From Geosporobacter ferrireducens (GTDB lineage: Bacteria; Bacillota; Clostridia; Peptostreptococcales; Thermotaleaceae): a stretch of DNA of 64,000 nucleotides. The notes under the pieces were generated by a model. It saw only the letters and a program-made list of their open reading frames with translations, did no database searches and was not told the origin of the DNA. Shown here one piece after another: positions 1 through 64,000 of the stretch; the stretch's first letter is position 1, and each line of letters starts with the position of its first letter. The DNA lies in the NCBI RefSeq assembly GCF_001750685.1, contig NZ_CP017269.1, positions 5,125,416 to 5,189,415 on the forward strand, given 5' to 3'. The position numbers and the translations under genes are program-made.

Positions 1-831
1 GATGCGCCTTGTTCTGGAGAAGGCATGTTTCGTAAGGATGAAGCTATGGTTAAGAGTTGGGAAAAACAAGGGCCAGATTATTATATCTCTATACAAGCAG
101 AGATTCTGTCTTACATGAGTAGGATGTTAAAGTCAGGAGGACAAGCGGTTTACTCTACATGCACCTTTTCTAGAGAGGAAAACGAGGCTGTTATTGAAGA
201 TTTCTTAGAGAGGCACAAAGCCTTTCAATTAAAACCAATAGAACATTTTAAAAATGCTTTTGGGATCACCGCACCAGTGGCAAACCACAGCGATATCCAA
301 ATCAATACCATGCGACTATGGCCGCATAAGATCAGCGGAGAAGGACATTTTGCAGCTTGCCTTGAAAAAAATAGACTTGAAAAAGAATTTATAGCAAGAG
401 CAGAAAACAATCAAGGAATTTCAGCACCTAGAGAATTTATTGAATTTATGGAGAAAAATTTAGTGATTTCTTTTGAAGGTCCTTATGAAATTCATGGAGA
501 CCAGTTATATCAGGTTCCTAAGGGGGTACCTTCATTAAGAGGATTAAAAGTATTGCGCTCGGGGCTTTTGTTGGGGACACTAAAGAAAAACAGATTTGAA
601 CCTAGCCAAGCGATGGCAATGGCATTAAAAAAACAAGATGCACAAAGAACGGTTGATTTTTCCAGTAGATCTCAAGAGGTTATAAAATATTTAAAAGGGG
701 AGACGCTCCATATAGATGGTGAAAAAGGGTGGACATTGGTTTGTGTAGATGGATTTCCACTGGGATGGGCAAAGCAAACAGAAAACCTGTTAAAAAATGA
801 ATATCCTGCAGCCTGGAGACGATTGGATTAG
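1..831 (+). CDS. rsmF: 16S rRNA m5C methyltransferase, RsmF/RsmB/NSUN family (5' end outside window)
   Basis: The frame is open to the first base, so the gene starts upstream of the window. The visible part begins with the motif DAPCSGEGMFRKD, the methyltransferase motif IV with its Pro-Cys. About 55 residues on, STCTFSREENE (Cys codon at 160-162) is motif VI, whose Cys is the nucleophile in this family. The remaining ~170 residues match the C-terminal RNA-binding (PUA-like) extension expected of RsmF rather than RsmB. By family knowledge it makes 5-methylcytosine in 16S rRNA using S-adenosylmethionine. The stop lies 9 bases before the next gene, a pseudouridine synthase, so the two rRNA-modification genes are probably co-transcribed. 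The RsmF assignment within the family is likely but not certain, because the N-terminal half is missing. Confidence 0.9.
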   Translation, partial: DAPCSGEGMFRKDEAMVKSWEKQGPDYYISIQAEILSYMSRMLKSGGQAVYSTCTFSREENEAVIEDFLERHKAFQLKPIEHFKNAFGITAPVANHSDIQINTMRLWPHKISGEGHFAACLEKNRLEKEFIARAENNQGISAPREFIEFMEKNLVISFEGPYEIHGDQLYQVPKGVPSLRGLKVLRSGLLLGTLKKNRFEPSQAMAMALKKQDAQRTVDFSSRSQEVIKYLKGETLHIDGEKGWTLVCVDGFPLGWAKQTENLLKNEYPAAWRRLD

Positions 832-840
832 GAGGTTCCT

Positions 841-1563
841 ATGGCAAAGACACTGAGATTGGATAAACTTTTAAGCAATATGGGGTATGGCACGAGAAAA
901 GAAATTAAAAGTGTTGTTAAAAAAGGATGGGTACTGGTTAATCAACAGGTAGTTAAGGACAGTAGCCAACATGTGGATCCGAGTCAGGATAAAATTATGG
1001 TCAATGGAGAAGAACTCGTGTACCGGGAGTATATATATGTCATGATGAATAAGCCTCAAGGGGTCATTTCTGCCAGTTTTGATCCTCGTGTCAAAACGGT
1101 TGTGGACCTGCTTCCAGATGAATATCAGGTATATGAACCTTTTCCCATTGGACGATTGGATAAAGATACAGAAGGACTGCTGTTGCTTAGCAACGATGGA
1201 AAACTCTCTCATGAACTGCTGTCTCCTAAAAAACATATACCTAAAACCTATTTTGCAATGATTGATGGGAACGTAGACGAAAAGGATGTGGCACTTTTTA
1301 GTGAAGGGGTCGTTTTGGAGGATGGATATAAAACATTGCCGGGACAACTGCGTATTTTGAAAAGTGGAGAACAGTCCGAGATTGAATTAACAATATACGA
1401 AGGTAAATTCCATCAGGTAAAGAGAATGTTTCTAGCAGTTGGAAAAACAGTTACATATTTAAAGCGAATCTCCATGGGTAATTTGAAGTTAGACGAAAGT
1501 TTAGAATTAGGAGATTTTCGTGAACTTACAGCTGAAGAACTGGAAATTTTAAGAACACGATAA
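841..1563 (+). CDS. RsuA/RluB-family rRNA pseudouridine synthase
   Basis: The 240-residue protein has an N-terminal S4 RNA-binding domain (about residues 5-50, beginning LRLDKLLSNMGYG). The catalytic domain carries GRLDKDTEGLLLLSNDG; Asp107 in that motif is the family's catalytic residue. The motif KFHQVKRMF near residue 190 is also typical. Length and motifs fit the RsuA class, which isomerises a uridine of 16S rRNA (position 516 in E. coli); the closely related RluB/RluE classes are alternatives. A strong GGAGG site lies just before the ATG. It follows the rRNA methyltransferase gene by 9 bases and is closed by a hairpin terminator that begins on its stop codon. Confidence 0.92.
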   Translation: MAKTLRLDKLLSNMGYGTRKEIKSVVKKGWVLVNQQVVKDSSQHVDPSQDKIMVNGEELVYREYIYVMMNKPQGVISASFDPRVKTVVDLLPDEYQVYEPFPIGRLDKDTEGLLLLSNDGKLSHELLSPKKHIPKTYFAMIDGNVDEKDVALFSEGVVLEDGYKTLPGQLRILKSGEQSEIELTIYEGKFHQVKRMFLAVGKTVTYLKRISMGNLKLDESLELGDFRELTAEELEILRTR

Positions 1564-1597
1564 AGGGTGAAGATTATTCTCCACCCTTTAGTTTTTG
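1561..1597 (+). terminator. Intrinsic terminator after the pseudouridine synthase gene
   Basis: TAAAGGGTG (1561-1569) pairs perfectly with CACCCTTTA (1582-1590), followed by GTTTTTGT. It starts on the stop codon. Confidence 0.85.
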
Positions 1598-1654
1598 TAT
1601 TTCAACGATTCATCTAAACAACTTCCAAGGATTATGTAGGAAGCTGATCTTTTG

Positions 1655-2383
1655 TTAGGCTTCATCTTCCTCAAAATCATTTTCTTTAACATCTTCTTTC
1701 TCAGCGTCATTTTCTTCCGATTGATGTGCATCAAATACGTTCATAATCTTCATCATTTGTGCCATTTTCTGTATGTTATCAATATTTTTTGCTTGTTCAT
1801 CTGGAAGAATTGGTTTGATCACCTCTAATAGGTTTGCGATTTGATCAGTATAATCACCACCCTGATCTGCTGAAAGTTTCTTTTGTTCATCCATCTTTGA
1901 CTTTACTTCTTTAACCTTTTCCACCATCGTCATTATATTCGCGATGTTTTTAAATTGTGTTTTTTGCTCTTCACCTAAGTGATTGCTGAAAACATCCACA
2001 AACTCTTTGATGATGCCTAGATTTAGTTTATTAGGTGAATCACCGGCACGGGGCATGTTTTTCATAATTCCACTGATACTGTTTACTTTTTTTATACTGT
2101 CCAGCATAAGGGTTAATCTATCTAGCAATGCAGGGTCAAGCCCCTGAGATGCAGCAGGTTCTATCTGCGGTCTTGGTAGAGCCGGAGGACGAGAGCGTAA
2201 AGGCGGTTTTTCGATTTCTTGAGAAAAAGGCTGTAAGCCTCTGTTTTTCATAAACCAGAGAAAAAACACGGGTAAAAGAAATAAAAGAATTCTTTTATTT
2301 CCAGGATTATTCCATTGAGCAATACTCATTTCTTGTTCAGATAGTGTCAAATCTTCATACGGGATCGGAAGAAAATCGTTCAT
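1655..2383 (-). CDS. Hypothetical membrane-anchored acidic protein
   Basis: I do not recognise this 242-residue protein. One hydrophobic segment spans about residues 32-45, followed by basic residues (KNRG), so it probably has a single membrane anchor. A proline-rich linker (residues ~58-75) follows, then mostly helical sequence with many Met, Lys and Glu. The last ~20 residues are strongly acidic. Helical stretches containing EEQK and DEQAK recur at about residues 138-150 and 190-205. The start is supported by a GGAGGCG ribosome site 5 bases upstream. It is transcribed divergently from the 101-residue gene at 2543, whose product has similar helices, which suggests that the two are functionally paired. 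No enzyme motif is visible. Confidence 0.75.
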   Translation of the reverse strand: MNDFLPIPYEDLTLSEQEMSIAQWNNPGNKRILLFLLPVFFLWFMKNRGLQPFSQEIEKPPLRSRPPALPRPQIEPAASQGLDPALLDRLTLMLDSIKKVNSISGIMKNMPRAGDSPNKLNLGIIKEFVDVFSNHLGEEQKTQFKNIANIMTMVEKVKEVKSKMDEQKKLSADQGGDYTDQIANLLEVIKPILPDEQAKNIDNIQKMAQMMKIMNVFDAHQSEENDAEKEDVKENDFEEDEA

Positions 2384-2542
2384 AATACGCCTCCCAATTA
2401 TTCTATCGGATGATAGGCCTTTGTTTCAGCATATGCAAAAGCACAGAATAGTGTTACTATGAGAAGCATGAATTTATGAATAAACAACAAAAGGCTCACA
2501 TAGATTAATATGAAGTTTTGCTGAAAGAACAGGGGGGGTATT

Positions 2543-2848
2543 ATGAAAGAAATGAACATGGATCAAATAAGATCATTGATGGAATTCATGGGTGGAGACA
2601 AACTAAGAGATGAACATTTGCATATGCTAGAAGAACTGTCAGAATTATATAGAGGAAAGACCGAGGAGAATATAATGGATGAATTGGTGCTGTTGAACAT
2701 GATGATCAGCCAAGATTCCCAAAGTTATCAAAACCAGCTGAACATGCTTGAGCAGATGAGGTTTTTTATGAATGATGAGCAGAAAAAAAGATTAGATTAT
2801 GTGATGAAGTATATTCATAAAAATTCGGCAGTGGATGATTTGGAATAA
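2543..2848 (+). CDS. Hypothetical small helical protein
   Basis: The 101-residue product is predicted almost entirely helical, Met- and Glu-rich, with no signal peptide or membrane segment. A purine-rich GGGGGG ribosome site precedes the ATG. Its segment MLEQMRFFMNDEQKKRLDYV resembles the DEQAKNIDNIQKM and EEQKTQFKNI segments of the divergently transcribed membrane protein at 1655-2383. The gene is monocistronic, ending in a perfect hairpin terminator shared with the convergent gene at 2899. Function unknown. Confidence 0.75.
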   Translation: MKEMNMDQIRSLMEFMGGDKLRDEHLHMLEELSELYRGKTEENIMDELVLLNMMISQDSQSYQNQLNMLEQMRFFMNDEQKKRLDYVMKYIHKNSAVDDLE

Positions 2849-2880
2849 AAAATGGATAACCGAAAAAGGTTATCCATTTT
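2849..2880. terminator. Bidirectional intrinsic terminator
   Basis: AAAATGGATAACC (2849-2861) and GGTTATCCATTTT (2868-2880) form a perfect 13-bp stem with loop GAAAAA. The A and T runs on the two sides serve the gene ending at 2848 and the convergent gene ending at 2899. Confidence 0.9.
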
Positions 2881-2898
2881 GTTTAGCATATATGTAGG

Positions 2899-3474
2899 TT
2901 ATCGTTTTGTACCGGTTATAGTGTAAATAATATCATCCAGGGAGGTTCCTGAAGGAATGTCAAAGGTGTCAGATTTTAATTTCGAAGCTAGCTTCAATTC
3001 TTCCACACGGGCAATGAATTTAGCAGTATTATCAATTAATCCTTTATCCTTTAATATTTTAGCAATACCTGACCCGGAGGTACCGCTAGGGATTTCAACA
3101 CGTATAACAGCGGCTGTTGGAGATGTAGGGTTTGTTGGTTCTGTAGTTGCCGGTGGAGGATCTGTCAGCGCTTGACCTTCCGTTGACTCTTGTTCGGAAT
3201 CTGCTGGAGGAGTTTCCGTCTCTGCTTGTGAATTTTCTTCAGGTGTGGAGCTGATTATCACTAGATCTTGATCATCTGCTGCATCAATACTTTCATCAGG
3301 CTGTTGTTCATTGCTTTGCTGTTCAATTTCAGTAAATATAGAGCCTTTTTCTTTGTTGTAAGCAAGAGAATCTGTTACCTTCCAGGTAATTACCGTTGAC
3401 ATGATGAGAATAATAACCAAGGCTAATATTATATCACTGGTTTCGTATAAAAAATCCTTTAATTTCTCAAACAT
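2899..3474 (-). CDS. Membrane protein with a C-terminal MltG/YceG-like domain, catalytic part absent
   Basis: The 191-residue protein has one membrane helix at about residues 15-32 after a short cytoplasmic start. A low-complexity linker rich in Glu, Gln, Pro, Ser and Thr (about 45-115) follows, then an outer domain (about 118-191). That domain contains IRVEIPSGTSGSGIAKILKDKG and later DTFDIPSGTSLDDIIYTITG. These pieces resemble the small LysM-like subdomain at the start of the endolytic transglycosylase MltG (YceG). The catalytic MltG core, normally a further 200 residues, is not present, so a lytic enzyme is unlikely; cell-wall binding or a regulatory partner role is inferred. It is transcribed alone, towards the shared terminator at 2849. 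Confidence 0.78.
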   Translation of the reverse strand: MFEKLKDFLYETSDIILALVIILIMSTVITWKVTDSLAYNKEKGSIFTEIEQQSNEQQPDESIDAADDQDLVIISSTPEENSQAETETPPADSEQESTEGQALTDPPPATTEPTNPTSPTAAVIRVEIPSGTSGSGIAKILKDKGLIDNTAKFIARVEELKLASKLKSDTFDIPSGTSLDDIIYTITGTKR

Positions 3475-3682
3475 CTAAACACACCTTCCCTATAGATATT
3501 CCTTTATTAAGGATAACATAATGTTACATAGGTTTTCAAGAATTATTAAAAACAAGGTAGAATTTGGGGAAATTTGGTTGATGAAAGTAGATTTTGTACA
3601 TAATAGTATAAACTGTGATACAATATAAAAATCGATAACGATATAGCTGAAAATTATAACAAAGTATTTGGAGATGATTGCA

Positions 3683-4651
3683 TTGAAAGAAATGATGATC
3701 GGTAAAAATGAAGAAAATCAGCGTATAGATAAATTTCTGAAAAAATATCTTCCCAAAGCCTCCTTGGGATTTTTATATAAAATGCTGCGTAAAAAGAATA
3801 TTAAAGTGAATAATGGCAGGGTAGAACCTCAATACCTTCTGAGAGCAGGAGATTTGATTCAATTGTACTTGAGTGATGACACCCTTACCGGTTTTCAAGA
3901 ACAAAAACAAATTAAAGAGGTTGATATAGATTTTCACATCGTTTATGAGGATAAAAATATTCTTCTTGTAAATAAGCCTGCAGGATTACTGGTTCACGAG
4001 GATATAAAGGAAAGCAAAAATACGTTGGTCAACCAAGTGATCAAATATCTATATCTTAAAAAGGAATATAATCCAGATTTAGAAAAAACCTTTGTACCTG
4101 CAAGTATCAACCGTATTGATCGAAATACCAGCGGGATCGTAGTATTTGGGAAAAACTACGAGGCTGTACAAAACTTAAATGAGATGATGCGACATAAAAA
4201 TCATATCCATAAATATTACCAAACGATTATTAAAGGCACTGTAGAAGAATCATCAGAACTCTCCGGATTCCTATGGAAAGATGAAAAAGCAAACCAAGTT
4301 CAAATTGTAAATCGTAACAGAGCGGGCGCAAAAGAAATCCGTACCAAGCTAAAGCCGCTCAAAAGTAATAGAGATTTTAGTTTGGTGGAAGTAGAAATTA
4401 TTACCGGTAGAAGTCACCAAATACGCTTGCATTTGTCTTCCATTGGTCATCCCATTGTAGGCGATGGAAAGTATGGTGACATTAAGACAAACAGGGAATT
4501 TCGTGAGAAGTTTGGACTTAGCAGCCAACTGCTTCATGCCTATAAAATTGTTTTTGAAAAGACGATTGGAGGAATGCAGTATCTTGAAGGAAAAGAATTC
4601 TTATGTCCCTTACCGGAGATTTTCAGAAAGATTGAAATGAATTTATTCTAG
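3683..4651 (+). CDS. RluA-family (RluC/RluD-like) 23S rRNA pseudouridine synthase
   Basis: An S4 RNA-binding domain (about residues 8-60, QRIDKFLKKYLP) is followed by the RluA catalytic domain. Its signature is INRIDRNTSGIVVFGKN, with the catalytic Asp in RIDRNT, and it also has GRSHQIRLHLSSIGHPIVGD. It isomerises uridines to pseudouridine in 23S rRNA; the target base cannot be read from sequence. I start it at the TTG at 3683, because GGAG at 3670-3673 is correctly spaced 9 bases before it; an in-frame TTG at 3668 would leave no ribosome site. The protein is then 322 residues, normal for the family. It stands alone between the divergent MltG-like gene and a signal peptidase gene. Confidence 0.92.
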   Translation: MKEMMIGKNEENQRIDKFLKKYLPKASLGFLYKMLRKKNIKVNNGRVEPQYLLRAGDLIQLYLSDDTLTGFQEQKQIKEVDIDFHIVYEDKNILLVNKPAGLLVHEDIKESKNTLVNQVIKYLYLKKEYNPDLEKTFVPASINRIDRNTSGIVVFGKNYEAVQNLNEMMRHKNHIHKYYQTIIKGTVEESSELSGFLWKDEKANQVQIVNRNRAGAKEIRTKLKPLKSNRDFSLVEVEIITGRSHQIRLHLSSIGHPIVGDGKYGDIKTNREFREKFGLSSQLLHAYKIVFEKTIGGMQYLEGKEFLCPLPEIFRKIEMNLF

Positions 4652-4657
4652 ATAAAG

Positions 4658-4683
4658 AAGGGCAAGCTTCTATGGCTGCCCTT
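4658..4683 (+). terminator. Probable weak terminator
   Basis: AAGGGCA (4658-4664) pairs with TGCCCTT (4677-4683). The trailing T run is short (TTTAAAT), so termination may be partial. Confidence 0.45.
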
Positions 4684-4723
4684 TAAATCTGTGTAGAAAA
4701 GACAAGGTTAAAGATGAAGATGA

Positions 4724-4752
4724 TTGTAGAAAGTAAGGTTTAGTGGTAAAAT
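4724..4752 (+). promoter_or_regulatory. Promoter-like sequence for lepB
   Basis: TTGTAG (4724-4729) and TAAAAT (4747-4752) are separated by 17 bases, a good match to a housekeeping sigma-A promoter. It lies 35 bases before the signal peptidase start. Confidence 0.55.
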
Positions 4753-4786
4753 AGTGAATAGTAAGTCTGAAAGAGGAGATGTTTAG

Positions 4787-5308
4787 ATGAAGAAAGAGAT
4801 CATGGAATGGATTAAAACAATTGCATTGTCCGTATTAATTGCGCTAGTGATTACTACTTTTGTACGGCCAACTTTAGTTAAAGGCTATTCAATGTACCCG
4901 ACACTGGATCAATATGATTACTTGATAATTAACAAGATTCCATATATGCTGCATGCACCGGAGCGTGGCGATATCGTAGTTTTTAAATCCCATCTAAAAA
5001 CCTTTGAAGGAAAAGAAAAAGATTTGATCAAAAGAGTGATTGCCCTGCCAGGCGATCACGTGGAGGTAGTGGATGGAAAAGTGTTTGTAAACGAAGAACT
5101 GCAGCATGAGCCTTACACAAATAGTCTATATACACCAGGAGAGGTAGATACGGTTGTACCTGATGGTATGATTTTTGTTATGGGAGATAATCGTGAAAAC
5201 AGTATGGATAGCCGTGATGACCGTGTTGGGCCGGTAGAAATCGAAACCGTTAGAGGAAAGGTATTCGTGAGACTTTACCCTTTTACAAAAATTGGAAAAG
5301 TTCAATGA
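4787..5308 (+). CDS. lepB: Signal peptidase I (first copy)
   Basis: The 173-residue protein has one N-terminal membrane anchor (about residues 8-27). The catalytic Ser35 sits in KGYSMYPTL and the general-base Lys82 in LIKRVIALPGD. The family's box E, GDNRENSMDSR, is present. This is the short Gram-positive type that cleaves signal peptides on the outer face of the membrane. AGAGGAG precedes the ATG. It appears to be a single-gene unit with its own promoter-like sequence and terminator. A second signal peptidase lies at 14231, and having several paralogues is normal in Firmicutes. Confidence 0.95.
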   Translation: MKKEIMEWIKTIALSVLIALVITTFVRPTLVKGYSMYPTLDQYDYLIINKIPYMLHAPERGDIVVFKSHLKTFEGKEKDLIKRVIALPGDHVEVVDGKVFVNEELQHEPYTNSLYTPGEVDTVVPDGMIFVMGDNRENSMDSRDDRVGPVEIETVRGKVFVRLYPFTKIGKVQ

Positions 5309-5310
5309 TT

Positions 5311-5340
5311 GCTCAGACAGAAATGTCTGAGCTTTTCTTT
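5311..5340 (+). terminator. Intrinsic terminator after lepB
   Basis: GCTCAGACA (5311-5319), loop GAAA, TGTCTGAGC (5324-5332), then TTTTCTTT. Confidence 0.9.
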
Positions 5341-5411
5341 GTTATATTCTGAGTATTTTTTAAAAGAATTGTACATGATAAATAAAGATAAAGATAAAGG
5401 AGGGTTTTATC

Positions 5412-5837
5412 ATGAAAGTTAGAGAATTAATGACAACAAATGTATCTTTTGCTACTCCCAATACACCCATCAGCCAAGTTGCTAAACAGATGGAACAATT
5501 AGATGTAGGATGCATTCCTGTTTGTGATGACAAGAAACATGCATTGGGAATCGTGACCGACCGGGATATTGTTATTCGTAGTGTATCTCATGGAAATACC
5601 AGTGCAAATGCTCAGGATGTAATGTCTGAAAATCTTGTTTATGCCTCGCCGGAAATGGATGCCCATGAAGCAGCTGATTTAATGGCCAAACATCAAATTC
5701 GAAGACTGCCGGTTGTGGAGAATGGAAAGCTGGTGGGGATTTTGGCAATTGGAGATCTAGCTACACAGAATATATATGTAAATGAAGCCGGAGATGCCTT
5801 AAGCGATATTTCTAAGCCAAGCAGACCACAAATGTAG
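5412..5837 (+). CDS. CBS-domain protein
   Basis: The 141 residues consist of two CBS motifs forming one Bateman module, at about 7-60 (VRELMTTNVSFA, then GIVTDRDIVIR) and 72-125 (VMSENLVYASP, then GILAIGDLAT). There is no fused catalytic domain. Such free-standing modules bind adenine nucleotides and act as energy or ionic sensors in some cases; the partner here is unknown. The AAAGGAGGG ribosome site is near perfect, suggesting high expression. It is similar to the B. subtilis YhcV/YlbB group. It is flanked by terminators and so is monocistronic. Confidence 0.9.
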   Translation: MKVRELMTTNVSFATPNTPISQVAKQMEQLDVGCIPVCDDKKHALGIVTDRDIVIRSVSHGNTSANAQDVMSENLVYASPEMDAHEAADLMAKHQIRRLPVVENGKLVGILAIGDLATQNIYVNEAGDALSDISKPSRPQM

Positions 5838-5843
5838 TTTGAC

Positions 5844-5884
5844 TGAAAGTTCTTGTAGAAATACAGGAACTTTCAATCTTTTCT
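5844..5884 (+). terminator. Intrinsic terminator after the CBS gene
   Basis: TGAAAGTTC (5844-5852) pairs with GAACTTTCA (5867-5875), with inner TGTA/TACA and a GAAA loop, followed by ATCTTTTCT. Confidence 0.85.
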
Positions 5885-5977
5885 AGAATTAAGTATTATA
5901 CCTTGATAAAGGGTATATAATTTTTTAACCTTACATAATCTGATAATAAAGCTGAGAAAGGGGACGATGAATGAATC

Positions 5978-7648
5978 ATGAAAGATGCCAAGCTTATAAA
6001 GTTACAGATAGGAAATCAGAAGGAGATAGAAGTACCTGAGGGAACAACACTTTTAGAGGTCAGCAGACAGGTTGAAAAGGATCATCCTTCTATTATTGTG
6101 GCTGCGAAAGTGAATAACCGATTGAGAGAACTCGAGTATGTTTTACATAAAGACAGTGATGTGGAATTTTTAGATTTAACAAATTCTGATGGCATCCGAA
6201 TCTACCAAAGGAGTCTAGCCTTTGTTTTTATACGTGCTTCGATGGAAATTTTTTCAGGCTGCAAAGTAACTGTAGAGCATTCTTTGAGTAAGGGACTTTA
6301 TTGTGAACTTCATTACAAGAGACCCATCGTGGAAGAAGATATAGTAAAAATAGAGTCGAGAATGCAAGAAATTATTGAGGAAGATGTTCTGTTTATTAAA
6401 GATAGTATCCCTATTGAGGATGCAAAAAGAATCTTTAATGAACTGGGATTTGATGCAAAAACAAAGCTGCTAAACTATAGGGAAAAGCCGGAAATTAATA
6501 TTTACAGTTGTGGATGGCTAAAGGACTATTTTTACGGTTATATGGTACCAAGTACAGGATTTCTTAAAATATTTAAATTAAAATATTATGATCCTGGTGT
6601 AATTATTCAATATCCTGAAAAAAGTAATCCTACGCAAATACCTGATTTCCAAGAGCAAAGCAAACTGGCCAGTATTTTTAGAGAAGCTGAAAAATGGGGA
6701 AAAATCATGGATGTTGGCTATGTAGCCAACTTAAATGAGCGTATTGAGAATAGAAGTTATGATGAATTGGTTCGCGTTGCAGAAGCCCTTCATGAAAAGA
6801 AAATTGCGCAAATTGCTGATATGATTACAGAGAAGAAGAAAAGAATTATTCTCATTGCGGGTCCTTCCTCTTCAGGTAAAACAACCTTTGCCCAGCGGTT
6901 AGCCATCCAGTTAAGGGTGAACGGGCTAAAGCCGGTCTCACTTTCCACAGATGATTATTTTGTAGATCGAGAACATACACCGAAAGACGAATATGGAGAA
7001 TATGATTTTGAAGCCTTGGAAGCTGTAGATATTGAGCTGTTTAATGATCATATGTCGAAGCTAATTAATGGGTATGAGGTAGAAATTCCCTATTTCAATT
7101 TTCATACAGGGTTGCGTGAATATCGCGGAAATATTATGAAGATTTCTGAAGATCATCCAATTATCATTGAGGGAATTCATGGATTAAATGAACGGCTAAC
7201 ACAAGATATTCCCCATGACAAGAAATTTAAGATCTACATCAGCGCATTAACCCAACTGAATATTGATGATCATAATCGAATTCCAACTACAGATTCCCGA
7301 CTGCTGCGACGTATTGTTCGAGACAGCAAATACAGAGGGCATTCGGCACTTAATACACTTGGTCGATGGAATTCAGTACGAAGGGGTGAAGAAAAGAATA
7401 TCTTTCCTTATCAAGAAGATGCCGATGTAATGTTTAATTCAGCGCTAACCTACGAGCTGGCTGTTTTAAAAAAATATGCGGAACCCCTTTTAAATGAGAT
7501 TCATAAAAGTGCGAAGGAATTTTCAGAAGCAAAGCGATTACTCAAGTTCTTAAGTTATTTTCTGTCCATTGACGATGAGACTGTAATACCACAGACCTCC
7601 ATCATTCGAGAATTTATTGGTGGAAGCTGTTTTCATAATGAAGATTAA
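5978..7648 (+). CDS. TGS-domain nucleoside (uridine-type) kinase
   Basis: The 556-residue protein has a TGS-like N-terminal domain (about 5-70, EVPEGTTLLEVSRQV) and a middle region resembling the second additional domain of threonyl-tRNA synthetase (about 75-230). The C-terminal P-loop kinase of the uridine kinase/phosphoribulokinase family has Walker A GPSSSGKTT at about 294-302, followed by LSTDDYFVDRE and IIIEGIHGLN. It most likely phosphorylates a nucleoside using ATP or GTP; the substrate is not certain. An AGAAAGGGG site lies upstream. A four-codon frame, ATG at 5967 to TGA at 5979-5981, overlaps the start codon. No clear terminator follows, so readthrough into glsA is possible. Confidence 0.9.
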   Translation: MKDAKLIKLQIGNQKEIEVPEGTTLLEVSRQVEKDHPSIIVAAKVNNRLRELEYVLHKDSDVEFLDLTNSDGIRIYQRSLAFVFIRASMEIFSGCKVTVEHSLSKGLYCELHYKRPIVEEDIVKIESRMQEIIEEDVLFIKDSIPIEDAKRIFNELGFDAKTKLLNYREKPEINIYSCGWLKDYFYGYMVPSTGFLKIFKLKYYDPGVIIQYPEKSNPTQIPDFQEQSKLASIFREAEKWGKIMDVGYVANLNERIENRSYDELVRVAEALHEKKIAQIADMITEKKKRIILIAGPSSSGKTTFAQRLAIQLRVNGLKPVSLSTDDYFVDREHTPKDEYGEYDFEALEAVDIELFNDHMSKLINGYEVEIPYFNFHTGLREYRGNIMKISEDHPIIIEGIHGLNERLTQDIPHDKKFKIYISALTQLNIDDHNRIPTTDSRLLRRIVRDSKYRGHSALNTLGRWNSVRRGEEKNIFPYQEDADVMFNSALTYELAVLKKYAEPLLNEIHKSAKEFSEAKRLLKFLSYFLSIDDETVIPQTSIIREFIGGSCFHNED

Positions 7649-7772
7649 CACTATTTTCTAATTATACTATATTAGAAAATATTAAGAAGATTATCATACA
7701 AAAGCATTGACGAATGATATGCTTTGTCTTAAAGTAGAAGTTGCAATAGATAAGAGAAGGGTAGGGAGCGAC

Positions 7773-8690
7773 ATGCAGCTTTTGCTAACAGAATTATTAG
7801 AGAAAAACAGGAAGTGGACCCATTTCGGGAAAGTAGCGGCCTATATACCAGAGTTAATGAATGCTAATTCCAATGCTCTTGGGATCACTGTAGTTGATAT
7901 TGAAGGGAATGTTTACAAAGCAGGAGATTATGAAGAAAAATTCACGATGCAAAGTGTATCAAAGCCAATTACGCTAATGTTGGCCCTAATGGACAGAGGA
8001 GCAGAATTTGTTTTCGAAAGGGTTGGTATGGAACCCTCTGGAGATGCATTTAATTCCATGCGGAAGCTGGAAACCATCAATCCTTCCAAACCATTAAACC
8101 CTATGATTAATGCCGGTGCCATTGCAGTTACCTCCTTGATTCAAGGAGACAGCTATGAGGAAAAGTTTCAGAGGATTTTGGAGCTGTTTCGCAAATTATC
8201 TTGTAATCCTAATCTTAAAATAAATGAAAGTGTATATCTATCTGAAAAGCGAACCGGTGATCGAAACCGTTCCATGGCTTATTTTTTAAGAGATGTGGGT
8301 ATCCTGGAAGGAGATGTAGAAAGCATTTTAGATTTATACTTTAAACAGTGTTCTATTGAGGTTGATTGTGAGGATATTGCTAGAATCGGCGCCTTGCTTG
8401 CTAATCAAGGAGTTATGTTGGGTACGGGAGAGCAAGTGGTACCAAAAGAGATTACACAAATCGCTAAAACCTTTATGGTAACCTGTGGGATGTATGATGC
8501 ATCTGGAGAATTTGCCATCAATGTTGGAGTGCCGGCGAAGAGTGGCGTAGGCGGTGGAATTATGTGTGCAGTTCCCAACAGAATGGGTATTGGTGTAGTA
8601 GGACCGGCATTGGATGCTAAGGGTAACAGCATGGGTGGGTTGAAAATACTACAGGACATTTCTAAAGAGCTTTCTTTAAGTATGTTTTAA
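7773..8690 (+). CDS. glsA: Glutaminase
   Basis: It hydrolyses L-glutamine to glutamate and ammonia. The serine-dependent glutaminase fold is shown by QSVSKPITLMLAL (the catalytic Ser-x-x-Lys pair), NPMINAGAIAV, SEKRTGDRNRSMAY and PAKSGVGGGIMCAVP. I place the start at ATG 7773, because AGGGAG lies 5 bases upstream and the 305-residue product then matches the usual length. An in-frame upstream start at 7707 would add 22 residues without family support. The gene is followed within 45 bases by a nitroreductase gene, and no terminator separates them. Confidence 0.93.
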   Translation: MQLLLTELLEKNRKWTHFGKVAAYIPELMNANSNALGITVVDIEGNVYKAGDYEEKFTMQSVSKPITLMLALMDRGAEFVFERVGMEPSGDAFNSMRKLETINPSKPLNPMINAGAIAVTSLIQGDSYEEKFQRILELFRKLSCNPNLKINESVYLSEKRTGDRNRSMAYFLRDVGILEGDVESILDLYFKQCSIEVDCEDIARIGALLANQGVMLGTGEQVVPKEITQIAKTFMVTCGMYDASGEFAINVGVPAKSGVGGGIMCAVPNRMGIGVVGPALDAKGNSMGGLKILQDISKELSLSMF

Positions 8691-8733
8691 TATTGATAAA
8701 TTTATTTGTTAATGTATGAAAAAGGGTGAGCCT

Positions 8734-9585
8734 ATGGACCTGATTCAGGTATTGGATAATCGATCTTCTGTTAGAAGCTATGAAAAAAGAAAAATTGATC
8801 CATTGTTGTTGAATAAAATCATCACTGGAGCGAAAAGCACTAAACCGCTATATGAAGATATTGATCTTAATTTTTTACTGATAGAGAACGGACATGAGGC
8901 CTCCAAGAAAATGGCTGGTTATGCAGGATATTTTGGAAAGACGATCGAAGGACCTCATTATATCGCGGCCATAACAGAAAATAAGGAAGGATGTTTAGAG
9001 AACCTGGGATATCGAATGGAGCAGTTGATGGTGCTGGCATATCAAGAAGGTTTAGGCACCTGTTGGATTGAAGTACTCCATCAACAGCATAAAGCAAAGG
9101 AAGTGTTAAATATCTTTGACGAGAACAAGTTGCTGCTAGCTCTTACGCCTATCGGATATTCAAGAATAGGTATTAGCGAAAAATTGGTGAAAAACATTAT
9201 AGACGGAAAGTCTGCGAGAAACAACCTTCAAGAGATAGTGCATTGGGGAGAGTGGAATAATAAGGAGCAAACGGTTGATAATCATCCCCTGGCATGCATT
9301 TTGGAGAGGGTACGGTATGCGCCTTCATGGGCAAATCAACAGCCATGGCAATTTATTATTGATGATAATACATTGATTTTATCTGTAACGAAAGAAAAAC
9401 GAGATGGTCTAAATCGAAGCAGAATTGATGGAGGAATCATAATGTTTTATGTGGAGGCTATGGCACATCAAAAAGAAATGGATGGAAAATGGAGTGCCAG
9501 TGTGAAAGGGCTAGAAAAAAAATATCGTATTCCAGAAAGCTATGAAGTTCTTAGCATTTTTTCAATGAATGGTGCTTTTAAATAA
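8734..9585 (+). CDS. Nitroreductase-family flavoprotein
   Basis: The N-terminal motif VLDNRSSVRSYEKRKID is the FMN-binding start of the nitroreductase fold. A second copy-like segment (ACILERVRYAPSWANQQPWQFII) begins near residue 190, where the typical APS(W/A)xNxQPWxF motif is clear. This two-part arrangement is seen in a Clostridial subfamily of about 280 residues. Substrate unknown; the family reduces nitro compounds, quinones or enones with NAD(P)H, or performs other FMN chemistry. The start at ATG 8734 is chosen because AAGGGTGAG lies just before it; another ATG at 8716 lacks a site. It is the last gene before a terminator that overlaps its stop codon. Confidence 0.88.
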   Translation: MDLIQVLDNRSSVRSYEKRKIDPLLLNKIITGAKSTKPLYEDIDLNFLLIENGHEASKKMAGYAGYFGKTIEGPHYIAAITENKEGCLENLGYRMEQLMVLAYQEGLGTCWIEVLHQQHKAKEVLNIFDENKLLLALTPIGYSRIGISEKLVKNIIDGKSARNNLQEIVHWGEWNNKEQTVDNHPLACILERVRYAPSWANQQPWQFIIDDNTLILSVTKEKRDGLNRSRIDGGIIMFYVEAMAHQKEMDGKWSASVKGLEKKYRIPESYEVLSIFSMNGAFK

Positions 9586-9599
9586 AGCACTATTTTTTT
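9572..9599 (+). terminator. Intrinsic terminator overlapping the nitroreductase stop codon
   Basis: GTGCTTT (9572-9578) pairs with AAAGCAC (9584-9590), then TATTTTTTTA. Confidence 0.8.
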
Positions 9600-9689
9600 A
9601 TTTTCGTAAGGTGATCGAGAAGAAGGAAAATTGGTTTAAAAGATTCAATTTTAATTAAGATTTTCTGAAAAATAAAGAGGGAATCTAGG

Positions 9690-11417
9690 ATGATATGTAG
9701 AAATTTTTTATATATCCTAAATCTTTGTCAAAAGGAGTTGAATCCTTTGTTAAGCATAAAAGAGAATAAAAGAAAACTTGACTTTAATTATATATATCTC
9801 TTTTTTACAGCTGTGAGTTCCTTAGTCGTTTTTAAGATCGTAGGGCTATTGGATATAATCATCTATAAAATTCTAGGAACAGATTTGTTTTTGGGATATC
9901 ATACCCTCTTAGAGTTTAGCAGTATTGTTATATCTTTCATTTTATTTACCATAACCTATTATACGTATAACAAAAATCATAGGGCAAGATTGCTGGTTTT
10001 TTTTACAGTTTTCTTTGTCACGGGCTGTTTAGACTTTTTTCATACGATGAGTTATAACGGAATGCCCATTTTTTTCACAGAAAGCTCTATTCCAAAAGCA
10101 ACTACTTTTTGGATGTTGTCTAGGCTGATCTTAGGCTTTGGATTATTGATATCTGGAATGGTTCCATATAATCTTAAGTCCTATCTGCCGCGCAGATATT
10201 TTTTAATTGCCAGTATAGTAGCTGTGTGGGGATTTTTTTATATTGTTACATACCAAACAGAATGGTTTCCACCTTTGTTTATTGAAGGGCAGGGATTAAC
10301 AAATTTAAAAATTCTGCTTGAATATGTGGTTATGACAGTATTCGGTATAACAGTTTTCTTCTATGTACAGGATTACAGGATTACCCATAATAAAATTTTT
10401 ATCATATTTGCCACAGGATTAATCGTAGGTATCTTTACAGAAGCAGCGTTTACCATCTACAAGAGTGTCTATGACACTTATAATTTGTTAGGTCATATTT
10501 ATAAAATTCTTAGCTCTTTTCTTTTGTTCCGGGCAATTTTTATCTACAATTTGGATGATCCATATATTGAGCTGGAAAAAGCTAGAGAACAGATAAAATT
10601 ATATGCAAAAAACTTGGAAAAGATTGTTGAGCGTAGAACTGCAGAAGTTCAACGAGTCAATGAAAAGATGATGGAGGAGTTGGAATATGCAAAACGAATT
10701 CAACAGTCTTTATTACCGCCAAAGGAACTGAATATTTATGGCACACAATTTGTTTCCCAATATATACCTTGTGAAAAACTTAGTGGAGATTTTTATCATA
10801 TTCATGCGGTCGATGAGGAAAACATCGGAATGTTTATTGCAGATGTGGCAGGCCATGGAATTTCCGCTGCCATGATGACATTGTTTGCAGATCGTGTAAT
10901 GAAACCATCTAAAATACCAAGTAGGTTCGTTAATAATCCATCACCCAATAAAATGATCAAACATATTTATATGGAATTTAATAAATCAGATTTTCCAAAC
11001 GAAATGCATATTGTAATGTTCTATGCAATCTATAATAAAAATACAAAAGTGCTTACCTATTGTTCAGGCGGAATGAATTCACTGCCGATACTAGTAAGAA
11101 AAAATGGAGAAATAGATATTTTAGACAAGAGTATAGGATTTCCTATTTGTAAATTTGGAGATTTGTTTGAACCGGACTTTCAGAAAGCTGAGGTGTGTCT
11201 GGAAAAAGGCGACCGCGTTCTTTTCTATACAGATGGATTGACAGAAGATTATAGAGACCATGTGCCTGTAGCATTGGAAGATTTACAGCAAATCCTCATA
11301 GAGAATCGGGATCATTCGTTGGAAACTTTAAATAAAGTACTTTTAGATGAAATTAGAATAAAAACAAAAGATATTCCCAATGAAGATGACATAACCTATT
11401 TTATTATGGAAGCATAG
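9690..11417 (+). CDS. Membrane MASE3 sensor fused to a SpoIIE/RsbU-type PP2C phosphatase
   Basis: The first ~290 residues are strongly hydrophobic, with about seven membrane segments including HTLLEFSSIVISFILF, typical of the MASE3 sensor domain. A coiled linker (about 295-345) joins it to a PP2C-like phosphatase. Metal-binding motifs are SGDFYH, IADVAGHGISAAMM, FYTDGLTED and a terminal EDDITYF. By family, it dephosphorylates an anti-sigma-factor antagonist or another phosphoserine protein in response to a membrane signal. No anti-sigma or antagonist gene is adjacent. The ATG at 9690 has AGAGGG upstream; a TTG at 9747 with AAAGGAG (9731-9737) is an equally good or better start, giving 556 residues. 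Confidence 0.88.
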   Translation: MICRNFLYILNLCQKELNPLLSIKENKRKLDFNYIYLFFTAVSSLVVFKIVGLLDIIIYKILGTDLFLGYHTLLEFSSIVISFILFTITYYTYNKNHRARLLVFFTVFFVTGCLDFFHTMSYNGMPIFFTESSIPKATTFWMLSRLILGFGLLISGMVPYNLKSYLPRRYFLIASIVAVWGFFYIVTYQTEWFPPLFIEGQGLTNLKILLEYVVMTVFGITVFFYVQDYRITHNKIFIIFATGLIVGIFTEAAFTIYKSVYDTYNLLGHIYKILSSFLLFRAIFIYNLDDPYIELEKAREQIKLYAKNLEKIVERRTAEVQRVNEKMMEELEYAKRIQQSLLPPKELNIYGTQFVSQYIPCEKLSGDFYHIHAVDEENIGMFIADVAGHGISAAMMTLFADRVMKPSKIPSRFVNNPSPNKMIKHIYMEFNKSDFPNEMHIVMFYAIYNKNTKVLTYCSGGMNSLPILVRKNGEIDILDKSIGFPICKFGDLFEPDFQKAEVCLEKGDRVLFYTDGLTEDYRDHVPVALEDLQQILIENRDHSLETLNKVLLDEIRIKTKDIPNEDDITYFIMEA

Positions 11418-11455
11418 GCGAGAAGATTATTTTTATAAAAATAGAAAAGTGTTTT

Positions 11456-11484
11456 TTGACAATTTGAACAAGTCATACTATAAT
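11456..11484 (+). promoter_or_regulatory. Consensus sigma-A promoter
   Basis: TTGACA (11456-11461), a 17-base spacer and TATAAT (11479-11484) match the consensus exactly in both boxes. It leaves a leader of about 130 bases before the regulator gene at 11620. Confidence 0.85.
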
Positions 11485-11619
11485 ATTAGATATATATTTT
11501 TGCATTAATATACGAAACTTCATATAAAAGTAATTTTGATAAAAATGAGCAAACTTAAACGGGTGAAGTACGCAATAGTTTTTTAGAACGGAAAAATAAT
11601 AGGATGAGAGGTAAGCGAC

Positions 11620-12195
11620 ATGAAAGATGTCTTGGTATTACGAGAGCTAGAGCAAATTAAAGCGATTTCACATCCTTATCGGATTGAAATACTTGAGTGT
11701 TTTGAAGAAGATCAGGCAGCTACAGCAAAACAAATAGCAGATAAGCTAGGTGAACCTCATGCGAAAATTAACTATCATATTAAGACCTTGCAAAAAGTTG
11801 GAATTCTAGAATTGGTAGATGAACGTGTCAAATCTGGAATTATTGAGAAATACTATTTGCCTGCGGCAAGGACCTTTGTAATTGACAAAAGTATCATGAA
11901 TTCAGGAGACAAGGGTGTTATAGAGTCTCTCAATCAAGCGTCTATGTCGATTTTTGAAAATATCAGCAATGATTTTTATAAGGCATTGGAAAATGCTAAT
12001 GAAAAGGAACATCCCAAGCAAATGCTGCATTTCAACGATTATTATCTAACTGTAGAGGAAACCGAAGAATTTAAGATGCTTTTGAATGAAACCATTGAAA
12101 ACTTTGTCAAAGACAAAAAGGATAAGACTAGGGAAAATACAAAGGCTTATTCAGTATCAGCCCTTATTATCCCTCGAATTAGAAAAAAGAAATAG
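11620..12195 (+). CDS. ArsR-like winged-helix transcriptional regulator
   Basis: The 191-residue protein opens with a helix-turn-helix domain (about residues 8-85): LRELEQIKAISHPYRIEILE, then ATAKQIADKLGEPHAKINYHIKTLQKVGILEL. This matches the ArsR/HTH_20 group. No metal-binding cysteines are present, so it is not a classical arsenic or cadmium sensor. The C-terminal half (about 95-191) is helical and of unknown ligand. A consensus promoter at 11456 and a clean terminator make it a single-gene unit. The target genes cannot be inferred, since neither neighbour shares an obvious operator. Confidence 0.88.
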   Translation: MKDVLVLRELEQIKAISHPYRIEILECFEEDQAATAKQIADKLGEPHAKINYHIKTLQKVGILELVDERVKSGIIEKYYLPAARTFVIDKSIMNSGDKGVIESLNQASMSIFENISNDFYKALENANEKEHPKQMLHFNDYYLTVEETEEFKMLLNETIENFVKDKKDKTRENTKAYSVSALIIPRIRKKK

Positions 12196-12204
12196 TCTAG
12201 ATAG

Positions 12205-12232
12205 GCAGTGAGTATTCACTGCTTTTTTATTT
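12205..12232 (+). terminator. Intrinsic terminator
   Basis: GCAGTGA (12205-12211), loop GTAT, TCACTGC (12216-12222), then TTTTTTATTTTT. Confidence 0.93.
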
Positions 12233-12343
12233 TTATGGGTGCCTCAGCGATAAGTGGCATCTAATAACAATGTAAAAAGATGTTTTTCTATGAAGAATAA
12301 CGGGAAATATATAGAATAAGCATTTTAAAGGAGGGAAGAAATC

Positions 12344-13180
12344 ATGTTGAATATTGGTGCACATTTAACTATATCAAAGGGATATGAGAGAGCTGCTAAA
12401 GAAGCACTTTCTATCGGTGCAAATACCTTTCAGTTTTTTACTAGAAATCCAAGGGGTGCAAAGGCGAAGGCGTTAGATTTGGAAGATATAGAAAATCTTG
12501 ATCAGATTTGTGAAAAACAGAGTTTTTTATCTTTATTAGCTCATGCACCTTATACCTATAATTTTGCATCAGAAAAAGAGGATACTTGGGTTTTGGCAAA
12601 GACACTGCTTCGAGATGATTTAGATAGGTTGCAGCATTTTAAAAGCTGCCAATACATAATCCTGCATCCGGGAAGTTATGTTAACCGTAGTGTAGACTAT
12701 GGGATTCATCGGATTGCAGAGGGTTTGAATGATGTATTAACCGGAGAAGAAAATACAATGATTCTACTGGAAGGGATGTCAGGAAAAGGAACAGAAGTAG
12801 GCGGTACGTTTGAAGAACTGGTTCAAATCATAGAAAAAGTGAAATACTCTGATAGAATAGGGGTATGCTTGGACACTTGCCATCTCTACAGTGCCGGTTA
12901 TGATATTGTAAATTCTTTAGAGGATGTATTTTTATGCTTTGATCGAATTATAGGGTTAGACCGATTAAAGGCAATTCATCTAAATGATAGTATGATGGCC
13001 TTAGGCAGTAAGAAAGATAGACATGCAAAGATTGGAGAAGGTACTATTGGTCTCGATGCACTTGTGAGATTTATTAAACATCCAGCAGTCTCAGGAAAAC
13101 CGGTCTTATTGGAAACACCCAATGAGGTAGAAGGTTATGCATCAGAAATCAAATTATTGAAATCTCATTACGAAGGATAG
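12344..13180 (+). CDS. nfo: Endonuclease IV (AP endonuclease)
   Basis: The 278-residue protein shows the Xylose-isomerase-like TIM barrel signature of Nfo: MLNIGAHLTISKGYERA at the start, FQFFTRNPRG, LAHAPYTYN, IILHPGSYV, CLDTCHLYSAGYD and HLNDSMMALGSKKDRH followed by KIGEGTIG. These supply the His, Glu and Asp ligands of the three-zinc centre. It cuts DNA 5' to abasic sites during base-excision repair. Length is normal, and AAAGGAGGG precedes the ATG. It is monocistronic. An endonuclease III gene, another base-excision enzyme, lies separately at 24448. Confidence 0.95.
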   Translation: MLNIGAHLTISKGYERAAKEALSIGANTFQFFTRNPRGAKAKALDLEDIENLDQICEKQSFLSLLAHAPYTYNFASEKEDTWVLAKTLLRDDLDRLQHFKSCQYIILHPGSYVNRSVDYGIHRIAEGLNDVLTGEENTMILLEGMSGKGTEVGGTFEELVQIIEKVKYSDRIGVCLDTCHLYSAGYDIVNSLEDVFLCFDRIIGLDRLKAIHLNDSMMALGSKKDRHAKIGEGTIGLDALVRFIKHPAVSGKPVLLETPNEVEGYASEIKLLKSHYEG

Positions 13181-13199
13181 CGATTGCTATCTTTTTTTA
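13175..13199 (+). terminator. Intrinsic terminator after nfo
   Basis: GATAGC, loop GATT, GCTATC, then TTTTTTTAT; the stem overlaps the stop codon. Confidence 0.85.
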
Positions 13200-13312
13200 T
13201 GACTCATGAAAATATTACCTTCCAGTATGCTTCACAAAAAAACTGCAAAACATATTATAGTGAATCATATGCCGTAGCAAATACGTAAACTACATTGTAG
13301 GAAGTGAGAAAC

Positions 13313-14053
13313 ATGAACGGATATGTTGCCAGCATACTTGCAGGGATGTGTACTGGAATTGGTGCGTTGCCGTTAATTTTCGTAAGCAAAATCTCAAAGG
13401 TATTTGAAGACTTCTTGTTGGGATTTGCAGCAGGAATCATGCTGTTTGCTGCATCCTTTAGTTTGATACTTCCTGCTTTGGAAGAAGATGCAATTTTTCA
13501 AGTGATTTCTGGCTTAATTTCTGGGGCAATACTGATCGGCCTAATAGAAAAAATCATTCCCAATATCAACATGGGGCAGGTACGCAATACAAACTTTGAA
13601 AATAAAGTCTTGGCAAAAACAATTATGATGATTGCTGCCATTGCAATTCATAATATACCGGAAGGCTTTGCGATAGGGGTAGGTTATGCTTCTGGCAGTC
13701 AAGATCGAGGCATCATTCTTGCAATGGCTATGGGTATACAAAATGCCCCAGAGGGCCTAGTAGTTTCAGCACCACTCATAGAAAAAGGTTATTCTAAAGG
13801 CAAGGCGATCTTATTTGCTTTTTTTGCGGGAATTGGAGAGCCTATTGCCGCTGCAGTAGGGATATTGGCAGGAAGTGTAATCCAACCCTATATGCCTTTT
13901 ACATTATCCTTTGCCGCAGGTGCCATGTATTATGTCGTATCTCATGAGCTGATTCCAGAGAGTCATTGTCATGGCAACCAGGTTAAAGCTACCTTTGGCG
14001 TCATTGCAGGCTTTATTGTAATGCTTTTGATTGAATATTATATTATGAAATAG
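13313..14053 (+). CDS. ZIP-family divalent metal transporter
   Basis: The 246-residue protein has about eight membrane segments. The metal-binding helices carry HNIPEGFAIGVGYA and NAPEGLVVSAPL, hallmarks of ZIP transporters, and a later ISHE-like VVSHELIPESH. The usual cytoplasmic His-rich loop is short or absent. It imports zinc or another divalent metal such as iron or manganese; the substrate is not resolved. The ATG at 13313 is preferred over a GTG at 13304, because AGGAAG is 8 bases before it. Transcribed alone; the 14054-14230 gap holds no clear terminator. Confidence 0.92.
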   Translation: MNGYVASILAGMCTGIGALPLIFVSKISKVFEDFLLGFAAGIMLFAASFSLILPALEEDAIFQVISGLISGAILIGLIEKIIPNINMGQVRNTNFENKVLAKTIMMIAAIAIHNIPEGFAIGVGYASGSQDRGIILAMAMGIQNAPEGLVVSAPLIEKGYSKGKAILFAFFAGIGEPIAAAVGILAGSVIQPYMPFTLSFAAGAMYYVVSHELIPESHCHGNQVKATFGVIAGFIVMLLIEYYIMK

Positions 14054-14230
14054 AAAGCTTTGGATGCTAAAAAAGTTATATATACAAATTAATTATCATT
14101 TTAGCAATAAATCACATCACATCCTTCATATAATAAATCAGGCAAAAATTTTGACTATGAAGAATCAGCATTATAAAAGGCTTATTCTTTGGAGACAATA
14201 CAGAGGAGACATAGATTAGGACGTGATGCG

Positions 14231-14761
14231 ATGCTTAATGATTTAATACGGTTGATAAGAATATTTTTAATCGCTATTTTGCTGGGACTTTTCTTTGAAA
14301 AATTCATTTTTGGTTTTACCGTTGTACAGGGGTTATCTATGTATCCTACCTTAAATAATCAAGACAAGCTTTTCATTAATAAATTAGAATACCGGTTACA
14401 TGATCCTCATCCGGGAGATATTGTTATATTTGCACCGCCAATAAAAGACAGGAAAAAAGAATTGTTTATTAAAAGAGTGGTTGCAGTTGAAGGGGATTCA
14501 TTTGAAATTATTGATGGAAAAATATACATCAATGGAGAGACTATAAAAGAAAATTATATAACTTTTGAAGAATATGATGACCGGGATTATCCTATTACTG
14601 CAGGAGTTGTTCCAAAAGGGATGGTATTTGTATTAGGGGATAATAGAAACGATAGTAACGATAGCAGATGCTTTGGATATGTATCAATAAAATCAATTAA
14701 GGGAAGAGCTGAATATAGGATATGGCCTGTAGAGGCTATGACGGCATTTTCAAGCCAATAG
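14231..14761 (+). CDS. lepB: Signal peptidase I (second copy)
   Basis: The 176-residue protein has an N-terminal membrane anchor (about 7-28), catalytic Ser36 in VQGLSMYPTL and Lys81 in LFIKRVVAVEGD, and the box E motif GDNRNDSNDSR. It is a paralogue of the enzyme at 4787, with moderate sequence similarity outside the motifs. The ATG at 14231 is preferred: AGG sits 10 bases upstream, and the N-terminus then starts directly before the anchor. An upstream in-frame TTG at 14189 would add 14 polar residues. It is followed by a terminator. Confidence 0.93.
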   Translation: MLNDLIRLIRIFLIAILLGLFFEKFIFGFTVVQGLSMYPTLNNQDKLFINKLEYRLHDPHPGDIVIFAPPIKDRKKELFIKRVVAVEGDSFEIIDGKIYINGETIKENYITFEEYDDRDYPITAGVVPKGMVFVLGDNRNDSNDSRCFGYVSIKSIKGRAEYRIWPVEAMTAFSSQ

Positions 14762-14770
14762 ACTCAACCT

Positions 14771-14795
14771 AAAGCACACGAAGTGTGCTTTTTGT
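14771..14795 (+). terminator. Intrinsic terminator after second lepB
   Basis: AAAGCACAC (14771-14779), loop GAA, GTGTGCTTT (14783-14791), then TTGTG. Confidence 0.75.
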
Positions 14796-14840
14796 GCTAT
14801 AATCAATTGTATAATTATTGGACCGGCTGGTGGTGAGTTT

Positions 14841-15965
14841 GTGGTAAACCGATTAAAGGAAAAGATAAAAATCTGTGCAAAAGACATCGGAATCGATTTA
14901 ATTGGTTTTACTTCGGCTGCTCCCTTTAATGAAATCAAGGAAATTCTTATGGAGCGGAAGGAAAAAGGATATTTATCAGGATTTGAGGAACAAGACATTG
15001 GAAAACGTATTGATCCGAAACAAATCATGCCTGATGCCCGGACAATTATTGCAATTGCAATAAACTATTATGTAGAAAAACCACGCTTGCTAGAGGGTAA
15101 GGAACGGCCCTTAGGTGCCATTGCACGATCTGCTTGGGGAAGGGATTATCATGAGGTTCTTAGGGACAAGCTGCTGTTGCTGATGCAAAATATAGAAAAA
15201 CTGATTGGGCCATTCCAATATAAAATATATGTAGATACAGGATCTTTATCAGATCGTGCCGTTGCATGGCGGGCAGGCTTGGGATGGTTTGGAAAAAACA
15301 ATATGTTAATTACGAAAAAGTATGGTTCTTGGGTGTTTTTGGGATATGCGATTGTGAATTTTGAGGTAGAACCGGATCAGCCCATGCCTGATCAATGTGC
15401 TGGCTGTAACGCCTGTATTCAGGCATGTCCTGCTGAAGCATTGGAAGAAGGCTACAAACTTCAGGGGAAAAAATGTTTGTCTTTTATTACGCAAACAAAA
15501 GAAGACATTACTCCTGAGGTGCGTCAAAAAATGGGAAATAGACTTTATGGATGCGATACCTGTCAATGTGTATGCCCTCATAATCATACGGTAGAAGAAA
15601 CAAAACATCAAGAATTTTCTCCTGAAGCTTATTCCGATAGACCAGATTTGATCGAGATTCTGCATATGGATAATAAAACCTTTAAAGTAAGGTATGGAAA
15701 AACTGCTGCCGGGTGGCGGGGAAAGAACAATATCCGCAGAAATGCAATTATAGCCCTTGCCAATAGGAAGGACCCTTTAGCAATACCACACTTAAAAAAG
15801 CTGTTGTTTGATGAAAGCAATATGATTCGTAAATATGCAATTTGGGCGATTATAAAATTGGATGCTGAATTGGCAAGAAGCATCATAAAGGCGCATTTGG
15901 AGAATGAGAAGGATGAAGAAATAAGAGAAATCATAGAAGAATTCCTAGGAGATGATTCCCATTAA
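14841..15965 (+). CDS. queG: Epoxyqueuosine reductase
   Basis: The 374-residue enzyme carries out the last step of queuosine synthesis in tRNA, reducing epoxyqueuosine to queuosine with a cobalamin cofactor. Two ferredoxin-type clusters are visible: CAGCNACIQACPAEAL from about residue 186 and CDTCQCVCPHN near 235. The N-terminal cobalamin-binding part has WGRDYH and DTGSLSDRAVAWRAGLGW. The C-terminal ~70 residues (about 300-365) form HEAT-type helices. The GTG start has GGTGAG upstream. Its dependence on cobalamin fits a genome with a full cobalamin pathway, seen at 32-54 kb. It overlaps the next gene by 14 bases. Confidence 0.95.
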   Translation: MVNRLKEKIKICAKDIGIDLIGFTSAAPFNEIKEILMERKEKGYLSGFEEQDIGKRIDPKQIMPDARTIIAIAINYYVEKPRLLEGKERPLGAIARSAWGRDYHEVLRDKLLLLMQNIEKLIGPFQYKIYVDTGSLSDRAVAWRAGLGWFGKNNMLITKKYGSWVFLGYAIVNFEVEPDQPMPDQCAGCNACIQACPAEALEEGYKLQGKKCLSFITQTKEDITPEVRQKMGNRLYGCDTCQCVCPHNHTVEETKHQEFSPEAYSDRPDLIEILHMDNKTFKVRYGKTAAGWRGKNNIRRNAIIALANRKDPLAIPHLKKLLFDESNMIRKYAIWAIIKLDAELARSIIKAHLENEKDEEIREIIEEFLGDDSH

Positions 15966-16446
15966 AGTTGCTGTAATAGCAGATACTCATTTAAAGAGTA
16001 TGAAGAAACCTCTGCCAAGACTTTTGTATCAAAGACTAATAAATGTAGATGTCATCTTCCACTGCGGAGATATTCAACATCAAGACGTATTAAGTGAATT
16101 AGAAGGTTTTGCACCTGTATATGCAGTAAAAGGAAATGGAGATTCCGGAGATATGGTTACGAATTTGCCAGAAAAGTGCATCGTAGAATTAAATGGGTAT
16201 AGGATAGGTATTTTTCATGGACATGGGGAGAAAGGCAGAACCGTTGACCGTGCTTTTAACAGCTTCATACATGAGAATGTGGACATTGTTATTTTTGGAC
16301 ATAGCCATCAACCTTTATTGCAGACAAAGTCAGGTATATTGTTATTGAATCCAGGATCTCCAACAGTAAAAAGAAGAGAGAAAAAATATTCATTTATATT
16401 ATTATATCTGGAGGAGACCTTGCGCTGCGAATTTGTTTTATTTTAG
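15952..16446 (+). CDS. MJ0936/YfcE-type metallophosphoesterase
   Basis: The 164-residue protein contains the calcineurin-like motifs in order: IADTHLKS, IFHCGDIQH, VKGNGDS, FHGHG and IFGHSHQP. These supply the two-metal site. Members hydrolyse phosphodiesters in vitro; the physiological substrate is unknown. The start lies inside the end of queG (14-base overlap; AGGAGATG embedded), so translation is probably coupled. Full length for the family (about 155-180). A moderate terminator follows. Confidence 0.92.
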   Translation: MIPIKVAVIADTHLKSMKKPLPRLLYQRLINVDVIFHCGDIQHQDVLSELEGFAPVYAVKGNGDSGDMVTNLPEKCIVELNGYRIGIFHGHGEKGRTVDRAFNSFIHENVDIVIFGHSHQPLLQTKSGILLLNPGSPTVKRREKKYSFILLYLEETLRCEFVLF

Positions 16447-16475
16447 AATCATTCTAACAGAAGGATTCTTTTTTT
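16445..16475 (+). terminator. Probable terminator
   Basis: AGAATC (16445-16450) pairs with GATTCT (16464-16469) with weaker inner pairing, then TTTTTTT. Confidence 0.6.
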
Positions 16476-16562
16476 ATTTCCCGATAAATTAATGGAGAAA
16501 AGGACAAAGAAGGTGAATAAAATAGATTAAAGCATGAAAGTCTACGCAGAGGGGGAGTTAAT

Positions 16563-17918
16563 TTGGCGAAATACAGGGAACTACCTTATACAAAATTAAA
16601 AAAGGTGTGTAATCCCAAGCAGTTTTCTTTTAAAACCACAGAAGAACTAATCCCATTGGAAGGAATCATTGGTCAAAACAGAGCGGTACAGGCAATGGCA
16701 TTTGGTTTGCAGGTTAAAAACTTGAGATATAACATTTTCGTTGTAGGCATAAAGGGAACCGGGAAAAAAAGCTATGTACAAAAGGTCGTAGAGCAAAAGG
16801 CACACCAGGAAAATACACCGGATGATTGGTGCTATGTATATAATTTTCAAGAACCGAGCCATCCAATTGCTTTAAGTATGCCGTCCGGAATGGGGAAAAT
16901 ACTCTGTGAAGACATGAATTTACTTGTACAGGATTTATTGACAGAGATTCCTAAAGCATTTTCTGGAGATGATTATGAGCGGCAGAAAACAGAAATCGTT
17001 AAAAAATATCAAGAGGAAAGAAATCAGTTATTAGAACAATTAACGGAGTATAGTAGAGAAAATGATTTTATGATTAAAAATACAAGTACTGGATTTATGC
17101 TAGCACCTATGTTGGATGGGGAAGTAGTAGGCGATAAGGAATTTGAAGACTTAGCAGAAGAACAGAAAGAGATGATTGAAAAGAAGGCTGAATATGTGCA
17201 ATTAAAAGCAGTCGAAATTTTAAGGAAAATGAAGGCTTTAGAAAGAGATGCCAAAAGGCAAATTCGGGAATTGGAAAGCAGAATAGGACTTTTTGTAGTA
17301 GAGCCCTTGTTAGATGAATTATATGATAAATATAAGGCACATAGCAGGATTCTCGAGTATTTAAAAAATGTGCAAAACGATGTGATAGAGAACATTGATG
17401 ATTTTGATTTATCCGAGGATGAGCAAACAGAGGTACTAACAAGAAAATCTGAAAATAGTTTCGTAAAAAAGTACAAGGTAAACATTTTTGTTGACAACAG
17501 CAATGCAGAAGGTGCTCCTGTTATTATAGAAAGTAATCCAAACTACAATAATTTAGTTGGAAGGATAGAGTACGAGAACGAGCAGGGTACTTTGAAGACG
17601 GATTTCTTAATGGTAAAGCCTGGCGCAATCCATAGGGCTAACGGTGGTTATCTGATTCTCCAGGCAAATCAAATATTATCAAATTTCCAATCCTGGGATA
17701 CTTTAAAAAGAACTTTGGAAACAGGAGAGATTAGCGTAGAAAGCATCAGGAGTCAATTAGGTATTGTAGATATTGCATCTCTAAAGCCAGAGCCGATACC
17801 TGTGAATATAAAGGTGATCATGATTGGTAACCCATATTTGTATCGACTGCTACATTCAGTGTATAGGTCAATTTTTATAAATGTAAAAAAACCTCCTACG
17901 CAGTATGGGAGGTTTTAA
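16563..17918 (+). CDS. Lon-like ATP-dependent protease, N-terminal half (gene split by an integrated element)
   Basis: This is the first part of a large Lon-related protease of the AAA_32 type. It shows EGIIGQNRAVQAMAFGLQV, Walker A-like VVGIKGTGKKSYV (about residues 60-72), a long helical insert (about 140-290), NGGYLILQA (Walker B region) and sensor-like VIMIGNPYLYRLL. The family normally runs to about 790 residues, but here Arg428 is the last native residue. From 17845 the frame enters an integrated element and ends after 23 foreign codons. The ATPase part is nearly complete; the protease domain is at 21410-22510. Precise excision would rejoin both halves in frame as 791 residues. As it stands the product would be a truncated ATPase without protease activity. 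Confidence 0.93.
   Translation: MAKYRELPYTKLKKVCNPKQFSFKTTEELIPLEGIIGQNRAVQAMAFGLQVKNLRYNIFVVGIKGTGKKSYVQKVVEQKAHQENTPDDWCYVYNFQEPSHPIALSMPSGMGKILCEDMNLLVQDLLTEIPKAFSGDDYERQKTEIVKKYQEERNQLLEQLTEYSRENDFMIKNTSTGFMLAPMLDGEVVGDKEFEDLAEEQKEMIEKKAEYVQLKAVEILRKMKALERDAKRQIRELESRIGLFVVEPLLDELYDKYKAHSRILEYLKNVQNDVIENIDDFDLSEDEQTEVLTRKSENSFVKKYKVNIFVDNSNAEGAPVIIESNPNYNNLVGRIEYENEQGTLKTDFLMVKPGAIHRANGGYLILQANQILSNFQSWDTLKRTLETGEISVESIRSQLGIVDIASLKPEPIPVNIKVIMIGNPYLYRLLHSVYRSIFINVKKPPTQYGRF
17845..17860. repeat. attL: core GACTGCT plus element arm ACATTCAGT
   Basis: Host sequence ends at TTGTATC; the shared core is 17845-17851. The following ACATTCAGT (17852-17860) is the inverted copy of ACTGAATGT near attR. 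Confidence 0.85.
17885..17916 (-). terminator. Terminator of the AGCS symporter gene
   Basis: AAAACCTCC (17888-17896) pairs with GGAGGTTTT (17908-17916). On the minus strand the stem is followed by seven T. It lies 34 bases inside attL, and the stop codon of the truncated protease frame (17916-17918) abuts it. Confidence 0.85.
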
Positions 17919-17927
17919 GTGATTATC

Positions 17928-19379
17928 TTATCTTTTGCCAGCCTGCTTATTTCTAGCTGTCCAGAAATCAGCATTTTTAATTCCAAGTTTAGCTGGATCG
18001 AATACTGGATCTTTTCCTTGTGCTCTTTGCTCTTCATAGTCTTTAAGTGCATCAAATGCAGGCTTTCTAAGGATAACGATAGCAATGATGTTTAACCAAG
18101 CCATTAATCCTACCCCGATGTCACCTAGGCCCCATGCTAATTCAGCAGTTCTAATAGCGCCGTAGTAGATAGATACAAGTAATAAGATTCTTAATATGTT
18201 GATTGCGATCTTTCTGTTGTTACCTTTTTTAAATAGGTAGGCAATATTTGTTTCTGCATAGTAATAATATGCCATCAATGTTGTAAATGCAAAGAAGAAC
18301 AATGCAATCGCAACAAATGGAGCACCAAATCTTGGCATTAATGTTTCAACAGCTTTTTGTGTGAATGCAGGTCCAACATTTACGCCAGGAAGTTTTTCTA
18401 CTAAGAAACCGCCTGCAGGATTATTGATATTATAGGAGCCTGTAATTAAGATCATGAAAGCTGTAGCGGAGCATACAAATAGTGTATCTACATATACAGA
18501 GAAGGCTTGAACAAGACCTTGCTTTGTTGGGTGAGATACTTCTGCTGCAGCTGCAGCCATTGGACCAGTACCTTGACCAGCTTCGTTAGAGTAGATACCA
18601 CGCTTAACGCCCCAGGATACTGCCATACCGATGATACCGGCGAAAGCTGGCTCGATGGCAAATGCGCTCTTAAATATTAAGCCGATTACTGCAGGAAGCT
18701 GTCCAATATTTAATAAGATGATTATCAAAGATACTAAGATATAACCAGTAGCCATGAATGGCACGATTAACTCAGCAGCTCTACCGATACGCTTAACACC
18801 ACCGAAGATGATTAAAGCGAGTAAAGCTACGATAATACCGCCTGTAACAACAGGACTTATACCAAATGCGTTTTGAACACCAGCAGCGATACTGTTGGAT
18901 TGTACACCCGGTAAGAAGAAACCCATTGCGATTACTGTAGAAACAGCGAATATCAAAGCATACCACTTCATACCCATACCTTTTTCGATATAGTATTGAG
19001 GACCTCCGCGATACTCACCATCAACTTCTTCTTTGTAAATCTGTGCCAATACAGATTCAACGAAGGCTGAACCTGCACCTAGGAAAGCGATTGCCCACAT
19101 CCAGAATACTGCTCCAGGACCACCCATTGCGATAGCCGTAGCAACACCGGCAATATTACCTGTACCTACACGACCGGAAACAGCAAGAGAGAAAGCTTGG
19201 AATGAAGATACACCTTGCTCTGAACTCTGGCCTCCAAACAGGAGTTTTACCATGTCCTTGATGTGACGGACTTGCAGGAATCGGGTTGCCACTGAGAAGT
19301 ATAAACCCACTCCTAAACATAGATAAATAAGTGCTTGACTCCACAAAATACCGTTTAGTGAGTCTACCAATTGAGCCAT
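17928..19379 (-). CDS. AGCS-family sodium/alanine (or glycine) symporter carried by the element
   Basis: The 483-residue protein has about ten membrane segments and the AGCS signature SGRVGTGNIAGVATAIAMGG, followed by GAVFWMW, GGPQYYIEKG and later SNEAGQGTGPMAAAAAE. It imports alanine, glycine or a similar amino acid with sodium. I start it at ATG 19379, preceded by GGAGGTGGAG; an in-frame upstream ATG would add 39 residues lacking family support. It runs opposite to the recombinase and has its own promoter-like sequence and terminator. Length is normal and no key segment is missing, so it appears functional. It is the only evident cargo gene of the element. Confidence 0.95.
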   Translation of the reverse strand: MAQLVDSLNGILWSQALIYLCLGVGLYFSVATRFLQVRHIKDMVKLLFGGQSSEQGVSSFQAFSLAVSGRVGTGNIAGVATAIAMGGPGAVFWMWAIAFLGAGSAFVESVLAQIYKEEVDGEYRGGPQYYIEKGMGMKWYALIFAVSTVIAMGFFLPGVQSNSIAAGVQNAFGISPVVTGGIIVALLALIIFGGVKRIGRAAELIVPFMATGYILVSLIIILLNIGQLPAVIGLIFKSAFAIEPAFAGIIGMAVSWGVKRGIYSNEAGQGTGPMAAAAAEVSHPTKQGLVQAFSVYVDTLFVCSATAFMILITGSYNINNPAGGFLVEKLPGVNVGPAFTQKAVETLMPRFGAPFVAIALFFFAFTTLMAYYYYAETNIAYLFKKGNNRKIAINILRILLLVSIYYGAIRTAELAWGLGDIGVGLMAWLNIIAIVILRKPAFDALKDYEEQRAQGKDPVFDPAKLGIKNADFWTARNKQAGKR

Positions 19380-19691
19380 TAACTCCACCTCCATAGTTGT
19401 TAAAATTTTTATAAAATTACTAAAAAATATTAAGTTAATAATACTACTTTTTTTGAAAAGAATCAATAAGCTTTTTTCATTTTTGTAACATTTCATGATG
19501 GAAAAATGTTCTGCTGAACAGATGAATCATGAATAAATTGCTAATCATAAGCGTATTTTGAGGAACTGATACGTTTTATATTATTGACATAATCAAAGAA
19601 AAATTATTCAAAAAAACAATAATTTAGATGAATCAGAATACTACTGAGCTACTAGACTACATAAATTTAAATTAGGAAGGAGGAATCTGTT
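19380..19691. other. Divergent promoter region inside the element
   Basis: These 312 AT-rich bases separate the leftward symporter gene from the rightward small-ORF/recombinase pair and must hold both promoters. Apart from the symporter promoter candidate at 19438-19466 I see no convincing pair of boxes, no glycine riboswitch and no strong hairpin. Confidence 0.6.
19438..19466 (-). promoter_or_regulatory. Promoter-like sequence for the AGCS symporter
   Basis: On the minus strand TTGATT (19466-19461), a 17-base spacer and TATTAT (19443-19438) form a sigma-A-like promoter, about 59 bases before the ATG. Confidence 0.5.
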
Positions 19692-19820
19692 ATGGAGAAT
19701 ATCAAAAAAACGAAAATCTTGCGCCAGTATGGAGATGAAGAGCTGGAAGCGATTCTTACAGCTATAGTAATGGAGGAACTTGCCAAAGGCGAAAATCAAT
19801 CGACGGAGGATTATGAATAA
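19692..19820 (+). CDS. 42-codon protein upstream of the recombinase (candidate recombination accessory factor)
   Basis: ATG at 19692 is preceded by a near-perfect AGGAAGGAGG ribosome site at the right distance, and the frame runs 42 codons to TAA at 19818-19820. The product begins MENIKKTKILRQYGDEELEA and contains a probable amphipathic helix ILTAIVMEELAKGE, ending acidic. It lies 2 bases before the recombinase ATG, so the two are translated together. I do not recognise the family. Its size and position suit a directionality factor or a regulator of the recombinase, but this is inference. The strong ribosome site and the tight coupling argue that it is a real gene. Confidence 0.72.
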   Translation: MENIKKTKILRQYGDEELEAILTAIVMEELAKGENQSTEDYE

Positions 19821-19822
19821 AA

Positions 19823-21376
19823 ATGAAAATTTGGTATGTGGGTATTTATGCAAGGGTTTCTACTACGAAAGACGAGCAAAAAGACTCCATACAAACACAA
19901 ATTCAGAGTTTGCAAGAATGGATTCGTAAGAGCAATCAAGGGAACTTAGAGAGATATGAGGTTGTGAAAACTTTTCAAGATCACGGAATATCCGGTGCTA
20001 CCTTTGAGAGAGATGATTTCGATGAAATGAAAAAATATATTGAGCAAGGTAAAATAAATATGGTGTTGACCAGAGATTTATCTCGTTTAGGGAGAAATTA
20101 TATATTGGCTGGCTACTATCTGGAAGACTATTTTAAAATAAACAATATAAGATTTGTTTCAGTATTAGATCATGTAGATACAGTTGATGAGATCAATGAT
20201 ATTGTTCCGTTCAAAAATGTTTTGAATGAAATGTATATCAAAGATTGTTCAAGAAGGAGTCGGGATGGACTAAAGCAGAGAATGATCCGCGGAAGCTATA
20301 TTGGTTCTAAGCCGCCTTACGGATATATGAAAATGATCATAGAAGAAAATGGGCAAAAAACCATTAAACTAGTACCTGCCGAGGATGAAACCACAGTAGT
20401 GGTGAAGGAAATATTTCAGTTGTATTTAAAAGGATGGGGGTATACGAGAATTGCAAATCAGCTAAATGACAGAGAAATACCTTCCCCAGCTTCACGCATT
20501 GGTTTTCCGTTGTCAAAATGGTATCGTTGGAATGAAAATGGTGTGAAATCAATCCTAACCAATCCAAAATATGGTGGAATCATGGTCCAGGGACAGTATA
20601 AGAAAATCAGTTATAAGCTTAAAAAAACAGTAAAGCTGCCTCAGGAGAACTGGATTTATAGTGGAGAATTTCAAGGTATTGTATCTAAAGATGTATTTTT
20701 AAAGGTTCAAGAGGAAATGGAGAACAGAAGGAGCTCAGGTATAAAAAAACAAGAAAAAGCCTATTTATTTAGCCATAAAATTATATGTGGAGATTGTGGC
20801 GGTGCAATGGGGTATCAAAAAAAGTACCAGGGATATCGGTGCATAAATGGCCAACGAGGTGGAAACCGTTGTACATCCCATAGCATTAAAGAGGATTTTT
20901 TGCTGTTGAAAATTAAAGAAGATATTCAATCTTATAGCGAGAAACTGAAAATTGAAAAGACTGTGCACCGGATGGATTTTTCGGTAAATAAGAAAAAAGA
21001 AGGCATACAGGTGCGTTTGACGGAGACAGAAGATCAATTAAAAAGAATTGAAGGGAAGCTTAAAAAATTATATGAGGATCGATTGGAAGAACATATATCA
21101 AAAGAGTTGTTCCTAAATTTTTCAAAAGAAATTGAAGAAAAACGGAAAATGTTATTAAAGAAAAAAGACCTCTTGCAAGAGCAGCTGACAAGTGTAAATC
21201 ATGATATGGATCAATGGAGGGAAGGGCTTCGGGAAAGAATCAAGGAACTATTTACTTTTAAAAAACCTACGAATGGATTTATTGATAAACTGATAAAAGA
21301 AATTATTGTTTTTGAAAGTAAGGATAAGCAAGGGAGGATCATTGAGATACACTATAAATTTCGAGATCCTGTTTAA
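19823..21376 (+). CDS. Large serine recombinase (site-specific integrase)
   Basis: The 517-residue protein has a resolvase-type catalytic domain (about 4-150) with IYARVSTTKDEQKDS, where Ser13 is the nucleophile, and TRDLSRLGRNYI. The pfam 'Recombinase' DNA-binding domain follows (about 165-290, PPYGYMKM and GWGYTRIANQLNDREIPSP). Next comes a zinc ribbon with Cys322, Cys325, Cys340 and Cys350, then a coiled-coil segment (about 380-460). The architecture is that of TnpX/TndX, phage integrases and SpoIVCA. It stands at the right end of the element 41 bases from the attR core, and its orientation relative to attP is typical. It is the evident agent of integration and excision of this element. 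No GGAGG is at ideal distance (19805-19809 is 13 bases away), so translation may depend on the small gene before it. Confidence 0.95.
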   Translation: MKIWYVGIYARVSTTKDEQKDSIQTQIQSLQEWIRKSNQGNLERYEVVKTFQDHGISGATFERDDFDEMKKYIEQGKINMVLTRDLSRLGRNYILAGYYLEDYFKINNIRFVSVLDHVDTVDEINDIVPFKNVLNEMYIKDCSRRSRDGLKQRMIRGSYIGSKPPYGYMKMIIEENGQKTIKLVPAEDETTVVVKEIFQLYLKGWGYTRIANQLNDREIPSPASRIGFPLSKWYRWNENGVKSILTNPKYGGIMVQGQYKKISYKLKKTVKLPQENWIYSGEFQGIVSKDVFLKVQEEMENRRSSGIKKQEKAYLFSHKIICGDCGGAMGYQKKYQGYRCINGQRGGNRCTSHSIKEDFLLLKIKEDIQSYSEKLKIEKTVHRMDFSVNKKKEGIQVRLTETEDQLKRIEGKLKKLYEDRLEEHISKELFLNFSKEIEEKRKMLLKKKDLLQEQLTSVNHDMDQWREGLRERIKELFTFKKPTNGFIDKLIKEIIVFESKDKQGRIIEIHYKFRDPV

Positions 21377-21404
21377 AAAATGGAATGCAATCAAAAATCT
21401 AAAT

Positions 21405-21423
21405 ACTGAATGTGGAGACTGCT
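21405..21423. repeat. attR: element arm ACTGAATGT plus core GACTGCT
   Basis: ACTGAATGT (21405-21413), GGA, then the core (21417-21423), after which host coding sequence resumes as TTATGCAGTGGACG. Confidence 0.85.
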
Positions 21424-22510
21424 TTATGCAGTGGACGATGAATTTGAAAAGCTTTTTAAAGTGAAGGTAGACTTTGATGATAAGATGGATACTGGAAAGG
21501 AAAATGAGCTTAAAATTGCTCAATTCATTAGCTATTACTGCAAAAGAAAAAACATTAAGCATTTGGATGCAACCGGTGTTGCTAAGGTTATAGAATATTG
21601 CAGCAGAATCGCAGAAAATCAAAATAAGTTATCAACACGCTTTAGTAAAATTGCAGAATTGCTAATAGAAGCGGATGCTTGGGCAGAAGTAGATAAGGAA
21701 CCGTATATCCGTGATAAACATATCAAAAAAGCCTATGATGAAAAGATTTATCGAAACAATATGATAGAAGAGAAAATGCTGGAGATGTACAAAACAAGAA
21801 AAGTCATTATCGATATTAAGGAAAGAAAAATAGGCCGAATTAATGGATTATCTGTTATGAATCTGGGTGATCATGTGTTTGGGAAACCATCAGTCATTAC
21901 AGCTACGACTTTTATTGGCCACAAAGGAGTTATTAATATTGAGCGGGAAGTCGAAATGAGTGGTAGTATCCATGATAAAGGGGTAATGATTCTGGAGGGC
22001 TATTTAAGCGAAAAGTTTGCTCAAGATGTGCCACTCTCCCTTACAGGGAAGATATGCTTTGAACAATCTTATGGCGGGATCGATGGAGATAGTGCTTCCA
22101 GTACAGAACTATATGCACTGTTATCGAGTCTGGGAGATGTACCGCTCAAACAATACATTGCGGTAACCGGTTCGGTGAACCAAAAAGGCGAGATTCAACC
22201 AGTTGGGGGGGTAACGGAAAAAATAGAAGGATTTTTCGATATTTGCAACCACTTTGGTCTTACAGGTGATCAGGGAGTCATGATTCCTTATCAAAATATT
22301 GAGGATCTGGTTTTAAAGGACGAGGTGATTCGTGCAGTACAAAAAGGAATTTTCCATATCTATCCTGTATCCAGCATTGAAGAAGGAATAGAGATACTAA
22401 CGGATAAATCGTATCTTGATATATATGAGCGTATTAAAGGGAAATTGCATAAATATGCTGACTCAGACAATCAATCCACTGCTTCAGGAAAAAACTTAAA
22501 GAGGAAATAA
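21410..22510 (+). CDS. Lon-like ATP-dependent protease, C-terminal half (gene split by an integrated element)
   Basis: From Arg3 onward the frame continues the protease gene broken at 17845: LLYAVDDEFEKLFKVKVDFDD, the AAA+ lid, then the Lon proteolytic domain. Catalytic Ser is in DGDSASS (codon 22091) and catalytic Lys in GGVTEKIEG (codon 22220). They are 43 residues apart, the spacing seen in E. coli Lon. The nominal ATG at 21410 lies inside the element arm and has no ribosome site, so this half is probably not translated while the element is integrated. Joined to the first half it gives a 791-residue protein of normal family length. The reading frame is intact throughout, with no decay. A terminator follows. 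Confidence 0.92.
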   Translation: MWRLLYAVDDEFEKLFKVKVDFDDKMDTGKENELKIAQFISYYCKRKNIKHLDATGVAKVIEYCSRIAENQNKLSTRFSKIAELLIEADAWAEVDKEPYIRDKHIKKAYDEKIYRNNMIEEKMLEMYKTRKVIIDIKERKIGRINGLSVMNLGDHVFGKPSVITATTFIGHKGVINIEREVEMSGSIHDKGVMILEGYLSEKFAQDVPLSLTGKICFEQSYGGIDGDSASSTELYALLSSLGDVPLKQYIAVTGSVNQKGEIQPVGGVTEKIEGFFDICNHFGLTGDQGVMIPYQNIEDLVLKDEVIRAVQKGIFHIYPVSSIEEGIEILTDKSYLDIYERIKGKLHKYADSDNQSTASGKNLKRK

Positions 22511-22527
22511 TGGCGGTTTTAGGAAAT

Positions 22528-22547
22528 AGAGCGGATTCGCTCTTTTT
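22528..22547 (+). terminator. Intrinsic terminator after the protease gene
   Basis: AGAGCG (22528-22533), loop GATT, CGCTCT (22538-22543), then TTTT. Confidence 0.8.
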
Positions 22548-22761
22548 CTGCTTATATTATATCATTAGCAAGTTATTAATAATTAAAATTATGTAAAGAC
22601 TTCATAAAATGGAGGAATTTCTCAATCGGATATGGTATATTTTAAAAGGACAAAGTTTTCTGCATTGAAAGTAGGATAAAAAAATGAAAAAAGATAAAAT
22701 ATAACAATAGTTAGTATGAAATGTAATGAAAGCTATTATAGAATCAAGGAGGTAAATAAAT

Positions 22762-23949
22762 ATGAGCAGCATACATGAATTACCTTTTTTACAAGAAAAG
22801 ATTCAGGAACTAAAAGATCAAGGAGTATATCGAAGACTGCCCATCTTAGAAGGGGCGAATGAATCTGAGATTGTACTTAACGGAAAAAGAGTGATTAATC
22901 TTTCTTCTAACAATTACCTGGGATTTGCCAATCACCCAAGATTAAAAAAAGCATCTATCGAGGCAGTAGAAAAATATGGTGTAGGTGCAGGTGCCGTGAG
23001 GACAATTATTGGAAATATGGATATTCATGAAGAAATGGAGACCCTTTTAGCAACATTTAAACGGGAAGAGGCTGTAATGACTTTCCAATCCGGTTTTAAT
23101 TGCAATGCCGGAACCATACAAGCAGTAACAGAGGCCGGAGATATTATTATCTCAGATGAACTGAATCACGCGAGCATCATTGATGGAGCAAGATTAAGCA
23201 AAGCGGATAAGACAGTTTATAAACATAATGACATGAATCATCTTGAAAAAGTATTAAAAGAAAGTAGAGATAAATATAGAAACATACTGATCATTACCGA
23301 CGGTGTGTTCAGTATGGATGGAGACATTGCAGATTTACCTTCTATTGCTACTCTGGCGGAGAAGTATAATGCCATGACCTATGTTGATGATGCCCATGGC
23401 TCTGGTGTATTAGGAGAAAGTGGCCGAGGAACAGTAGATCATTTCCATCTGCACGGTAGGATTGATTTTAGCATTGGAACTCTGTCGAAGGCCATCGGTG
23501 TCATTGGTGGATATGTAGCAGGAAGTAAAACTGCTCAGGAATGGCTAAACCATAGAGGAAGACCTATCCTCTTCAGTACGGCTCTCCCGCCTGCTGCCGT
23601 GGGTGCGATTATGGAAGCAGTGAAAATGTTGATGGAAACCACCGAGTATACGGATAAGCTGTGGAAAAACGCCAGGTACTTCAAAGAGAAGTTAGGGAAA
23701 TTAGGCTTTAATACTGGTCACAGTCAAACACCTATTACTCCAGTAATTATTGGGGACGAAGCAAAGACGATGGAGTTTTCCAGAACCTTGCTTGATAATG
23801 GTGTATTCGCTTCGGGAATTGTATTTCCTACAGTTCAAAAGGGAACGGGAAGAGTTCGATGCATGGTAACGGCTGGACATACGGAAGAACAATTAGATCG
23901 TGCCATTGCTGCTTTTGAAAAAGTTGGAAAAGAAATGAATTTAATATAA
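22762..23949 (+). CDS. kbl: Glycine C-acetyltransferase (2-amino-3-ketobutyrate CoA ligase)
   Basis: The 395-residue enzyme belongs to the alpha-oxoamine synthase group of PLP enzymes. Visible motifs are [57 protein letters not shown], and [15 protein letters not shown] with the PLP lysine. It cleaves 2-amino-3-oxobutyrate with CoA to glycine and acetyl-CoA in threonine breakdown. The partner threonine dehydrogenase gene (tdh) is not adjacent. KBL is favoured over BioF, because no biotin gene is nearby and the sequence pattern fits; the pair can be hard to separate. A GGAGG site precedes the ATG, and the gene is monocistronic. Confidence 0.9.
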
Positions 23950-23964
23950 AATGAGTATAAAAAG

Positions 23965-23992
23965 TGACCGGATGATTTTCGGTCATTTTTTT
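23965..23992 (+). terminator. Intrinsic terminator after kbl
   Basis: TGACCG (23965-23970) pairs with CGGTCA (23980-23985), then TTTTTTT. Confidence 0.85.
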
Positions 23993-24109
23993 ATCGTAGT
24001 AAATTTATTCATTCACATGATTCTTAAAGCTTGTTGTATAATAATATATAAGTTGTAATAGCTTTATTGCAATTTATATAATATCTAAATCTACATTGAG
24101 GTGATGGGA

Positions 24110-24391
24110 ATGATTATCGGGACATGTACTGTAGAATTAGTGATGTTTGAACCAAATTCCCTAAAGGAAAAAAGACATATCATAAAAAGTCTGATTGGAA
24201 GACTTCAGTCTAGATTTAATGCTTCCATAGCAGAGATAGATCTACAGGAGAAGTGGAAGAGTGCGGTGATTGGTGTTGCCTGTGTAACAACCACTACAAA
24301 GCATGCAAATCAGATGATTGATAATATAATTAAGTTTATTGAGGGGGATAATAGGGTAGAGATTGTACAGTTACATATTGAAATATTATAG
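24110..24391 (+). CDS. YlxP/DUF503 family protein
   Basis: The 93-residue protein begins MIIGTCTVELVMFEPNSLKE and contains LKEKRHIIKSLIGRLQSRFN and SIAEIDLQEKW, the DUF503 (YlxP) pattern. The fold is a small ferredoxin-like alpha/beta unit; a role in ribosome or translation-factor biology is inferred from the usual location of ylxP between infB and rbfA. Here it is detached from that operon. GAGGTG lies 7 bases before the ATG at 24110; a GTG at 24101 is the only upstream alternative. Confidence 0.88.
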   Translation: MIIGTCTVELVMFEPNSLKEKRHIIKSLIGRLQSRFNASIAEIDLQEKWKSAVIGVACVTTTTKHANQMIDNIIKFIEGDNRVEIVQLHIEIL

Positions 24392-24447
24392 TATTTATTT
24401 TCTATATCCATTGATAACAAAGGAATAAACAGAAAGGTGAGGATATT

Positions 24448-25113
24448 TTGAAGAAGAAAGCAGATAAGGTCTTAAATAAGAAACAAATCCATCAAGTACT
24501 AGAGAAATTAGAAGCGACGTATCCTGATGCTGTATCAGAGTTGGATTATCGGACACCTTTTGAATTATTGATTTCGACAATACTGGCAGCCCAATGTACG
24601 GATGTGCGGGTGAATCAGGTAACGAAAAAGCTATATCAACATTATAATACACCGCAAGCACTGCTTGCCCTTACAGAAGAAGAATTGGGAGAGTGGATCC
24701 ACAGTTGTGGCTTTTATAGAAGTAAATCAAAAAACATATTAAGTACCTGTCGTATTCTTATGGAAAAGTATGGAGGAGAAGTGCCGCAAACAAGGGAAGC
24801 GTTGATGGAGCTTCCCGGGGTAGGCAGAAAGACAGCCAATGTTGTGATTAGTAATGCTTTTGGGAAACCGGCTATTGCAGTGGATACCCATGTTTTTAGA
24901 GTATCCAATAGGATTGGATTAGCTCATAGTGATAACGTAGAAGATACGGAACAGCAATTAATGAAAAATATACCGGAGGATCAGTGGTCTGATGCACACC
25001 ACTGGTTGATCTACCATGGCCGTAGAATCTGTAAAGCAAGGAAACCGTTATGTGAAAAATGTCCTATAAGTGAAGAATGTTTATATTATGAGGAATTAAC
25101 CAAGAAGAACTAG
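24448..25113 (+). CDS. nth: Endonuclease III
   Basis: The 221-residue DNA glycosylase/AP lyase removes oxidised pyrimidines. The helix-hairpin-helix LMELPGVGRKTANVVISNAFG carries the catalytic Lys. VDTHVFRVSNRIG carries the catalytic Asp. The C-terminal 4Fe-4S loop has Cys spaced C-x6-C-x2-C-x5-C (from CKARKPLCEKCPISEEC). The TTG start is supported by GGTGAGG. It may be co-transcribed with the preceding ylxP-like gene 56 bases upstream. A terminator overlaps the stop. Confidence 0.95.
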   Translation: MKKKADKVLNKKQIHQVLEKLEATYPDAVSELDYRTPFELLISTILAAQCTDVRVNQVTKKLYQHYNTPQALLALTEEELGEWIHSCGFYRSKSKNILSTCRILMEKYGGEVPQTREALMELPGVGRKTANVVISNAFGKPAIAVDTHVFRVSNRIGLAHSDNVEDTEQQLMKNIPEDQWSDAHHWLIYHGRRICKARKPLCEKCPISEECLYYEELTKKN

Positions 25114-25137
25114 ATTCGATCTCGTTCTTCTTTTCTT
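25102..25137 (+). terminator. Intrinsic terminator overlapping the nth stop codon
   Basis: AAGAAGAAC (25102-25110) pairs with GTTCTTCTT (25124-25132), with inner AGAT/ATCT, then TTCTTT. Confidence 0.85.
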
Positions 25138-25211
25138 TAGAATAGAAAAGGAAAATGTAAAAATATGACGAATAATAAATAAGGATCTAAAGACGAAAAG
25201 AGGTGTGGCTC

Positions 25212-27266
25212 ATGGCGGAAGCTGGAGGACAAAGAATCAGTCCCCATGAAGTGATGTTTTCGCTGGACATTGGAACCAGAAACGTAGTAGGTGTAGTAGG
25301 CAGATGGGAAGAAGATCAATTTACCGTGATTGATGTAGAAGTCATAGAACATCCAAGCAGATCTATGTATGATGGACAAATTCATGATATTGATAAGGTT
25401 GCTGCAGTAGCAGAGTGTGTTAAAAATAATCTTGAAGGCAGATTAGGTTTTTCCTTGCGTCAAGTAGCCATTGCTGCAGCGGGTAGAGCATTAAAAACCT
25501 ATCAGGTTCATGTAAGCAGAGAACTGGATATTACAAAAACCATCGATAAACGTGTGATAGATAGTTTAGAAATAGAAGGCATTCAAAAAGCGCAGCAAGC
25601 TCTGGAACATGAATCAGCAGATAAAGACACGAAATATTATTGCGTAGGTTATACCGTGATCACGTATTATTTGAATGATGGTATTATGACCACATTAAAA
25701 GGACATAGAGGAGACAAGATCGGCGCAGATATTCTGGCCACATTTCTTCCTCATGTAGTAGTAGACAGTCTTTATGGGGTTATGGAAAGAATTGGGTTAG
25801 ATGTAATGAATCTTACCTTAGAGCCTATTGCTGCGATTCATGTTGCGATTCCTCCGAAATTACGTTTGTTAAATCTGGTGCTAATAGATATCGGTGCAGG
25901 AACTTCTGACATTGCAATAACACAGGACGGTACTGTGGTGGCTTATGCTATGGCCTCAGTAGCGGGTGACGAAATTACAGAAGCAATTGCAAAGACCTTC
26001 TTGCTAGACTTTGACAGCGCAGAAAAATTAAAAATAACATTAAATAAAAAAGAAAAGCACCACTTTAGTGATATTGTAGGAATACCCTATGAAATGACTA
26101 CAAGTGAAATTATTGAACGTATTTCTGATGTTATTGAAGGTTTGGCAGCAGAGATTGCTGAAAAGATCATTAACTATAATGGAAAGGCACCTAGCGCTGT
26201 CTTTTGCATCGGTGGCGGAAGTCAGATTCCAACCTTTACACAGCATCTGGCGAATAAGCTTGGACTACAAAAAGAAAGAGTGGTTGTCAGAGGAACGGAA
26301 ATAATTGAAAATATAGTTTTTCAGTGTGAAAAATTAGAAGGACCCGAATTCATCACGCCCATTGGTATCGGTTTGATTGCTTTGAAGGATCGTGAACAAG
26401 ATTTTATCCATATTCACGTAAATGAAACAGCTATCAAGCTGTTGAATACGAAACAAATGTATGTTTCCGATGCCCTTATCCGAATTGGATATAATGCAAG
26501 AAAGCTAATCGGCCGAAGAGGGAAAGGATTAAACTATTTTGTGAATGGTGTCCAAAAAGTTATTGCCGGAGAGCCGGGTGAGGCAGCAAAAATCTTTATA
26601 AATGGTGCTCTTGGAAGTCTCGATACGAAAATAAAAAATCGAGACAATATCGTAATAGAACCTGCTTTCGATGGTAAGGATGTGAGAATCTCTTTAAATG
26701 AATTGTTCATGGAAGCTAAAACTGTTCAATTCAATGGCTTGGATTTTAAACTAATGGGTGAACCGCTTATAAATGGAAAGCCAGCAGCGTTGAATTACAT
26801 TATTCAGGAAGGCGATCAGATTACTTACCGAGAGATTCAGCATATGGATGAATTACTGTTGCGATTCCAAAAAAAGATGGAGCTATGCAGGGTATTTGTA
26901 AATGGGGAGGAAGTCCAAAGCGACTATTTGTTGAAAGATAAAGATCAAATAAGGATTGAAGAAATAGAAGCGGAGCAAGAAAAAGATATAATACATTGCG
27001 GCGCTGATACTGAGTATAAAATGGAAAATACCATAGATCAGCCGAAAGATGATGAAAATCATGAAATACTGATTTATGTAAACAATGAACCAATTTTACT
27101 GAATGCTGCAAAGAAAACTCCCTATATTTTTGTAGATGTTTTCAATTATATAGATTTTGATCGTACAAAAGTCCAAGGAATTCTCATTTTAAAACTGAAT
27201 GATCAAAGAGCAAATTATACAGATCTGATACAAGCCGGAGATCGAATAGAAATTTATTGGGAATAG
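25212..27266 (+). CDS. FtsA/PilM-like actin-fold ATPase with a long C-terminal repeat region
   Basis: The 684-residue protein begins with an FtsA-like ATPase (about 12-400): phosphate loops MFSLDIGTRNVVGVVG and LIDIGAGTSDIAI, an SHS2-like insert in the FtsA position, and the adenosine motif CIGGGSQIPTF. Normal FtsA is about 420 residues. Here ~265 further residues (418-684) contain repeated short units of the form VNG...L..GD.I.IE, resembling S4/beta-grasp modules. No membrane helix or FtsA C-terminal amphipathic anchor is evident, so it is probably not the divisome FtsA itself. Similar long FtsA-like proteins occur in Clostridia; their role is unknown. The ATG at 25212 has GAGGTG upstream. 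Monocistronic. Confidence 0.88.
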   Translation: MAEAGGQRISPHEVMFSLDIGTRNVVGVVGRWEEDQFTVIDVEVIEHPSRSMYDGQIHDIDKVAAVAECVKNNLEGRLGFSLRQVAIAAAGRALKTYQVHVSRELDITKTIDKRVIDSLEIEGIQKAQQALEHESADKDTKYYCVGYTVITYYLNDGIMTTLKGHRGDKIGADILATFLPHVVVDSLYGVMERIGLDVMNLTLEPIAAIHVAIPPKLRLLNLVLIDIGAGTSDIAITQDGTVVAYAMASVAGDEITEAIAKTFLLDFDSAEKLKITLNKKEKHHFSDIVGIPYEMTTSEIIERISDVIEGLAAEIAEKIINYNGKAPSAVFCIGGGSQIPTFTQHLANKLGLQKERVVVRGTEIIENIVFQCEKLEGPEFITPIGIGLIALKDREQDFIHIHVNETAIKLLNTKQMYVSDALIRIGYNARKLIGRRGKGLNYFVNGVQKVIAGEPGEAAKIFINGALGSLDTKIKNRDNIVIEPAFDGKDVRISLNELFMEAKTVQFNGLDFKLMGEPLINGKPAALNYIIQEGDQITYREIQHMDELLLRFQKKMELCRVFVNGEEVQSDYLLKDKDQIRIEEIEAEQEKDIIHCGADTEYKMENTIDQPKDDENHEILIYVNNEPILLNAAKKTPYIFVDVFNYIDFDRTKVQGILILKLNDQRANYTDLIQAGDRIEIYWE

Positions 27267-27294
27267 GCGATCAGCTCTAATATAAATTTAAAGA

Positions 27295-27324
27295 AACTAG
27301 AGGAGCGATCCTCTAGTTATTTTT
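27295..27324. terminator. Bidirectional terminator between the FtsA-like gene and the tRNA
   Basis: AACTAGAGGA (27295-27304), loop GCGA, TCCTCTAGTT (27309-27318), a perfect 10-bp stem. TTTTT follows on the plus strand, serving the FtsA-like gene, and it also lies directly downstream of the minus-strand tRNA. Confidence 0.88.
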
Positions 27325-27398
27325 GGTTGCGGAGGCAGGATTCGAACCTACAGCCTCCGGGTTATGAGCCCGACGAGCTACCATTGCTCTACTCCGCG
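27324..27398 (-). tRNA. Initiator tRNA-fMet (CAT)
   Basis: Read on the minus strand, the 75-base sequence folds as a cloverleaf: acceptor CGCGGAG with CTCCGCA, anticodon loop CTCATAA, T-arm GTAGG-TTCGAAT-CCTGC, and an encoded CCA end. The C1-A72 mismatch and the three G-C pairs at the base of the anticodon stem (GGG/CCC) mark it as the initiator tRNA rather than elongator Met. Confidence 0.95.
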
Positions 27399-27748
27399 TC
27401 GGTAAATTTCTACTATTATAGTATATGTACACAGACTAAAGATTATACATGGGTTTTTAGAAGTTCGAAACTTATAGAAAAGGGGGAGGGAGAAATCTCC
27501 CTCCATCATGAAAGGGGAAAAATTTACGCGTGGACCTATGTCCACTACATATTATGCATGTACAAAGAATAGGTGACAAGATCCCACAACGGAAAAGCTT
27601 TAAGTTGGGCATTAAATTTGTATTACATTATGTTCAATCAAGCAAATATAATGTATATTAGTAATATAGGTGTGTCAAATGTAATAATATAAAAACAAAC
27701 AGATCTCGCTAAATTAGAATTCAAAACGCAGGAAGGGAGGAAAAAAAG
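27399..27748. other. 350-bp gene-free region with several hairpins
   Basis: A TATAAT box on the minus strand (27420-27415) is the likely -10 of the tRNA. Further on, GGAGGGAG (27485-27492) pairs with CTCCCTCC (27497-27504), and GTGGAC (27530-27535) pairs with GTCCAC (27540-27545). No protein-coding frame with a ribosome site and no known riboswitch is recognised. Confidence 0.6.
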
Positions 27749-29185
27749 ATGGATGCAAAAGCTACAAGCAGCACAAAACGAAAGAACTTTGTTGCAGGAA
27801 TTATCATCGTATTATTGAGTTTTTTAGTTTCTACTACAGGAATAACTTTTTTTCTGATTCATCGTGATACAATCTATAATGGTGTAACCATAGAAAACAT
27901 GGATATGGGCGGCCTATCTATTGCTGAGGCTAGAAAAAAGGCAGAAGAACGTTTTGAGGATAGTGTTACTCAAAAAAAGATTCTACTGAAATATGGAGAT
28001 AAAGTATGGAGCTTTACTGGTGAGGATATCGGATATGATCTCAACTTTACAAAAGCAGTCAATGAAGCATACAATATCGGGCGGGAAGGCAACTATTTTG
28101 AGAGGTTGCAAAAAATCATCTCTCTCTATCGCAGGCCTGAAAATATAATGCTGACACCTGTTTATGATCAAGAAAAGATTGAAAAGCAATTATCTGCCAT
28201 CAAAAAAAGTATTGATAAACCGGCAAAAAATGCAATTATAACCCGAACAAACGGAAAATTTGCCATAACACCTGAAATCACAGGCCTTCAAATGGATATA
28301 GAAAGAGCAAATCATTCTATCATAGAGGCTATATTGGATAGGAAAAATTCTTCTGAGACTACGATCGAGCTTCCGGTAGAAGTTCAATCTCCTAGAATTA
28401 CCTCAGAGAGTCTTAGCTATATTAATGATTTGCTGGGTGTCTATACTACACAGTTCAATGCGGGAAATAAGAACCGCAGTCAAAATATCATTTTATCCTC
28501 GAATGCAATTAATGGAACTGTATTAATGCCAAATGATGTTTTTTCCTTTAATGAGAGAGTGGGTCCCCGAAGTAGGGAACGAGGCTATCAGGATGCTCCT
28601 GTTATTTTTAAAGGTGAATTGGTAGAAGGCTTAGGGGGCGGGGTATGCCAAGTTTCAAGCACCATCTATAATTCGGTTCTGATGAGCAACCTAAAAATTG
28701 TAGAACGTGTAAATCATAGTATTCCCTCTACCTATGTACCAAAAGGTTTAGATGCAACAGTTTCCTATGGTGTGTTAGATTTTAAGTTCCAAAATACATT
28801 TTCTCAACCTATTTATATTGAATCGAGCGTCCATGGAAATCAATTGACGATAAGAATTTATGGTTTAAAGACCGATAACAGGTTGATAAAAATTGAAACG
28901 AAAGAAACAGAAGTTGTAAAACGAGGTTCAGAGATAAAGTATGATGCAAACCTATTACAAGGCATGCAGCGTGTTGAACAAGAAGGGAGAGACGGGTACA
29001 AAATAACTACTTACAAGGTTTTATATGAGAATGGTGTAGAAGTTGAGAGAAATGTAGTTTCCAAAGACTATTACAGACCTCAAAAACAAATTATTGTTAA
29101 AGGGACAAAAAAACCTCAACCTGTAAAGAACAGTAAACAGGAGTCCGCAAATACAGTGCAAAACAATATTGAACCAGCCCAGTAA
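27749..29185 (+). CDS. VanW-family cell-surface protein
   Basis: The 478-residue protein has an N-terminal membrane anchor (about 15-37), a putative peptidoglycan-binding domain (PG_binding_4-like, about 45-210), the VanW domain (about 235-365) and a C-terminal G5-like domain (about 375-455). VanW motifs include SFNERVGPRSRERGY and GGGVCQVSSTIYNSVL. Family members are linked to the cell wall, and some sit in vancomycin-resistance clusters, but no other van gene is present here, so resistance should not be inferred. GGGAGG precedes the ATG. Confidence 0.92.
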   Translation: MDAKATSSTKRKNFVAGIIIVLLSFLVSTTGITFFLIHRDTIYNGVTIENMDMGGLSIAEARKKAEERFEDSVTQKKILLKYGDKVWSFTGEDIGYDLNFTKAVNEAYNIGREGNYFERLQKIISLYRRPENIMLTPVYDQEKIEKQLSAIKKSIDKPAKNAIITRTNGKFAITPEITGLQMDIERANHSIIEAILDRKNSSETTIELPVEVQSPRITSESLSYINDLLGVYTTQFNAGNKNRSQNIILSSNAINGTVLMPNDVFSFNERVGPRSRERGYQDAPVIFKGELVEGLGGGVCQVSSTIYNSVLMSNLKIVERVNHSIPSTYVPKGLDATVSYGVLDFKFQNTFSQPIYIESSVHGNQLTIRIYGLKTDNRLIKIETKETEVVKRGSEIKYDANLLQGMQRVEQEGRDGYKITTYKVLYENGVEVERNVVSKDYYRPQKQIIVKGTKKPQPVKNSKQESANTVQNNIEPAQ

Positions 29186-29269
29186 TACCTTTTCTAAGTG
29201 ATCATGCTGCTGCGATTTTTATAAAACGATATTTATAGTAGAAGTCTTAATGATGTTTGAGGTGATCAG

Positions 29270-29965
29270 ATGAATCAGGATTTATTTGACAGAGAAATAC
29301 AATGTCCTGTGTGTAAAAATATTTTTCATACGAAGAGAGTAAAGAGTTCAGCATGTAGAATTGAAAAACGGGATACAGATTTTTGTGTTGTTTACAGTAG
29401 CACAAATCCAATGTTTTATGGCGCCCATGTATGTCCCATGTGCGGTTATGCTGCCATGGAAAGTGTATTTAAGGATATAACTCCGCAAGGAAAGAAAGTG
29501 ATCGAGACTGCCATAACAAAAAGGTGGGTACAGCGAAGTTTTGGAGAAGAAAGGAGCGTTTATGATGCCATTGAAGCCCATAAGCTGGCATTAATTTGCG
29601 GGCAGGTTCTAAATCACAAAAAAGGTGCTTTAGGAAATATTTGTTTAAAATTGGCTTGGTTTCATCGATTTATCAATAATGAAAGAGAACGGGAGTTCCT
29701 GCATCATGCACAAACCTGCTTTGAGGAGGCATTTTTACATGAATCGCTGCCTATAGGCAATCTTGATGAAGTATCTCTAACCTATCTCATCGGAGAATTA
29801 AATCGGAGGCTAGGAAAATATGAGGAATCTATTGACTGGTTTAATAAGGCAGTAGAGAATCCTTTGATTAAAAGAAATAAGAAACTGGAAGCACAAGCGA
29901 GAGAACAATGGCGGCTTGCTAAGGAAGAATTTAAAAAACTAAAAAACGATGTGCGGGTGGTATAA
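29270..29965 (+). CDS. DUF2225 zinc-binding protein
   Basis: The 231-residue protein has two CxxC pairs near the N-terminus (CPVCKNIFHTKRV and CPMCGYAAM), giving a probable zinc site. A helical region resembling TPR repeats (about 105-225) follows, including GELNRRLGKYEESIDWFNKAVE. This is the DUF2225 architecture common in Clostridia. Function unknown; a protein-binding role is inferred. GAGGTGATC precedes the ATG. Its stop codon directly abuts the ATG of the next gene, so the two are co-translated. Confidence 0.9.
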   Translation: MNQDLFDREIQCPVCKNIFHTKRVKSSACRIEKRDTDFCVVYSSTNPMFYGAHVCPMCGYAAMESVFKDITPQGKKVIETAITKRWVQRSFGEERSVYDAIEAHKLALICGQVLNHKKGALGNICLKLAWFHRFINNEREREFLHHAQTCFEEAFLHESLPIGNLDEVSLTYLIGELNRRLGKYEESIDWFNKAVENPLIKRNKKLEAQAREQWRLAKEEFKKLKNDVRVV

Positions 29966-30493
29966 ATGACGACCGTGTACTATGCTAAGGCAGCTACTGT
30001 CTTGGGTAAGTTCTATGTAGCAACCAGCGATATAGGTTTATGCAAACTTACGCTGGAATGTGAAGAAGAAAGCAGCTTTTTTAAGTGGCTGCATGAAAAA
30101 TTTAATCTTGTTGAAGAAAACTATGATAAAAATGAGCATATAATAAATCAGTTGAAATCCTACGCAAAAGGAAATATAAAGGAGTTCCATACAAAATTTC
30201 ATTTGGTCGGAACGCCTTTTCAGAAGAAGGTATGGCAGGCATTGGTTTCTGTACCTTATGGTACTGTTTGCAGTTATAAGGATATTGCTGTAAAAATTGG
30301 AACGCCTAAAGGTTTTCGGGCTGTTGGCATGGCAAATAATAAAAATAATATTCCCATCATTATACCTTGCCACCGGATTATTGGTGCAAACGGGAGTTTG
30401 GTCGGTTATGGCGGAGGCTTAGATTTCAAGAGAAAGCTGTTATCCCTTGAAGGCGTTACCATTCACGAAGGAAAAGCTGTTACGAATATGTAG
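29966..30493 (+). CDS. ogt: Methylated-DNA-[protein]-cysteine S-methyltransferase
   Basis: The 175-residue protein has the suicide alkyl acceptor motif IIIPCHRIIG, the helix-turn-helix GTVCSYKDIAVKIGTPKGFRAVGMANNKN and the start GTPFQKKVWQAL. It transfers alkyl groups from O6-alkylguanine in DNA to its own Cys. The Ogt-type N-terminal domain (about 1-80) is divergent but present. Start and stop of the two genes touch (TAA then ATG). A terminator overlaps its stop codon. Confidence 0.94.
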   Translation: MTTVYYAKAATVLGKFYVATSDIGLCKLTLECEEESSFFKWLHEKFNLVEENYDKNEHIINQLKSYAKGNIKEFHTKFHLVGTPFQKKVWQALVSVPYGTVCSYKDIAVKIGTPKGFRAVGMANNKNNIPIIIPCHRIIGANGSLVGYGGGLDFKRKLLSLEGVTIHEGKAVTNM

Positions 30494-30507
30494 CAGCTTT
30501 ATTTTTT
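30473..30507 (+). terminator. Intrinsic terminator overlapping the ogt stop codon
   Basis: AAAGCTGTTAC (30473-30483) pairs with GTAGCAGCTTT (30490-30500), then ATTTTTTG. Confidence 0.88.
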
Positions 30508-30539
30508 GATTTGATTATCCTGCGTGAGGAGGGGGTACT

Positions 30540-31877
30540 TTGTATAAAACAATGATGGTGCTGGGATTGTTGCGAATGATGAAAAATAGAGCACGTACAT
30601 CGAAGAGAAAGCCCGTTGTATTTATTCCTGGCTTATTTGGTTCGATGGGTGACGAGATTATACCGGGAACAGGTGCCTGGAACTTTGGAATGGCTTCCTC
30701 TGTGTATGAACCTTTTATCAAAAGTATTGAAGAATTAGGATATGTTCGAAATAAGGATTTATTTATAGCCTTTTACGATTGGAGAAAGGATTGCAATTAT
30801 ATCTCAACACATTTTTTGAAAAAGGTTATCGATCATGCAAAAAAAGTAACAAGGAGTGATCAAGTTGATGTAATCTGCCATAGTATGGGCGGTCTCGCTG
30901 CGAGAGCTTATGCGCAAGGCAAGGCCTATGAAAATGACATTGATAATCTAATCATTATTGCAACCCCCAATGCAGGCGCAGTAGATGCTTATTATTTTTG
31001 GTCCGGCGGAGAGCTTCCTTATGAGCAAAATATCTTCAGAACCTTGATGGAAGGATATCTATGGATACTTGAGCGTGTATATGGTACTGAAAACGATATG
31101 GAAACAATCCATCGTTACTTATTGGGTGCAAGAGACCTGCTTCCTGGGAAAAAATATAATCACTATCTATACAGAATAGATCAAATGGGACGGATGAACT
31201 TTGTACCTTATGCAAGTATGCAACAACAAAATGCTTTTATAGATGCACTGAATGAAGATGAAGGAATCCTATCTCGCAGAGGGATCAAAGTAACCTTGCT
31301 TGGAGCAAAAGGCATAGAAACCAATCAATATCTGCATGTGGACAGAAACTATAGAGACGATATTGGAAGATGGGCAGATGGCAAAGTTCTGGAAGCCTAC
31401 AAGTCTGTAGAGGGCGACGGTACAGTTATGCTGAAAAGTGTATTGGCGATTGAGGGAGATACCTATATTTTTCATGGAAGTCATACAGACATGTTAAAAA
31501 AATGCAGCTTCGTTCTTCGAAAAAAACTGGGAGTTCCAGAGGATGTGGCATTTAGTGAGCAAGAGGATCGTATAGAAAGGCATTTGAGCATATTGGTGGA
31601 GGGCAGTGGCGATGTTATGGTAAAGACCCTGACAAATCAAGGGGTTCACACAGTATATTCCGGTATGGAAAGACGGAATGGATTATATCAACAGCGTTTT
31701 CAATCTGGACTGCAGTGGATTATGCTTACCAATCATAATCCTGCTTCTTATTATATTGATTTTTATGCAAAAGAAAGCGGTGCAGTAAGCCTTCTAATCA
31801 TGGACAGTGATGGAAAAACCAGTAGAATCAAAAATAAGCAGGTGGTAGCTGGGAAGAGTTATCGCGTATCAATATAG
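30540..31877 (+). CDS. LCAT/lipase-like alpha/beta hydrolase
   Basis: The 445-residue protein has the oxyanion segment VVFIPGLFGSMGDEIIPG (about residues 23-40) and the nucleophile elbow VICHSMGGLAARAYAQG, with Ser at about 117. The pattern fits lecithin:cholesterol acyltransferase-like and lipase-class hydrolases. DYRDD- and GDGTV-like segments (VEGDGTVML, then HGSHTDML) supply the probable Asp and His of the triad. The last ~90 residues look like a small beta domain. No signal peptide is visible, so it is probably cytoplasmic. Substrate unknown. The TTG start has GAGGAGGGGG upstream. Confidence 0.85.
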   Translation: MYKTMMVLGLLRMMKNRARTSKRKPVVFIPGLFGSMGDEIIPGTGAWNFGMASSVYEPFIKSIEELGYVRNKDLFIAFYDWRKDCNYISTHFLKKVIDHAKKVTRSDQVDVICHSMGGLAARAYAQGKAYENDIDNLIIIATPNAGAVDAYYFWSGGELPYEQNIFRTLMEGYLWILERVYGTENDMETIHRYLLGARDLLPGKKYNHYLYRIDQMGRMNFVPYASMQQQNAFIDALNEDEGILSRRGIKVTLLGAKGIETNQYLHVDRNYRDDIGRWADGKVLEAYKSVEGDGTVMLKSVLAIEGDTYIFHGSHTDMLKKCSFVLRKKLGVPEDVAFSEQEDRIERHLSILVEGSGDVMVKTLTNQGVHTVYSGMERRNGLYQQRFQSGLQWIMLTNHNPASYYIDFYAKESGAVSLLIMDSDGKTSRIKNKQVVAGKSYRVSI

Positions 31878-31891
31878 GCATGGGAAAGAAA

Positions 31892-31920
31892 TTGCATAAT
31901 ATTTAAAAATCTGGTATAGT
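31892..31920 (+). promoter_or_regulatory. Promoter-like sequence upstream of cobU
   Basis: TTGCAT (31892-31897), a 17-base spacer and TATAGT (31915-31920). A hairpin terminator lies directly downstream at 31939, so it could make an attenuated transcript. Confidence 0.4.
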
Positions 31921-31938
31921 TTAGTTATAATATAAAGA

Positions 31939-31969
31939 ATGTCCCTCAAGCAGCAGGGACATATTTTTT
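31939..31969 (+). terminator. Intrinsic terminator between the hydrolase gene and cobU
   Basis: ATGTCCCT (31939-31946) pairs with AGGGACAT (31955-31962), then ATTTTTTG. Confidence 0.88.
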
Positions 31970-32014
31970 GCATATATTTAAATCCTATACACTACTGAAT
32001 TTTGAGGTGATATT

Positions 32015-32578
32015 TTGAAGGGGAAAATTACATTGGTTACCGGCGGTGCCAGGAGTGGAAAGAGTTCTTACGCAGAGAACTTAGCGAAGCAATCTTTGGG
32101 GCCCGTGGCATATCTGGCAACAGCAATCGCCTTTGATCAAGGGATGAAGGATAGAATTAAGAAGCATCGGGAGAGTAGACCCCAGCAATGGACTACTTAC
32201 GAAGCATATAAGGATCTATATAACCTAGTGCCGGAAATTGCACAATCCCATGACACGATTTTATTGGATTGTGTTACTGTTATGACAACAAATCTAATGT
32301 TTGAATATGAAAATCTAGATTGGGAAATCGTGCAGCATGAGGAAATAGATAGGATGGAAGACCGTATTAAGCAACAATTTGTAGGATTGCTAAAATCCTG
32401 TCAAGAATATGGACTTTGGCTGATTTTGGTAACCAATGAGGTAGGTATGGGGATCGTTCCGGAAAATCGGTTAGCGCGAATATTTAGGGATATGGCCGGA
32501 AGGATAAACCAATTAATCGCACAAGAAGCGGATGAAGTTTATTTTACAGTCTCTGGGATACCCATGAAAATAAAGTAA
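32015..32578 (+). CDS. cobU: Adenosylcobinamide kinase/guanylyltransferase
   Basis: The 187-residue bifunctional enzyme phosphorylates adenosylcobinamide and attaches GMP, preparing it for lower-ligand joining. The P-loop is ITLVTGGARSGKSSYAE; the segment VAYLATAIAFDQGMKDRIKKH holds the guanylylated His. LLDCVTVMTTNL and LVTNEVGMGIVPEN are typical. The TTG start has GAGGTGAT upstream. It heads a four-gene run (cobU, cobO, cobS, cobC) of late cobalamin assembly lying before the riboswitch, hence apparently not controlled by it. Confidence 0.95.
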   Translation: MKGKITLVTGGARSGKSSYAENLAKQSLGPVAYLATAIAFDQGMKDRIKKHRESRPQQWTTYEAYKDLYNLVPEIAQSHDTILLDCVTVMTTNLMFEYENLDWEIVQHEEIDRMEDRIKQQFVGLLKSCQEYGLWLILVTNEVGMGIVPENRLARIFRDMAGRINQLIAQEADEVYFTVSGIPMKIK

Positions 32579-32593
32579 AGGAGTAAATGCAAA

Positions 32594-33136
32594 ATGGAGA
32601 AAAAGTTAGATAAAGGACTTATACAGGTTTATACAGGAGATGGAAAGGGAAAAACAACGGCTGCATTAGGACAAGCCTTAAGAACCGTAGGACGCGGGTA
32701 TAAGGTATATATGATACAGTTCTTGAAAGGTGGAGACTCAGGAGAATTACATAGTGTAGAGCGGCTATCGCCAGATTTTCAAATTTTTCGTTTTGATAAA
32801 ATAAAGAAATTCTTTTGGACGCTGAATGAAGAAGAAAAAGCAGATTTAAAGAAAAGAATTGATGAGGCTTTTGATTTTGCCGTCAAAGTGGTCAAAGAAG
32901 AGCACTGTAATGTGTTGATTCTGGACGAAATTATGGGTGTGTTATCTAATAAGCTGCTTTCAATAGAACAGATTTGTCAGCTGATTCGGGAAAAGCCTGA
33001 TCATATGGAGCTGATATTGACTGGAAGGAATGTACCTCAGGAAATTGTAGAACTTGCAGATTATGTATCTGAAATAAAAATGATTAAACATCCTTTTCAA
33101 AAAGGGATTCATGCCAGGGAAGGAATTGAGCAATAA
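32594..33136 (+). CDS. cobO: Cob(I)yrinic acid a,c-diamide adenosyltransferase
   Basis: The 180-residue protein is of the CobA/BtuR/CobO type. The P-loop VYTGDGKGKTTAALGQALR is followed by MIQFLKGG, LDEIMGVLSN and LTGRNVPQEI. It transfers adenosyl from ATP to the cobalt of corrinoids. AAGGAG precedes the ATG. Its TAA stop overlaps the cobS ATG by one base (TAATG), so translation is coupled. Confidence 0.95.
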   Translation: MEKKLDKGLIQVYTGDGKGKTTAALGQALRTVGRGYKVYMIQFLKGGDSGELHSVERLSPDFQIFRFDKIKKFFWTLNEEEKADLKKRIDEAFDFAVKVVKEEHCNVLILDEIMGVLSNKLLSIEQICQLIREKPDHMELILTGRNVPQEIVELADYVSEIKMIKHPFQKGIHAREGIEQ

Positions 33137-33876
33137 TGAAAAGGCTGATTCTAATGATCCAGTTCTTAACCCGAATTCCCATACAAGTTCAATTAGAAGT
33201 TGAGGAGAGGGACTTCTTAGATGGGGTTATTTATTTTCCTCTGGTAGGCTTGATTATTGGTATGTTTGTTTTGTCTTTTTACCACCTGGGGCTTTGGTTA
33301 GGGGGATCTTTCCTAGCAGCAGTAATGGCTGTAGCTATTGAAGTCTTTATCACAGGGGGACTGCATTTAGATGGCCTAGGAGATACCTTCGACGGCATAT
33401 ACAGTAATCGTCCAAAAGACAGAATACTAGAGATTATGAAGGATAGTCGTTTAGGAACAAATGCAGCTTTAGCCATATTGATTACACTGCTTTTAAAGAT
33501 TGCCTTCATCGCTAATATTGATCCACCCCGTGCAGCTGCAATTCTTTTGCTCATGCCTGTATTTTCAAGGTTCATCTTAGTATTTTCCAGCAGATATGCC
33601 AAATACGCGCGGCCGAATGGCATGGGAAATTTGTATATTGGGAAAGTCACCAATCGACAGTTGCAGATCGCAGGTGTCATAACCTTGGGATGCTGCTTAA
33701 TAAATCTTTGGTCCATACCCTTTATGGTTATTGGCTGTCTTTTCAGCCTTCTGTATATTCACCATATTACCGGAAAGATAGATGGAATGACAGGAGATAC
33801 GCTAGGTGCATTATGTGAGCTTATGGAGCTGGTTTATCTTTTTTATTTTTTAGTTGTATTAAATTTAATTTGGTGA
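33136..33876 (+). CDS. cobS: Adenosylcobinamide-GDP ribazoletransferase
   Basis: The 246-residue membrane enzyme joins alpha-ribazole(-phosphate) to adenosylcobinamide-GDP, giving cobalamin (phosphate). The motif GGLHLDGLGDTFDGIYSNRPKDRILEIMKDSRLG is diagnostic: Asp-rich, metal-binding, placed at about residues 73-107. About six membrane segments follow. Only the first residues of the signature are quoted in other members, but here it is complete. Overlaps cobO by one base and lies 7 bases before cobC. Confidence 0.94.
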   Translation: MKRLILMIQFLTRIPIQVQLEVEERDFLDGVIYFPLVGLIIGMFVLSFYHLGLWLGGSFLAAVMAVAIEVFITGGLHLDGLGDTFDGIYSNRPKDRILEIMKDSRLGTNAALAILITLLLKIAFIANIDPPRAAAILLLMPVFSRFILVFSSRYAKYARPNGMGNLYIGKVTNRQLQIAGVITLGCCLINLWSIPFMVIGCLFSLLYIHHITGKIDGMTGDTLGALCELMELVYLFYFLVVLNLIW

Positions 33877-33883
33877 GGAATCT

Positions 33884-34471
33884 ATGGAGTTAATATTAGT
33901 AAGACATGGCGAAACACAATTAAATTATGAAAAAAAATTTTGTGGCTGGTCAAATCCAGATCTGACAGCAGAAGGGCTCTTACAAGCAAAGGCTGCTGGC
34001 GATAAGCTAAAACATCAGCCGATTCATCAAATATTTTGCAGTGATTTGAGTAGGACGATGCAGACGGCAGAACAGATTAACCGCCATCATCAGCTGGAGA
34101 TAAAGCCGTCAAAAAATCTTCGAGAAATGAATTTTGGCTTGTGGGAAGGTTTAACCTATACAGAGATACAAAAACAGTATCCGGCAGAAGCTGCTACTTG
34201 GGGAAAGGACTGGTTGGAGTATCCAGTACCAGAAGGTGAAAGCCTGCAGTTTATGTATGAACGTATTATTCAGTATATAGAAGAGATCGTGAACTGCAAT
34301 ACGGGCAAGCGAATCCTTATTGTATCTCATGCAGGCTGCATAAGAGCAATACTAGCCCATTACATAGGAAGAGGAATCCAGGACTATTGGCGGTATAAGA
34401 TTGAGCACTGTGGTATTGCGAAAATAGAAATTTTAGACAATTATACTGTACTTTCTGCCTTAAACCAGTAA
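33884..34471 (+). CDS. cobC: Alpha-ribazole phosphatase (histidine phosphatase superfamily)
   Basis: The 195-residue protein starts MELILVRHGETQLNYEKKF, with the phosphoryl-accepting His in LVRHGE. Later it has EMNFGLWEGLTYTEI and IVSHAGCIRAIL with the second catalytic His. By context it removes the 5' phosphate of alpha-ribazole or of cobalamin phosphate. On sequence alone it could be another histidine phosphatase, but its place behind cobS makes CobC likely. GGTGAGG lies upstream. No terminator is evident before the riboswitch promoter. Confidence 0.9.
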   Translation: MELILVRHGETQLNYEKKFCGWSNPDLTAEGLLQAKAAGDKLKHQPIHQIFCSDLSRTMQTAEQINRHHQLEIKPSKNLREMNFGLWEGLTYTEIQKQYPAEAATWGKDWLEYPVPEGESLQFMYERIIQYIEEIVNCNTGKRILIVSHAGCIRAILAHYIGRGIQDYWRYKIEHCGIAKIEILDNYTVLSALNQ

Positions 34472-34559
34472 GGTAGTATTTATCATAAAATGCATAAATT
34501 GCATAAAAACATGTCTATATTGTAGAAAACCAGGAAAATATTAAGAAATCTATTGATAA

Positions 34560-34588
34560 TTGACAAAAAATTTGATACCATGATAACA
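34560..34588 (+). promoter_or_regulatory. Probable promoter of the cbi-hem operon
   Basis: TTGACA (34560-34565), followed after 16-17 bases by GATAAC (34582-34587). The expected transcript start falls just before the riboswitch aptamer. Confidence 0.6.
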
Positions 34589-34602
34589 AGTAAATATGAT
34601 AC

Positions 34603-34845
34603 AAACAGGTGTCGAAGTACTTAATAGGGAAGTTCGGTGTAAGACCGACACAGCCCCCGCTACTGTGAGTGAGGATGAAATTGGCAAATAGCCACTTGTT
34701 ATATACAAGGAAGGCGCCGAAAGTAAGTAGATTCACGAGTCAGGAGACCTGCCTGTTTTGATCTGCTGTATGACCTTCGGCGGGAAGGAAAAAGTAGAAT
34801 ATACAATAGTGTGTTCATACCCTGACCGAATTGGTTAGGGTTTTT
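34603..34845 (+). ncRNA. Cobalamin (B12) riboswitch with terminator
   Basis: The aptamer is closed by AAACAGG (34603-34609) pairing with CCTGTTT (34752-34758). It contains GGTGTAAGACCGACACAGCC, CCCGCTACTGTGA, GCCACT (34691-34696) and a full B12 box, AGTCAGGAGACCTGCC, at 34738-34753. A second hairpin, CCTTC (34774-34778) with GAAGG (34784-34788), has a loop whose GGCG is complementary to CGCC (34715-34718) in the aptamer, matching the kissing contact known for this class. The platform ends in a terminator at 34819. Adenosylcobalamin or another cobalamin would be expected to stop transcription of the genes downstream. Confidence 0.95.
34819..34845 (+). terminator. Riboswitch expression-platform terminator
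   Basis: ACCCTGACC (34819-34827) pairs with GGTTAGGGT (34833-34841), with one G-T pair, then TTTTAT. Confidence 0.85.
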
Positions 34846-34873
34846 ATGTTACTTGAAGAAGGGAAGGGTACGT

Positions 34874-36283
34874 ATGAATTACCCCAGATTTGTTTTAGCA
34901 GGTACACAAAGCGGTGTGGGCAAAACAACGATTTCCATCGGTATCATGGCAGCATTAAAGAAAAAAGGCTATAGGGTACAAGCCTTCAAAGTAGGACCGG
35001 ATTATATTGATCCTGCATTCCATAGTTTTGTTACCGGAAATGCTTCTCGTAACCTGGATGGTTGGATGCTGGAGGAAGCTGTAGTTAGGGAATTGTTTGT
35101 AAAAAATGCCTATGGAAAAGATATCGCAGTGATAGAAGGTGTGATGGGTTTATATGATGGCTTTGGGATTGAAAAGGATCAGGGAAGTACAGCCCATATC
35201 TCTAAAATACTCAATGCTCCTGTAATCCTTATTATTAACGGAAACGGTATGTCTGCCAGTGCTGCTGCTCAGGTATTGGGATATAAAGCCTTTGATCCTG
35301 ACGTAAACATTCAGGGTGTAATTATCAACAACCTTTCCGGCGAAAAGCATTATGAACTGCTAAAAGCTGCTATAGAAAGGTATACAGGAATACCTTGTTT
35401 GGGATATATGAAAAATAACAGTGCTATTCAATTGAAAAGCAGACATCTTGGTCTAATTCCCAGTGTTGAGGTAGAAGATCTGCGAAAGAAAATTGATGAA
35501 ATTGGAGACATGGTAGGAGAAACCATCGATCTTGACCGGCTGATGGAAACCAGTAAAAACACAAAGTCGCTTCAATCGGTGCAATATTTTTCTAAAGAAA
35601 ATGCAGCAATAGATCAGGTACATATTGGTGTAGCTTTAGATAAGGCATTTAACTTTTATTATAAAGATAATCTGGATTTATTAGAAGAATTGGGTGCAAA
35701 ATTAATTTATTTTAGTCCTTTAGAGGATGAAAAATTACCGGAAAATATCCATGGTTTATATTTTGGGGGTGGATTTCCAGAGGTATTTGCAGATCAATTA
35801 GAGAAAAATTTTACCATGAGGCAGGACATAAAAAATTTAGTGGATTTGGGAATACCAACCTATGCGGAGTGCGGCGGATTGATGTATTTAACAGAGGCCA
35901 TAACGACATTGGAAGGTAAGCGGCATGAAATGGTGGGAATCTTTGAGGCGGAAACGACTATGACCAACCGTCTGCAGCGATTTGGTTATGTAGAGGTGAA
36001 CATCGAAAAACCTTGTGTGATTAGTCATATACCTGTCCGAGTGAAAGGTCATGAGTTCCATCGATCGATTATTACTTCTCCCCAAAACGCAGATTATGGG
36101 TATCAAGTAGTGAAAAAAAGAAGTGGAGAACCAGTGAATTCATGGCATTGTGGATTGCTAAAACAGAATGTACTAGCAGGTTATGCACATATTCATTTTT
36201 ACAACCACAAAGAACTTGCCAAAGACTTCATTGAAAACTGCAGAAATTTTATGGATGGGAGAGGTGATCATCATGAAAAATAA
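34874..36283 (+). CDS. cbiA: Cobyrinic acid a,c-diamide synthase
   Basis: The 469-residue glutamine-dependent amidase uses ATP to amidate cobyrinic acid at the a and c side chains. The N-terminal P-loop [19 protein letters not shown] and [11 protein letters not shown] are followed by [11 protein letters not shown]. The C-terminal class I glutaminase-like domain has [13 protein letters not shown] and the nucleophile [12 protein letters not shown] start it at ATG 34874, after GGGAAGGG; an in-frame TTG at 34853 adds 7 residues. It is the first gene downstream of the riboswitch and overlaps cbiP by 11 bases. Confidence 0.95.
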
Positions 36284-37802
36284 GAAATTGATGTTTCAAG
36301 GGACAGCTTCATCAGTTGGAAAAAGTCTTTTAACAGCGGCCTTCTGTAGAATATTCCAGCAAGACGGCCACCGGGTAGCGCCCTTTAAGTCTCAAAATAT
36401 GGCATTAAATTCATATATCACAAGAGCAGGTTTAGAAATGGGCAGAGCTCAAGTAGTTCAAGCAGAAGCTGCTTGTGTAGAAGCGGATGTACGAATGAAT
36501 CCCGTACTGCTTAAGCCTACCAGCGATAAAAAATGTCAGGTAGTTTTAAACGGAAAAGTATATAAAAACATGACTGCCATGGAATATCATGCGTTCAAGC
36601 CAGAGCTTGCACAGATGATAAAAGAAACCTTTGATAGCCTGGCGGCTGATCATGATATTATTGTATTGGAAGGTGCTGGAAGTCCTGCAGAGATCAATTT
36701 ACGAGAGAATGATCTTGTAAATATGGGTATGGCAGAAATGGCTGATGCCCCCGTTATTCTAATTGGAGATATCGACCGAGGGGGTGTGTTCGCATCTCTG
36801 GCTGGTACAATGATGTTGCTGACGGAAGAGGAACGGTGCCGTGTGAAGGGGATTATTATTAATAAGTTTCGCGGAGATGTAGAGATTTTAAAGCCTGGCA
36901 TTCAGATGCTGGAAGATATCGTAAAGATTCCAGTATTAGGTGTAATTCCATATTATAACGTTCAGATTGAAGATGAGGACAGTTTAGCAGAACGCTTTTA
37001 TACGCAAAAAAGGCAAGAAGGTCAAATCAAGGTAGAAGTATTGTATCTGCCTCATGTATCTAATTTCACTGATTTTAATGTATTTGAAACTCAAGAGGAT
37101 GTACAGCTTAGATATGTAATGCGGGGAGAGAAAATTGGAGATCCTGATATCTTAATTATACCGGGTTCAAAGAATACCATCGAAGACCTGCTATATTTGA
37201 AAGAAACCGGATTAGAAGAGCAAATTCTCAAGCTTCACCGTGACGGCAAGCTTATTGTAGGGATTTGCGGAGGATATCAAATGCTTGGGAAACAACTCCA
37301 CGATCCTTATGGTACGGAAAGTGCCATTGAAGAAATGAACGGACTAGGGCTCTTAGATGTTGAAACCGTCTTTGAACTTGAAAAAGTGACAACGCAGGTA
37401 GACGCAAGGATTATACCACAACTCCCTGGCGTATTGGAGGGAACACAGGGAATGATCGTTTCCGGCTATGAAATTCATATGGGCAAAACAACCCTTGGAA
37501 GCGATTGCATTGTAATGAATCAAATCACAAACAGCCTAGGTGAATCCGTAGACTTGAAGGATGGATGTGTCAATGTAGAAGGTAACGTGATGGGAACCTA
37601 CATTCACGGGATTTTCGACAACATTCCATTTACTAGAAAAGTGTTGAACAATATACGAAAATCAAAGGGACTAGACGAAAAAGAGAGCACTACAGAAAGT
37701 TTCCATGCTTTTAAAGAAGCTGAATATAATAAACTGGCGCAAATTGTGCGTGAGAATATAGACATGGAGAAGATCTATGGTATCTTAAACGGAGAACAGT
37801 GA
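36273..37802 (+). CDS. cbiP: Cobyric acid synthase
   Basis: The 509-residue glutamine amidotransferase amidates the b, d, e and g positions of adenosyl-cobyrinic a,c-diamide. Visible are [58 protein letters not shown] and the glutaminase segment [12 protein letters not shown]. The ATG at 36273 is chosen for its GAGAGGTGAT site and because the resulting length is normal; the frame is open 90 bases further upstream within cbiA. The stop overlaps the cbiB ATG by one base. Confidence 0.96.
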
Positions 37803-38764
37803 TGATCAAAATCTTTATTGGATATATTTGTGATCTTGTATTTGGAGACCCCTACTGGCTTCCCCATCCCATTAGATTTATTGGGAATGGAATTAGCAGT
37901 ACGGAACGAAAACTCCGGAAATTTTTCAAAGGAGCGACCCAGGAAAAGATTGGGGGAATCCTATTGTTTGTTGCTGTTGTAAGCAGCAGCTATTTGCTAA
38001 CATTTTTATTGCTGTGGTTTGCACAAAAACTTCATCCAACCATTCGGTTTATAGTGGAAACCTTTTTAATCTTTCAGATATTAGCAACAAAAAGTTTAGA
38101 TATAGAGAGCAGAAAGGTATATACACAATTAAAGCATGGCAATATCCTTGAGGCGCGTAAGTATCTATCCTATATTGTAGGAAGGGATACGACCCATTTA
38201 GATGAAAAGGAAATCGTACGAGGTGCTGTTGAGACCGTTGCAGAAAACATTTCCGACGGTATTATCGGACCATTAATGTATATTTTTATTGGGGGAGCGC
38301 CTTTAGGAATGGCTTATAAAGCTGTGAACACCTTGGATTCCATGGTAGGGTACAAAAATGAAAAATATCTTCATTTTGGCTGGGCATCCGCGAAGCTAGA
38401 TGATTTGGCAAATATAATCCCTGCAAGATTGACTGCTTTTTTCATCGTTATATCTGCGGGGTTGCTTAGATATGATTGGCTAAACAGTTTTAAAATATTA
38501 AAGCGAGACAGAAGAAATCATAAGAGTCCAAATAGCGGCTATCCTGAAGCTGCTGTGGCAGGAGCACTGAATATACAAATCGGGGGAACCAATTCTTACT
38601 TTGGACAAATGATGGAAAAACCAACCATAGGTGATAAGTTGAAGGAGTTAGATAAGGAAGATCTTCTTCGAACGATAAGAATAATGTATGGTGCATCGGC
38701 AATAGGCGTGCTCTTTTTTTCTATTATACGATGGATGGCAAATATACAATGGGGGATCAGATGA
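37802..38764 (+). CDS. cbiB: Adenosylcobinamide-phosphate synthase
   Basis: The 320-residue membrane protein attaches aminopropanol phosphate to adenosylcobyric acid. Motifs: LVFGDPYWLPHPIRFIG at the N-terminus, ETVAENISDGIIGPL, AYKAVNTLDSMVGYKNEKY, HFGWASAKLDDLANIIPARL and SPNSGYPEAAVAGAL. Four to five membrane segments are present. TGATG coupling with cbiP, and a 4-base overlap with cobD, which makes its aminopropanol phosphate substrate. Confidence 0.96.
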   Translation: MIKIFIGYICDLVFGDPYWLPHPIRFIGNGISSTERKLRKFFKGATQEKIGGILLFVAVVSSSYLLTFLLLWFAQKLHPTIRFIVETFLIFQILATKSLDIESRKVYTQLKHGNILEARKYLSYIVGRDTTHLDEKEIVRGAVETVAENISDGIIGPLMYIFIGGAPLGMAYKAVNTLDSMVGYKNEKYLHFGWASAKLDDLANIIPARLTAFFIVISAGLLRYDWLNSFKILKRDRRNHKSPNSGYPEAAVAGALNIQIGGTNSYFGQMMEKPTIGDKLKELDKEDLLRTIRIMYGASAIGVLFFSIIRWMANIQWGIR

Positions 38765-39846
38765 TGAAAGTAGCAAAACATGGTGGAAATATTTATGAAG
38801 TTGCTTTAGAGAGAGGCATTGAAATGGAAGAAATTCTTGATTTTAGTGCGAACATTAATCCCCTTGGGATTCCTGACTCGTTGAAAGAGGCTATAATGGA
38901 TAATATACATATCATTGAACGTTATCCCGATCCTGAATATAAGGAATTGGTAAAGGCGATAGCAGATTATCACGGAGTAGACCAGCAGTGGATCGCTGTA
39001 GGAAACGGCGCTACTGAACTGATTTTTGCATTGGCAGCCAGTTTAAATTCTAAAAACAGCCTCATTCTGGCACCTACTTTTTCCGAATATGAAAGAGCGC
39101 TTTTGAAAGCAAAAAGTGAAGTGCATTATTACTATTTAAAAGAAGATAATGGTTTTCAAATAGATGAGGGCTTCAAGAAGATGCTCAACCCAGAAATAGA
39201 CCTCTTGGTACTTTGCAATCCCAATAATCCTACGGGACAGTTTCTAAAGCGTCAACAGATGATGGAGATTCTTCAACATTGCAGGGAACATGGTATTCGC
39301 CTTGTGGTGGATGAAGCCTTTATAGACTTTGTTGAAGGAGGGGAAATGGAAACCATGATTGCTTGTATGCATGAATATAATCACCTCTACGTGATTCGGG
39401 CTCTAACAAAATTTTTCGCGATTCCTGGGCTTCGGTTAGGTTATGCTGTTACTTCCAATGAGAACATCCTCGGGCGAATACGTGATAATAGGGAACCTTG
39501 GAGTATCAATAGCCTAGCAGCTTTGGCCGGAGAAATTGTACTAAAGGATAAAACCTATATCCAAGCTACTAAGAATTGGATAGGTGAAGAAAAAGATAAT
39601 CTCTTCAAGGCATTGAATGCCATTGAAGGCATTAAAGCATATAAGCCGGAAGCGAATTACATTTTTTTCAGTTATGGTAAAAGTGATAATTGCTTGAAGG
39701 AAGTACTACTTTCAAAAAAAATACTCATTAGGAGCTGTGGCAACTACAAGAATTTAACCGATCGATTTTATCGTGTTGCGATTAAAGATAGAGCTTCGAA
39801 TGAAAAATTGATCCAAGCATTGAAAGAGGTAATTTATGAAGATTAA
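38761..39846 (+). CDS. cobD: L-threonine-O-3-phosphate decarboxylase
   Basis: The 361-residue PLP enzyme makes (R)-1-amino-2-propanol phosphate, the linker used by CbiB. It begins MMKVAKHGGNIYEVA, then has DFSANINPLG, NPNNPTGQ, VVDEAFIDF and RALTKFFAIPGLRLGYA, with the PLP lysine in LTKFF. The ATG at 38761 or the adjacent 38764 follows GGGGG. Histidinol-phosphate aminotransferase is the near relative; cluster position decides for CobD. It overlaps the next gene by 11 bases. Confidence 0.94.
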   Translation: MMKVAKHGGNIYEVALERGIEMEEILDFSANINPLGIPDSLKEAIMDNIHIIERYPDPEYKELVKAIADYHGVDQQWIAVGNGATELIFALAASLNSKNSLILAPTFSEYERALLKAKSEVHYYYLKEDNGFQIDEGFKKMLNPEIDLLVLCNPNNPTGQFLKRQQMMEILQHCREHGIRLVVDEAFIDFVEGGEMETMIACMHEYNHLYVIRALTKFFAIPGLRLGYAVTSNENILGRIRDNREPWSINSLAALAGEIVLKDKTYIQATKNWIGEEKDNLFKALNAIEGIKAYKPEANYIFFSYGKSDNCLKEVLLSKKILIRSCGNYKNLTDRFYRVAIKDRASNEKLIQALKEVIYED

Positions 39847-40720
39847 AGCCATATGTCCAGCTTCCTGTGGAGAACTGCTGCAGGGAGTGATTGGTACAAG
39901 TGAAAAGTTAATTTCATATCCTGTTGATATGTATGCAGCGGTAACAATAGAAGAATCAAAAAATCCGATTAGACCTATCAATCGAAAAAAAGCAGTAGAA
40001 GGGATGTATAAAACCCTTGAACACTTTGGAATGCCTCGATGCATAGGGGACACCTTTTCAGTAGAGGTAGTTTCACAAATTCCGGTTGCCAAGGGGATGG
40101 CCAGCAGTACTGCCGATATTGCTGCTTCTATTATGGCTACTGCAACCCTGTTAGGCAAGGAGATCAACAACGATGAATTAGGAAAATTATGTGTTGCCAT
40201 TGAGCCTACTGACAGCACCATCTTTCCTACTTTGACGTTATTTGATCACTTGAAGGGTATACGGATTGAGAGCTATGATTGGATTCCAAGGCTAAATGTT
40301 CTTGTTTTGGAATCAGAGAAGATATTAGATACACAGGATTTTAGGAAAAATGATTATACAAGGGAAAGATTGGAGAACCAAAACAAGGTGGAAGAAGCCT
40401 ATCGGATCTTTCAAGAAAGCTGCAGTGTGAAAGATATCACTGGCCTTGGAAAAGCAGCAACCTTGAGTTCCTTGACAAATCAAAGTATTTTGCCAAAGGA
40501 CAAATTGGAAGAAATCATTGACAGTGTCCTGGCCTTGGGATGCTATGGCGTTAATGTGGCACATAGTGGGACGGTCATTGGAATCTTATATGACAAGGAA
40601 GTAGTCGATGTGGAGGTTGTTAAGAGAAGATTTTCTAGCATGGGCGTTTTTGACAGCTATCATCGTAATTTTATAACGAGGATTGTAGAAGGCGGCGCAA
40701 AAATAATAGAAAGCAAATAG
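39836..40720 (+). CDS. pduX: L-threonine kinase (PduX type)
   Basis: The 294-residue GHMP-family kinase has the start CPASCGELLQGVIG and the ATP loop QIPVAKGMASSTADIAASI. It makes L-threonine phosphate, the CobD substrate, from threonine and ATP. Its position between cobD and cbiX, overlapping cobD by 11 bases, supports this role over mevalonate or homoserine kinase. Segment EPTDSTIFPTLTLFDH is typical of the PduX group. Length is normal. Confidence 0.92.
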   Translation: MKIKAICPASCGELLQGVIGTSEKLISYPVDMYAAVTIEESKNPIRPINRKKAVEGMYKTLEHFGMPRCIGDTFSVEVVSQIPVAKGMASSTADIAASIMATATLLGKEINNDELGKLCVAIEPTDSTIFPTLTLFDHLKGIRIESYDWIPRLNVLVLESEKILDTQDFRKNDYTRERLENQNKVEEAYRIFQESCSVKDITGLGKAATLSSLTNQSILPKDKLEEIIDSVLALGCYGVNVAHSGTVIGILYDKEVVDVEVVKRRFSSMGVFDSYHRNFITRIVEGGAKIIESK

Positions 40721-40732
40721 GAGGATAAACTT

Positions 40733-41104
40733 ATGAAAAGTGCATTATTCGTTTTAGGACATGGCAGTCAAGCCCAAGAGGCAGATGAAATATTTTTTCA
40801 AATCGTAGAGCAGATAAAAAAAATCAGCAGTTTTGAATTGGTTGGCATGGGGTCTTTACAGATCTCAAAACCCAGCTTTGAAGAGGGGATTGAGGTACTC
40901 ATTCAACAAGGTGCTGAGAAAATTGTGATTGTACCTATGTTTATATTCTTGGGTAATCATGTTAAGTTTGATATTCCAGAAGAATTGGAAAAATTAAGAG
41001 ACAAATATCCCCAGACCGTGTTTGTGATGGCAAAGCATATCGGAGCGGATGCAAGAATTGCTGCAATTATTGATGATAGAGCAAAGGAGGCTATTGAAGG
41101 TTAA
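40733..41104 (+). CDS. cbiX: Sirohydrochlorin cobaltochelatase, small form
   Basis: The 123-residue protein is a single-domain chelatase (CbiX-S). SALFVLGHGSQAQEA holds one active-site His, and MFIFLGNHVKFDIPEEL the second. It inserts cobalt into sirohydrochlorin, committing it to cobalamin. Most bacterial CbiX proteins are double-length; this single-domain size is best known from archaea and would act as a homodimer. GGAGG precedes the ATG. TAATG overlap with cbiC. Confidence 0.92.
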   Translation: MKSALFVLGHGSQAQEADEIFFQIVEQIKKISSFELVGMGSLQISKPSFEEGIEVLIQQGAEKIVIVPMFIFLGNHVKFDIPEELEKLRDKYPQTVFVMAKHIGADARIAAIIDDRAKEAIEG

Positions 41105-41721
41105 TGGATTATATTAAGGTACCTCATCTCATTGAAGAAAAGAGTTTCGAGATTATTACAGAGGAATTGGGTAATAAAACTTTTCCTGAAGAAATCGGGA
41201 GGATCATCAAACGGGTAATACATACAACGGCAGATTTTCAATATGCAGATATTTTGGTGATCTCTCCTGATGCAGTTGAAAGTGCTAAGGAGGCGCTGCG
41301 TAGAGGCGTCAATATTGTAACCGATACGCAAATGGCCAAAGCTGGGATCAATAAAACAAAACTTGGCGAACTGGGTGGAGATGTTCATTGCTATATCAGC
41401 GATGTGGATGTGGCAAAAAGGGCTAAAGAAAAAGGCATTACAAGGGCAATGGTTTCTATGGAAAAAGCAATAGAAAACGAAAAAAACCAAATATTTGTAA
41501 TTGGAAATGCACCTACTGCGCTATTTGAACTAAAACGTTTTATTGAGGAAAAGAAAATTCAACCGGCTTTAGTAGTCGGTGTACCTGTAGGCTTTGTAGG
41601 CGCAGCAGAATCGAAAGAAGAATTTAAGCATCTTAATGTGCCCTATATTATTACCAGAGGAAGAAAAGGCGGCAGTACAGTTGGGGCTGCGATTATCAAT
41701 GCGCTGCTTTATATGCTGTAA
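41104..41721 (+). CDS. cbiC: Cobalt-precorrin-8 methylmutase
   Basis: The 205-residue enzyme moves the methyl group from C11 to C12, making cobyrinic acid. EEIGRIIKRVIHTTADFQYA carries the catalytic His in VIHTT. VTDTQMAKAGI and IGNAPTALFELKRFIEE, then VGVPVGFVGAAESKEEF, are family signatures. One-base overlap with cbiX. It is followed after ~50 bases by cbiD. Confidence 0.95.
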   Translation: MDYIKVPHLIEEKSFEIITEELGNKTFPEEIGRIIKRVIHTTADFQYADILVISPDAVESAKEALRRGVNIVTDTQMAKAGINKTKLGELGGDVHCYISDVDVAKRAKEKGITRAMVSMEKAIENEKNQIFVIGNAPTALFELKRFIEEKKIQPALVVGVPVGFVGAAESKEEFKHLNVPYIITRGRKGGSTVGAAIINALLYML

Positions 41722-41770
41722 ATTAAATTGAAGCAATAATGAATCGAATACCCGAAAAGAAGGTATGTAT

Positions 41771-42892
41771 ATGTTAGAACAATATATTGTAAAAGATGGA
41801 AAAAGAATGCGATACGGATATACGACTGGATCCTGTGCAGCAGCAGCCGCTAAGGCTGCTGCTATTATGGCGTTAATGGGCAAACCGATCAAGGATATCG
41901 AAATTAATACGCCAAAGGGTTGGAATCTAGCGCTTAAGATAGAAACATGGAAAATTGAAGGAACTACTGCATGTTGTACAATTAAAAAAGACGGTGGAGA
42001 TGATCCGGATAATACCCATGGAATTTTAGTTGGGGCAGCAGTAGAATTGACAGATTCTCCTGGAGTGTTGTTAAAAGGGGGAAAAGGTGTAGGTATCGTC
42101 ACGAAGCCTGGACTTCAGGTTCCTCCTGGCGAACCGGCAATCAACCCAGTTCCGAGGGCAATGATCCAAAAAGAGGTTTTAGAGGTTTTACCGGAAGGAA
42201 AAGGTGCCATAATAACTATTTTTGTCCCAGAAGGGGAAGCTATTGCGAAAAAAACCTTTAATCCTAGATTAGGAATCCTTGGAGGAATTTCTATTCTTGG
42301 AACTACAGGTATCGTAGAACCCATGTCAGAGGAAGCTTTTAAAGAATCCCTGGCCTTGGAATTAAAAATGGCAGTGCAAGAGGGACTGGATCAGGTGATC
42401 TTGGTACCAGGAAACCATGGGAGGGATTTGGCCTACGAGCATTATGGTTTTTCAAAGGACAAAGTGATAAAAACCAGTAATTTTGTTGGTTTTATGTTAG
42501 AAAAATGTACTGAATACGGAATTAAAAAAGTTTTGATGATTGGTCATATTGGTAAGTTTGTCAAACTAGCTGGAGGGATTTTTCATACTCACAGTAAGGT
42601 TGCCGATAGCAGGATTGAAATACTAGCAGGGAATTTAGCATTGTTAGGTGCACCACAGTCTTTGATAAAAGAGCTTTTTAACTGTGTAACCACGGAGGCA
42701 GCCCTGACGTTAATAGAAGAAAATGGATATGAATCCCTTTATGCAATGCTGTGTACAAAGGCAGAACAGAAGTGTATGCAGCATGTGTATGAGAGCATGG
42801 AAGTTGGAATTATTATGTTCTCCATGGATAAAAGAATTTTAGGTATAGGACCGAATGGAAAAAAGTTGCTGGAGGCGTTCGCGTATGCATAA
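41771..42892 (+). CDS. cbiD: Cobalt-precorrin-5B C1-methyltransferase
   Basis: The 373-residue protein starts MLEQYIVKDGKRMRYGYTTG, with the CbiD signature RYGYTTGSCAAAAAKAA, then KKDGGDDPDNTHG and NPRLGILGGISILGTTGIVEPMS. It methylates C1 in the anaerobic route; it is not a typical SAM-methylase fold. ATG 41771 is preferred over 41765 because AAGAAGG lies 7 bases before it. It overlaps cbiE by 8 bases. Confidence 0.95.
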   Translation: MLEQYIVKDGKRMRYGYTTGSCAAAAAKAAAIMALMGKPIKDIEINTPKGWNLALKIETWKIEGTTACCTIKKDGGDDPDNTHGILVGAAVELTDSPGVLLKGGKGVGIVTKPGLQVPPGEPAINPVPRAMIQKEVLEVLPEGKGAIITIFVPEGEAIAKKTFNPRLGILGGISILGTTGIVEPMSEEAFKESLALELKMAVQEGLDQVILVPGNHGRDLAYEHYGFSKDKVIKTSNFVGFMLEKCTEYGIKKVLMIGHIGKFVKLAGGIFHTHSKVADSRIEILAGNLALLGAPQSLIKELFNCVTTEAALTLIEENGYESLYAMLCTKAEQKCMQHVYESMEVGIIMFSMDKRILGIGPNGKKLLEAFAYA

Positions 42893-43523
42893 AATTTATG
42901 TGCTGGGAATGGGACCTGGAAGCAAAGAATACATTTTACCCATTACTACAGAGAAAATTCTTGAAAGTGATGTTTTAATCGGAGGCAGAAGAAATCTTCA
43001 GTACTTTGAGGAGATGGACAAAGAGAAAATTTATATAGGTGCTGATTTAGAGGGCGTGATCACCTATGCAAAGGAACAATGTAAAGAGAAAAAGGTCGCA
43101 TTTCTATTATCGGGAGATACAGGTTTTTATAGTATGCTCAAGACACTAAAGCAGCATTTTCTGGCTTCGGAAATGATTGTGATACCAGGAATTAGCTCTT
43201 TTCAATATTTGATGGCACGGATCGGGGAGCCTTGGCAGGATGCTTTTATAGGGAGTCTTCATGGCAGAAGCTTTGATTTAATACAAATAGTAGCTTCTCA
43301 TGAAAAGGTTGTTCTACTGACAGATACGGTAAACTCACCTAAAAAAATTGCCAGTATGCTGATAACCCATGGATTTGAAAATAAGACTATGGTTGTCGGA
43401 TCAAATTTGTCTTATGAAGATGAACAGATTCTTCAGGGAATGCCGAAAGAAATTTTAGGAATGCAGGATTTTAATATGTCAGTGGTGGTGATAAAAGATG
43501 GAGAAAATCCAATGGAATTATAA
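42885..43523 (+). CDS. cbiE: Cobalt-precorrin-7 C5-methyltransferase
   Basis: The 212-residue tetrapyrrole methylase begins MHKIYVLGMGPGSKEYILPI and has DVLIGGRRNLQYF, LLSGDTGFYSML and VIPGISSFQYL, the CbiE/CobL-N pattern. It methylates C5. In many bacteria CbiE and CbiT are one fused protein (CobL); here they are separate but overlap by 26 bases. The ATG at 42885 is preceded by TGGAGG, while the frame extends upstream inside cbiD without family similarity. Confidence 0.94.
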   Translation: MHKIYVLGMGPGSKEYILPITTEKILESDVLIGGRRNLQYFEEMDKEKIYIGADLEGVITYAKEQCKEKKVAFLLSGDTGFYSMLKTLKQHFLASEMIVIPGISSFQYLMARIGEPWQDAFIGSLHGRSFDLIQIVASHEKVVLLTDTVNSPKKIASMLITHGFENKTMVVGSNLSYEDEQILQGMPKEILGMQDFNMSVVVIKDGENPMEL

Positions 43524-44118
43524 AACACCTGGAATTCCGGACAGATTATTTGTTCGAGGAAAGGTGCCTATGACAAAAGAAGAAGTAAGGGCAGTAACGA
43601 TTTCCAAGCTGAGACTGCAGGAAGACTCAGTAGTGTTGGATATAGGTGCTGGCACAGGATCTATTGCCATTGAAGCTGCTCATATATGCAGACAGGGAAA
43701 AGTCATTGCCATCGAGAGAAATATAGAAGGAATTCAGTTAATTCAACAAAATTGTCATCGTTTTCAAGTAGAATTAGATATTCGCCATGGCAACGGAGCT
43801 GAACTGCTTGAAACAATAGATAGCTTTGACCGTGTGGTCGTTGGAGGCAGTGGCGGAGAATTAAAGGAAATATTAACGCTGTGTCATCAAAAACTAAGGG
43901 ACGAAGGCATTGTAGTAGTGAATGCCGTTACGATTGAAACCCTTTATGAGGCTACGCAATTTATGAGAGAATGTGGATATCAAGATGTAGAAGTGATATC
44001 GCTCCAGACAGCAAGAGGAAAACAATTGAGAAAATATACGCTAATGGAAGCGCTAAACCCCATTTATATTATATCCGGCAGCAAGGGGCAAGGGCTGGTA
44101 CAGGAGGAAGAAAGATGA
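43498..44118 (+). CDS. cbiT: Cobalt-precorrin-6B C15-methyltransferase (decarboxylating)
   Basis: The 206-residue class I SAM methyltransferase has GIPDRLFVRGKVPMTKEEVRA and the SAM loop VLDIGAGTGSIAIEAA, the CbiT pattern. It methylates C15 and decarboxylates the C12 acetate. The last ~25 residues extend beyond the common core. It overlaps cbiE by 26 bases, and its TGA overlaps the cbiL ATG (ATGA). Confidence 0.94.
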   Translation: MEKIQWNYKTPGIPDRLFVRGKVPMTKEEVRAVTISKLRLQEDSVVLDIGAGTGSIAIEAAHICRQGKVIAIERNIEGIQLIQQNCHRFQVELDIRHGNGAELLETIDSFDRVVVGGSGGELKEILTLCHQKLRDEGIVVVNAVTIETLYEATQFMRECGYQDVEVISLQTARGKQLRKYTLMEALNPIYIISGSKGQGLVQEEER

Positions 44119-44825
44119 ATGGAAAATTTTATGGATTAGGGATAGGACCGGGAGATCCGGAATTAGTTACAATAAAGGCTGTGAACATTTTAAATAAAGC
44201 AGATATTATCATTGCTCCAGAGACTGTCAGCGGTAAAGGCAGTGTTGCTTATGAGATTATCAAAGGGCATGTACACCAGCAGGAAAAGGTCAAATTTCAA
44301 GTATTTCCCATGACCTATGATGCAGATGCTTTAGACAGCAGTTGGAATCAAAACATGGAAGAGATTATGCTGTACTTAAATCAAGGTAAGGATGTTGCAT
44401 TTATTACTTTAGGGGACCCGATGATTTACAGTACCTATATATATGTCATGCGCCGTATCAAGGCACAGGGAATCGAAGTAGAGACCGTACCGGGGATACC
44501 TTCCTTTTGTGCGGCCGCCAGCCGGTTAGGAATACCGCTTTCAGAAGGAGAAGAGACGATTGCCATTATTCCAGCCGCATATAAATGCGAACATATGGAT
44601 GAGCTATTGACTTATGCCGATAATATAATTTTAATGAAGCCTTCTAGAGGTTTCGAAGATACCGTTGAAAAGTTAAATAAACATCAACGATTAAATAATA
44701 CAGTTATGATTTCAAAATGCGGCCATGCAGATGAGCGTATAACCTACGATTTAAAGCAGCTGGTGAATGAAAAAATTGATTATTTGTCTATGATTATTGC
44801 TAAAAAGAGGGGGATGCAGGAATGA
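44115..44825 (+). CDS. cbiL: Cobalt-precorrin-2 C20-methyltransferase
   Basis: The 236-residue tetrapyrrole methylase starts MNGKFYGLGIGPGDPELVTI and has IIAPETVSGKGSVAYEI, FITLGDPMIYSTYIYVM and TVPGIPSFCAAASRLGIPLSEGEE. The last motif marks the C20 enzyme (CbiL/CobI). The ATG at 44115 follows AGGAGG. It is translationally coupled at both ends by ATGA overlaps. It is the first methylation after cobalt insertion. Confidence 0.95.
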   Translation: MNGKFYGLGIGPGDPELVTIKAVNILNKADIIIAPETVSGKGSVAYEIIKGHVHQQEKVKFQVFPMTYDADALDSSWNQNMEEIMLYLNQGKDVAFITLGDPMIYSTYIYVMRRIKAQGIEVETVPGIPSFCAAASRLGIPLSEGEETIAIIPAAYKCEHMDELLTYADNIILMKPSRGFEDTVEKLNKHQRLNNTVMISKCGHADERITYDLKQLVNEKIDYLSMIIAKKRGMQE

Positions 44826-45574
44826 TATACTTTATTGGGGCAGGACCGGGAGATCCGGAGTTAATAACGGTTAAAGGCCAAAATATTGTAAAGCAGGCAG
44901 ATGTTATCGTTTATGCCGGATCGTTAGTAAACAAAGGAATTATTGATTGTAGAAAAGAAACGGCAGCGGTATATAACAGTGCATCTATGACATTAGAAGA
45001 AGTGATAGAGGTACTGTATGATGGAGAAAGAGCAGGGAAGTTAGTGGCTAGAGTGCATACAGGAGATCCCAGCATTTATGGAGCAATCCGTGAACAGATG
45101 GATATTTTAGATGAGAAGGGGATAGCCTATGAAGTAATTCCAGGGGTGAGTTCTTTTGTAGGTGCTGCTGCAGCGATAAAAAAAGAATTTACGCTGCCGG
45201 GCGTTACGCAAACAGTTATCCTTACGAGGATGGAAGGTAGAACAGAGGTACCGGAAAAAGAAAGCTTAGAAAGCTTAGCTCAACATCAAGCTTCCATGTG
45301 TATTTTTCTATCCGTACATATGATTGATGAGGTTGTACGTCGTTTATCTACCCATTATCCGGTGACAACACCTATTGCGGTTATTCAAAAGGCAACATGG
45401 GAGGATGAAAAAATTGTACTGGGCACCTTAGAAGATATCGCTGAAAAAGTAAAAAATGCGGACATTGGTAAGACAGCACAGATATTAGTAGGGGATTTTT
45501 TAGGAAATAACTATGAAAAATCAAAGCTTTACGACAAGCATTTTAGCCACGAATTTAGGAGTGCGAAAGAATGA
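44822..45574 (+). CDS. cbiF: Cobalt-precorrin-4 C11-methyltransferase
   Basis: The 250-residue methylase has MIYFIGAGPGDPELITVKGQ, VYAGSLVNKGII, VARVHTGDPSIYGAIREQMD and PGVSSFVGAAAAIKKEFTLP, which is diagnostic for CbiF/CobM. It methylates C11, preparing ring contraction completion. Starts with ATGA overlap from cbiL and ends with the same overlap into cbiG. Confidence 0.95.
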   Translation: MIYFIGAGPGDPELITVKGQNIVKQADVIVYAGSLVNKGIIDCRKETAAVYNSASMTLEEVIEVLYDGERAGKLVARVHTGDPSIYGAIREQMDILDEKGIAYEVIPGVSSFVGAAAAIKKEFTLPGVTQTVILTRMEGRTEVPEKESLESLAQHQASMCIFLSVHMIDEVVRRLSTHYPVTTPIAVIQKATWEDEKIVLGTLEDIAEKVKNADIGKTAQILVGDFLGNNYEKSKLYDKHFSHEFRSAKE

Positions 45575-46641
45575 AAACAGCCATTGTTACCCTGACAGCA
45601 GGCGGGGCGGCACTGGGCAGAAAGCTTGTAAATTGCTTTGTGGAGTCTGATTTATACGTACATCCAAAATTTTTTACGGATGAAAAAACCGATAGATGCA
45701 TTGAGGGTACTTTTTCAGCATTTGTAGAGAAAATTTTTTTTCAATACCGGTATATTGTTTTTATTATGGCTTCTGGAATTGTCGTGCGGACTATTGCACC
45801 GCATTTAAGGGATAAAAAAGTGGATCCTGGTGTTGTTGTTATTGATGAAAAGGGGCAGTATGCAATCAGCTTATTGTCAGGACATATTGGAGGTGCCAAC
45901 GAGCTTACCCATAAAATTGCTGATTTTCTTGGTGCGGCACCTGTGATTACCACAGCATCCGATGTAAATGACCGTATTGCTGTAGATACATTGGCAATGT
46001 GCTATAACTGCAAAATAGAAGATTTTAAAGAAGCAACAAAGATTACTGCTCATATTGTCAATGGCGAGGCGGTAGGTATACGATCAGAGATTTCTATTGA
46101 TTTGCCATTACCTCCAAATGTCAAGCTCATACAAGAATCAGATCTGCATCATGAAAGTTTAAGAGGGTTAATATATATCACTGAAAAAGAGATTCAGCAT
46201 TTGCTGCCTTGTGATAAGGTAGTTTTAAGACCCAAGAATTTGATTGTGGGAGTGGGATGTAGAAAGGACAAGGGAAAGGACGAAATTCTAGCGGCTATTG
46301 CTGATGTATTTTGTCAAGCAGGCCTTTCTATGAACAGTATTAAACAACTGGCAACAGTGGATGTAAAAAAAGAGGAACAAGGGATTATAGAGGCTGCAAA
46401 GTTTCTTCAAGTTCCGCTTCGTATCGTAAGTCGCGAAGAGATTTTAAAAATAGAAGATCGGTTTGCCGCTTCCTCTTTTGTTAAAGAGGCCATTGGTGTA
46501 GGTTCAGTGTGTGAACCGGTAGCGTTAATTAGCAGTGAGAAGGGTTCGATAATCATCGAAAAAAAAGCCTGTCAAGGCATAACAATCGCGGTAGTTAAAG
46601 AGGGTGAACAAGTTTATGGAAATCGTTGTTGTGGGGATTAA
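45571..46641 (+). CDS. cbiG: Cobalt-precorrin-5A hydrolase
   Basis: The 356-residue protein opens the delta-lactone and releases acetaldehyde. The N-terminal part has FIMASGIVVRTIAPHLRDKKVDPGVVV-type signature and LLSGHIGGANELTHKIA. The C-terminal part has VGVGCRKDKGKDEILAAI and ATVDVKKEEQGIIEAAKFL. Both CbiG domains are present. It shares 26 bases with the hemA start, an unusually long overlap that couples a cobalamin gene to the first tetrapyrrole-committed gene. Confidence 0.93.
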   Translation: MKTAIVTLTAGGAALGRKLVNCFVESDLYVHPKFFTDEKTDRCIEGTFSAFVEKIFFQYRYIVFIMASGIVVRTIAPHLRDKKVDPGVVVIDEKGQYAISLLSGHIGGANELTHKIADFLGAAPVITTASDVNDRIAVDTLAMCYNCKIEDFKEATKITAHIVNGEAVGIRSEISIDLPLPPNVKLIQESDLHHESLRGLIYITEKEIQHLLPCDKVVLRPKNLIVGVGCRKDKGKDEILAAIADVFCQAGLSMNSIKQLATVDVKKEEQGIIEAAKFLQVPLRIVSREEILKIEDRFAASSFVKEAIGVGSVCEPVALISSEKGSIIIEKKACQGITIAVVKEGEQVYGNRCCGD

Positions 46642-47896
46642 TTACAAAAATACCCCCCTGCAAATCCGCGAAAAAGTTGCTTTTTCTAAGAGTGACTTGG
46701 AGCGAGCCTATGTGCAATTGGCAAATAACCACTATATAAAGGAACTTGTTATCTTATCTACCTGTAACCGCAGCGAGATCACAGCTGTTGTTACAGAAGT
46801 AGAAAAAGGTGTTCAAGCTTTGAAAAATTTTTATTATCGTTTTTTTTCACTTGAAGAGAATGTACTGGAAGATTACTTTTTTTTAAATACATCGGATGAA
46901 GCTGTAAAGCACGTATTCCATCTTGCTGCTGGGTTAGAATCTTTAGTTCTAGGAGAAGACCAGATCCTGGGGCAGGTGCGGGATGCCCATCGTTTTGCCC
47001 ATGAACAAGGCAGAACAGAGGCGATTCTAAACAAGCTGTATCGCGAAGCCGTTACAACAGCAAAAAGAATAAAACGAGAAACTGCAATTTCTGAAAACTC
47101 TCTTTCCATTAGTTCCATTGCAGTAAAATTCATAGAGCAGATCTTTGAGGATTTGAATAATAAGAAGGTATTGGTGATCGGAGTAGGAAAGATGAGTAGG
47201 ATTGCCATTGAAAACCTTATGGCAAAGGGTGTAGAGGAGATTTATGTAACCAATCGGACAAAGGGTCATGCCATTGATCTATCCAAGCGGTATCCTGAGG
47301 TTGGCGTGATAGATTTTCATGATCGTTACAAAATGATTCCGCAGATTGACATCATTATTACTTCTACCAGTGCACCCCATTATGTGCTTAAAAAAGAAGA
47401 ATTCGAAAAGTATTATAACAAGGATAATAAGGTTTGTATCGTAGATATTGCGGTTCCAAGGGATGTGGACCCAGAAATTAGTTCATTAAAAGGAGTATCT
47501 TTGTATGAATTGGATGCTTTGAAGAAAGTTTCGTTGGAAAACATGGAATCAAGAATGGAAGCAGCTAAGGTTGCAGTAGAAATTATTATAGAAGAATGCA
47601 TAAAGTTTGAAAATTGGTATCACTGTTTGCCGGTTTTTCCTGCCATTGAAGGACTCAAGACTTATGGGGAGACCATTTTGGCAGAAGAGTTTGAGAGTCT
47701 GACGAAGAGGTTGGAAACTGCCAGTAAGAAGGATAAGGAATTAATTGAAATCGTCATGAGAAGCTTAATGAAAAAGATTATTAAGAAGCCAATTTTGAAT
47801 TTGAAAAGAGCGGGAGAAGATCAGCAGGGTGAACTGTATGCCCGAGTTGCCAGTGAGTTATTTGGAATCAACGGCTATAGCTGTAAGAAAAGATAG
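46616..47896 (+). CDS. hemA: Glutamyl-tRNA reductase
   Basis: The 426-residue enzyme reduces glutamyl-tRNA to glutamate-1-semialdehyde with NADPH, the first committed step of C5 tetrapyrrole synthesis. Catalytic Cys50 lies in VILSTCNRSEI. GLESLVLGEDQILGQVRDA and VIGVGKMSRIAIENL (NADPH-binding) follow, then the dimerisation helices. GAGGGTG precedes ATG 46616; an in-frame GTG at 46604 is the alternative. It is embedded between cbiG and cbiH, so its expression would follow the cobalamin riboswitch. Confidence 0.95.
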   Translation: MEIVVVGINYKNTPLQIREKVAFSKSDLERAYVQLANNHYIKELVILSTCNRSEITAVVTEVEKGVQALKNFYYRFFSLEENVLEDYFFLNTSDEAVKHVFHLAAGLESLVLGEDQILGQVRDAHRFAHEQGRTEAILNKLYREAVTTAKRIKRETAISENSLSISSIAVKFIEQIFEDLNNKKVLVIGVGKMSRIAIENLMAKGVEEIYVTNRTKGHAIDLSKRYPEVGVIDFHDRYKMIPQIDIIITSTSAPHYVLKKEEFEKYYNKDNKVCIVDIAVPRDVDPEISSLKGVSLYELDALKKVSLENMESRMEAAKVAVEIIIEECIKFENWYHCLPVFPAIEGLKTYGETILAEEFESLTKRLETASKKDKELIEIVMRSLMKKIIKKPILNLKRAGEDQQGELYARVASELFGINGYSCKKR

Positions 47897-47906
47897 GGGG
47901 AAAAAA

Positions 47907-48647
47907 ATGAAGACGAAGGGTAAAATATATGTAGTAGGAATTGGACCGGGTAACCGCGAGCACATGAGTGTACGTGCCATAGAGGCTATTCAAAAGGCAG
48001 ATGTGATTATCGGCTATAAGACCTATATTGATTTGATAAGGGATTTGGTTGCTGGGAAAGAAGTCATCGATTCCGGCATGAAAAAGGAAGTAGAGCGATG
48101 TAATTTAACACTGGATAAGGCTATGGAAGGGCATCAGGTAGCTATTATCAGCAGCGGCGACGCTGGAGTTTACGGAATGGCAGGCATCATGCTGGAAGTA
48201 AAATATGAAAGAATGAGCGATATAGAAATTGAAGTGGTACCTGGAATTACAGCAGCCAGTGCTGCTTCGGCGGCCCTTGGAGCACCCATGATGCACGATT
48301 TTACTGTAATCTCTCTTAGTGATTTGCTAACGGACTGGGAATTAATACGCAAGCGGCTAGAGTGTGCTGCTGTTGGGGATTTCATTATTGCCTTATATAA
48401 TCCTAAAAGTATGGGACGTGTGCACCAAATAGAGGAAGCGAGAGAGATCTTTTTAAAACATAAAGCTAAAACCACCCCTGTGGGAATTGTAAAAAATGCA
48501 AAGCGAAAAGATGAGGAAATTATCCTTACGGATTTAGAAAATATGCTAAACCACGAGATTGACATGCTGACCGTTGTTATTGTCGGGAATAGCAATACTT
48601 ATATAAAGGATGGAAAAATGATTACCCCAAGGGGCTATAGAATATGA
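47907..48647 (+). CDS. cbiH: Cobalt-precorrin-3 C17-methyltransferase
   Basis: The 246-residue tetrapyrrole methylase has IYVVGIGPGNREHMSVRAIEA, VIIGYKTYIDLI, ISSGDAGVYGMAGIMLE, PGITAASAASAALGAPMMHDF and IALYNPKSMGR, the CbiH/CobJ pattern. It methylates C17 and contracts the ring. The ATG at 47907 follows AGGGGG; the frame is open upstream inside hemA but has no similarity there. ATGA overlap with cbiJ. Confidence 0.95.
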   Translation: MKTKGKIYVVGIGPGNREHMSVRAIEAIQKADVIIGYKTYIDLIRDLVAGKEVIDSGMKKEVERCNLTLDKAMEGHQVAIISSGDAGVYGMAGIMLEVKYERMSDIEIEVVPGITAASAASAALGAPMMHDFTVISLSDLLTDWELIRKRLECAAVGDFIIALYNPKSMGRVHQIEEAREIFLKHKAKTTPVGIVKNAKRKDEEIILTDLENMLNHEIDMLTVVIVGNSNTYIKDGKMITPRGYRI

Positions 48648-49429
48648 TCATGCTCCTTGGGGGGACAAAGGATGCCCGGGAAATCATTGCGCTGATTTCA
48701 GAAAAAAGATATCCTTTGCTGGTAACAACGGCAACGGAATATGGCGGAAGTCTCATTCCCGATAACAGCGGATGTGATGTTCTGATAAAAAGAATGACTG
48801 TACAGGATATGGAGACCATTATTCAAGAGAAAGCAATCCGGATCGTAGTAGATGCTACACATCCCTATGCAGTAGATGTATCAAAAAATGCCATGCTTGC
48901 CAGTCGGAACAGGAATATTCCCTATTTGCGATATCAACGAAATGAAAGTGCTTATGAAAAATATAATGATATGCTCGTTACCGTGGATAGTATGGAAGCT
49001 GCAGCAAAATACCTTACCACTGCTGAAGGAAACATTCTGCTAACAACTGGGAGCAAATCTTTGGATATTTTCACAAGGAAACTTTCAAAGCAAAGACTTT
49101 ATCCACGGGTGCTGCCTACGGCAGAGGTTTTAAAAAAGTGCGAGGCACTAGGATTAAATGTAGGAAATATCATTGCCATGCAAGGACCGTTTCCTAAAAA
49201 TATGAATATAGAAATCATTAAAATGTATGATATAGATATTCTGGTTACCAAAGACAGTGGAGATATTGGCGGGACGCTGAATAAGCTTGAGGCTGCCAAA
49301 CAGTGCGGATGCAAAGTGATCCTGGTGAAACGCCCTGCTGTTGATTATCAGAATATTTTCGAAAGCAAAGAAGATTTGATTTGTAAGGTGAGTGAATTCT
49401 ATGAAAAAGTATTATCCGATCATGGTTGA
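48644..49429 (+). CDS. cbiJ: Cobalt-precorrin-6A reductase
   Basis: The 261-residue protein begins MIMLLGGTKDAREI and has VVDATHPYAVDVSKNAM, PYLRYQRNES, TGSKSLDIFT and VTKDSGDIGGTLNKLEAAKQ, all typical of CbiJ/CobK. It reduces the macrocycle with NAD(P)H. It is coupled to cbiH by an ATGA overlap and overlaps the next gene by 29 bases. Confidence 0.94.
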   Translation: MIMLLGGTKDAREIIALISEKRYPLLVTTATEYGGSLIPDNSGCDVLIKRMTVQDMETIIQEKAIRIVVDATHPYAVDVSKNAMLASRNRNIPYLRYQRNESAYEKYNDMLVTVDSMEAAAKYLTTAEGNILLTTGSKSLDIFTRKLSKQRLYPRVLPTAEVLKKCEALGLNVGNIIAMQGPFPKNMNIEIIKMYDIDILVTKDSGDIGGTLNKLEAAKQCGCKVILVKRPAVDYQNIFESKEDLICKVSEFYEKVLSDHG

Positions 49430-50039
49430 CTTAACAGGAAAAAATTGTACGGTTGTCGGCGGCGGAAAAGTAGCAGAAAGGAAAGTGATTTCACTGCTGG
49501 CCTACGGACCTAAGGTCAAAATCGTAAGTCCGGTGCTGACAAATTCCCTGAAGGCCTTAGTAACAGAAAAACAAATTCTTTGGGTTCCACGGCAATATCA
49601 GCGGGGAGACTTGGAGAATAGTTATCTGGTATATGTAGCAACCAATGATCCCGAAGTAAATCGCCTGTGTTATGAAGAAGCACAACAATGGAAAATTCCC
49701 ATTAATGTAGTGGATACCCCACACTTATGTGATTTTATTGTTCCTGCTTCTTTACAACGGGGGGATTTATCCATTATGGTATCTACGAATGGCAAGAGTC
49801 CTATGTTATCCCGAAAGATCCGGGAAGAATTAGAAAAGCTATATGGGGAAGATTACACGGAGTTTGTTCGCCTTTTAGGAGAACTGAGAGAAAAGGTTTT
49901 AGATGAAGTAGAGGATGCCCAAAAAAGAAGAGAAATTTTTGAAGCAGTTGTATATGGTGATTTGCTGAAACAAGATCCAATAGAATACAAACAGGACTTG
50001 AGAGAGAAAATAGAAAGTATTTATAAAAGTATGTGCTAG
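49401..50039 (+). CDS. sirC: Precorrin-2 dehydrogenase (CysG N-terminal type)
   Basis: The 212-residue protein begins MKKYYPIMVDLTGKNCTVVG, followed by GGGKVAERKVISLLAYGPKV, a Rossmann NAD-binding loop. YVATNDPEVNRLCYEEAQ and DFIVPASLQRGDLSIMVSTN, then GKSPMLSRKIREELE, complete the pattern. It oxidises precorrin-2 to sirohydrochlorin, the substrate of CbiX. It may also insert iron, as CysG/Met8p do; with CbiX present, dehydrogenase activity is the likely main role. AAGGTGAG precedes the ATG at 49401. Confidence 0.93.
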   Translation: MKKYYPIMVDLTGKNCTVVGGGKVAERKVISLLAYGPKVKIVSPVLTNSLKALVTEKQILWVPRQYQRGDLENSYLVYVATNDPEVNRLCYEEAQQWKIPINVVDTPHLCDFIVPASLQRGDLSIMVSTNGKSPMLSRKIREELEKLYGEDYTEFVRLLGELREKVLDEVEDAQKRREIFEAVVYGDLLKQDPIEYKQDLREKIESIYKSMC

Positions 50040-50076
50040 ATGTAAGTCGTGATCATATAGGGAAAAGGTGAAGTTT

Positions 50077-51009
50077 ATGGATAGAAGGAAAGTGATTGTA
50101 GGTTCTAGGGCCAGCGAGTTAGCATTGACCCAAACCCATTGGGTAATAAGACGGCTTAAGGAAAAATTTCCCCATATTACCTTTGAGGTAGTAGAAATAA
50201 AGACAATTGGGGATAAAATATTAGATAAGACATTGGATAAAATTGGAGGAAAGGGATTATTCGTAAAAGAAATAGAGACAGCCTTACTACAAAAAGAAAT
50301 TGATATGGCAGTACATAGTATGAAGGATGTTCCCACAGAAATGACACCAGAATTAACGATTGGTGCCATATCTGATCGGGAAGATGTTAGGGATGTTCTC
50401 ATTAGTAGAAATGGAGTAAGTCTGAGAAATCTCCCAGCTGGTGCAAAAATTGGAACTAGCAGTTTACGCAGGGCGGCACAATTATTAGCTTTTCGTCCTG
50501 ATTTACATGTCGAACCGATCCGCGGAAATATCGCTACAAGAATTGGAAAGATTGAAAGTCTTCATTTGGATGGTGTGATTTTAGCTGCAGCTGGCGTACT
50601 GAGAATGGGTTGGAAAAATCAGGTTACAGAGTATATTTCCACGGAAATATGCACACCTGCGGTGGGTCAGGGAGCCTTAGGAATACAAATTCGTCAAGAA
50701 GATTCTTTTATTGCTTCACTGGTTCAAGTATTAAATAATTCTGAGGTGGAGGTAGCTGTTAAGGCTGAAAGAAGCTTTATGGCTGCACTGAAAGGTGGCT
50801 GTCATGTGCCGATCGGAGCTTATGCTGTTTTTTCTGAGGGCATGCTTCATATGGATACGGTGGTAGCATCCCCAGATGGAAGAGAAGTCATACGATTGAG
50901 TATGGATGCTCCTGAAAAAGAATATACGGAGCTAGGGAACAAGGCAGCAAAAGAAAGTATGGAAAAGGGTGCAGAAAAAATACTGAAGAATATTGAGGTA
51001 GGTGAATAG
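50077..51009 (+). CDS. hemC: Hydroxymethylbilane synthase (porphobilinogen deaminase)
   Basis: The 310-residue enzyme links four porphobilinogens. Motifs: VGSRASELALTQTHWV, DKIGGKGLFVKEIE, DMAVHSMKDVPTE, IGTSSLRRAAQL and FMAALKGGCHVPIGAYA, whose Cys binds the dipyrromethane cofactor. AAAAGGTG precedes ATG 50077. It is followed after one base by the cobA/hemD fusion. Confidence 0.96.
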   Translation: MDRRKVIVGSRASELALTQTHWVIRRLKEKFPHITFEVVEIKTIGDKILDKTLDKIGGKGLFVKEIETALLQKEIDMAVHSMKDVPTEMTPELTIGAISDREDVRDVLISRNGVSLRNLPAGAKIGTSSLRRAAQLLAFRPDLHVEPIRGNIATRIGKIESLHLDGVILAAAGVLRMGWKNQVTEYISTEICTPAVGQGALGIQIRQEDSFIASLVQVLNNSEVEVAVKAERSFMAALKGGCHVPIGAYAVFSEGMLHMDTVVASPDGREVIRLSMDAPEKEYTELGNKAAKESMEKGAEKILKNIEVGE

Positions 51010-51010
51010 T

Positions 51011-52528
51011 ATGGCAGGGGGAAAGGTTTTTCTAATCGGTGCGGGGCCTGGAGATTATAAGCTTATTACTGTAAAGGGATTAGAGTGTATCAAGGAAGCC
51101 GATGTGATACTTTATGACCGGTTGGCCAGTGAGAAATTACTTTGTTTCGCAAGAGAAGATGCAGAATTGATTTTTGTAGGAAAAGCCCCTACAAATCATG
51201 CCTATAGCCAGGAAGAGATTAATCAGCTGCTGGCAGAAAAAGCTTTAGAAGGTAAAACTGTAGCCAGACTAAAGGGCGGAGATCCTTTTGTTTTCGGAAG
51301 AGGTGGAGAGGAAATCCTGGAGCTGATTAAAAATCAAATAGAGTTTGAAGTGGTACCTGGAATTACATCAGCTATTGCTGTGCCGGCTTATGCAGGGATT
51401 CCGGTAACCCATAGAAATGTAAGCTCTTCTTTTCATGTGATTACAGGGCACGAAGATCCAACAAAAGAAGAAAATGTTATCGATTATGAGGCCTTGGCAA
51501 AGGTAGAAGGTACGTTGATTTTTCTCATGGGTGTAAATAATCTGGGAAAAATTCGCAAGAATCTTTTAGCATTTGGACAAGATCCTAACAGACCTGTGGC
51601 AGTAATTATGCGGGGAACGACCCAGTATCAAAAGATGGCAATAGGTACCCTGACGGACATTGAAGAAAAAGTAGCTTTCAAAGGGATCAGCAACCCATCC
51701 ATTATTATTGTTGGAGAAGTAGTCTCTCTTTCTTCTATGCTTCAATGGTTTGAAAATAAGCCTTTGTTCGGAAAGCGGGTTCTTGTTACCAGAACGAGAG
51801 AGCAGGCCAGTTCTCTCTCTAAACGTATTGAAGATTTGGGTGGAGAAGCCATTGAGTTCCCTACCATTAAGATTGAAAGACCTGAACACTATGATGAGAT
51901 CGATAAAGCGATAGGAGAAATAGAAAAGTATCAATGGATTATATTTACCAGCGTAAATGGGGTTCAAGCCTTTTTTGACAGAATGAAAAAGCTTCATTTT
52001 GATATTCGGCTGCTTCATGGTGCAAAACTATGTGCGATCGGTCCAGCTACTGCAAAAGCATTGGAAGATATGGGCTTTACGATTGAATATATCCCGGAGG
52101 AATACAAAGCCGAGGGTATTATTGAAGGCCTGGAGGAAAAGATCAAAGAAGGGGATCAGGTATTACTGCCCCGTGCGGATATTGCCAGAGAATTGTTGGT
52201 TACAGAATTAGAACGATTAGGGGCGAATGTGGACAATGTCCATGTCTATCGAACCATTATCCCAGAGCAAAATAGAGGACTATTGTTAGAATTGCTCGAA
52301 AATGAAGGCGTAGATATTATTACTTTTACCAGCTCTTCCACGGTTCGAAATTTTATACAAATCCTTGGGGAAGAAAACAAAAAGCTGTTGGACACTAAAA
52401 AATTAGCTGTTATTGGACCAATCACTGAGGAAACTGCAAAGTCATTAGGATTAAAGATAGATATCAGAGCTGAAGAATATACGATTGACGGGCTCGTTGG
52501 ATCAATCAGAAAATATTATCAAAGATAA
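51011..52528 (+). CDS. cobA-hemD: Fused uroporphyrinogen-III C-methyltransferase / uroporphyrinogen-III synthase
   Basis: The 505-residue protein joins two consecutive activities. The N-terminal SUMT (about 1-245) has LIGAGPGDYKLITVKGLECI, LYDRLAS, RLKGGDPFVFGRGGEE and GIPVTHRNVSSSFHVITGH. The HemD domain (about 255-505) has RVLVTRTREQASSLS, ITFTSVNGVQAFF-like and TFTSSSTVRNF. It makes uroporphyrinogen III and methylates it to precorrin-2, steering flux to corrins and sirohaem. Such fusions are common in Clostridia. GGTGA precedes ATG 51011. Confidence 0.96.
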   Translation: MAGGKVFLIGAGPGDYKLITVKGLECIKEADVILYDRLASEKLLCFAREDAELIFVGKAPTNHAYSQEEINQLLAEKALEGKTVARLKGGDPFVFGRGGEEILELIKNQIEFEVVPGITSAIAVPAYAGIPVTHRNVSSSFHVITGHEDPTKEENVIDYEALAKVEGTLIFLMGVNNLGKIRKNLLAFGQDPNRPVAVIMRGTTQYQKMAIGTLTDIEEKVAFKGISNPSIIIVGEVVSLSSMLQWFENKPLFGKRVLVTRTREQASSLSKRIEDLGGEAIEFPTIKIERPEHYDEIDKAIGEIEKYQWIIFTSVNGVQAFFDRMKKLHFDIRLLHGAKLCAIGPATAKALEDMGFTIEYIPEEYKAEGIIEGLEEKIKEGDQVLLPRADIARELLVTELERLGANVDNVHVYRTIIPEQNRGLLLELLENEGVDIITFTSSSTVRNFIQILGEENKKLLDTKKLAVIGPITEETAKSLGLKIDIRAEEYTIDGLVGSIRKYYQR

Positions 52529-52540
52529 GGGGTGGGAATG

Positions 52541-53521
52541 ATGACCTTGGTAAACAGGCCAAGAAGATTACGGGCAAATGGGGCAATTAGAAGTCTTGTA
52601 AGAGAGACAGTTTTACATGTGGATGATTTTGTGTATCCCCTTTTTGTAGTTGAAGGTGAAAATTTAAAAAATGAAATATCCAGCATGCCTGGTAACTATC
52701 ATTATTCTGTAGATCAGCTGGAACAGGAGATTCAAGAAATTAGTGAGCTTGGAATCAAGGCGGTTCTGCTGTTTGGTTTACCGGAACATAAGGATCATTG
52801 CGCTAGTCAGGCATATCATGAGCAGGGAATTGTGCAAAAAGCTATAAAAAAAATCAAAGAAATCAACCCGGAGCTTTTAGTCATTACAGATGTTTGTATG
52901 TGCCAATACACGGATCATGGCCATTGTGGTATTGTTGAAAATAATTATGTTGTAAACGATGCTTCTGCGCAAGTTATTGCTAAAATAGCTTTATCACATG
53001 CAAAGGCTGGTGCGGACATCGTGGCGCCGTCGGACATGATGGATGGAAGAATTGCTGCTATAAGAGATATTTTAGATAACAATGGCTATACAGAAGTATC
53101 CATTATGTCTTATAGTGCAAAATACGCTTCTGCTTTTTACGGGCCATTCCGTGCAGCTGCCAATTCGGCACCGCAATTTGGCGATCGAAAAACCTATCAG
53201 ATGGATCCTGCAAATAGCGACGAGGCATTAAGAGAAATTGATCTGGATCTTCAAGAAGGCGCTGATATGATTATGGTAAAACCTGCCCTTGCTTATCTGG
53301 ATATCATCCGCAGGGCAAAAGACCGTTTTAATATTCCATTAGCTGCTTATAATGTAAGTGGTGAATATGCCATGTTAAAAGCAGCCGCAGAAAAGGGTTA
53401 TATTGATGAAAAGGCAACGGCACTAGAGATGCTGACAGCGATAAAAAGAGCAGGTGCAGAAATCATTATAACTTATTATGCAAAGGATGCTGTCCGATGG
53501 TTAAGGGGGGAGACGAAATAA
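52541..53521 (+). CDS. hemB: Porphobilinogen synthase (delta-aminolevulinate dehydratase)
   Basis: The 326-residue enzyme condenses two aminolevulinates. The zinc-binding Cys119, Cys121 and Cys129 are in [14 protein letters not shown]. The two Schiff-base lysines lie in [14 protein letters not shown] and [12 protein letters not shown]. It is therefore the zinc-dependent form. ATG 52538 or 52541 both fit the AAGGGGTGG site. The stop overlaps the hemL ATG (TAATG). Confidence 0.95.
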
Positions 53522-54810
53522 TGAATCTAGAAAGATCAAGACAGTTATTTGAAGATGCGAAGCAAGTAATTCCAGGGGGTGTGAACAGTCCTGTAAGAGC
53601 TTTTCGATCTGTGTCGATAAACCCACCTTTTATTAGAGAAGGAAAAGGCAGTAGGATTTTTGATGTAGATGGGAATACATATATCGATTATGTAGGATCT
53701 TGGGGGCCCCTTATCCTAGGACATACGCATCCTGAGGTTGTAAGGGCATTAAAGGAAGCAATAGATAAAGGAACCAGCTATGGTGCACCTACGGAAATTG
53801 AAACAGAATTAGCGAGAATGGTTTGTGAAGCGGTACCTTCAGTTGAAATGGTAAGAATGGTTAACTCAGGAACGGAAGCTACCATGAGTGCTTTGCGACT
53901 TGCGAGAGGATATACGGGTAGAAATATGATTGTAAAATTTGAGGGGAATTATCATGGCCATTCAGATAGCTTGTTAATCAGAGCAGGTTCTGGTGCCTTG
54001 ACCCATGGTGTGCCGGATAGTCCGGGCGTACCTGCGGATATAGCGCAAAACACAATCACGGCTAACTTTAACGATATTTCTGGAATGAAGGAGATTTTCC
54101 AAAAACGTGGTGAAAATATAGCTGCCGTAATCATTGAGCCGATAGCGGGAAATATGGGGGTAGTGCCAGCTGCACAGGAATTTATGGAATTTCTGAGAGC
54201 CATTACTGCAGAGTATGGAGCACTATTAATCTTTGACGAAGTGATGACCGGTTTCCGTGTAGCCTATCATGGCGCCCAGAGCTTATATAAGATACAACCG
54301 GATATAACCTGCTTCGGAAAGATTATAGGGGGAGGACTGCCGGTAGGAGCCTATGGGGGGAAAAGAGAGATTATGTCTATGATGTCTCCGGCAGGTCCCA
54401 TATACCAAGCAGGGACACTATCCGGTAATCCACTAGCCATGGCTGCCGGTTTGACGACGCTTAAAATATTAAAGGACAACCCATCCATTTATACAGAGCT
54501 GGAAGAAAAATCAAAGCTGTTGGATGAAGGCTTGAAGGATAATGTAAGAAAGTTAGGGTTAAAAGCAAGCTTTAACCGTGTTGGATCTATGTTATGCATG
54601 TTTTTTACGGATCAAGAGGTAGTGAATTATCAGTCTGCTACCAGCAGTGATACCAGTAAATTTGCGCTATACTTTGAGGAGATGCTGAAGCGTGGCGTTT
54701 ATCTGGCCCCTTCACAATTTGAAGCATCCTTTGTTTCTGCGTCCCATAGCAAAGCAGACATAAACTATACCATTGAGCAGAGCTATGAGGCATTAAAGAG
54801 AATTATATAA
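53521..54810 (+). CDS. hemL: Glutamate-1-semialdehyde 2,1-aminomutase
   Basis: The 429-residue PLP enzyme converts glutamate-1-semialdehyde to 5-aminolevulinate, the step after Hem[70 protein letters not shown] and [17 protein letters not shown] (PLP lysine) are present. It is translationally coupled to hemB and is the last gene of the tetrapyrrole block. No T-tract terminator follows; a nested stem structure lies 39 bases downstream. Confidence 0.96.
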
Positions 54811-54848
54811 GGAATTCTAGTACAGATAAATGCATTTAAAGCCGAATA

Positions 54849-54931
54849 TAAATGTAGAAGATAACGACTCTGTTGCTCCAAAAGGACAGCGGGCAGACGC
54901 GAAGCCTGTCCCTGCAGCAGAACTACATTTA
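54849..54931 (+). ncRNA. Nested stem structure downstream of hemL, class unknown
   Basis: Three nested stems can be drawn: TAAATGTAG (54849-54857) with CTACATTTA (54923-54931); TCTGTTGC (54869-54876) with GCAGCAGA (54914-54921), one G-T pair; and GGACAG (54884-54889) with CTGTCC (54906-54911). It is locally GC-rich in an AT-rich gap. No terminator T-run follows, so it may be a leader element of the gene at 54982, an operon-end structure or a small RNA. I do not recognise a known riboswitch. Confidence 0.45.
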
Positions 54932-54981
54932 ATTTAAAAGCGCACACTGATGCAAAACAACAAATAAAAAGGAGAGTATAA

Positions 54982-55479
54982 ATGAGCTTATTTGAAACAT
55001 GGAGAGAAACCGCTTTTAAGCACGCAGATCAAGAGACGGAAGCAAATTTTTGGAAAGAATTTTGTAATACGGAGAAAGACATCTATGATAGGATTTTAGA
55101 CAAACCTTATGATGCGGTAGAGGGTCAACTTAAGGAGCTTGCAGAAAGCTTTGAAACATCACATGTGTTTTTTATGGGATTTTTGGATGGCATCAATGAC
55201 AGTTTAAAAACCTCTCTAACTTTAGAAAACCTGACAGAAGAGAGCAGGATTCGTCTAGAGATAGATCTGGAAAAATTGTATTATAACATGTTGGCAGCAA
55301 AAGCAGATTATCTATATACATTGCCGCAATGGGACCAAATTCTTAGCCCTGAAAGAAGAAAAGAAATCGAAAAAGAGCAGAAGCGCTCTAAAACCGTTGT
55401 AAAAGGGGAAAGCATCGGACGGAATGAGCCATGTACCTGCGGTAGCGGTAAAAAGTTTAAAAAATGCTGTGGCAAATAG
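54982..55479 (+). CDS. SEC-C motif protein
   Basis: The 165-residue protein is mostly helical and acidic (about 1-135) and ends in the SEC-C zinc motif IGRNEPCTCGSGKKFKKCCG, the same metal-binding tail as in SecA and related proteins. The function of such small Clostridial SEC-C proteins is unknown; binding to a translation or secretion partner is inferred. AAAAGGAGAG precedes the ATG. It is preceded by the stem structure at 54849 and followed by a terminator. Confidence 0.88.
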   Translation: MSLFETWRETAFKHADQETEANFWKEFCNTEKDIYDRILDKPYDAVEGQLKELAESFETSHVFFMGFLDGINDSLKTSLTLENLTEESRIRLEIDLEKLYYNMLAAKADYLYTLPQWDQILSPERRKEIEKEQKRSKTVVKGESIGRNEPCTCGSGKKFKKCCGK

Positions 55480-55481
55480 CG

Positions 55482-55506
55482 AAACTCACCTAATGGTGAG
55501 TTTTTT
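55482..55506 (+). terminator. Intrinsic terminator
   Basis: AAACTCACC (55482-55490), loop TAAT, GGTGAGTTT (55495-55503), then TTTG. Confidence 0.9.
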
Positions 55507-55611
55507 GTTATTACGAAAAGTTAATCCTTTATCCACAAACAGTTTGAATAAAATTTATGTATAATTAAAATACATACAATTTTTAAAATTCTGATATATG
55601 GGGTGGGACCG

Positions 55612-56544
55612 TTGATTGACAAACTCATGAAAAATATGGAAACTGTAGTTGTAGGTAAGCAAGAAGCTATTGAAAAGATAGTTATAGCATTGTTATGCAG
55701 AGGACATATTCTCATAGAAGATGTTCCAGGAGTTGGGAAAACGACCCTTGCTCAAGCACTTGCCAGATCGATTGATTGTTCCTTCAGCAGGATTCAGTTT
55801 ACACCGGATTTGATTCCCTCTGATTTGCTTGGTGTATCGATATACAATCAAAAGGAGGGCGTATTTCAGTTCATAAAGGGCCCCATACACAGCCAAATTA
55901 TATTAGCAGATGAAATCAATCGAACATCCCCAAAAACACAATCCAGCCTATTAGAGGTGATGCAGGAACAACAGATTACTGTTGACGGCACTACCTATAA
56001 AATTTCAGATCCATTTATGGTCATTGCAACACAAAATCCTATTGAATATGAGGGGACCTTTCCACTGCCGGAAGCGCAGTTGGATAGATTTTTATTCAAA
56101 ATCACCTTGGGATATCCCTCTTTACAGGAAGAGATAAAGGTTATTCAGCGAAAACAGGATCCGGAAAAATTTCATCAATTAGAGCCTGTAGTCTCACCGA
56201 TAGAAATTAGCGCAGCACGGGAAGCTGTAGAGGGTATCTATGTGGATGGCAGCATAGAGGAATATATAGTTAAGCTTATACGTGCTACGAGAGAAGATGA
56301 GCATATCCTTCTGGGAGCAAGTCCAAGAGCGGCAGCTGGGCTTTATCATGCTGCAAAAGCCTATGCATACATAAAAAAGAGAAGCTATTTATTGCCTGAC
56401 GATGTAAAAAATATTATTTATTCGGCCTTAACCCATCGATTAATTATGACCCCGGAAGCTAAATTCAAAGGATATAAAAGCATAGATGTTATTGAAAGTA
56501 TTATAAAAAAGGTCAATGTGCCCTTGGTGAGAAGTTATGAATAA
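55612..56544 (+). CDS. MoxR-family AAA+ ATPase
   Basis: The 310-residue ATPase has Walker A LIEDVPGVGKTTLAQALA, Walker B IILADEINRTSPKTQSSLLE, MQEQQITVDG and sensor ATQNPIEYEGTFPLPEAQLDRF. MoxR proteins are chaperone-like AAA+ ATPases that usually work with a DUF58/VWA partner. The TTG at 55612 or the in-frame GTG at 55603 is the start; GGGGTGGG lies before the TTG. It overlaps the DUF58 gene by 8 bases. Confidence 0.92.
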   Translation: MIDKLMKNMETVVVGKQEAIEKIVIALLCRGHILIEDVPGVGKTTLAQALARSIDCSFSRIQFTPDLIPSDLLGVSIYNQKEGVFQFIKGPIHSQIILADEINRTSPKTQSSLLEVMQEQQITVDGTTYKISDPFMVIATQNPIEYEGTFPLPEAQLDRFLFKITLGYPSLQEEIKVIQRKQDPEKFHQLEPVVSPIEISAAREAVEGIYVDGSIEEYIVKLIRATREDEHILLGASPRAAAGLYHAAKAYAYIKKRSYLLPDDVKNIIYSALTHRLIMTPEAKFKGYKSIDVIESIIKKVNVPLVRSYE

Positions 56545-57742
56545 AAATAGAAGGAATTTTGCATTACTGTTTTTGCTTCTTATGCTGTGGGCTGTTTTTG
56601 CAGGGGGAAGACTGCCTTATTTTATTTTTACAGTTTTTATAACTATATTACTATTTAGTTATTATAGTGTTTATGGTTATACAAGACACATTAGCAGCTT
56701 TTTCTGGACCAATAAAAAAGCTTTTAGTGTAGGAGATGAAATAGAAATCGGATATAAGTTGAACAATACAGGAATACTGCCTATTGCTTATGTAGAGATA
56801 GAATTTAAGGGCGCAAATCAAGTGAGCAGTGGCAACATCCCTAGAGAACTTTGTTTTATCAAGCCCTTTCAAATCCTAAACATCAAAAAATCAATGATCT
56901 GTTGTCATCGAGGGTTTTATGACATTGGAAATTTGGTTCTTTATGTAAGGGATTTATTTCACATTTTTGAAAAAACTGTAGACTTTGATCATATTATGAT
57001 GCTGGAAATCTATCCGCGTGTAGTAGAAGTCCAATCAATGAACTTTCCTGCTACAGAATACTTTGGTACTGTAGCTGTACCCCATCTAACCTATGAGGAC
57101 TATACAAGCTTGGAGAGTTTACAGAAATATGTGCAGGGGGATAGTATTAAAAAAGTACACTGGAAGCTGTCTGCAAAAATGGATCAATTGTATGTAAAAA
57201 ATTATGAACTTTCCGGTAATACAAGGGTACATATCTTTTTAGACGGTGAAAGAAACAGCTTTAGCGGAGATACAGGTAGAATGATTGAGGAAAAATTGGT
57301 GGAAACCGCAGCATCTGTTATTGCTTATGTGCTAAAAAAAGATCTTGCTACTGCACTTCATATTCAATGGCAGGAGCGAACCTATATAGAGGGTAGGGGG
57401 ATTGAGAAGCTTCCATATTTCTTAAAAGAACTAATGCGATTTCAGCCAAATGGAAGAATAACCATAGAAGATTTTATTGGCACCGAGTGCCGAATGTTGT
57501 CTGAAGGATCTACTTTGATGATGATGATCGTTCAATTGACAGAAACCTTGGTATATAAACTGGTAAGATTAAAGGAGAAAAGACTTAAACTAATTGTGGT
57601 GCTGATCTCTAATCAGCTGTCAGAAGACATTGAAAAGAAAACAATCTTTTTAAAAAGAAACAGGATTGATGTAATACAGATAGGACTTCAGGAAGAACTA
57701 CCGGGCAAACTGGAGGGATCTCTATGGACATCAGCAAAATAA
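56537..57742 (+). CDS. DUF58 membrane protein
   Basis: The 401-residue protein has two membrane helices near the N-terminus (about 8-24 and 27-45). The DUF58 motif at about residues 198-230, SLESLQKYVQGDSIKKVHWK followed by LSAKMDQLYVKNYE, is clear. The C-terminal half resembles a von Willebrand A-type fold without a full metal site. It is the usual partner of MoxR ATPases. It overlaps both neighbours (8 and 19 bases), so the three genes form one translationally coupled operon. Confidence 0.9.
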   Translation: MNKNRRNFALLFLLLMLWAVFAGGRLPYFIFTVFITILLFSYYSVYGYTRHISSFFWTNKKAFSVGDEIEIGYKLNNTGILPIAYVEIEFKGANQVSSGNIPRELCFIKPFQILNIKKSMICCHRGFYDIGNLVLYVRDLFHIFEKTVDFDHIMMLEIYPRVVEVQSMNFPATEYFGTVAVPHLTYEDYTSLESLQKYVQGDSIKKVHWKLSAKMDQLYVKNYELSGNTRVHIFLDGERNSFSGDTGRMIEEKLVETAASVIAYVLKKDLATALHIQWQERTYIEGRGIEKLPYFLKELMRFQPNGRITIEDFIGTECRMLSEGSTLMMMIVQLTETLVYKLVRLKEKRLKLIVVLISNQLSEDIEKKTIFLKRNRIDVIQIGLQEELPGKLEGSLWTSAK

Positions 57743-59946
57743 GGTGCGTCAAATATTTAGCAGGATTTTTATTAAGCTGGAGTATTAACCTTTTAATTGT
57801 TCGATCGCTCCAATTTGATTTGCCTGCTGAATCTATATTCTTCTACCATGGGACTTTGTGGGCTGTAATATACTTATATAAAAAAAATAAACAGAAGACA
57901 CAAATAATCCTCTTATCCGGAGGCATAATCATTTGGATGATTTTATATAAAAAGATTGTCCTATGGGAGATTGGATACGATTTTTTGAAATGGAGTCTTT
58001 TCTATATTTTAGGGAGTCCGTTGGAGATGCATATTAAATATGCTTCTTATCTAACACTGTTATTGTTTGGAACAGTGAATTATTTCGTTCTTACTTATAT
58101 GCTATTTATAAAAAGAAAGTGGATCCGGCTGATACCGGGAATATACTTTATCCTTCAATGGTACCGATACGTTGATCAGGCTTTTATTTATATACAACTT
58201 TATTTATTTTCTCTGATGCTGCTGGAAATTATTGATAATTATGGGCAAAGTGGATTAGCAGAAAAGATTTATGGAAAGGAGGAACGAATTTTCTCGATTA
58301 GAGGTTGGCTGCTGTATAGTCTGTTCGTTTGTTTCAGTATCATAGGTTTAGCAAATCTAATTCCACTACAATATAAGGCGGTTCAAGTTCATGGATTAGC
58401 AGAAAAGATTTCTGAAAGCCTTCCATATATAATGGACTGGCGCAGTGAAGAAAATGAAATAGAAGAATTTATACTGGGGGAGAGCAAAAACTCGATATTT
58501 AAAGAACAATTGGGAGGACCGATTTTAAGGGATGAAAGCATTGTCATGTTGGTCAAGGCGGAGTACCCCTTATATCTTCGCGGAAATATCAAAGATATTT
58601 ATACGGGCACAGGATGGAAGGGCAGCAGGCATGAGTATAAAGAAATAGGAGAGGATGGCATAATACCGAATCTGTTTCCCGATGATACCCCCTCTGTGAA
58701 GCAGAAAGTTGATATAGAACTAGTAGGTTCGAAAGCAAAAGTACTTTATGCTCCGTACCGACCCATTCAAGTATTACTGCCGTCAGGCAATGTTTACTAC
58801 AATGAGGATTATGAATTATATCTCAGAGGTTCTCTATTTAGCAAAAGGATTCAGTCTTATACCATATATAGTGAGATTCCACGACTGCAAATAAAGGATC
58901 TAAAACTACAAATGCATCAATCCTCTAATGTGCCACAACACTATATGGCTATACCGGATGAACTTCCAATGCGTGTTAAAGAATTGGCAAAGAAATTAAC
59001 TGCCACAGCAGAAGGCGACTACAATAAAATGAAAAATATAGAGGGTTATCTGAGAGAGAATCATGCTTATACATTGGATGGTGCAGTATTGCCTATAGGA
59101 AAGGATTTTGTCGATTATTTCCTGTTTGAAACAAAGAAAGGCTATTGCAGCTATTATGCCTCTGCCTTAGCTGTTTTAGGCAGGTGCATCGGAATTCCTA
59201 CCCGATATGTGGAAGGTTTTGTACTACCTAAAGAAAGAAATGAAAAAGGAATTTATGAAGTGGCTGCCAGCAGTGCCCATGCATGGGTAGAAGCTTATAT
59301 AGAAGGACAAGGATGGATAGCCTATGAGCCAACACCAGCATTTGCGACGGCAGAAGCATATCGGGAAAATGAAGCAAGACAGGCTGTATATGAAATCCAA
59401 CTAAATGAAGTGGAACAAGGGATGGAAAATAATACGCCAAGACATTTAATAAATAAAAGAGAAGAAGATAAATATGTTCCTGTGAACGGAGCTGTTTCCA
59501 TAGAGGCGAAAGCGTTTAAATACGGTAATAGGGGCTTGTTTATGCTGCTGATACTGTTGCTTTTAAGAATCAGCTATTGTGCTTATGATAATAAAAAAAT
59601 GACCAATATGATTTCTGAGCAGTCAAAGGTGCTGCAGTATTATCGAAGAATTATAATGCTGTGCAGACATATCGATGACATATCTACACAGGGCTGCACA
59701 CCAAGAGAAGTATTGGCGTTGCTTGGAAATACAATATGCCCCATGCTTTTAGAGCCAAAACTGATCGAGCGTGTTGAAAAAGGACTTTACTGTTTTGAAG
59801 GGGCGAGTGCAGAGGAGGAAGAGCAAATCCAAAAAGGGTATAGGGAACTCGAAGAAGCAGTTAAAAAGTACTTAGGCATTCCTAAATACTGGTTTCACAA
59901 ATACTTAGCAGGGGATTTATACAAAAATCGAAATAAGAAAGCGTAG
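57724..59946 (+). CDS. Membrane transglutaminase-like (TgpA-type) protein
   Basis: The 740-residue protein has about six N-terminal membrane segments (within 1-215), a beta-rich external region, then a transglutaminase-like domain (about 430-545) and another membrane helix (about 605-620) with a cytoplasmic DUF4129-like tail. The catalytic Cys is in KKGYCSYYASALAVLGRC, the His in ASSAHAWVEAYIEG and the Asp/Glu position in WIAYEPTPAF. MoxR-DUF58-TgpA is a recurrent trio thought to handle cell-envelope proteins; the substrate is unknown. Confidence 0.9.
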   Translation: MDISKIRCVKYLAGFLLSWSINLLIVRSLQFDLPAESIFFYHGTLWAVIYLYKKNKQKTQIILLSGGIIIWMILYKKIVLWEIGYDFLKWSLFYILGSPLEMHIKYASYLTLLLFGTVNYFVLTYMLFIKRKWIRLIPGIYFILQWYRYVDQAFIYIQLYLFSLMLLEIIDNYGQSGLAEKIYGKEERIFSIRGWLLYSLFVCFSIIGLANLIPLQYKAVQVHGLAEKISESLPYIMDWRSEENEIEEFILGESKNSIFKEQLGGPILRDESIVMLVKAEYPLYLRGNIKDIYTGTGWKGSRHEYKEIGEDGIIPNLFPDDTPSVKQKVDIELVGSKAKVLYAPYRPIQVLLPSGNVYYNEDYELYLRGSLFSKRIQSYTIYSEIPRLQIKDLKLQMHQSSNVPQHYMAIPDELPMRVKELAKKLTATAEGDYNKMKNIEGYLRENHAYTLDGAVLPIGKDFVDYFLFETKKGYCSYYASALAVLGRCIGIPTRYVEGFVLPKERNEKGIYEVAASSAHAWVEAYIEGQGWIAYEPTPAFATAEAYRENEARQAVYEIQLNEVEQGMENNTPRHLINKREEDKYVPVNGAVSIEAKAFKYGNRGLFMLLILLLLRISYCAYDNKKMTNMISEQSKVLQYYRRIIMLCRHIDDISTQGCTPREVLALLGNTICPMLLEPKLIERVEKGLYCFEGASAEEEEQIQKGYRELEEAVKKYLGIPKYWFHKYLAGDLYKNRNKKA

Positions 59947-59973
59947 AAAACAGTTTTAAACTGCTTCTACGCT
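59940..59973. terminator. Terminator between convergent genes
   Basis: AGCGTAGAA (59940-59948) pairs with TTCTACGCT (59965-59973), with an inner CAGTT/AACTG. It overlaps the 3' ends of the transglutaminase and perR-like genes; the T-tracts are only moderate. Confidence 0.65.
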
Positions 59974-60381
59974 CTCTCTGCACTGAGGGCATTTTCCATA
60001 AAAATATAATTGCTGTTTAGAGATAGAATAATTAGTATATTGTAAAACCTTTTCTGTTAGGTCAGAAAAGATGTGTTCTTCGAGATCTTCTACCTTATGG
60101 CATTCCGTACAAATAATATGAGGATGAGGAGATACCGATGCGTCGTAGCGGAAGCTGTATTCTCCAACATTCAATTCTTGCACTAAATCAGCCCGCTTAA
60201 AGGCTTCCAAGGATTTATATACTGTGGCTAGACTCATGGTAGGATAGATTGGAGATAGCCTTTTATAAATAGTCTCAGCACTGGGATGCTCCTTCGAGTT
60301 CTTTAAAACATCATAGATCGCCAATCGCTGCGGTGTTACCTTCATTTCCAAACTTCTTAAGGTTTGAGTAAAATCTTTCAA
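59956..60381 (-). CDS. perR: Fur-family regulator, PerR type
   Basis: The 141-residue regulator has a winged helix (KVTPQRLAIYDVL, then SLATVYKSLEAFKRADLV) and a dimer domain. The regulatory-metal ligands match PerR: His32 (HPSAE), Asp and two His in FRYDASVSPHPHIICTEC, and the Asp in KVEDL. Two CxxC pairs (CTEC and CPQC) form the structural zinc site. It is expected to be a peroxide-sensing repressor using iron. I choose the TTG at 60381, because AGGGGG lies just upstream; an in-frame ATG at 60402 is the alternative. A PerR-box-like site lies in the divergent region. Confidence 0.88.
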   Translation of the reverse strand: MKDFTQTLRSLEMKVTPQRLAIYDVLKNSKEHPSAETIYKRLSPIYPTMSLATVYKSLEAFKRADLVQELNVGEYSFRYDASVSPHPHIICTECHKVEDLEEHIFSDLTEKVLQYTNYSISKQQLYFYGKCPQCRESVEAV

Positions 60382-60543
60382 AAAATCGCCCCCTGGTTTC
60401 ATTGACTGCTATCTGTTGTTTTGATTATATATAATTGTTATTCGTTTGTCAATTAATGGGGAAAAATTGAGCTAAAAATTTCAAATATTTATAAAATATT
60501 GTTTAAAAAAATATCACAATCTTAAAAATTTGAAAGAATTTAA

Positions 60544-60558
60544 TAATAATCATTATAA
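60544..60558. promoter_or_regulatory. PerR/Fur-box-like operator
   Basis: TAATAATCATTATAA reads on the minus strand TTATAATGATTATTA, differing at one position from the PerR consensus TTATAATNATTATAA. It lies between perR and the DUF362 gene. Confidence 0.6.
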
Positions 60559-60688
60559 TAATTTAAAAAGCTTTTTGATATACTTTAATCCTAGGTATTA
60601 CAAGGACTTGAAACAAAAAAGAATATAGCGTATCATATATGTACATTGAAGTAAGATTGAATACATAGGGAAAGTGCAGGTGGACAAA

Positions 60689-61837
60689 TTGGAAAAAGTT
60701 GCGTTGATTTCCTGCAGTACATATGAGATAGAATTTGTACGGAAAGCAATTCGTGATGCCTTTGTACAATTAGGCGGCGTGGAACAATATATACAGCCAG
60801 GAGATAAAGTACTGCTTAAGGCAAATTTGCTAATGAAAAAAAATCCTGAAGAAGCAGCCACAACGCATCCTGCAATTGTGCAGGCTTTAGCAGAAATATT
60901 GGTGCAGCATGGTGCAACTGTAATCATTGGAGATAGTCCAGGGGGCCCCTTTAGCGAAAAACATTTGAAGGGTGTTTATAAAGTTTGTGGTATGGAAGAA
61001 GCTGCTAAGGCAAGTGGTGCAGTTTTAAATTATGACATAAGTCATATAGAAGTAAAGGGCGAAAATCTAAAACTACTTAAAAATTTAACGGTTATCAATG
61101 TTTTGGAAGAAGTGGATAAAGTCATTTCAGTATCAAAATTAAAAACCCATGGAATGGCCTTATATACAGGAGCCGTAAAGAATATGTTTGGTGTGATTCC
61201 AGGATTGCTAAAGGCAGAGTATCATTTTAAAATGCCTGAAATTAAAGATTTCTCAGATGCATTGTTAGACATTTGTCAATATGCAAATCCGATTTTATCT
61301 TTTATGGATGGGATTGTAGGAATGGAAGGGGATGGCCCTTCCGCAGGGATTCCACGGGAGATTGGTGTAGTGCTGGCTTCGCCAAGTCCCTATCATTTAG
61401 ATGTTGTAGGAGCCGCTTTAATTGGCTTAACACCTAGTGAAGTTCCTACGATTGCAAGATCTATAGAACGCAATATCTGCAGAGGGACCTTGGCAGATAT
61501 TGAAATTTTGGGCACTTCTATAGAGGCTTTTATAAAGCGGGATTTCAAGGTGCCTAGTATAAGAAGCGTAAGCTTTCTCAAAGGGAAAATGCCTAAGCTT
61601 ATTGAGAGACCTATTAACCGGCTATTGCAGCCAAAGCCTGTTTTTCTTCATGACCTGTGTATTGGATGCAGGGATTGTGAAGAGAGCTGTCCTCCCAAAA
61701 TTATCAAGATGGAAAAGAATCGGCCTGTAGCAGATTTAAATCACTGCATACGCTGCTTCTGCTGCCAGGAGCTATGTCCAAAGAAGGCAGTACAAATACA
61801 CCGACCATGGTTGTTAGATAAAATCGTCAAATGGTAA
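60689..61837 (+). CDS. DUF362 protein with a C-terminal 2x[4Fe-4S] ferredoxin domain
   Basis: The ~382-residue protein has the DUF362 domain (about 1-300), including LLKANLLMKKNPEEAATTHP, IIGDSPGGPF, VSKLKTHGMALYTGAVKNMFG and FMDGIVGMEGDGPSAG. Two ferredoxin motifs follow: CIGCRDCEESCPPK and CIRCFCCQELCPKKAV. Function unknown; a redox role is likely. The TTG at 60689 follows AGGTGG; GTG at 60674 is the alternative. It lies downstream of a PerR-box-like site and divergent from perR, suggesting peroxide or iron control. Confidence 0.86.
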   Translation: MEKVALISCSTYEIEFVRKAIRDAFVQLGGVEQYIQPGDKVLLKANLLMKKNPEEAATTHPAIVQALAEILVQHGATVIIGDSPGGPFSEKHLKGVYKVCGMEEAAKASGAVLNYDISHIEVKGENLKLLKNLTVINVLEEVDKVISVSKLKTHGMALYTGAVKNMFGVIPGLLKAEYHFKMPEIKDFSDALLDICQYANPILSFMDGIVGMEGDGPSAGIPREIGVVLASPSPYHLDVVGAALIGLTPSEVPTIARSIERNICRGTLADIEILGTSIEAFIKRDFKVPSIRSVSFLKGKMPKLIERPINRLLQPKPVFLHDLCIGCRDCEESCPPKIIKMEKNRPVADLNHCIRCFCCQELCPKKAVQIHRPWLLDKIVKW

Positions 61838-61898
61838 GAACAGAGATGATTGGCATGAAAAATTATAGAGCATATTTTGACTATTTTATTTGAATACT

Positions 61899-61931
61899 AA
61901 AGGCAGGGATTTAGCGTAAATCTCTGCCTTT
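61899..61931 (+). terminator. Probable terminator
   Basis: AAAGGCAGGGATTT (61899-61912) pairs with AAATCTCTGCCTTT (61918-61931) over 14 bp with one G-T pair; the T-tract after it is weak. Confidence 0.6.
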
Positions 61932-61963
61932 ATAGATTTATCAATAAATATCGAGGTGAAAAT

Positions 61964-62896
61964 ATGCGAGAGACGAGAAGAATAGAAAAGCCCATTGTGG
62001 CCATTACTAAAGGAAGCAAAGAGAAAGAATCCATTCAAGAAGCATTGGAAATGCTGCCGATGGATGAGTTGTTAAGAGAAGGAGATATTATCGCGATAAC
62101 ACCGAATTGGGTAAAAGCCAAGCCAGCTTATACCGGAACTGTAGTAGGTCCTGAAACCCTGCAGTCTCTTATAAGATATCTTAAAAAGAAAAAACCTGCG
62201 AAGATCTATATTGCTACAGGCTCGGGCGGTGATCCAACACCGAAAGTTATGGCTTTTGCAGGATATGACCGTGTCATTCAAGATGAGGAGGTAGTTTTTG
62301 TAGACCTCAATTATGGTCCCTATGTTGATTTATCGCTAGAGCATCCTCGGCCGAGTACGACAAAAATAAATCAATTATTAGAAGAAATTGATGTTTTAAT
62401 TTCCTTTACACAGCTGAAACATCATGAAGAGGCAACCATGAGTGCAGGTATCAAAAATATAGCCCTAAGTTGGCCGCCGGCAGAGATTCATGGATTTCCG
62501 AAAAAATCTTTAGGAATCCATGAGGACTTACATGGTTTTATTACTGCCATTACAAAGAAGATTCCAATAGACATCACAATTGTAAGTGCTGATAAAACAA
62601 TGATTGGAACAGGTCCCTCTGATGGAAAGGCAGTAGATACCCCCTCGTTGATCCTAGCAGGGACAGATCCGGTAGCAACAGATACCATCGCAGCACGTCT
62701 ACTGGGGTTTTTACCGCAAGCAATCCATTATCTGTATAGTTTGTACCAGCAGGGATTTGGCGTTGCTGAACCCGAAAAAATGAATTTACGAGGTATATCA
62801 TTAGAAGAAGCAGAAAGGATATTTAGTAAAGCAGCTTATCAGCAAGAAATTATATTAGATAAAAATGGAATTAAAAACATACATGGGAATCAGTGA
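61964..62896 (+). CDS. DUF362 protein without ferredoxin tail
   Basis: The 310-residue protein shows the DUF362 pattern, IAITPNWVKAKPAYTGTVVG, IATGSGGDPTPKVMAFAGYD, LISFTQLKHHEEATMSAGIKN and LILAGTDPVATDTIAARLLGF, but lacks the C-terminal iron-sulfur motifs of the gene upstream. It is thus a second, diverged member of the family. Function unknown. A GAGGTG site precedes the ATG. The long hairpin between the two DUF362 genes suggests separate transcription. Confidence 0.88.
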   Translation: MRETRRIEKPIVAITKGSKEKESIQEALEMLPMDELLREGDIIAITPNWVKAKPAYTGTVVGPETLQSLIRYLKKKKPAKIYIATGSGGDPTPKVMAFAGYDRVIQDEEVVFVDLNYGPYVDLSLEHPRPSTTKINQLLEEIDVLISFTQLKHHEEATMSAGIKNIALSWPPAEIHGFPKKSLGIHEDLHGFITAITKKIPIDITIVSADKTMIGTGPSDGKAVDTPSLILAGTDPVATDTIAARLLGFLPQAIHYLYSLYQQGFGVAEPEKMNLRGISLEEAERIFSKAAYQQEIILDKNGIKNIHGNQ

Positions 62897-62957
62897 TTGT
62901 TTTATATTTTTAAATAAGACAATTAACGACAGTTTGCATGTACTTTGCAATTATTTA

Positions 62958-62966
62958 TGATATAAT
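62958..62966 (+). promoter_or_regulatory. Extended -10 promoter-like sequence
   Basis: TGATATAAT is an extended -10 element; no good -35 is at standard distance. It lies 52 bases before cheX. Confidence 0.45.
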
Positions 62967-63017
62967 AGCTTAATACATTATGTAGAGCAAAAATGACCAG
63001 CAAGGGGGATCTTGTAT

Positions 63018-63479
63018 ATGAAGGCGGAACTCATAAATCCTTTTATAAAGGCAAGTAAAGACATTTTGATGCAAATGGCAATGATTCCATGCGAGCTTGG
63101 CAAGATCTATTTAAAGGAATCACCTTTTATGGCGCAAAATGTCGCCATTTTGATCGGATTAACGGGAGGATTGAAAGGTCAAGCGATCATTAGCATGGAT
63201 GAAGAGATTGCAAAAAAAGTTGCTTCAGGAATGATGGGTGGCATGCCGGTTGAAAGTTTTGATGAAATTGCCAAAAGTGCCATTTCAGAGCTCGGAAACA
63301 TGATCATGGGGAATACAGCGACCTTGTTATATAATGAGGGCGTGTCAATTGATATAACACCACCTACGCTTTTGACAGGAGAAAATCTATCGGTGTCTAA
63401 TGGCCATTTAAAAACCTTATGTATACCACTCGTCAGTAGTATGGGTGTTATTGAAATTGAAATTGCAGTAAAGGAGTAG
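63018..63479 (+). CDS. cheX: CheX-type chemotaxis phosphatase
   Basis: The 153-residue protein has the CheC/CheX motif SAISELGNMIMGNTAT, with the Glu-x-x-Asn pair used in CheY-P dephosphorylation, within the SELGNMI helix. LIGLTGGLKGQAIISMDE and PTLLTGENLSVS also fit CheX. The family acts as a dimer. No flagellar or chemotaxis genes are adjacent, so its target response regulator is unknown. AAGGGGGATC precedes ATG 63018. Confidence 0.9.
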   Translation: MKAELINPFIKASKDILMQMAMIPCELGKIYLKESPFMAQNVAILIGLTGGLKGQAIISMDEEIAKKVASGMMGGMPVESFDEIAKSAISELGNMIMGNTATLLYNEGVSIDITPPTLLTGENLSVSNGHLKTLCIPLVSSMGVIEIEIAVKE

Positions 63480-63484
63480 AAATC

Positions 63485-63955
63485 ATGGCATTGAATATTG
63501 TTTTGTTTCAACCCGAAATCCCGCCGAATACGGGAAATATTGCAAGAAGTTGTGCGGCTACGGGTACGAGGCTTCATTTGGTTAAGCCTCTTGGTTTTTC
63601 CATAGACGATAAGCATGTAAAACGTGCAGGATTAGATTATTGGGATCTGCTGGATCTAACAGTCTATGAGGATATGGAAGAGCTATTTCAAAAACATAGA
63701 GACGCTAAATTTTTCTTTGCGACAACAAAAGGAAAAAAGTTTTATACAGAGGTACAATTTGAGGATGAGTGTTTTATCATGTTTGGCAGGGAAACTGCAG
63801 GACTTCCGTCAGAAACTCTCAAAGCCCATGAGGAGCAGTGTATACGAATTCCTATGGTAGAAAATGAAAAGGCACGGTCATTAAATCTTTCAAACTCAGT
63901 GAATATTATTCTATATGAAGCCCTACGACAAAACGGATTTCAAAATCTCATCTAG
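63485..63955 (+). CDS. trmL: tRNA (cytidine/uridine-34-2'-O)-methyltransferase
   Basis: The 156-residue SPOUT methyltransferase begins ALNIVLFQPEIPPNTGNIAR and has HLVKPLGFSIDDKHVKRAGLDYW, MFGRETAGLP and RSLNLSNSVNIILYEALRQ, the trefoil-knot motifs. It methylates the 2'-O of the wobble base of certain leucine tRNAs. It follows cheX by 5 bases with AAAGGAG inside the cheX end, so it is co-transcribed. Confidence 0.95.
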   Translation: MALNIVLFQPEIPPNTGNIARSCAATGTRLHLVKPLGFSIDDKHVKRAGLDYWDLLDLTVYEDMEELFQKHRDAKFFFATTKGKKFYTEVQFEDECFIMFGRETAGLPSETLKAHEEQCIRIPMVENEKARSLNLSNSVNIILYEALRQNGFQNLI

Positions 63956-63964
63956 AGCATGCAG

Positions 63965-63994
63965 ATAATCTCTTTTTGATGCAAATGAGATTAT
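63965..63994 (+). terminator. Possible terminator at window end
   Basis: ATAATCTC (63965-63972) pairs with GAGATTAT (63987-63994); no T-tract is visible before the window ends. Confidence 0.35.
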
Positions 63995-64000
63995 GAATTT

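Follow-up and report, generated by a model that had tools for sequence, protein, structure and literature searches.

A large serine recombinase element within a LonC-type protease gene of Geosporobacter: a likely case of regulated, frame-restoring excision

A Lon-like protease gene is divided in two by a serine-recombinase element in the window analyzed here, a stretch of 64,000 nucleotides of DNA from Geosporobacter ferrireducens. The arrangement raises the question of whether the gene is interrupted for good, or is kept in a state from which it may be rebuilt. The first-pass annotation of the sequence described the split as exactly reversible and offered two alternative explanations, that the insertion is recent or that regulated excision is under selection. 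The features on which the following discussion is based are reported in Table 1.

Table 1. Position of the split protease gene, of the element and of the attachment-site cores within the window
Feature	Position	Strand	Basis
Block upstream of the split protease gene, with its ribosome-binding site	16480-16562	+	14 aligned upstream regions
LonC-type protease gene, 5' half: host sequence coding for the AAA domain as far as the sensor-1 region	16563-17844	+	ORF, Pfam
Core GACTGCT of attL	17845-17851	+	sequence comparison
Hairpin AACCTCC...GGAGGTT, between the protease 5' half and AGCS	17890-17914	.	read from sequence
AGCS family Na+/alanine symporter, relocated host orthologue	17928-19379	-	PF01235 (Na_Ala_symp); TIGR00835 agcS over cut-off
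42-aa acidic ORF directly upstream of the recombinase	19692-19820	+	small ORF similarly placed in almost all related loci
Large serine recombinase, 517 aa	19823-21376	+	PF00239, PF07508, PF13408
Core GACTGCT of attR	21417-21423	+	sequence comparison
LonC-type protease gene, 3' half: host sequence coding for the AAA lid and the Ser/Lys protease domain	21417-22510	+	ORF, Pfam

The element measures 3,572 bp between equal points of the two cores. When the flanks are rejoined at the core, a single open frame of 791 codons plus stop is obtained, where the joint reads ...NPYLYRLLYAVDDEF..., within the peptide stretch YRLLYAVDDEFEK; cores, element and rejoined frame are therefore as originally described. 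The shared 7-mer, by itself, is at chance level: the two 300-bp flanks share several other 7-mers and one 8-mer. The core is set beyond chance by the exact restoration of the frame, by the presence of the same joint in Geosporobacter subterraneus, by the alignment with 28 uninterrupted homologues and by an attP-like palindrome. The latter is imperfect (ACTGAATGT..ACATTCAGT) and spans the predicted circular joint, which reads ACTGAATGTGGAGACTGCTACATTCAGT. The joint predicted for the excised, rejoined protease gene (attB) is TTGTATCGACTGCTTTATGCAG, and that predicted for the closed circle (attP) is GAATGTGGAGACTGCTACATTCAG. Neither an excised junction nor a closed attP joint or circle was found in the two Geosporobacter assemblies, although none would be expected to show up if most of the assembled DNA was unexcised.

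From left to right, the element is composed of the hairpin, the minus-strand AGCS gene, a divergent intergenic region, the 42-aa ORF and the recombinase, which ends 40 bp before the attR core. The hairpin is a probable terminator, acting in both directions, and a comparable one is located at the same position in G. subterraneus. It is not among the matches of the terminator scan; in the region, sigma-70 promoters and terminators were found by scanning no more frequently than in shuffled sequence. The recombinase features Resolvase, Recombinase and zinc ribbon domains. In G. ferrireducens, a strong ribosome-binding site (AGGAGG) precedes the 42-aa ORF, and another (GGAGG) the recombinase. No useful family match was obtained for the 42-aa ORF in Pfam, PHROGs or NCBIfam; its acidic product is a candidate recombination directionality factor, a role played in other intervening elements by small acidic proteins such as CD1234, of 53 aa (PMC10747680, PMC5025042). 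Phage structural or replication genes are absent from the 3.57-kb element, which contains only AGCS, the small ORF and the recombinase: a prophage is ruled out by this gene content, and identity of the recombinase to the listed phage records does not exceed about 32%. In the same genome, five serine-recombinase matches are located within about 26 kb (G000:C1:679516-705789), possibly as stacked integrations.

The domains of the LonC-type class are found in the rejoined protein: the LonC helical, AAA-like, LonB-type lid and S16 Ser/Lys protease domains. Pfam assigns LonC_helical and AAA_32 to the 5' half, LonB_AAA-LID and Lon_C to the 3' half, and the split point falls within the AAA domain. Among proteins of solved structure, the LonC-type peptidase MtaLonC comes closest (PDB 4fwd, E 5e-79), while an assignment to the archaeal-type LonB (TIGR00764) was rejected, the score being 174 bits versus a NCBIfam cut-off of 516.6. 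The catalytic residues, Ser653 and Lys696, lie 43 residues apart and are invariant among relatives in the alignment with the 28 uninterrupted homologues, in agreement with the earlier statement that both halves are intact. The first residue is coded by a TTG start, and the Walker A motif is GTGK. In almost every member of the family the acidic residue of Walker B is lost or substituted, so that ATP dependence is not to be assumed; its absence is a trait of LonC-type proteases.

A search for related recombinases, covering one genome per species in about 85,000 species, led to the identification of one close relative, 68% identical, in G. subterraneus DSM 17957. There the element interrupts the same codon at the same core, with the same gene order, and the noncoding stretches also align; other genomes with the same insertion point had been called for as a check. 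Identity between the two species is 89% for the protease 5' half, 86% for the 3' half, 96% for AGCS and 68% for the recombinase, and synonymous sites are saturated in most genes. The pN/pS ratios of the split gene are 0.069 (5' half) and 0.108 (3' half), to be compared with 0.060 and 0.088 for the corresponding parts of the whole gene in a sister pair (G003/G010). The recombinase itself is under purifying selection (omega about 0.10).

A recent insertion is ruled out by these data: the insertion is common to G. subterraneus at saturated synonymous divergence, and both halves are under undiminished constraint. Since the split is shared and constraint is not relaxed, interruption of the gene dates back to the common ancestor, short of two separate entries of the element into one site. 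Such a long interruption without relaxed constraint is the main argument for routine reassembly of the protease, and the comparative data support the other proposal of the first-pass annotation, selection for regulated excision.

In relatives, the gene is generally whole: 12 of the 14 other genomes analyzed for the family carry one uninterrupted copy, coding for 787-814 aa, and all 12 are well covered. The remaining two are incomplete genomes: G004 (76% complete) has a truncated copy, matching query residues 128-779 only, and no copy was found in G002 (68% complete). Independent conserved halves or broken frames, either of which would have spoken against a reversible split, were not encountered. 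In the tree, both split genes group with the family orthologues. An upstream block of 40 bp is conserved from split to whole genes, with GGAGAnAnGGACnA...TGAATAnAATnGATTAAAG maintained among the family orthologues, split ones included. A genome search with the core motif of the block found this one site only, and the block matched no sporulation sigma factor.

A link with sporulation is suggested by the distribution of the gene. The orthologue clade is confined to spoIVA-positive genomes, with the exception of the incomplete G004, an association which is phylogenetic and is based on few independent contrasts. The spoIVA-negative genomes of the order have the second protease paralogue only, or none; some spore formers also are without the gene. 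In both Geosporobacter genomes, moreover, sigK is divided, its parts being separated by about 7 kb, and a SpoIVCA-like recombinase adjoins the 5' part. Splitting of sigK is the classical mother-cell rearrangement, and its presence in both genomes makes a second rearrangement of this kind plausible there. The skin-type sigK element itself (L092, G000:C1:5732000-5742000; L093) is about 7 kb long and conserved in the two species; among its host-like genes is a RodA/FtsW-like one. In G. ferrireducens, a second copy of the sigK 3' part, a 68-aa ORF, is found about 22 kb downstream of the split gene (L094, G000:C1:5762366-5762635); none is listed for G. subterraneus.

The symporter gene had been indicated as an AGCS cargo. 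The family assignment is correct, while a foreign origin is not supported: the gene is orthologous to the AGCS that the host family itself possesses, and in each Geosporobacter genome it alone represents its orthologous group. In three relatives where the protease gene is whole (G006, G003, G010), an 80-84% identical AGCS is located elsewhere, beside ktrB-ktrA; at the ktrBA locus of both Geosporobacter genomes no AGCS is present. Another marker of the former place, hlyIII, was tried, but has no orthologue in Geosporobacter, and ktrB was used instead. The upstream region, with ribosome-binding site TATGGAGGTGG, is similar in all five genomes. From this distribution, AGCS appears to have moved from the ktrBA neighbourhood onto the element. 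It is not the only AGCS gene available, because both Geosporobacter genomes contain a second, divergent one. Between the two species the pS of the element copy is 0.38, versus about 0.7 in most of its neighbours, which may be due to strong codon bias or to later exchange.

We therefore regard the locus, with good but not full confidence, as a gene-intervening element of the skin/gin kind, whose regulated, precise excision would rebuild the protease, most likely in the sporulating mother cell. In the ancestor of Geosporobacter, a large serine recombinase would have integrated a small cassette at the 7-bp core in the LonC-type protease gene. In the germ line the cassette would stay in place, the protease being off and the relocated AGCS gene being carried along. 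Recombination between attL and attR would then be triggered developmentally, most likely in the sporulating mother cell, and be carried out by the recombinase and probably by the 42-aa protein; the halves would be joined in frame to code for the 791-aa protease, and the released circle would be lost together with the mother cell. Against excision in sporulation it may be argued that only two species carry the element, and that a second protease paralogue in the G. ferrireducens genome, whole and 48% identical, leaves the need for the split copy unproven.

Regulated excision may also be placed outside sporulation, as a low-frequency or stress-induced event of growing cells, a phase variation producing a subpopulation with active protease. 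Serine recombinases are able to act in any cell, and the excised form of yin, an element of Clostridium botulinum, is present at all culture time points (PMC10747680); the similarity of the AGCS upstream region to that of relatives indicates, in addition, that AGCS is probably used in growing cells. This reading, however, does not account for an orthologue clade which tracks spoIVA, nor for the split sigK in the same genomes, and a dividing lineage would risk the loss of the relocated AGCS, even if the second, divergent gene exists. It is considered unlikely.

Highly improbable is the production of two polypeptides, translated separately and then assembled, for which excision would be unneeded. 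Both halves are open, conserved, and provided with start and stop codons. The 5' half is preceded by a clear ribosome-binding site, AGGGGGAG, in both species, and its ORF continues to 17918 through an element-coded tail, which differs between them. For the 3' half, in contrast, no ribosome-binding site is present in either species, and the first ATG (21410) falls within the attachment-site arm, directly after an in-frame TGA. For these reasons, and because the 5' tail is not conserved, independent translation of the 3' half is unlikely, and a split protein working in trans is disfavoured. The position of the split within the AAA domain, and the conservation of recombinase and attachment sites as well, further argue against it. 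Least credible of all are a protease dead in Geosporobacter, with halves not yet decayed, for which saturated divergence under undiminished constraint rules out long-term neutrality, and two independent insertions of related elements, which site-specific recombinases could perform and the stronger divergence of the recombinase relative to AGCS would fit, but which are contradicted by the aligned gene order and noncoding stretches and by the finding of no other related recombinase among 394 genomes of the order.

Excision in sporulation, the preferred reading, may be compared with known cases. Genes described as interrupted in the literature consulted are sigK, spsM, spoVFB, spoVR, gerE and yabG; searches of open-licence papers yielded no description of lonC or manC being split. 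Traits of sporulation intervening elements, such as skin, SPbeta/spsM, gin, vfbin and yin, are present here: one coding sequence is split at a short direct repeat, its frame is exactly restored by removal, and a large serine recombinase is encoded beside the attachment site. The gin element, located in gerE of Bacillus cereus ATCC10987, is similarly non-phage, encodes serine recombinases and splits its target in frame at a short core; it is 28.6 kb long, with 31 genes, three recombinases and a separate directionality factor, GirX, and its precise excision, which rebuilds gerE in sporulation, is proven (PMC5595907). The lonC element, in contrast, is known from sequence, is only 3.6 kb long and has one recombinase, one relocated host gene and another target. 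The skin elements in sigK of Bacillus and Clostridioides difficile share the in-frame split, the element-encoded large serine recombinase and the maintenance through speciation, and that of C. difficile has a small acidic directionality factor (PMC5025042), to which the 42-aa ORF may correspond. They differ in target gene, core and recombinase clade; Geosporobacter's own skin-type element, about 7 kb long, also carries other genes. In yin, located in yabG of C. botulinum, a sporulation protease gene is split by an element with the same three recombinase Pfam domains, of which a circular form was detected (PMC10747680). It is prophage-like, however, and YabG is a cysteine protease, while the lonC element interrupts a Ser/Lys LonC-type enzyme, has no phage genes and occurs in two species.

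New, in comparison, are the LonC-type protease as target gene and the captured host gene on an intervening element. The short list of genes split by an element and restored by its removal thus gains a LonC-type protease, in a minimal cassette without phage genes. The locus also indicates how such elements may become fixed: once a host gene moves onto the element, the germ line pays a price for losing it, a price that is no burden to a cell in terminal differentiation. A more extended hypothesis, possible although on balance doubtful, sees a two-way developmental switch, where excision in the mother cell would turn the protease on and, at the same time, delete the relocated AGCS; the captured host gene would have made germ-line loss costly, thereby fixing the element as a regulatory part, and the same recombinase family would have done so repeatedly, with manC in Clostridium and lonC here.

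The manC elements are marked by the nearest other relatives of the recombinase, 45-50% identical, which come from Clostridium and allies (20 loci, L040-L059) and from one IMG/VR contig (L075). The 3' part of manC, coding for mannose-1-phosphate guanylyltransferase, lies downstream of the recombinase in all 21 loci, split at the same codon. The 5' part also falls within the examined DNA in 11 of them, and joining gives a frame of 355 aa in nine of the 11. Almost all related loci have a small ORF ahead of the recombinase gene. These elements resemble the lonC one in this small ORF, in the central AC of a GACYGC-like core, in a close attP arm and in the frame-restoring joint: the right arm of the attP-like joint, CTACATTCAGTGTATAGGTCA, is nearly identical to that of the manC element in L044, CTACATTCAATATATAGGTCA. 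In L049 the two sides have only AC in common, which fits AC as the central dinucleotide. They differ in the target, a guanylyltransferase instead of a protease gene, and in the cargo, which varies from locus to locus. The data suggest that the recombinase reached Geosporobacter horizontally, with a change of target; the recombinase tree is unrooted, the outgroup being too distant, and does not tell which of the two, manC or lonC elements, descends from the other. With manC cassettes in about 20 genomes of the Clostridium group, a whole recombinase family of gene-splitting habit, apparently undescribed, is suggested. In a single case, L057 from Clostridium akagii, the match to the recombinase stops at residue 396, and manC, once joined, has a frame of only 207 aa: both appear truncated, as if manC had decayed after loss of the recombinase.
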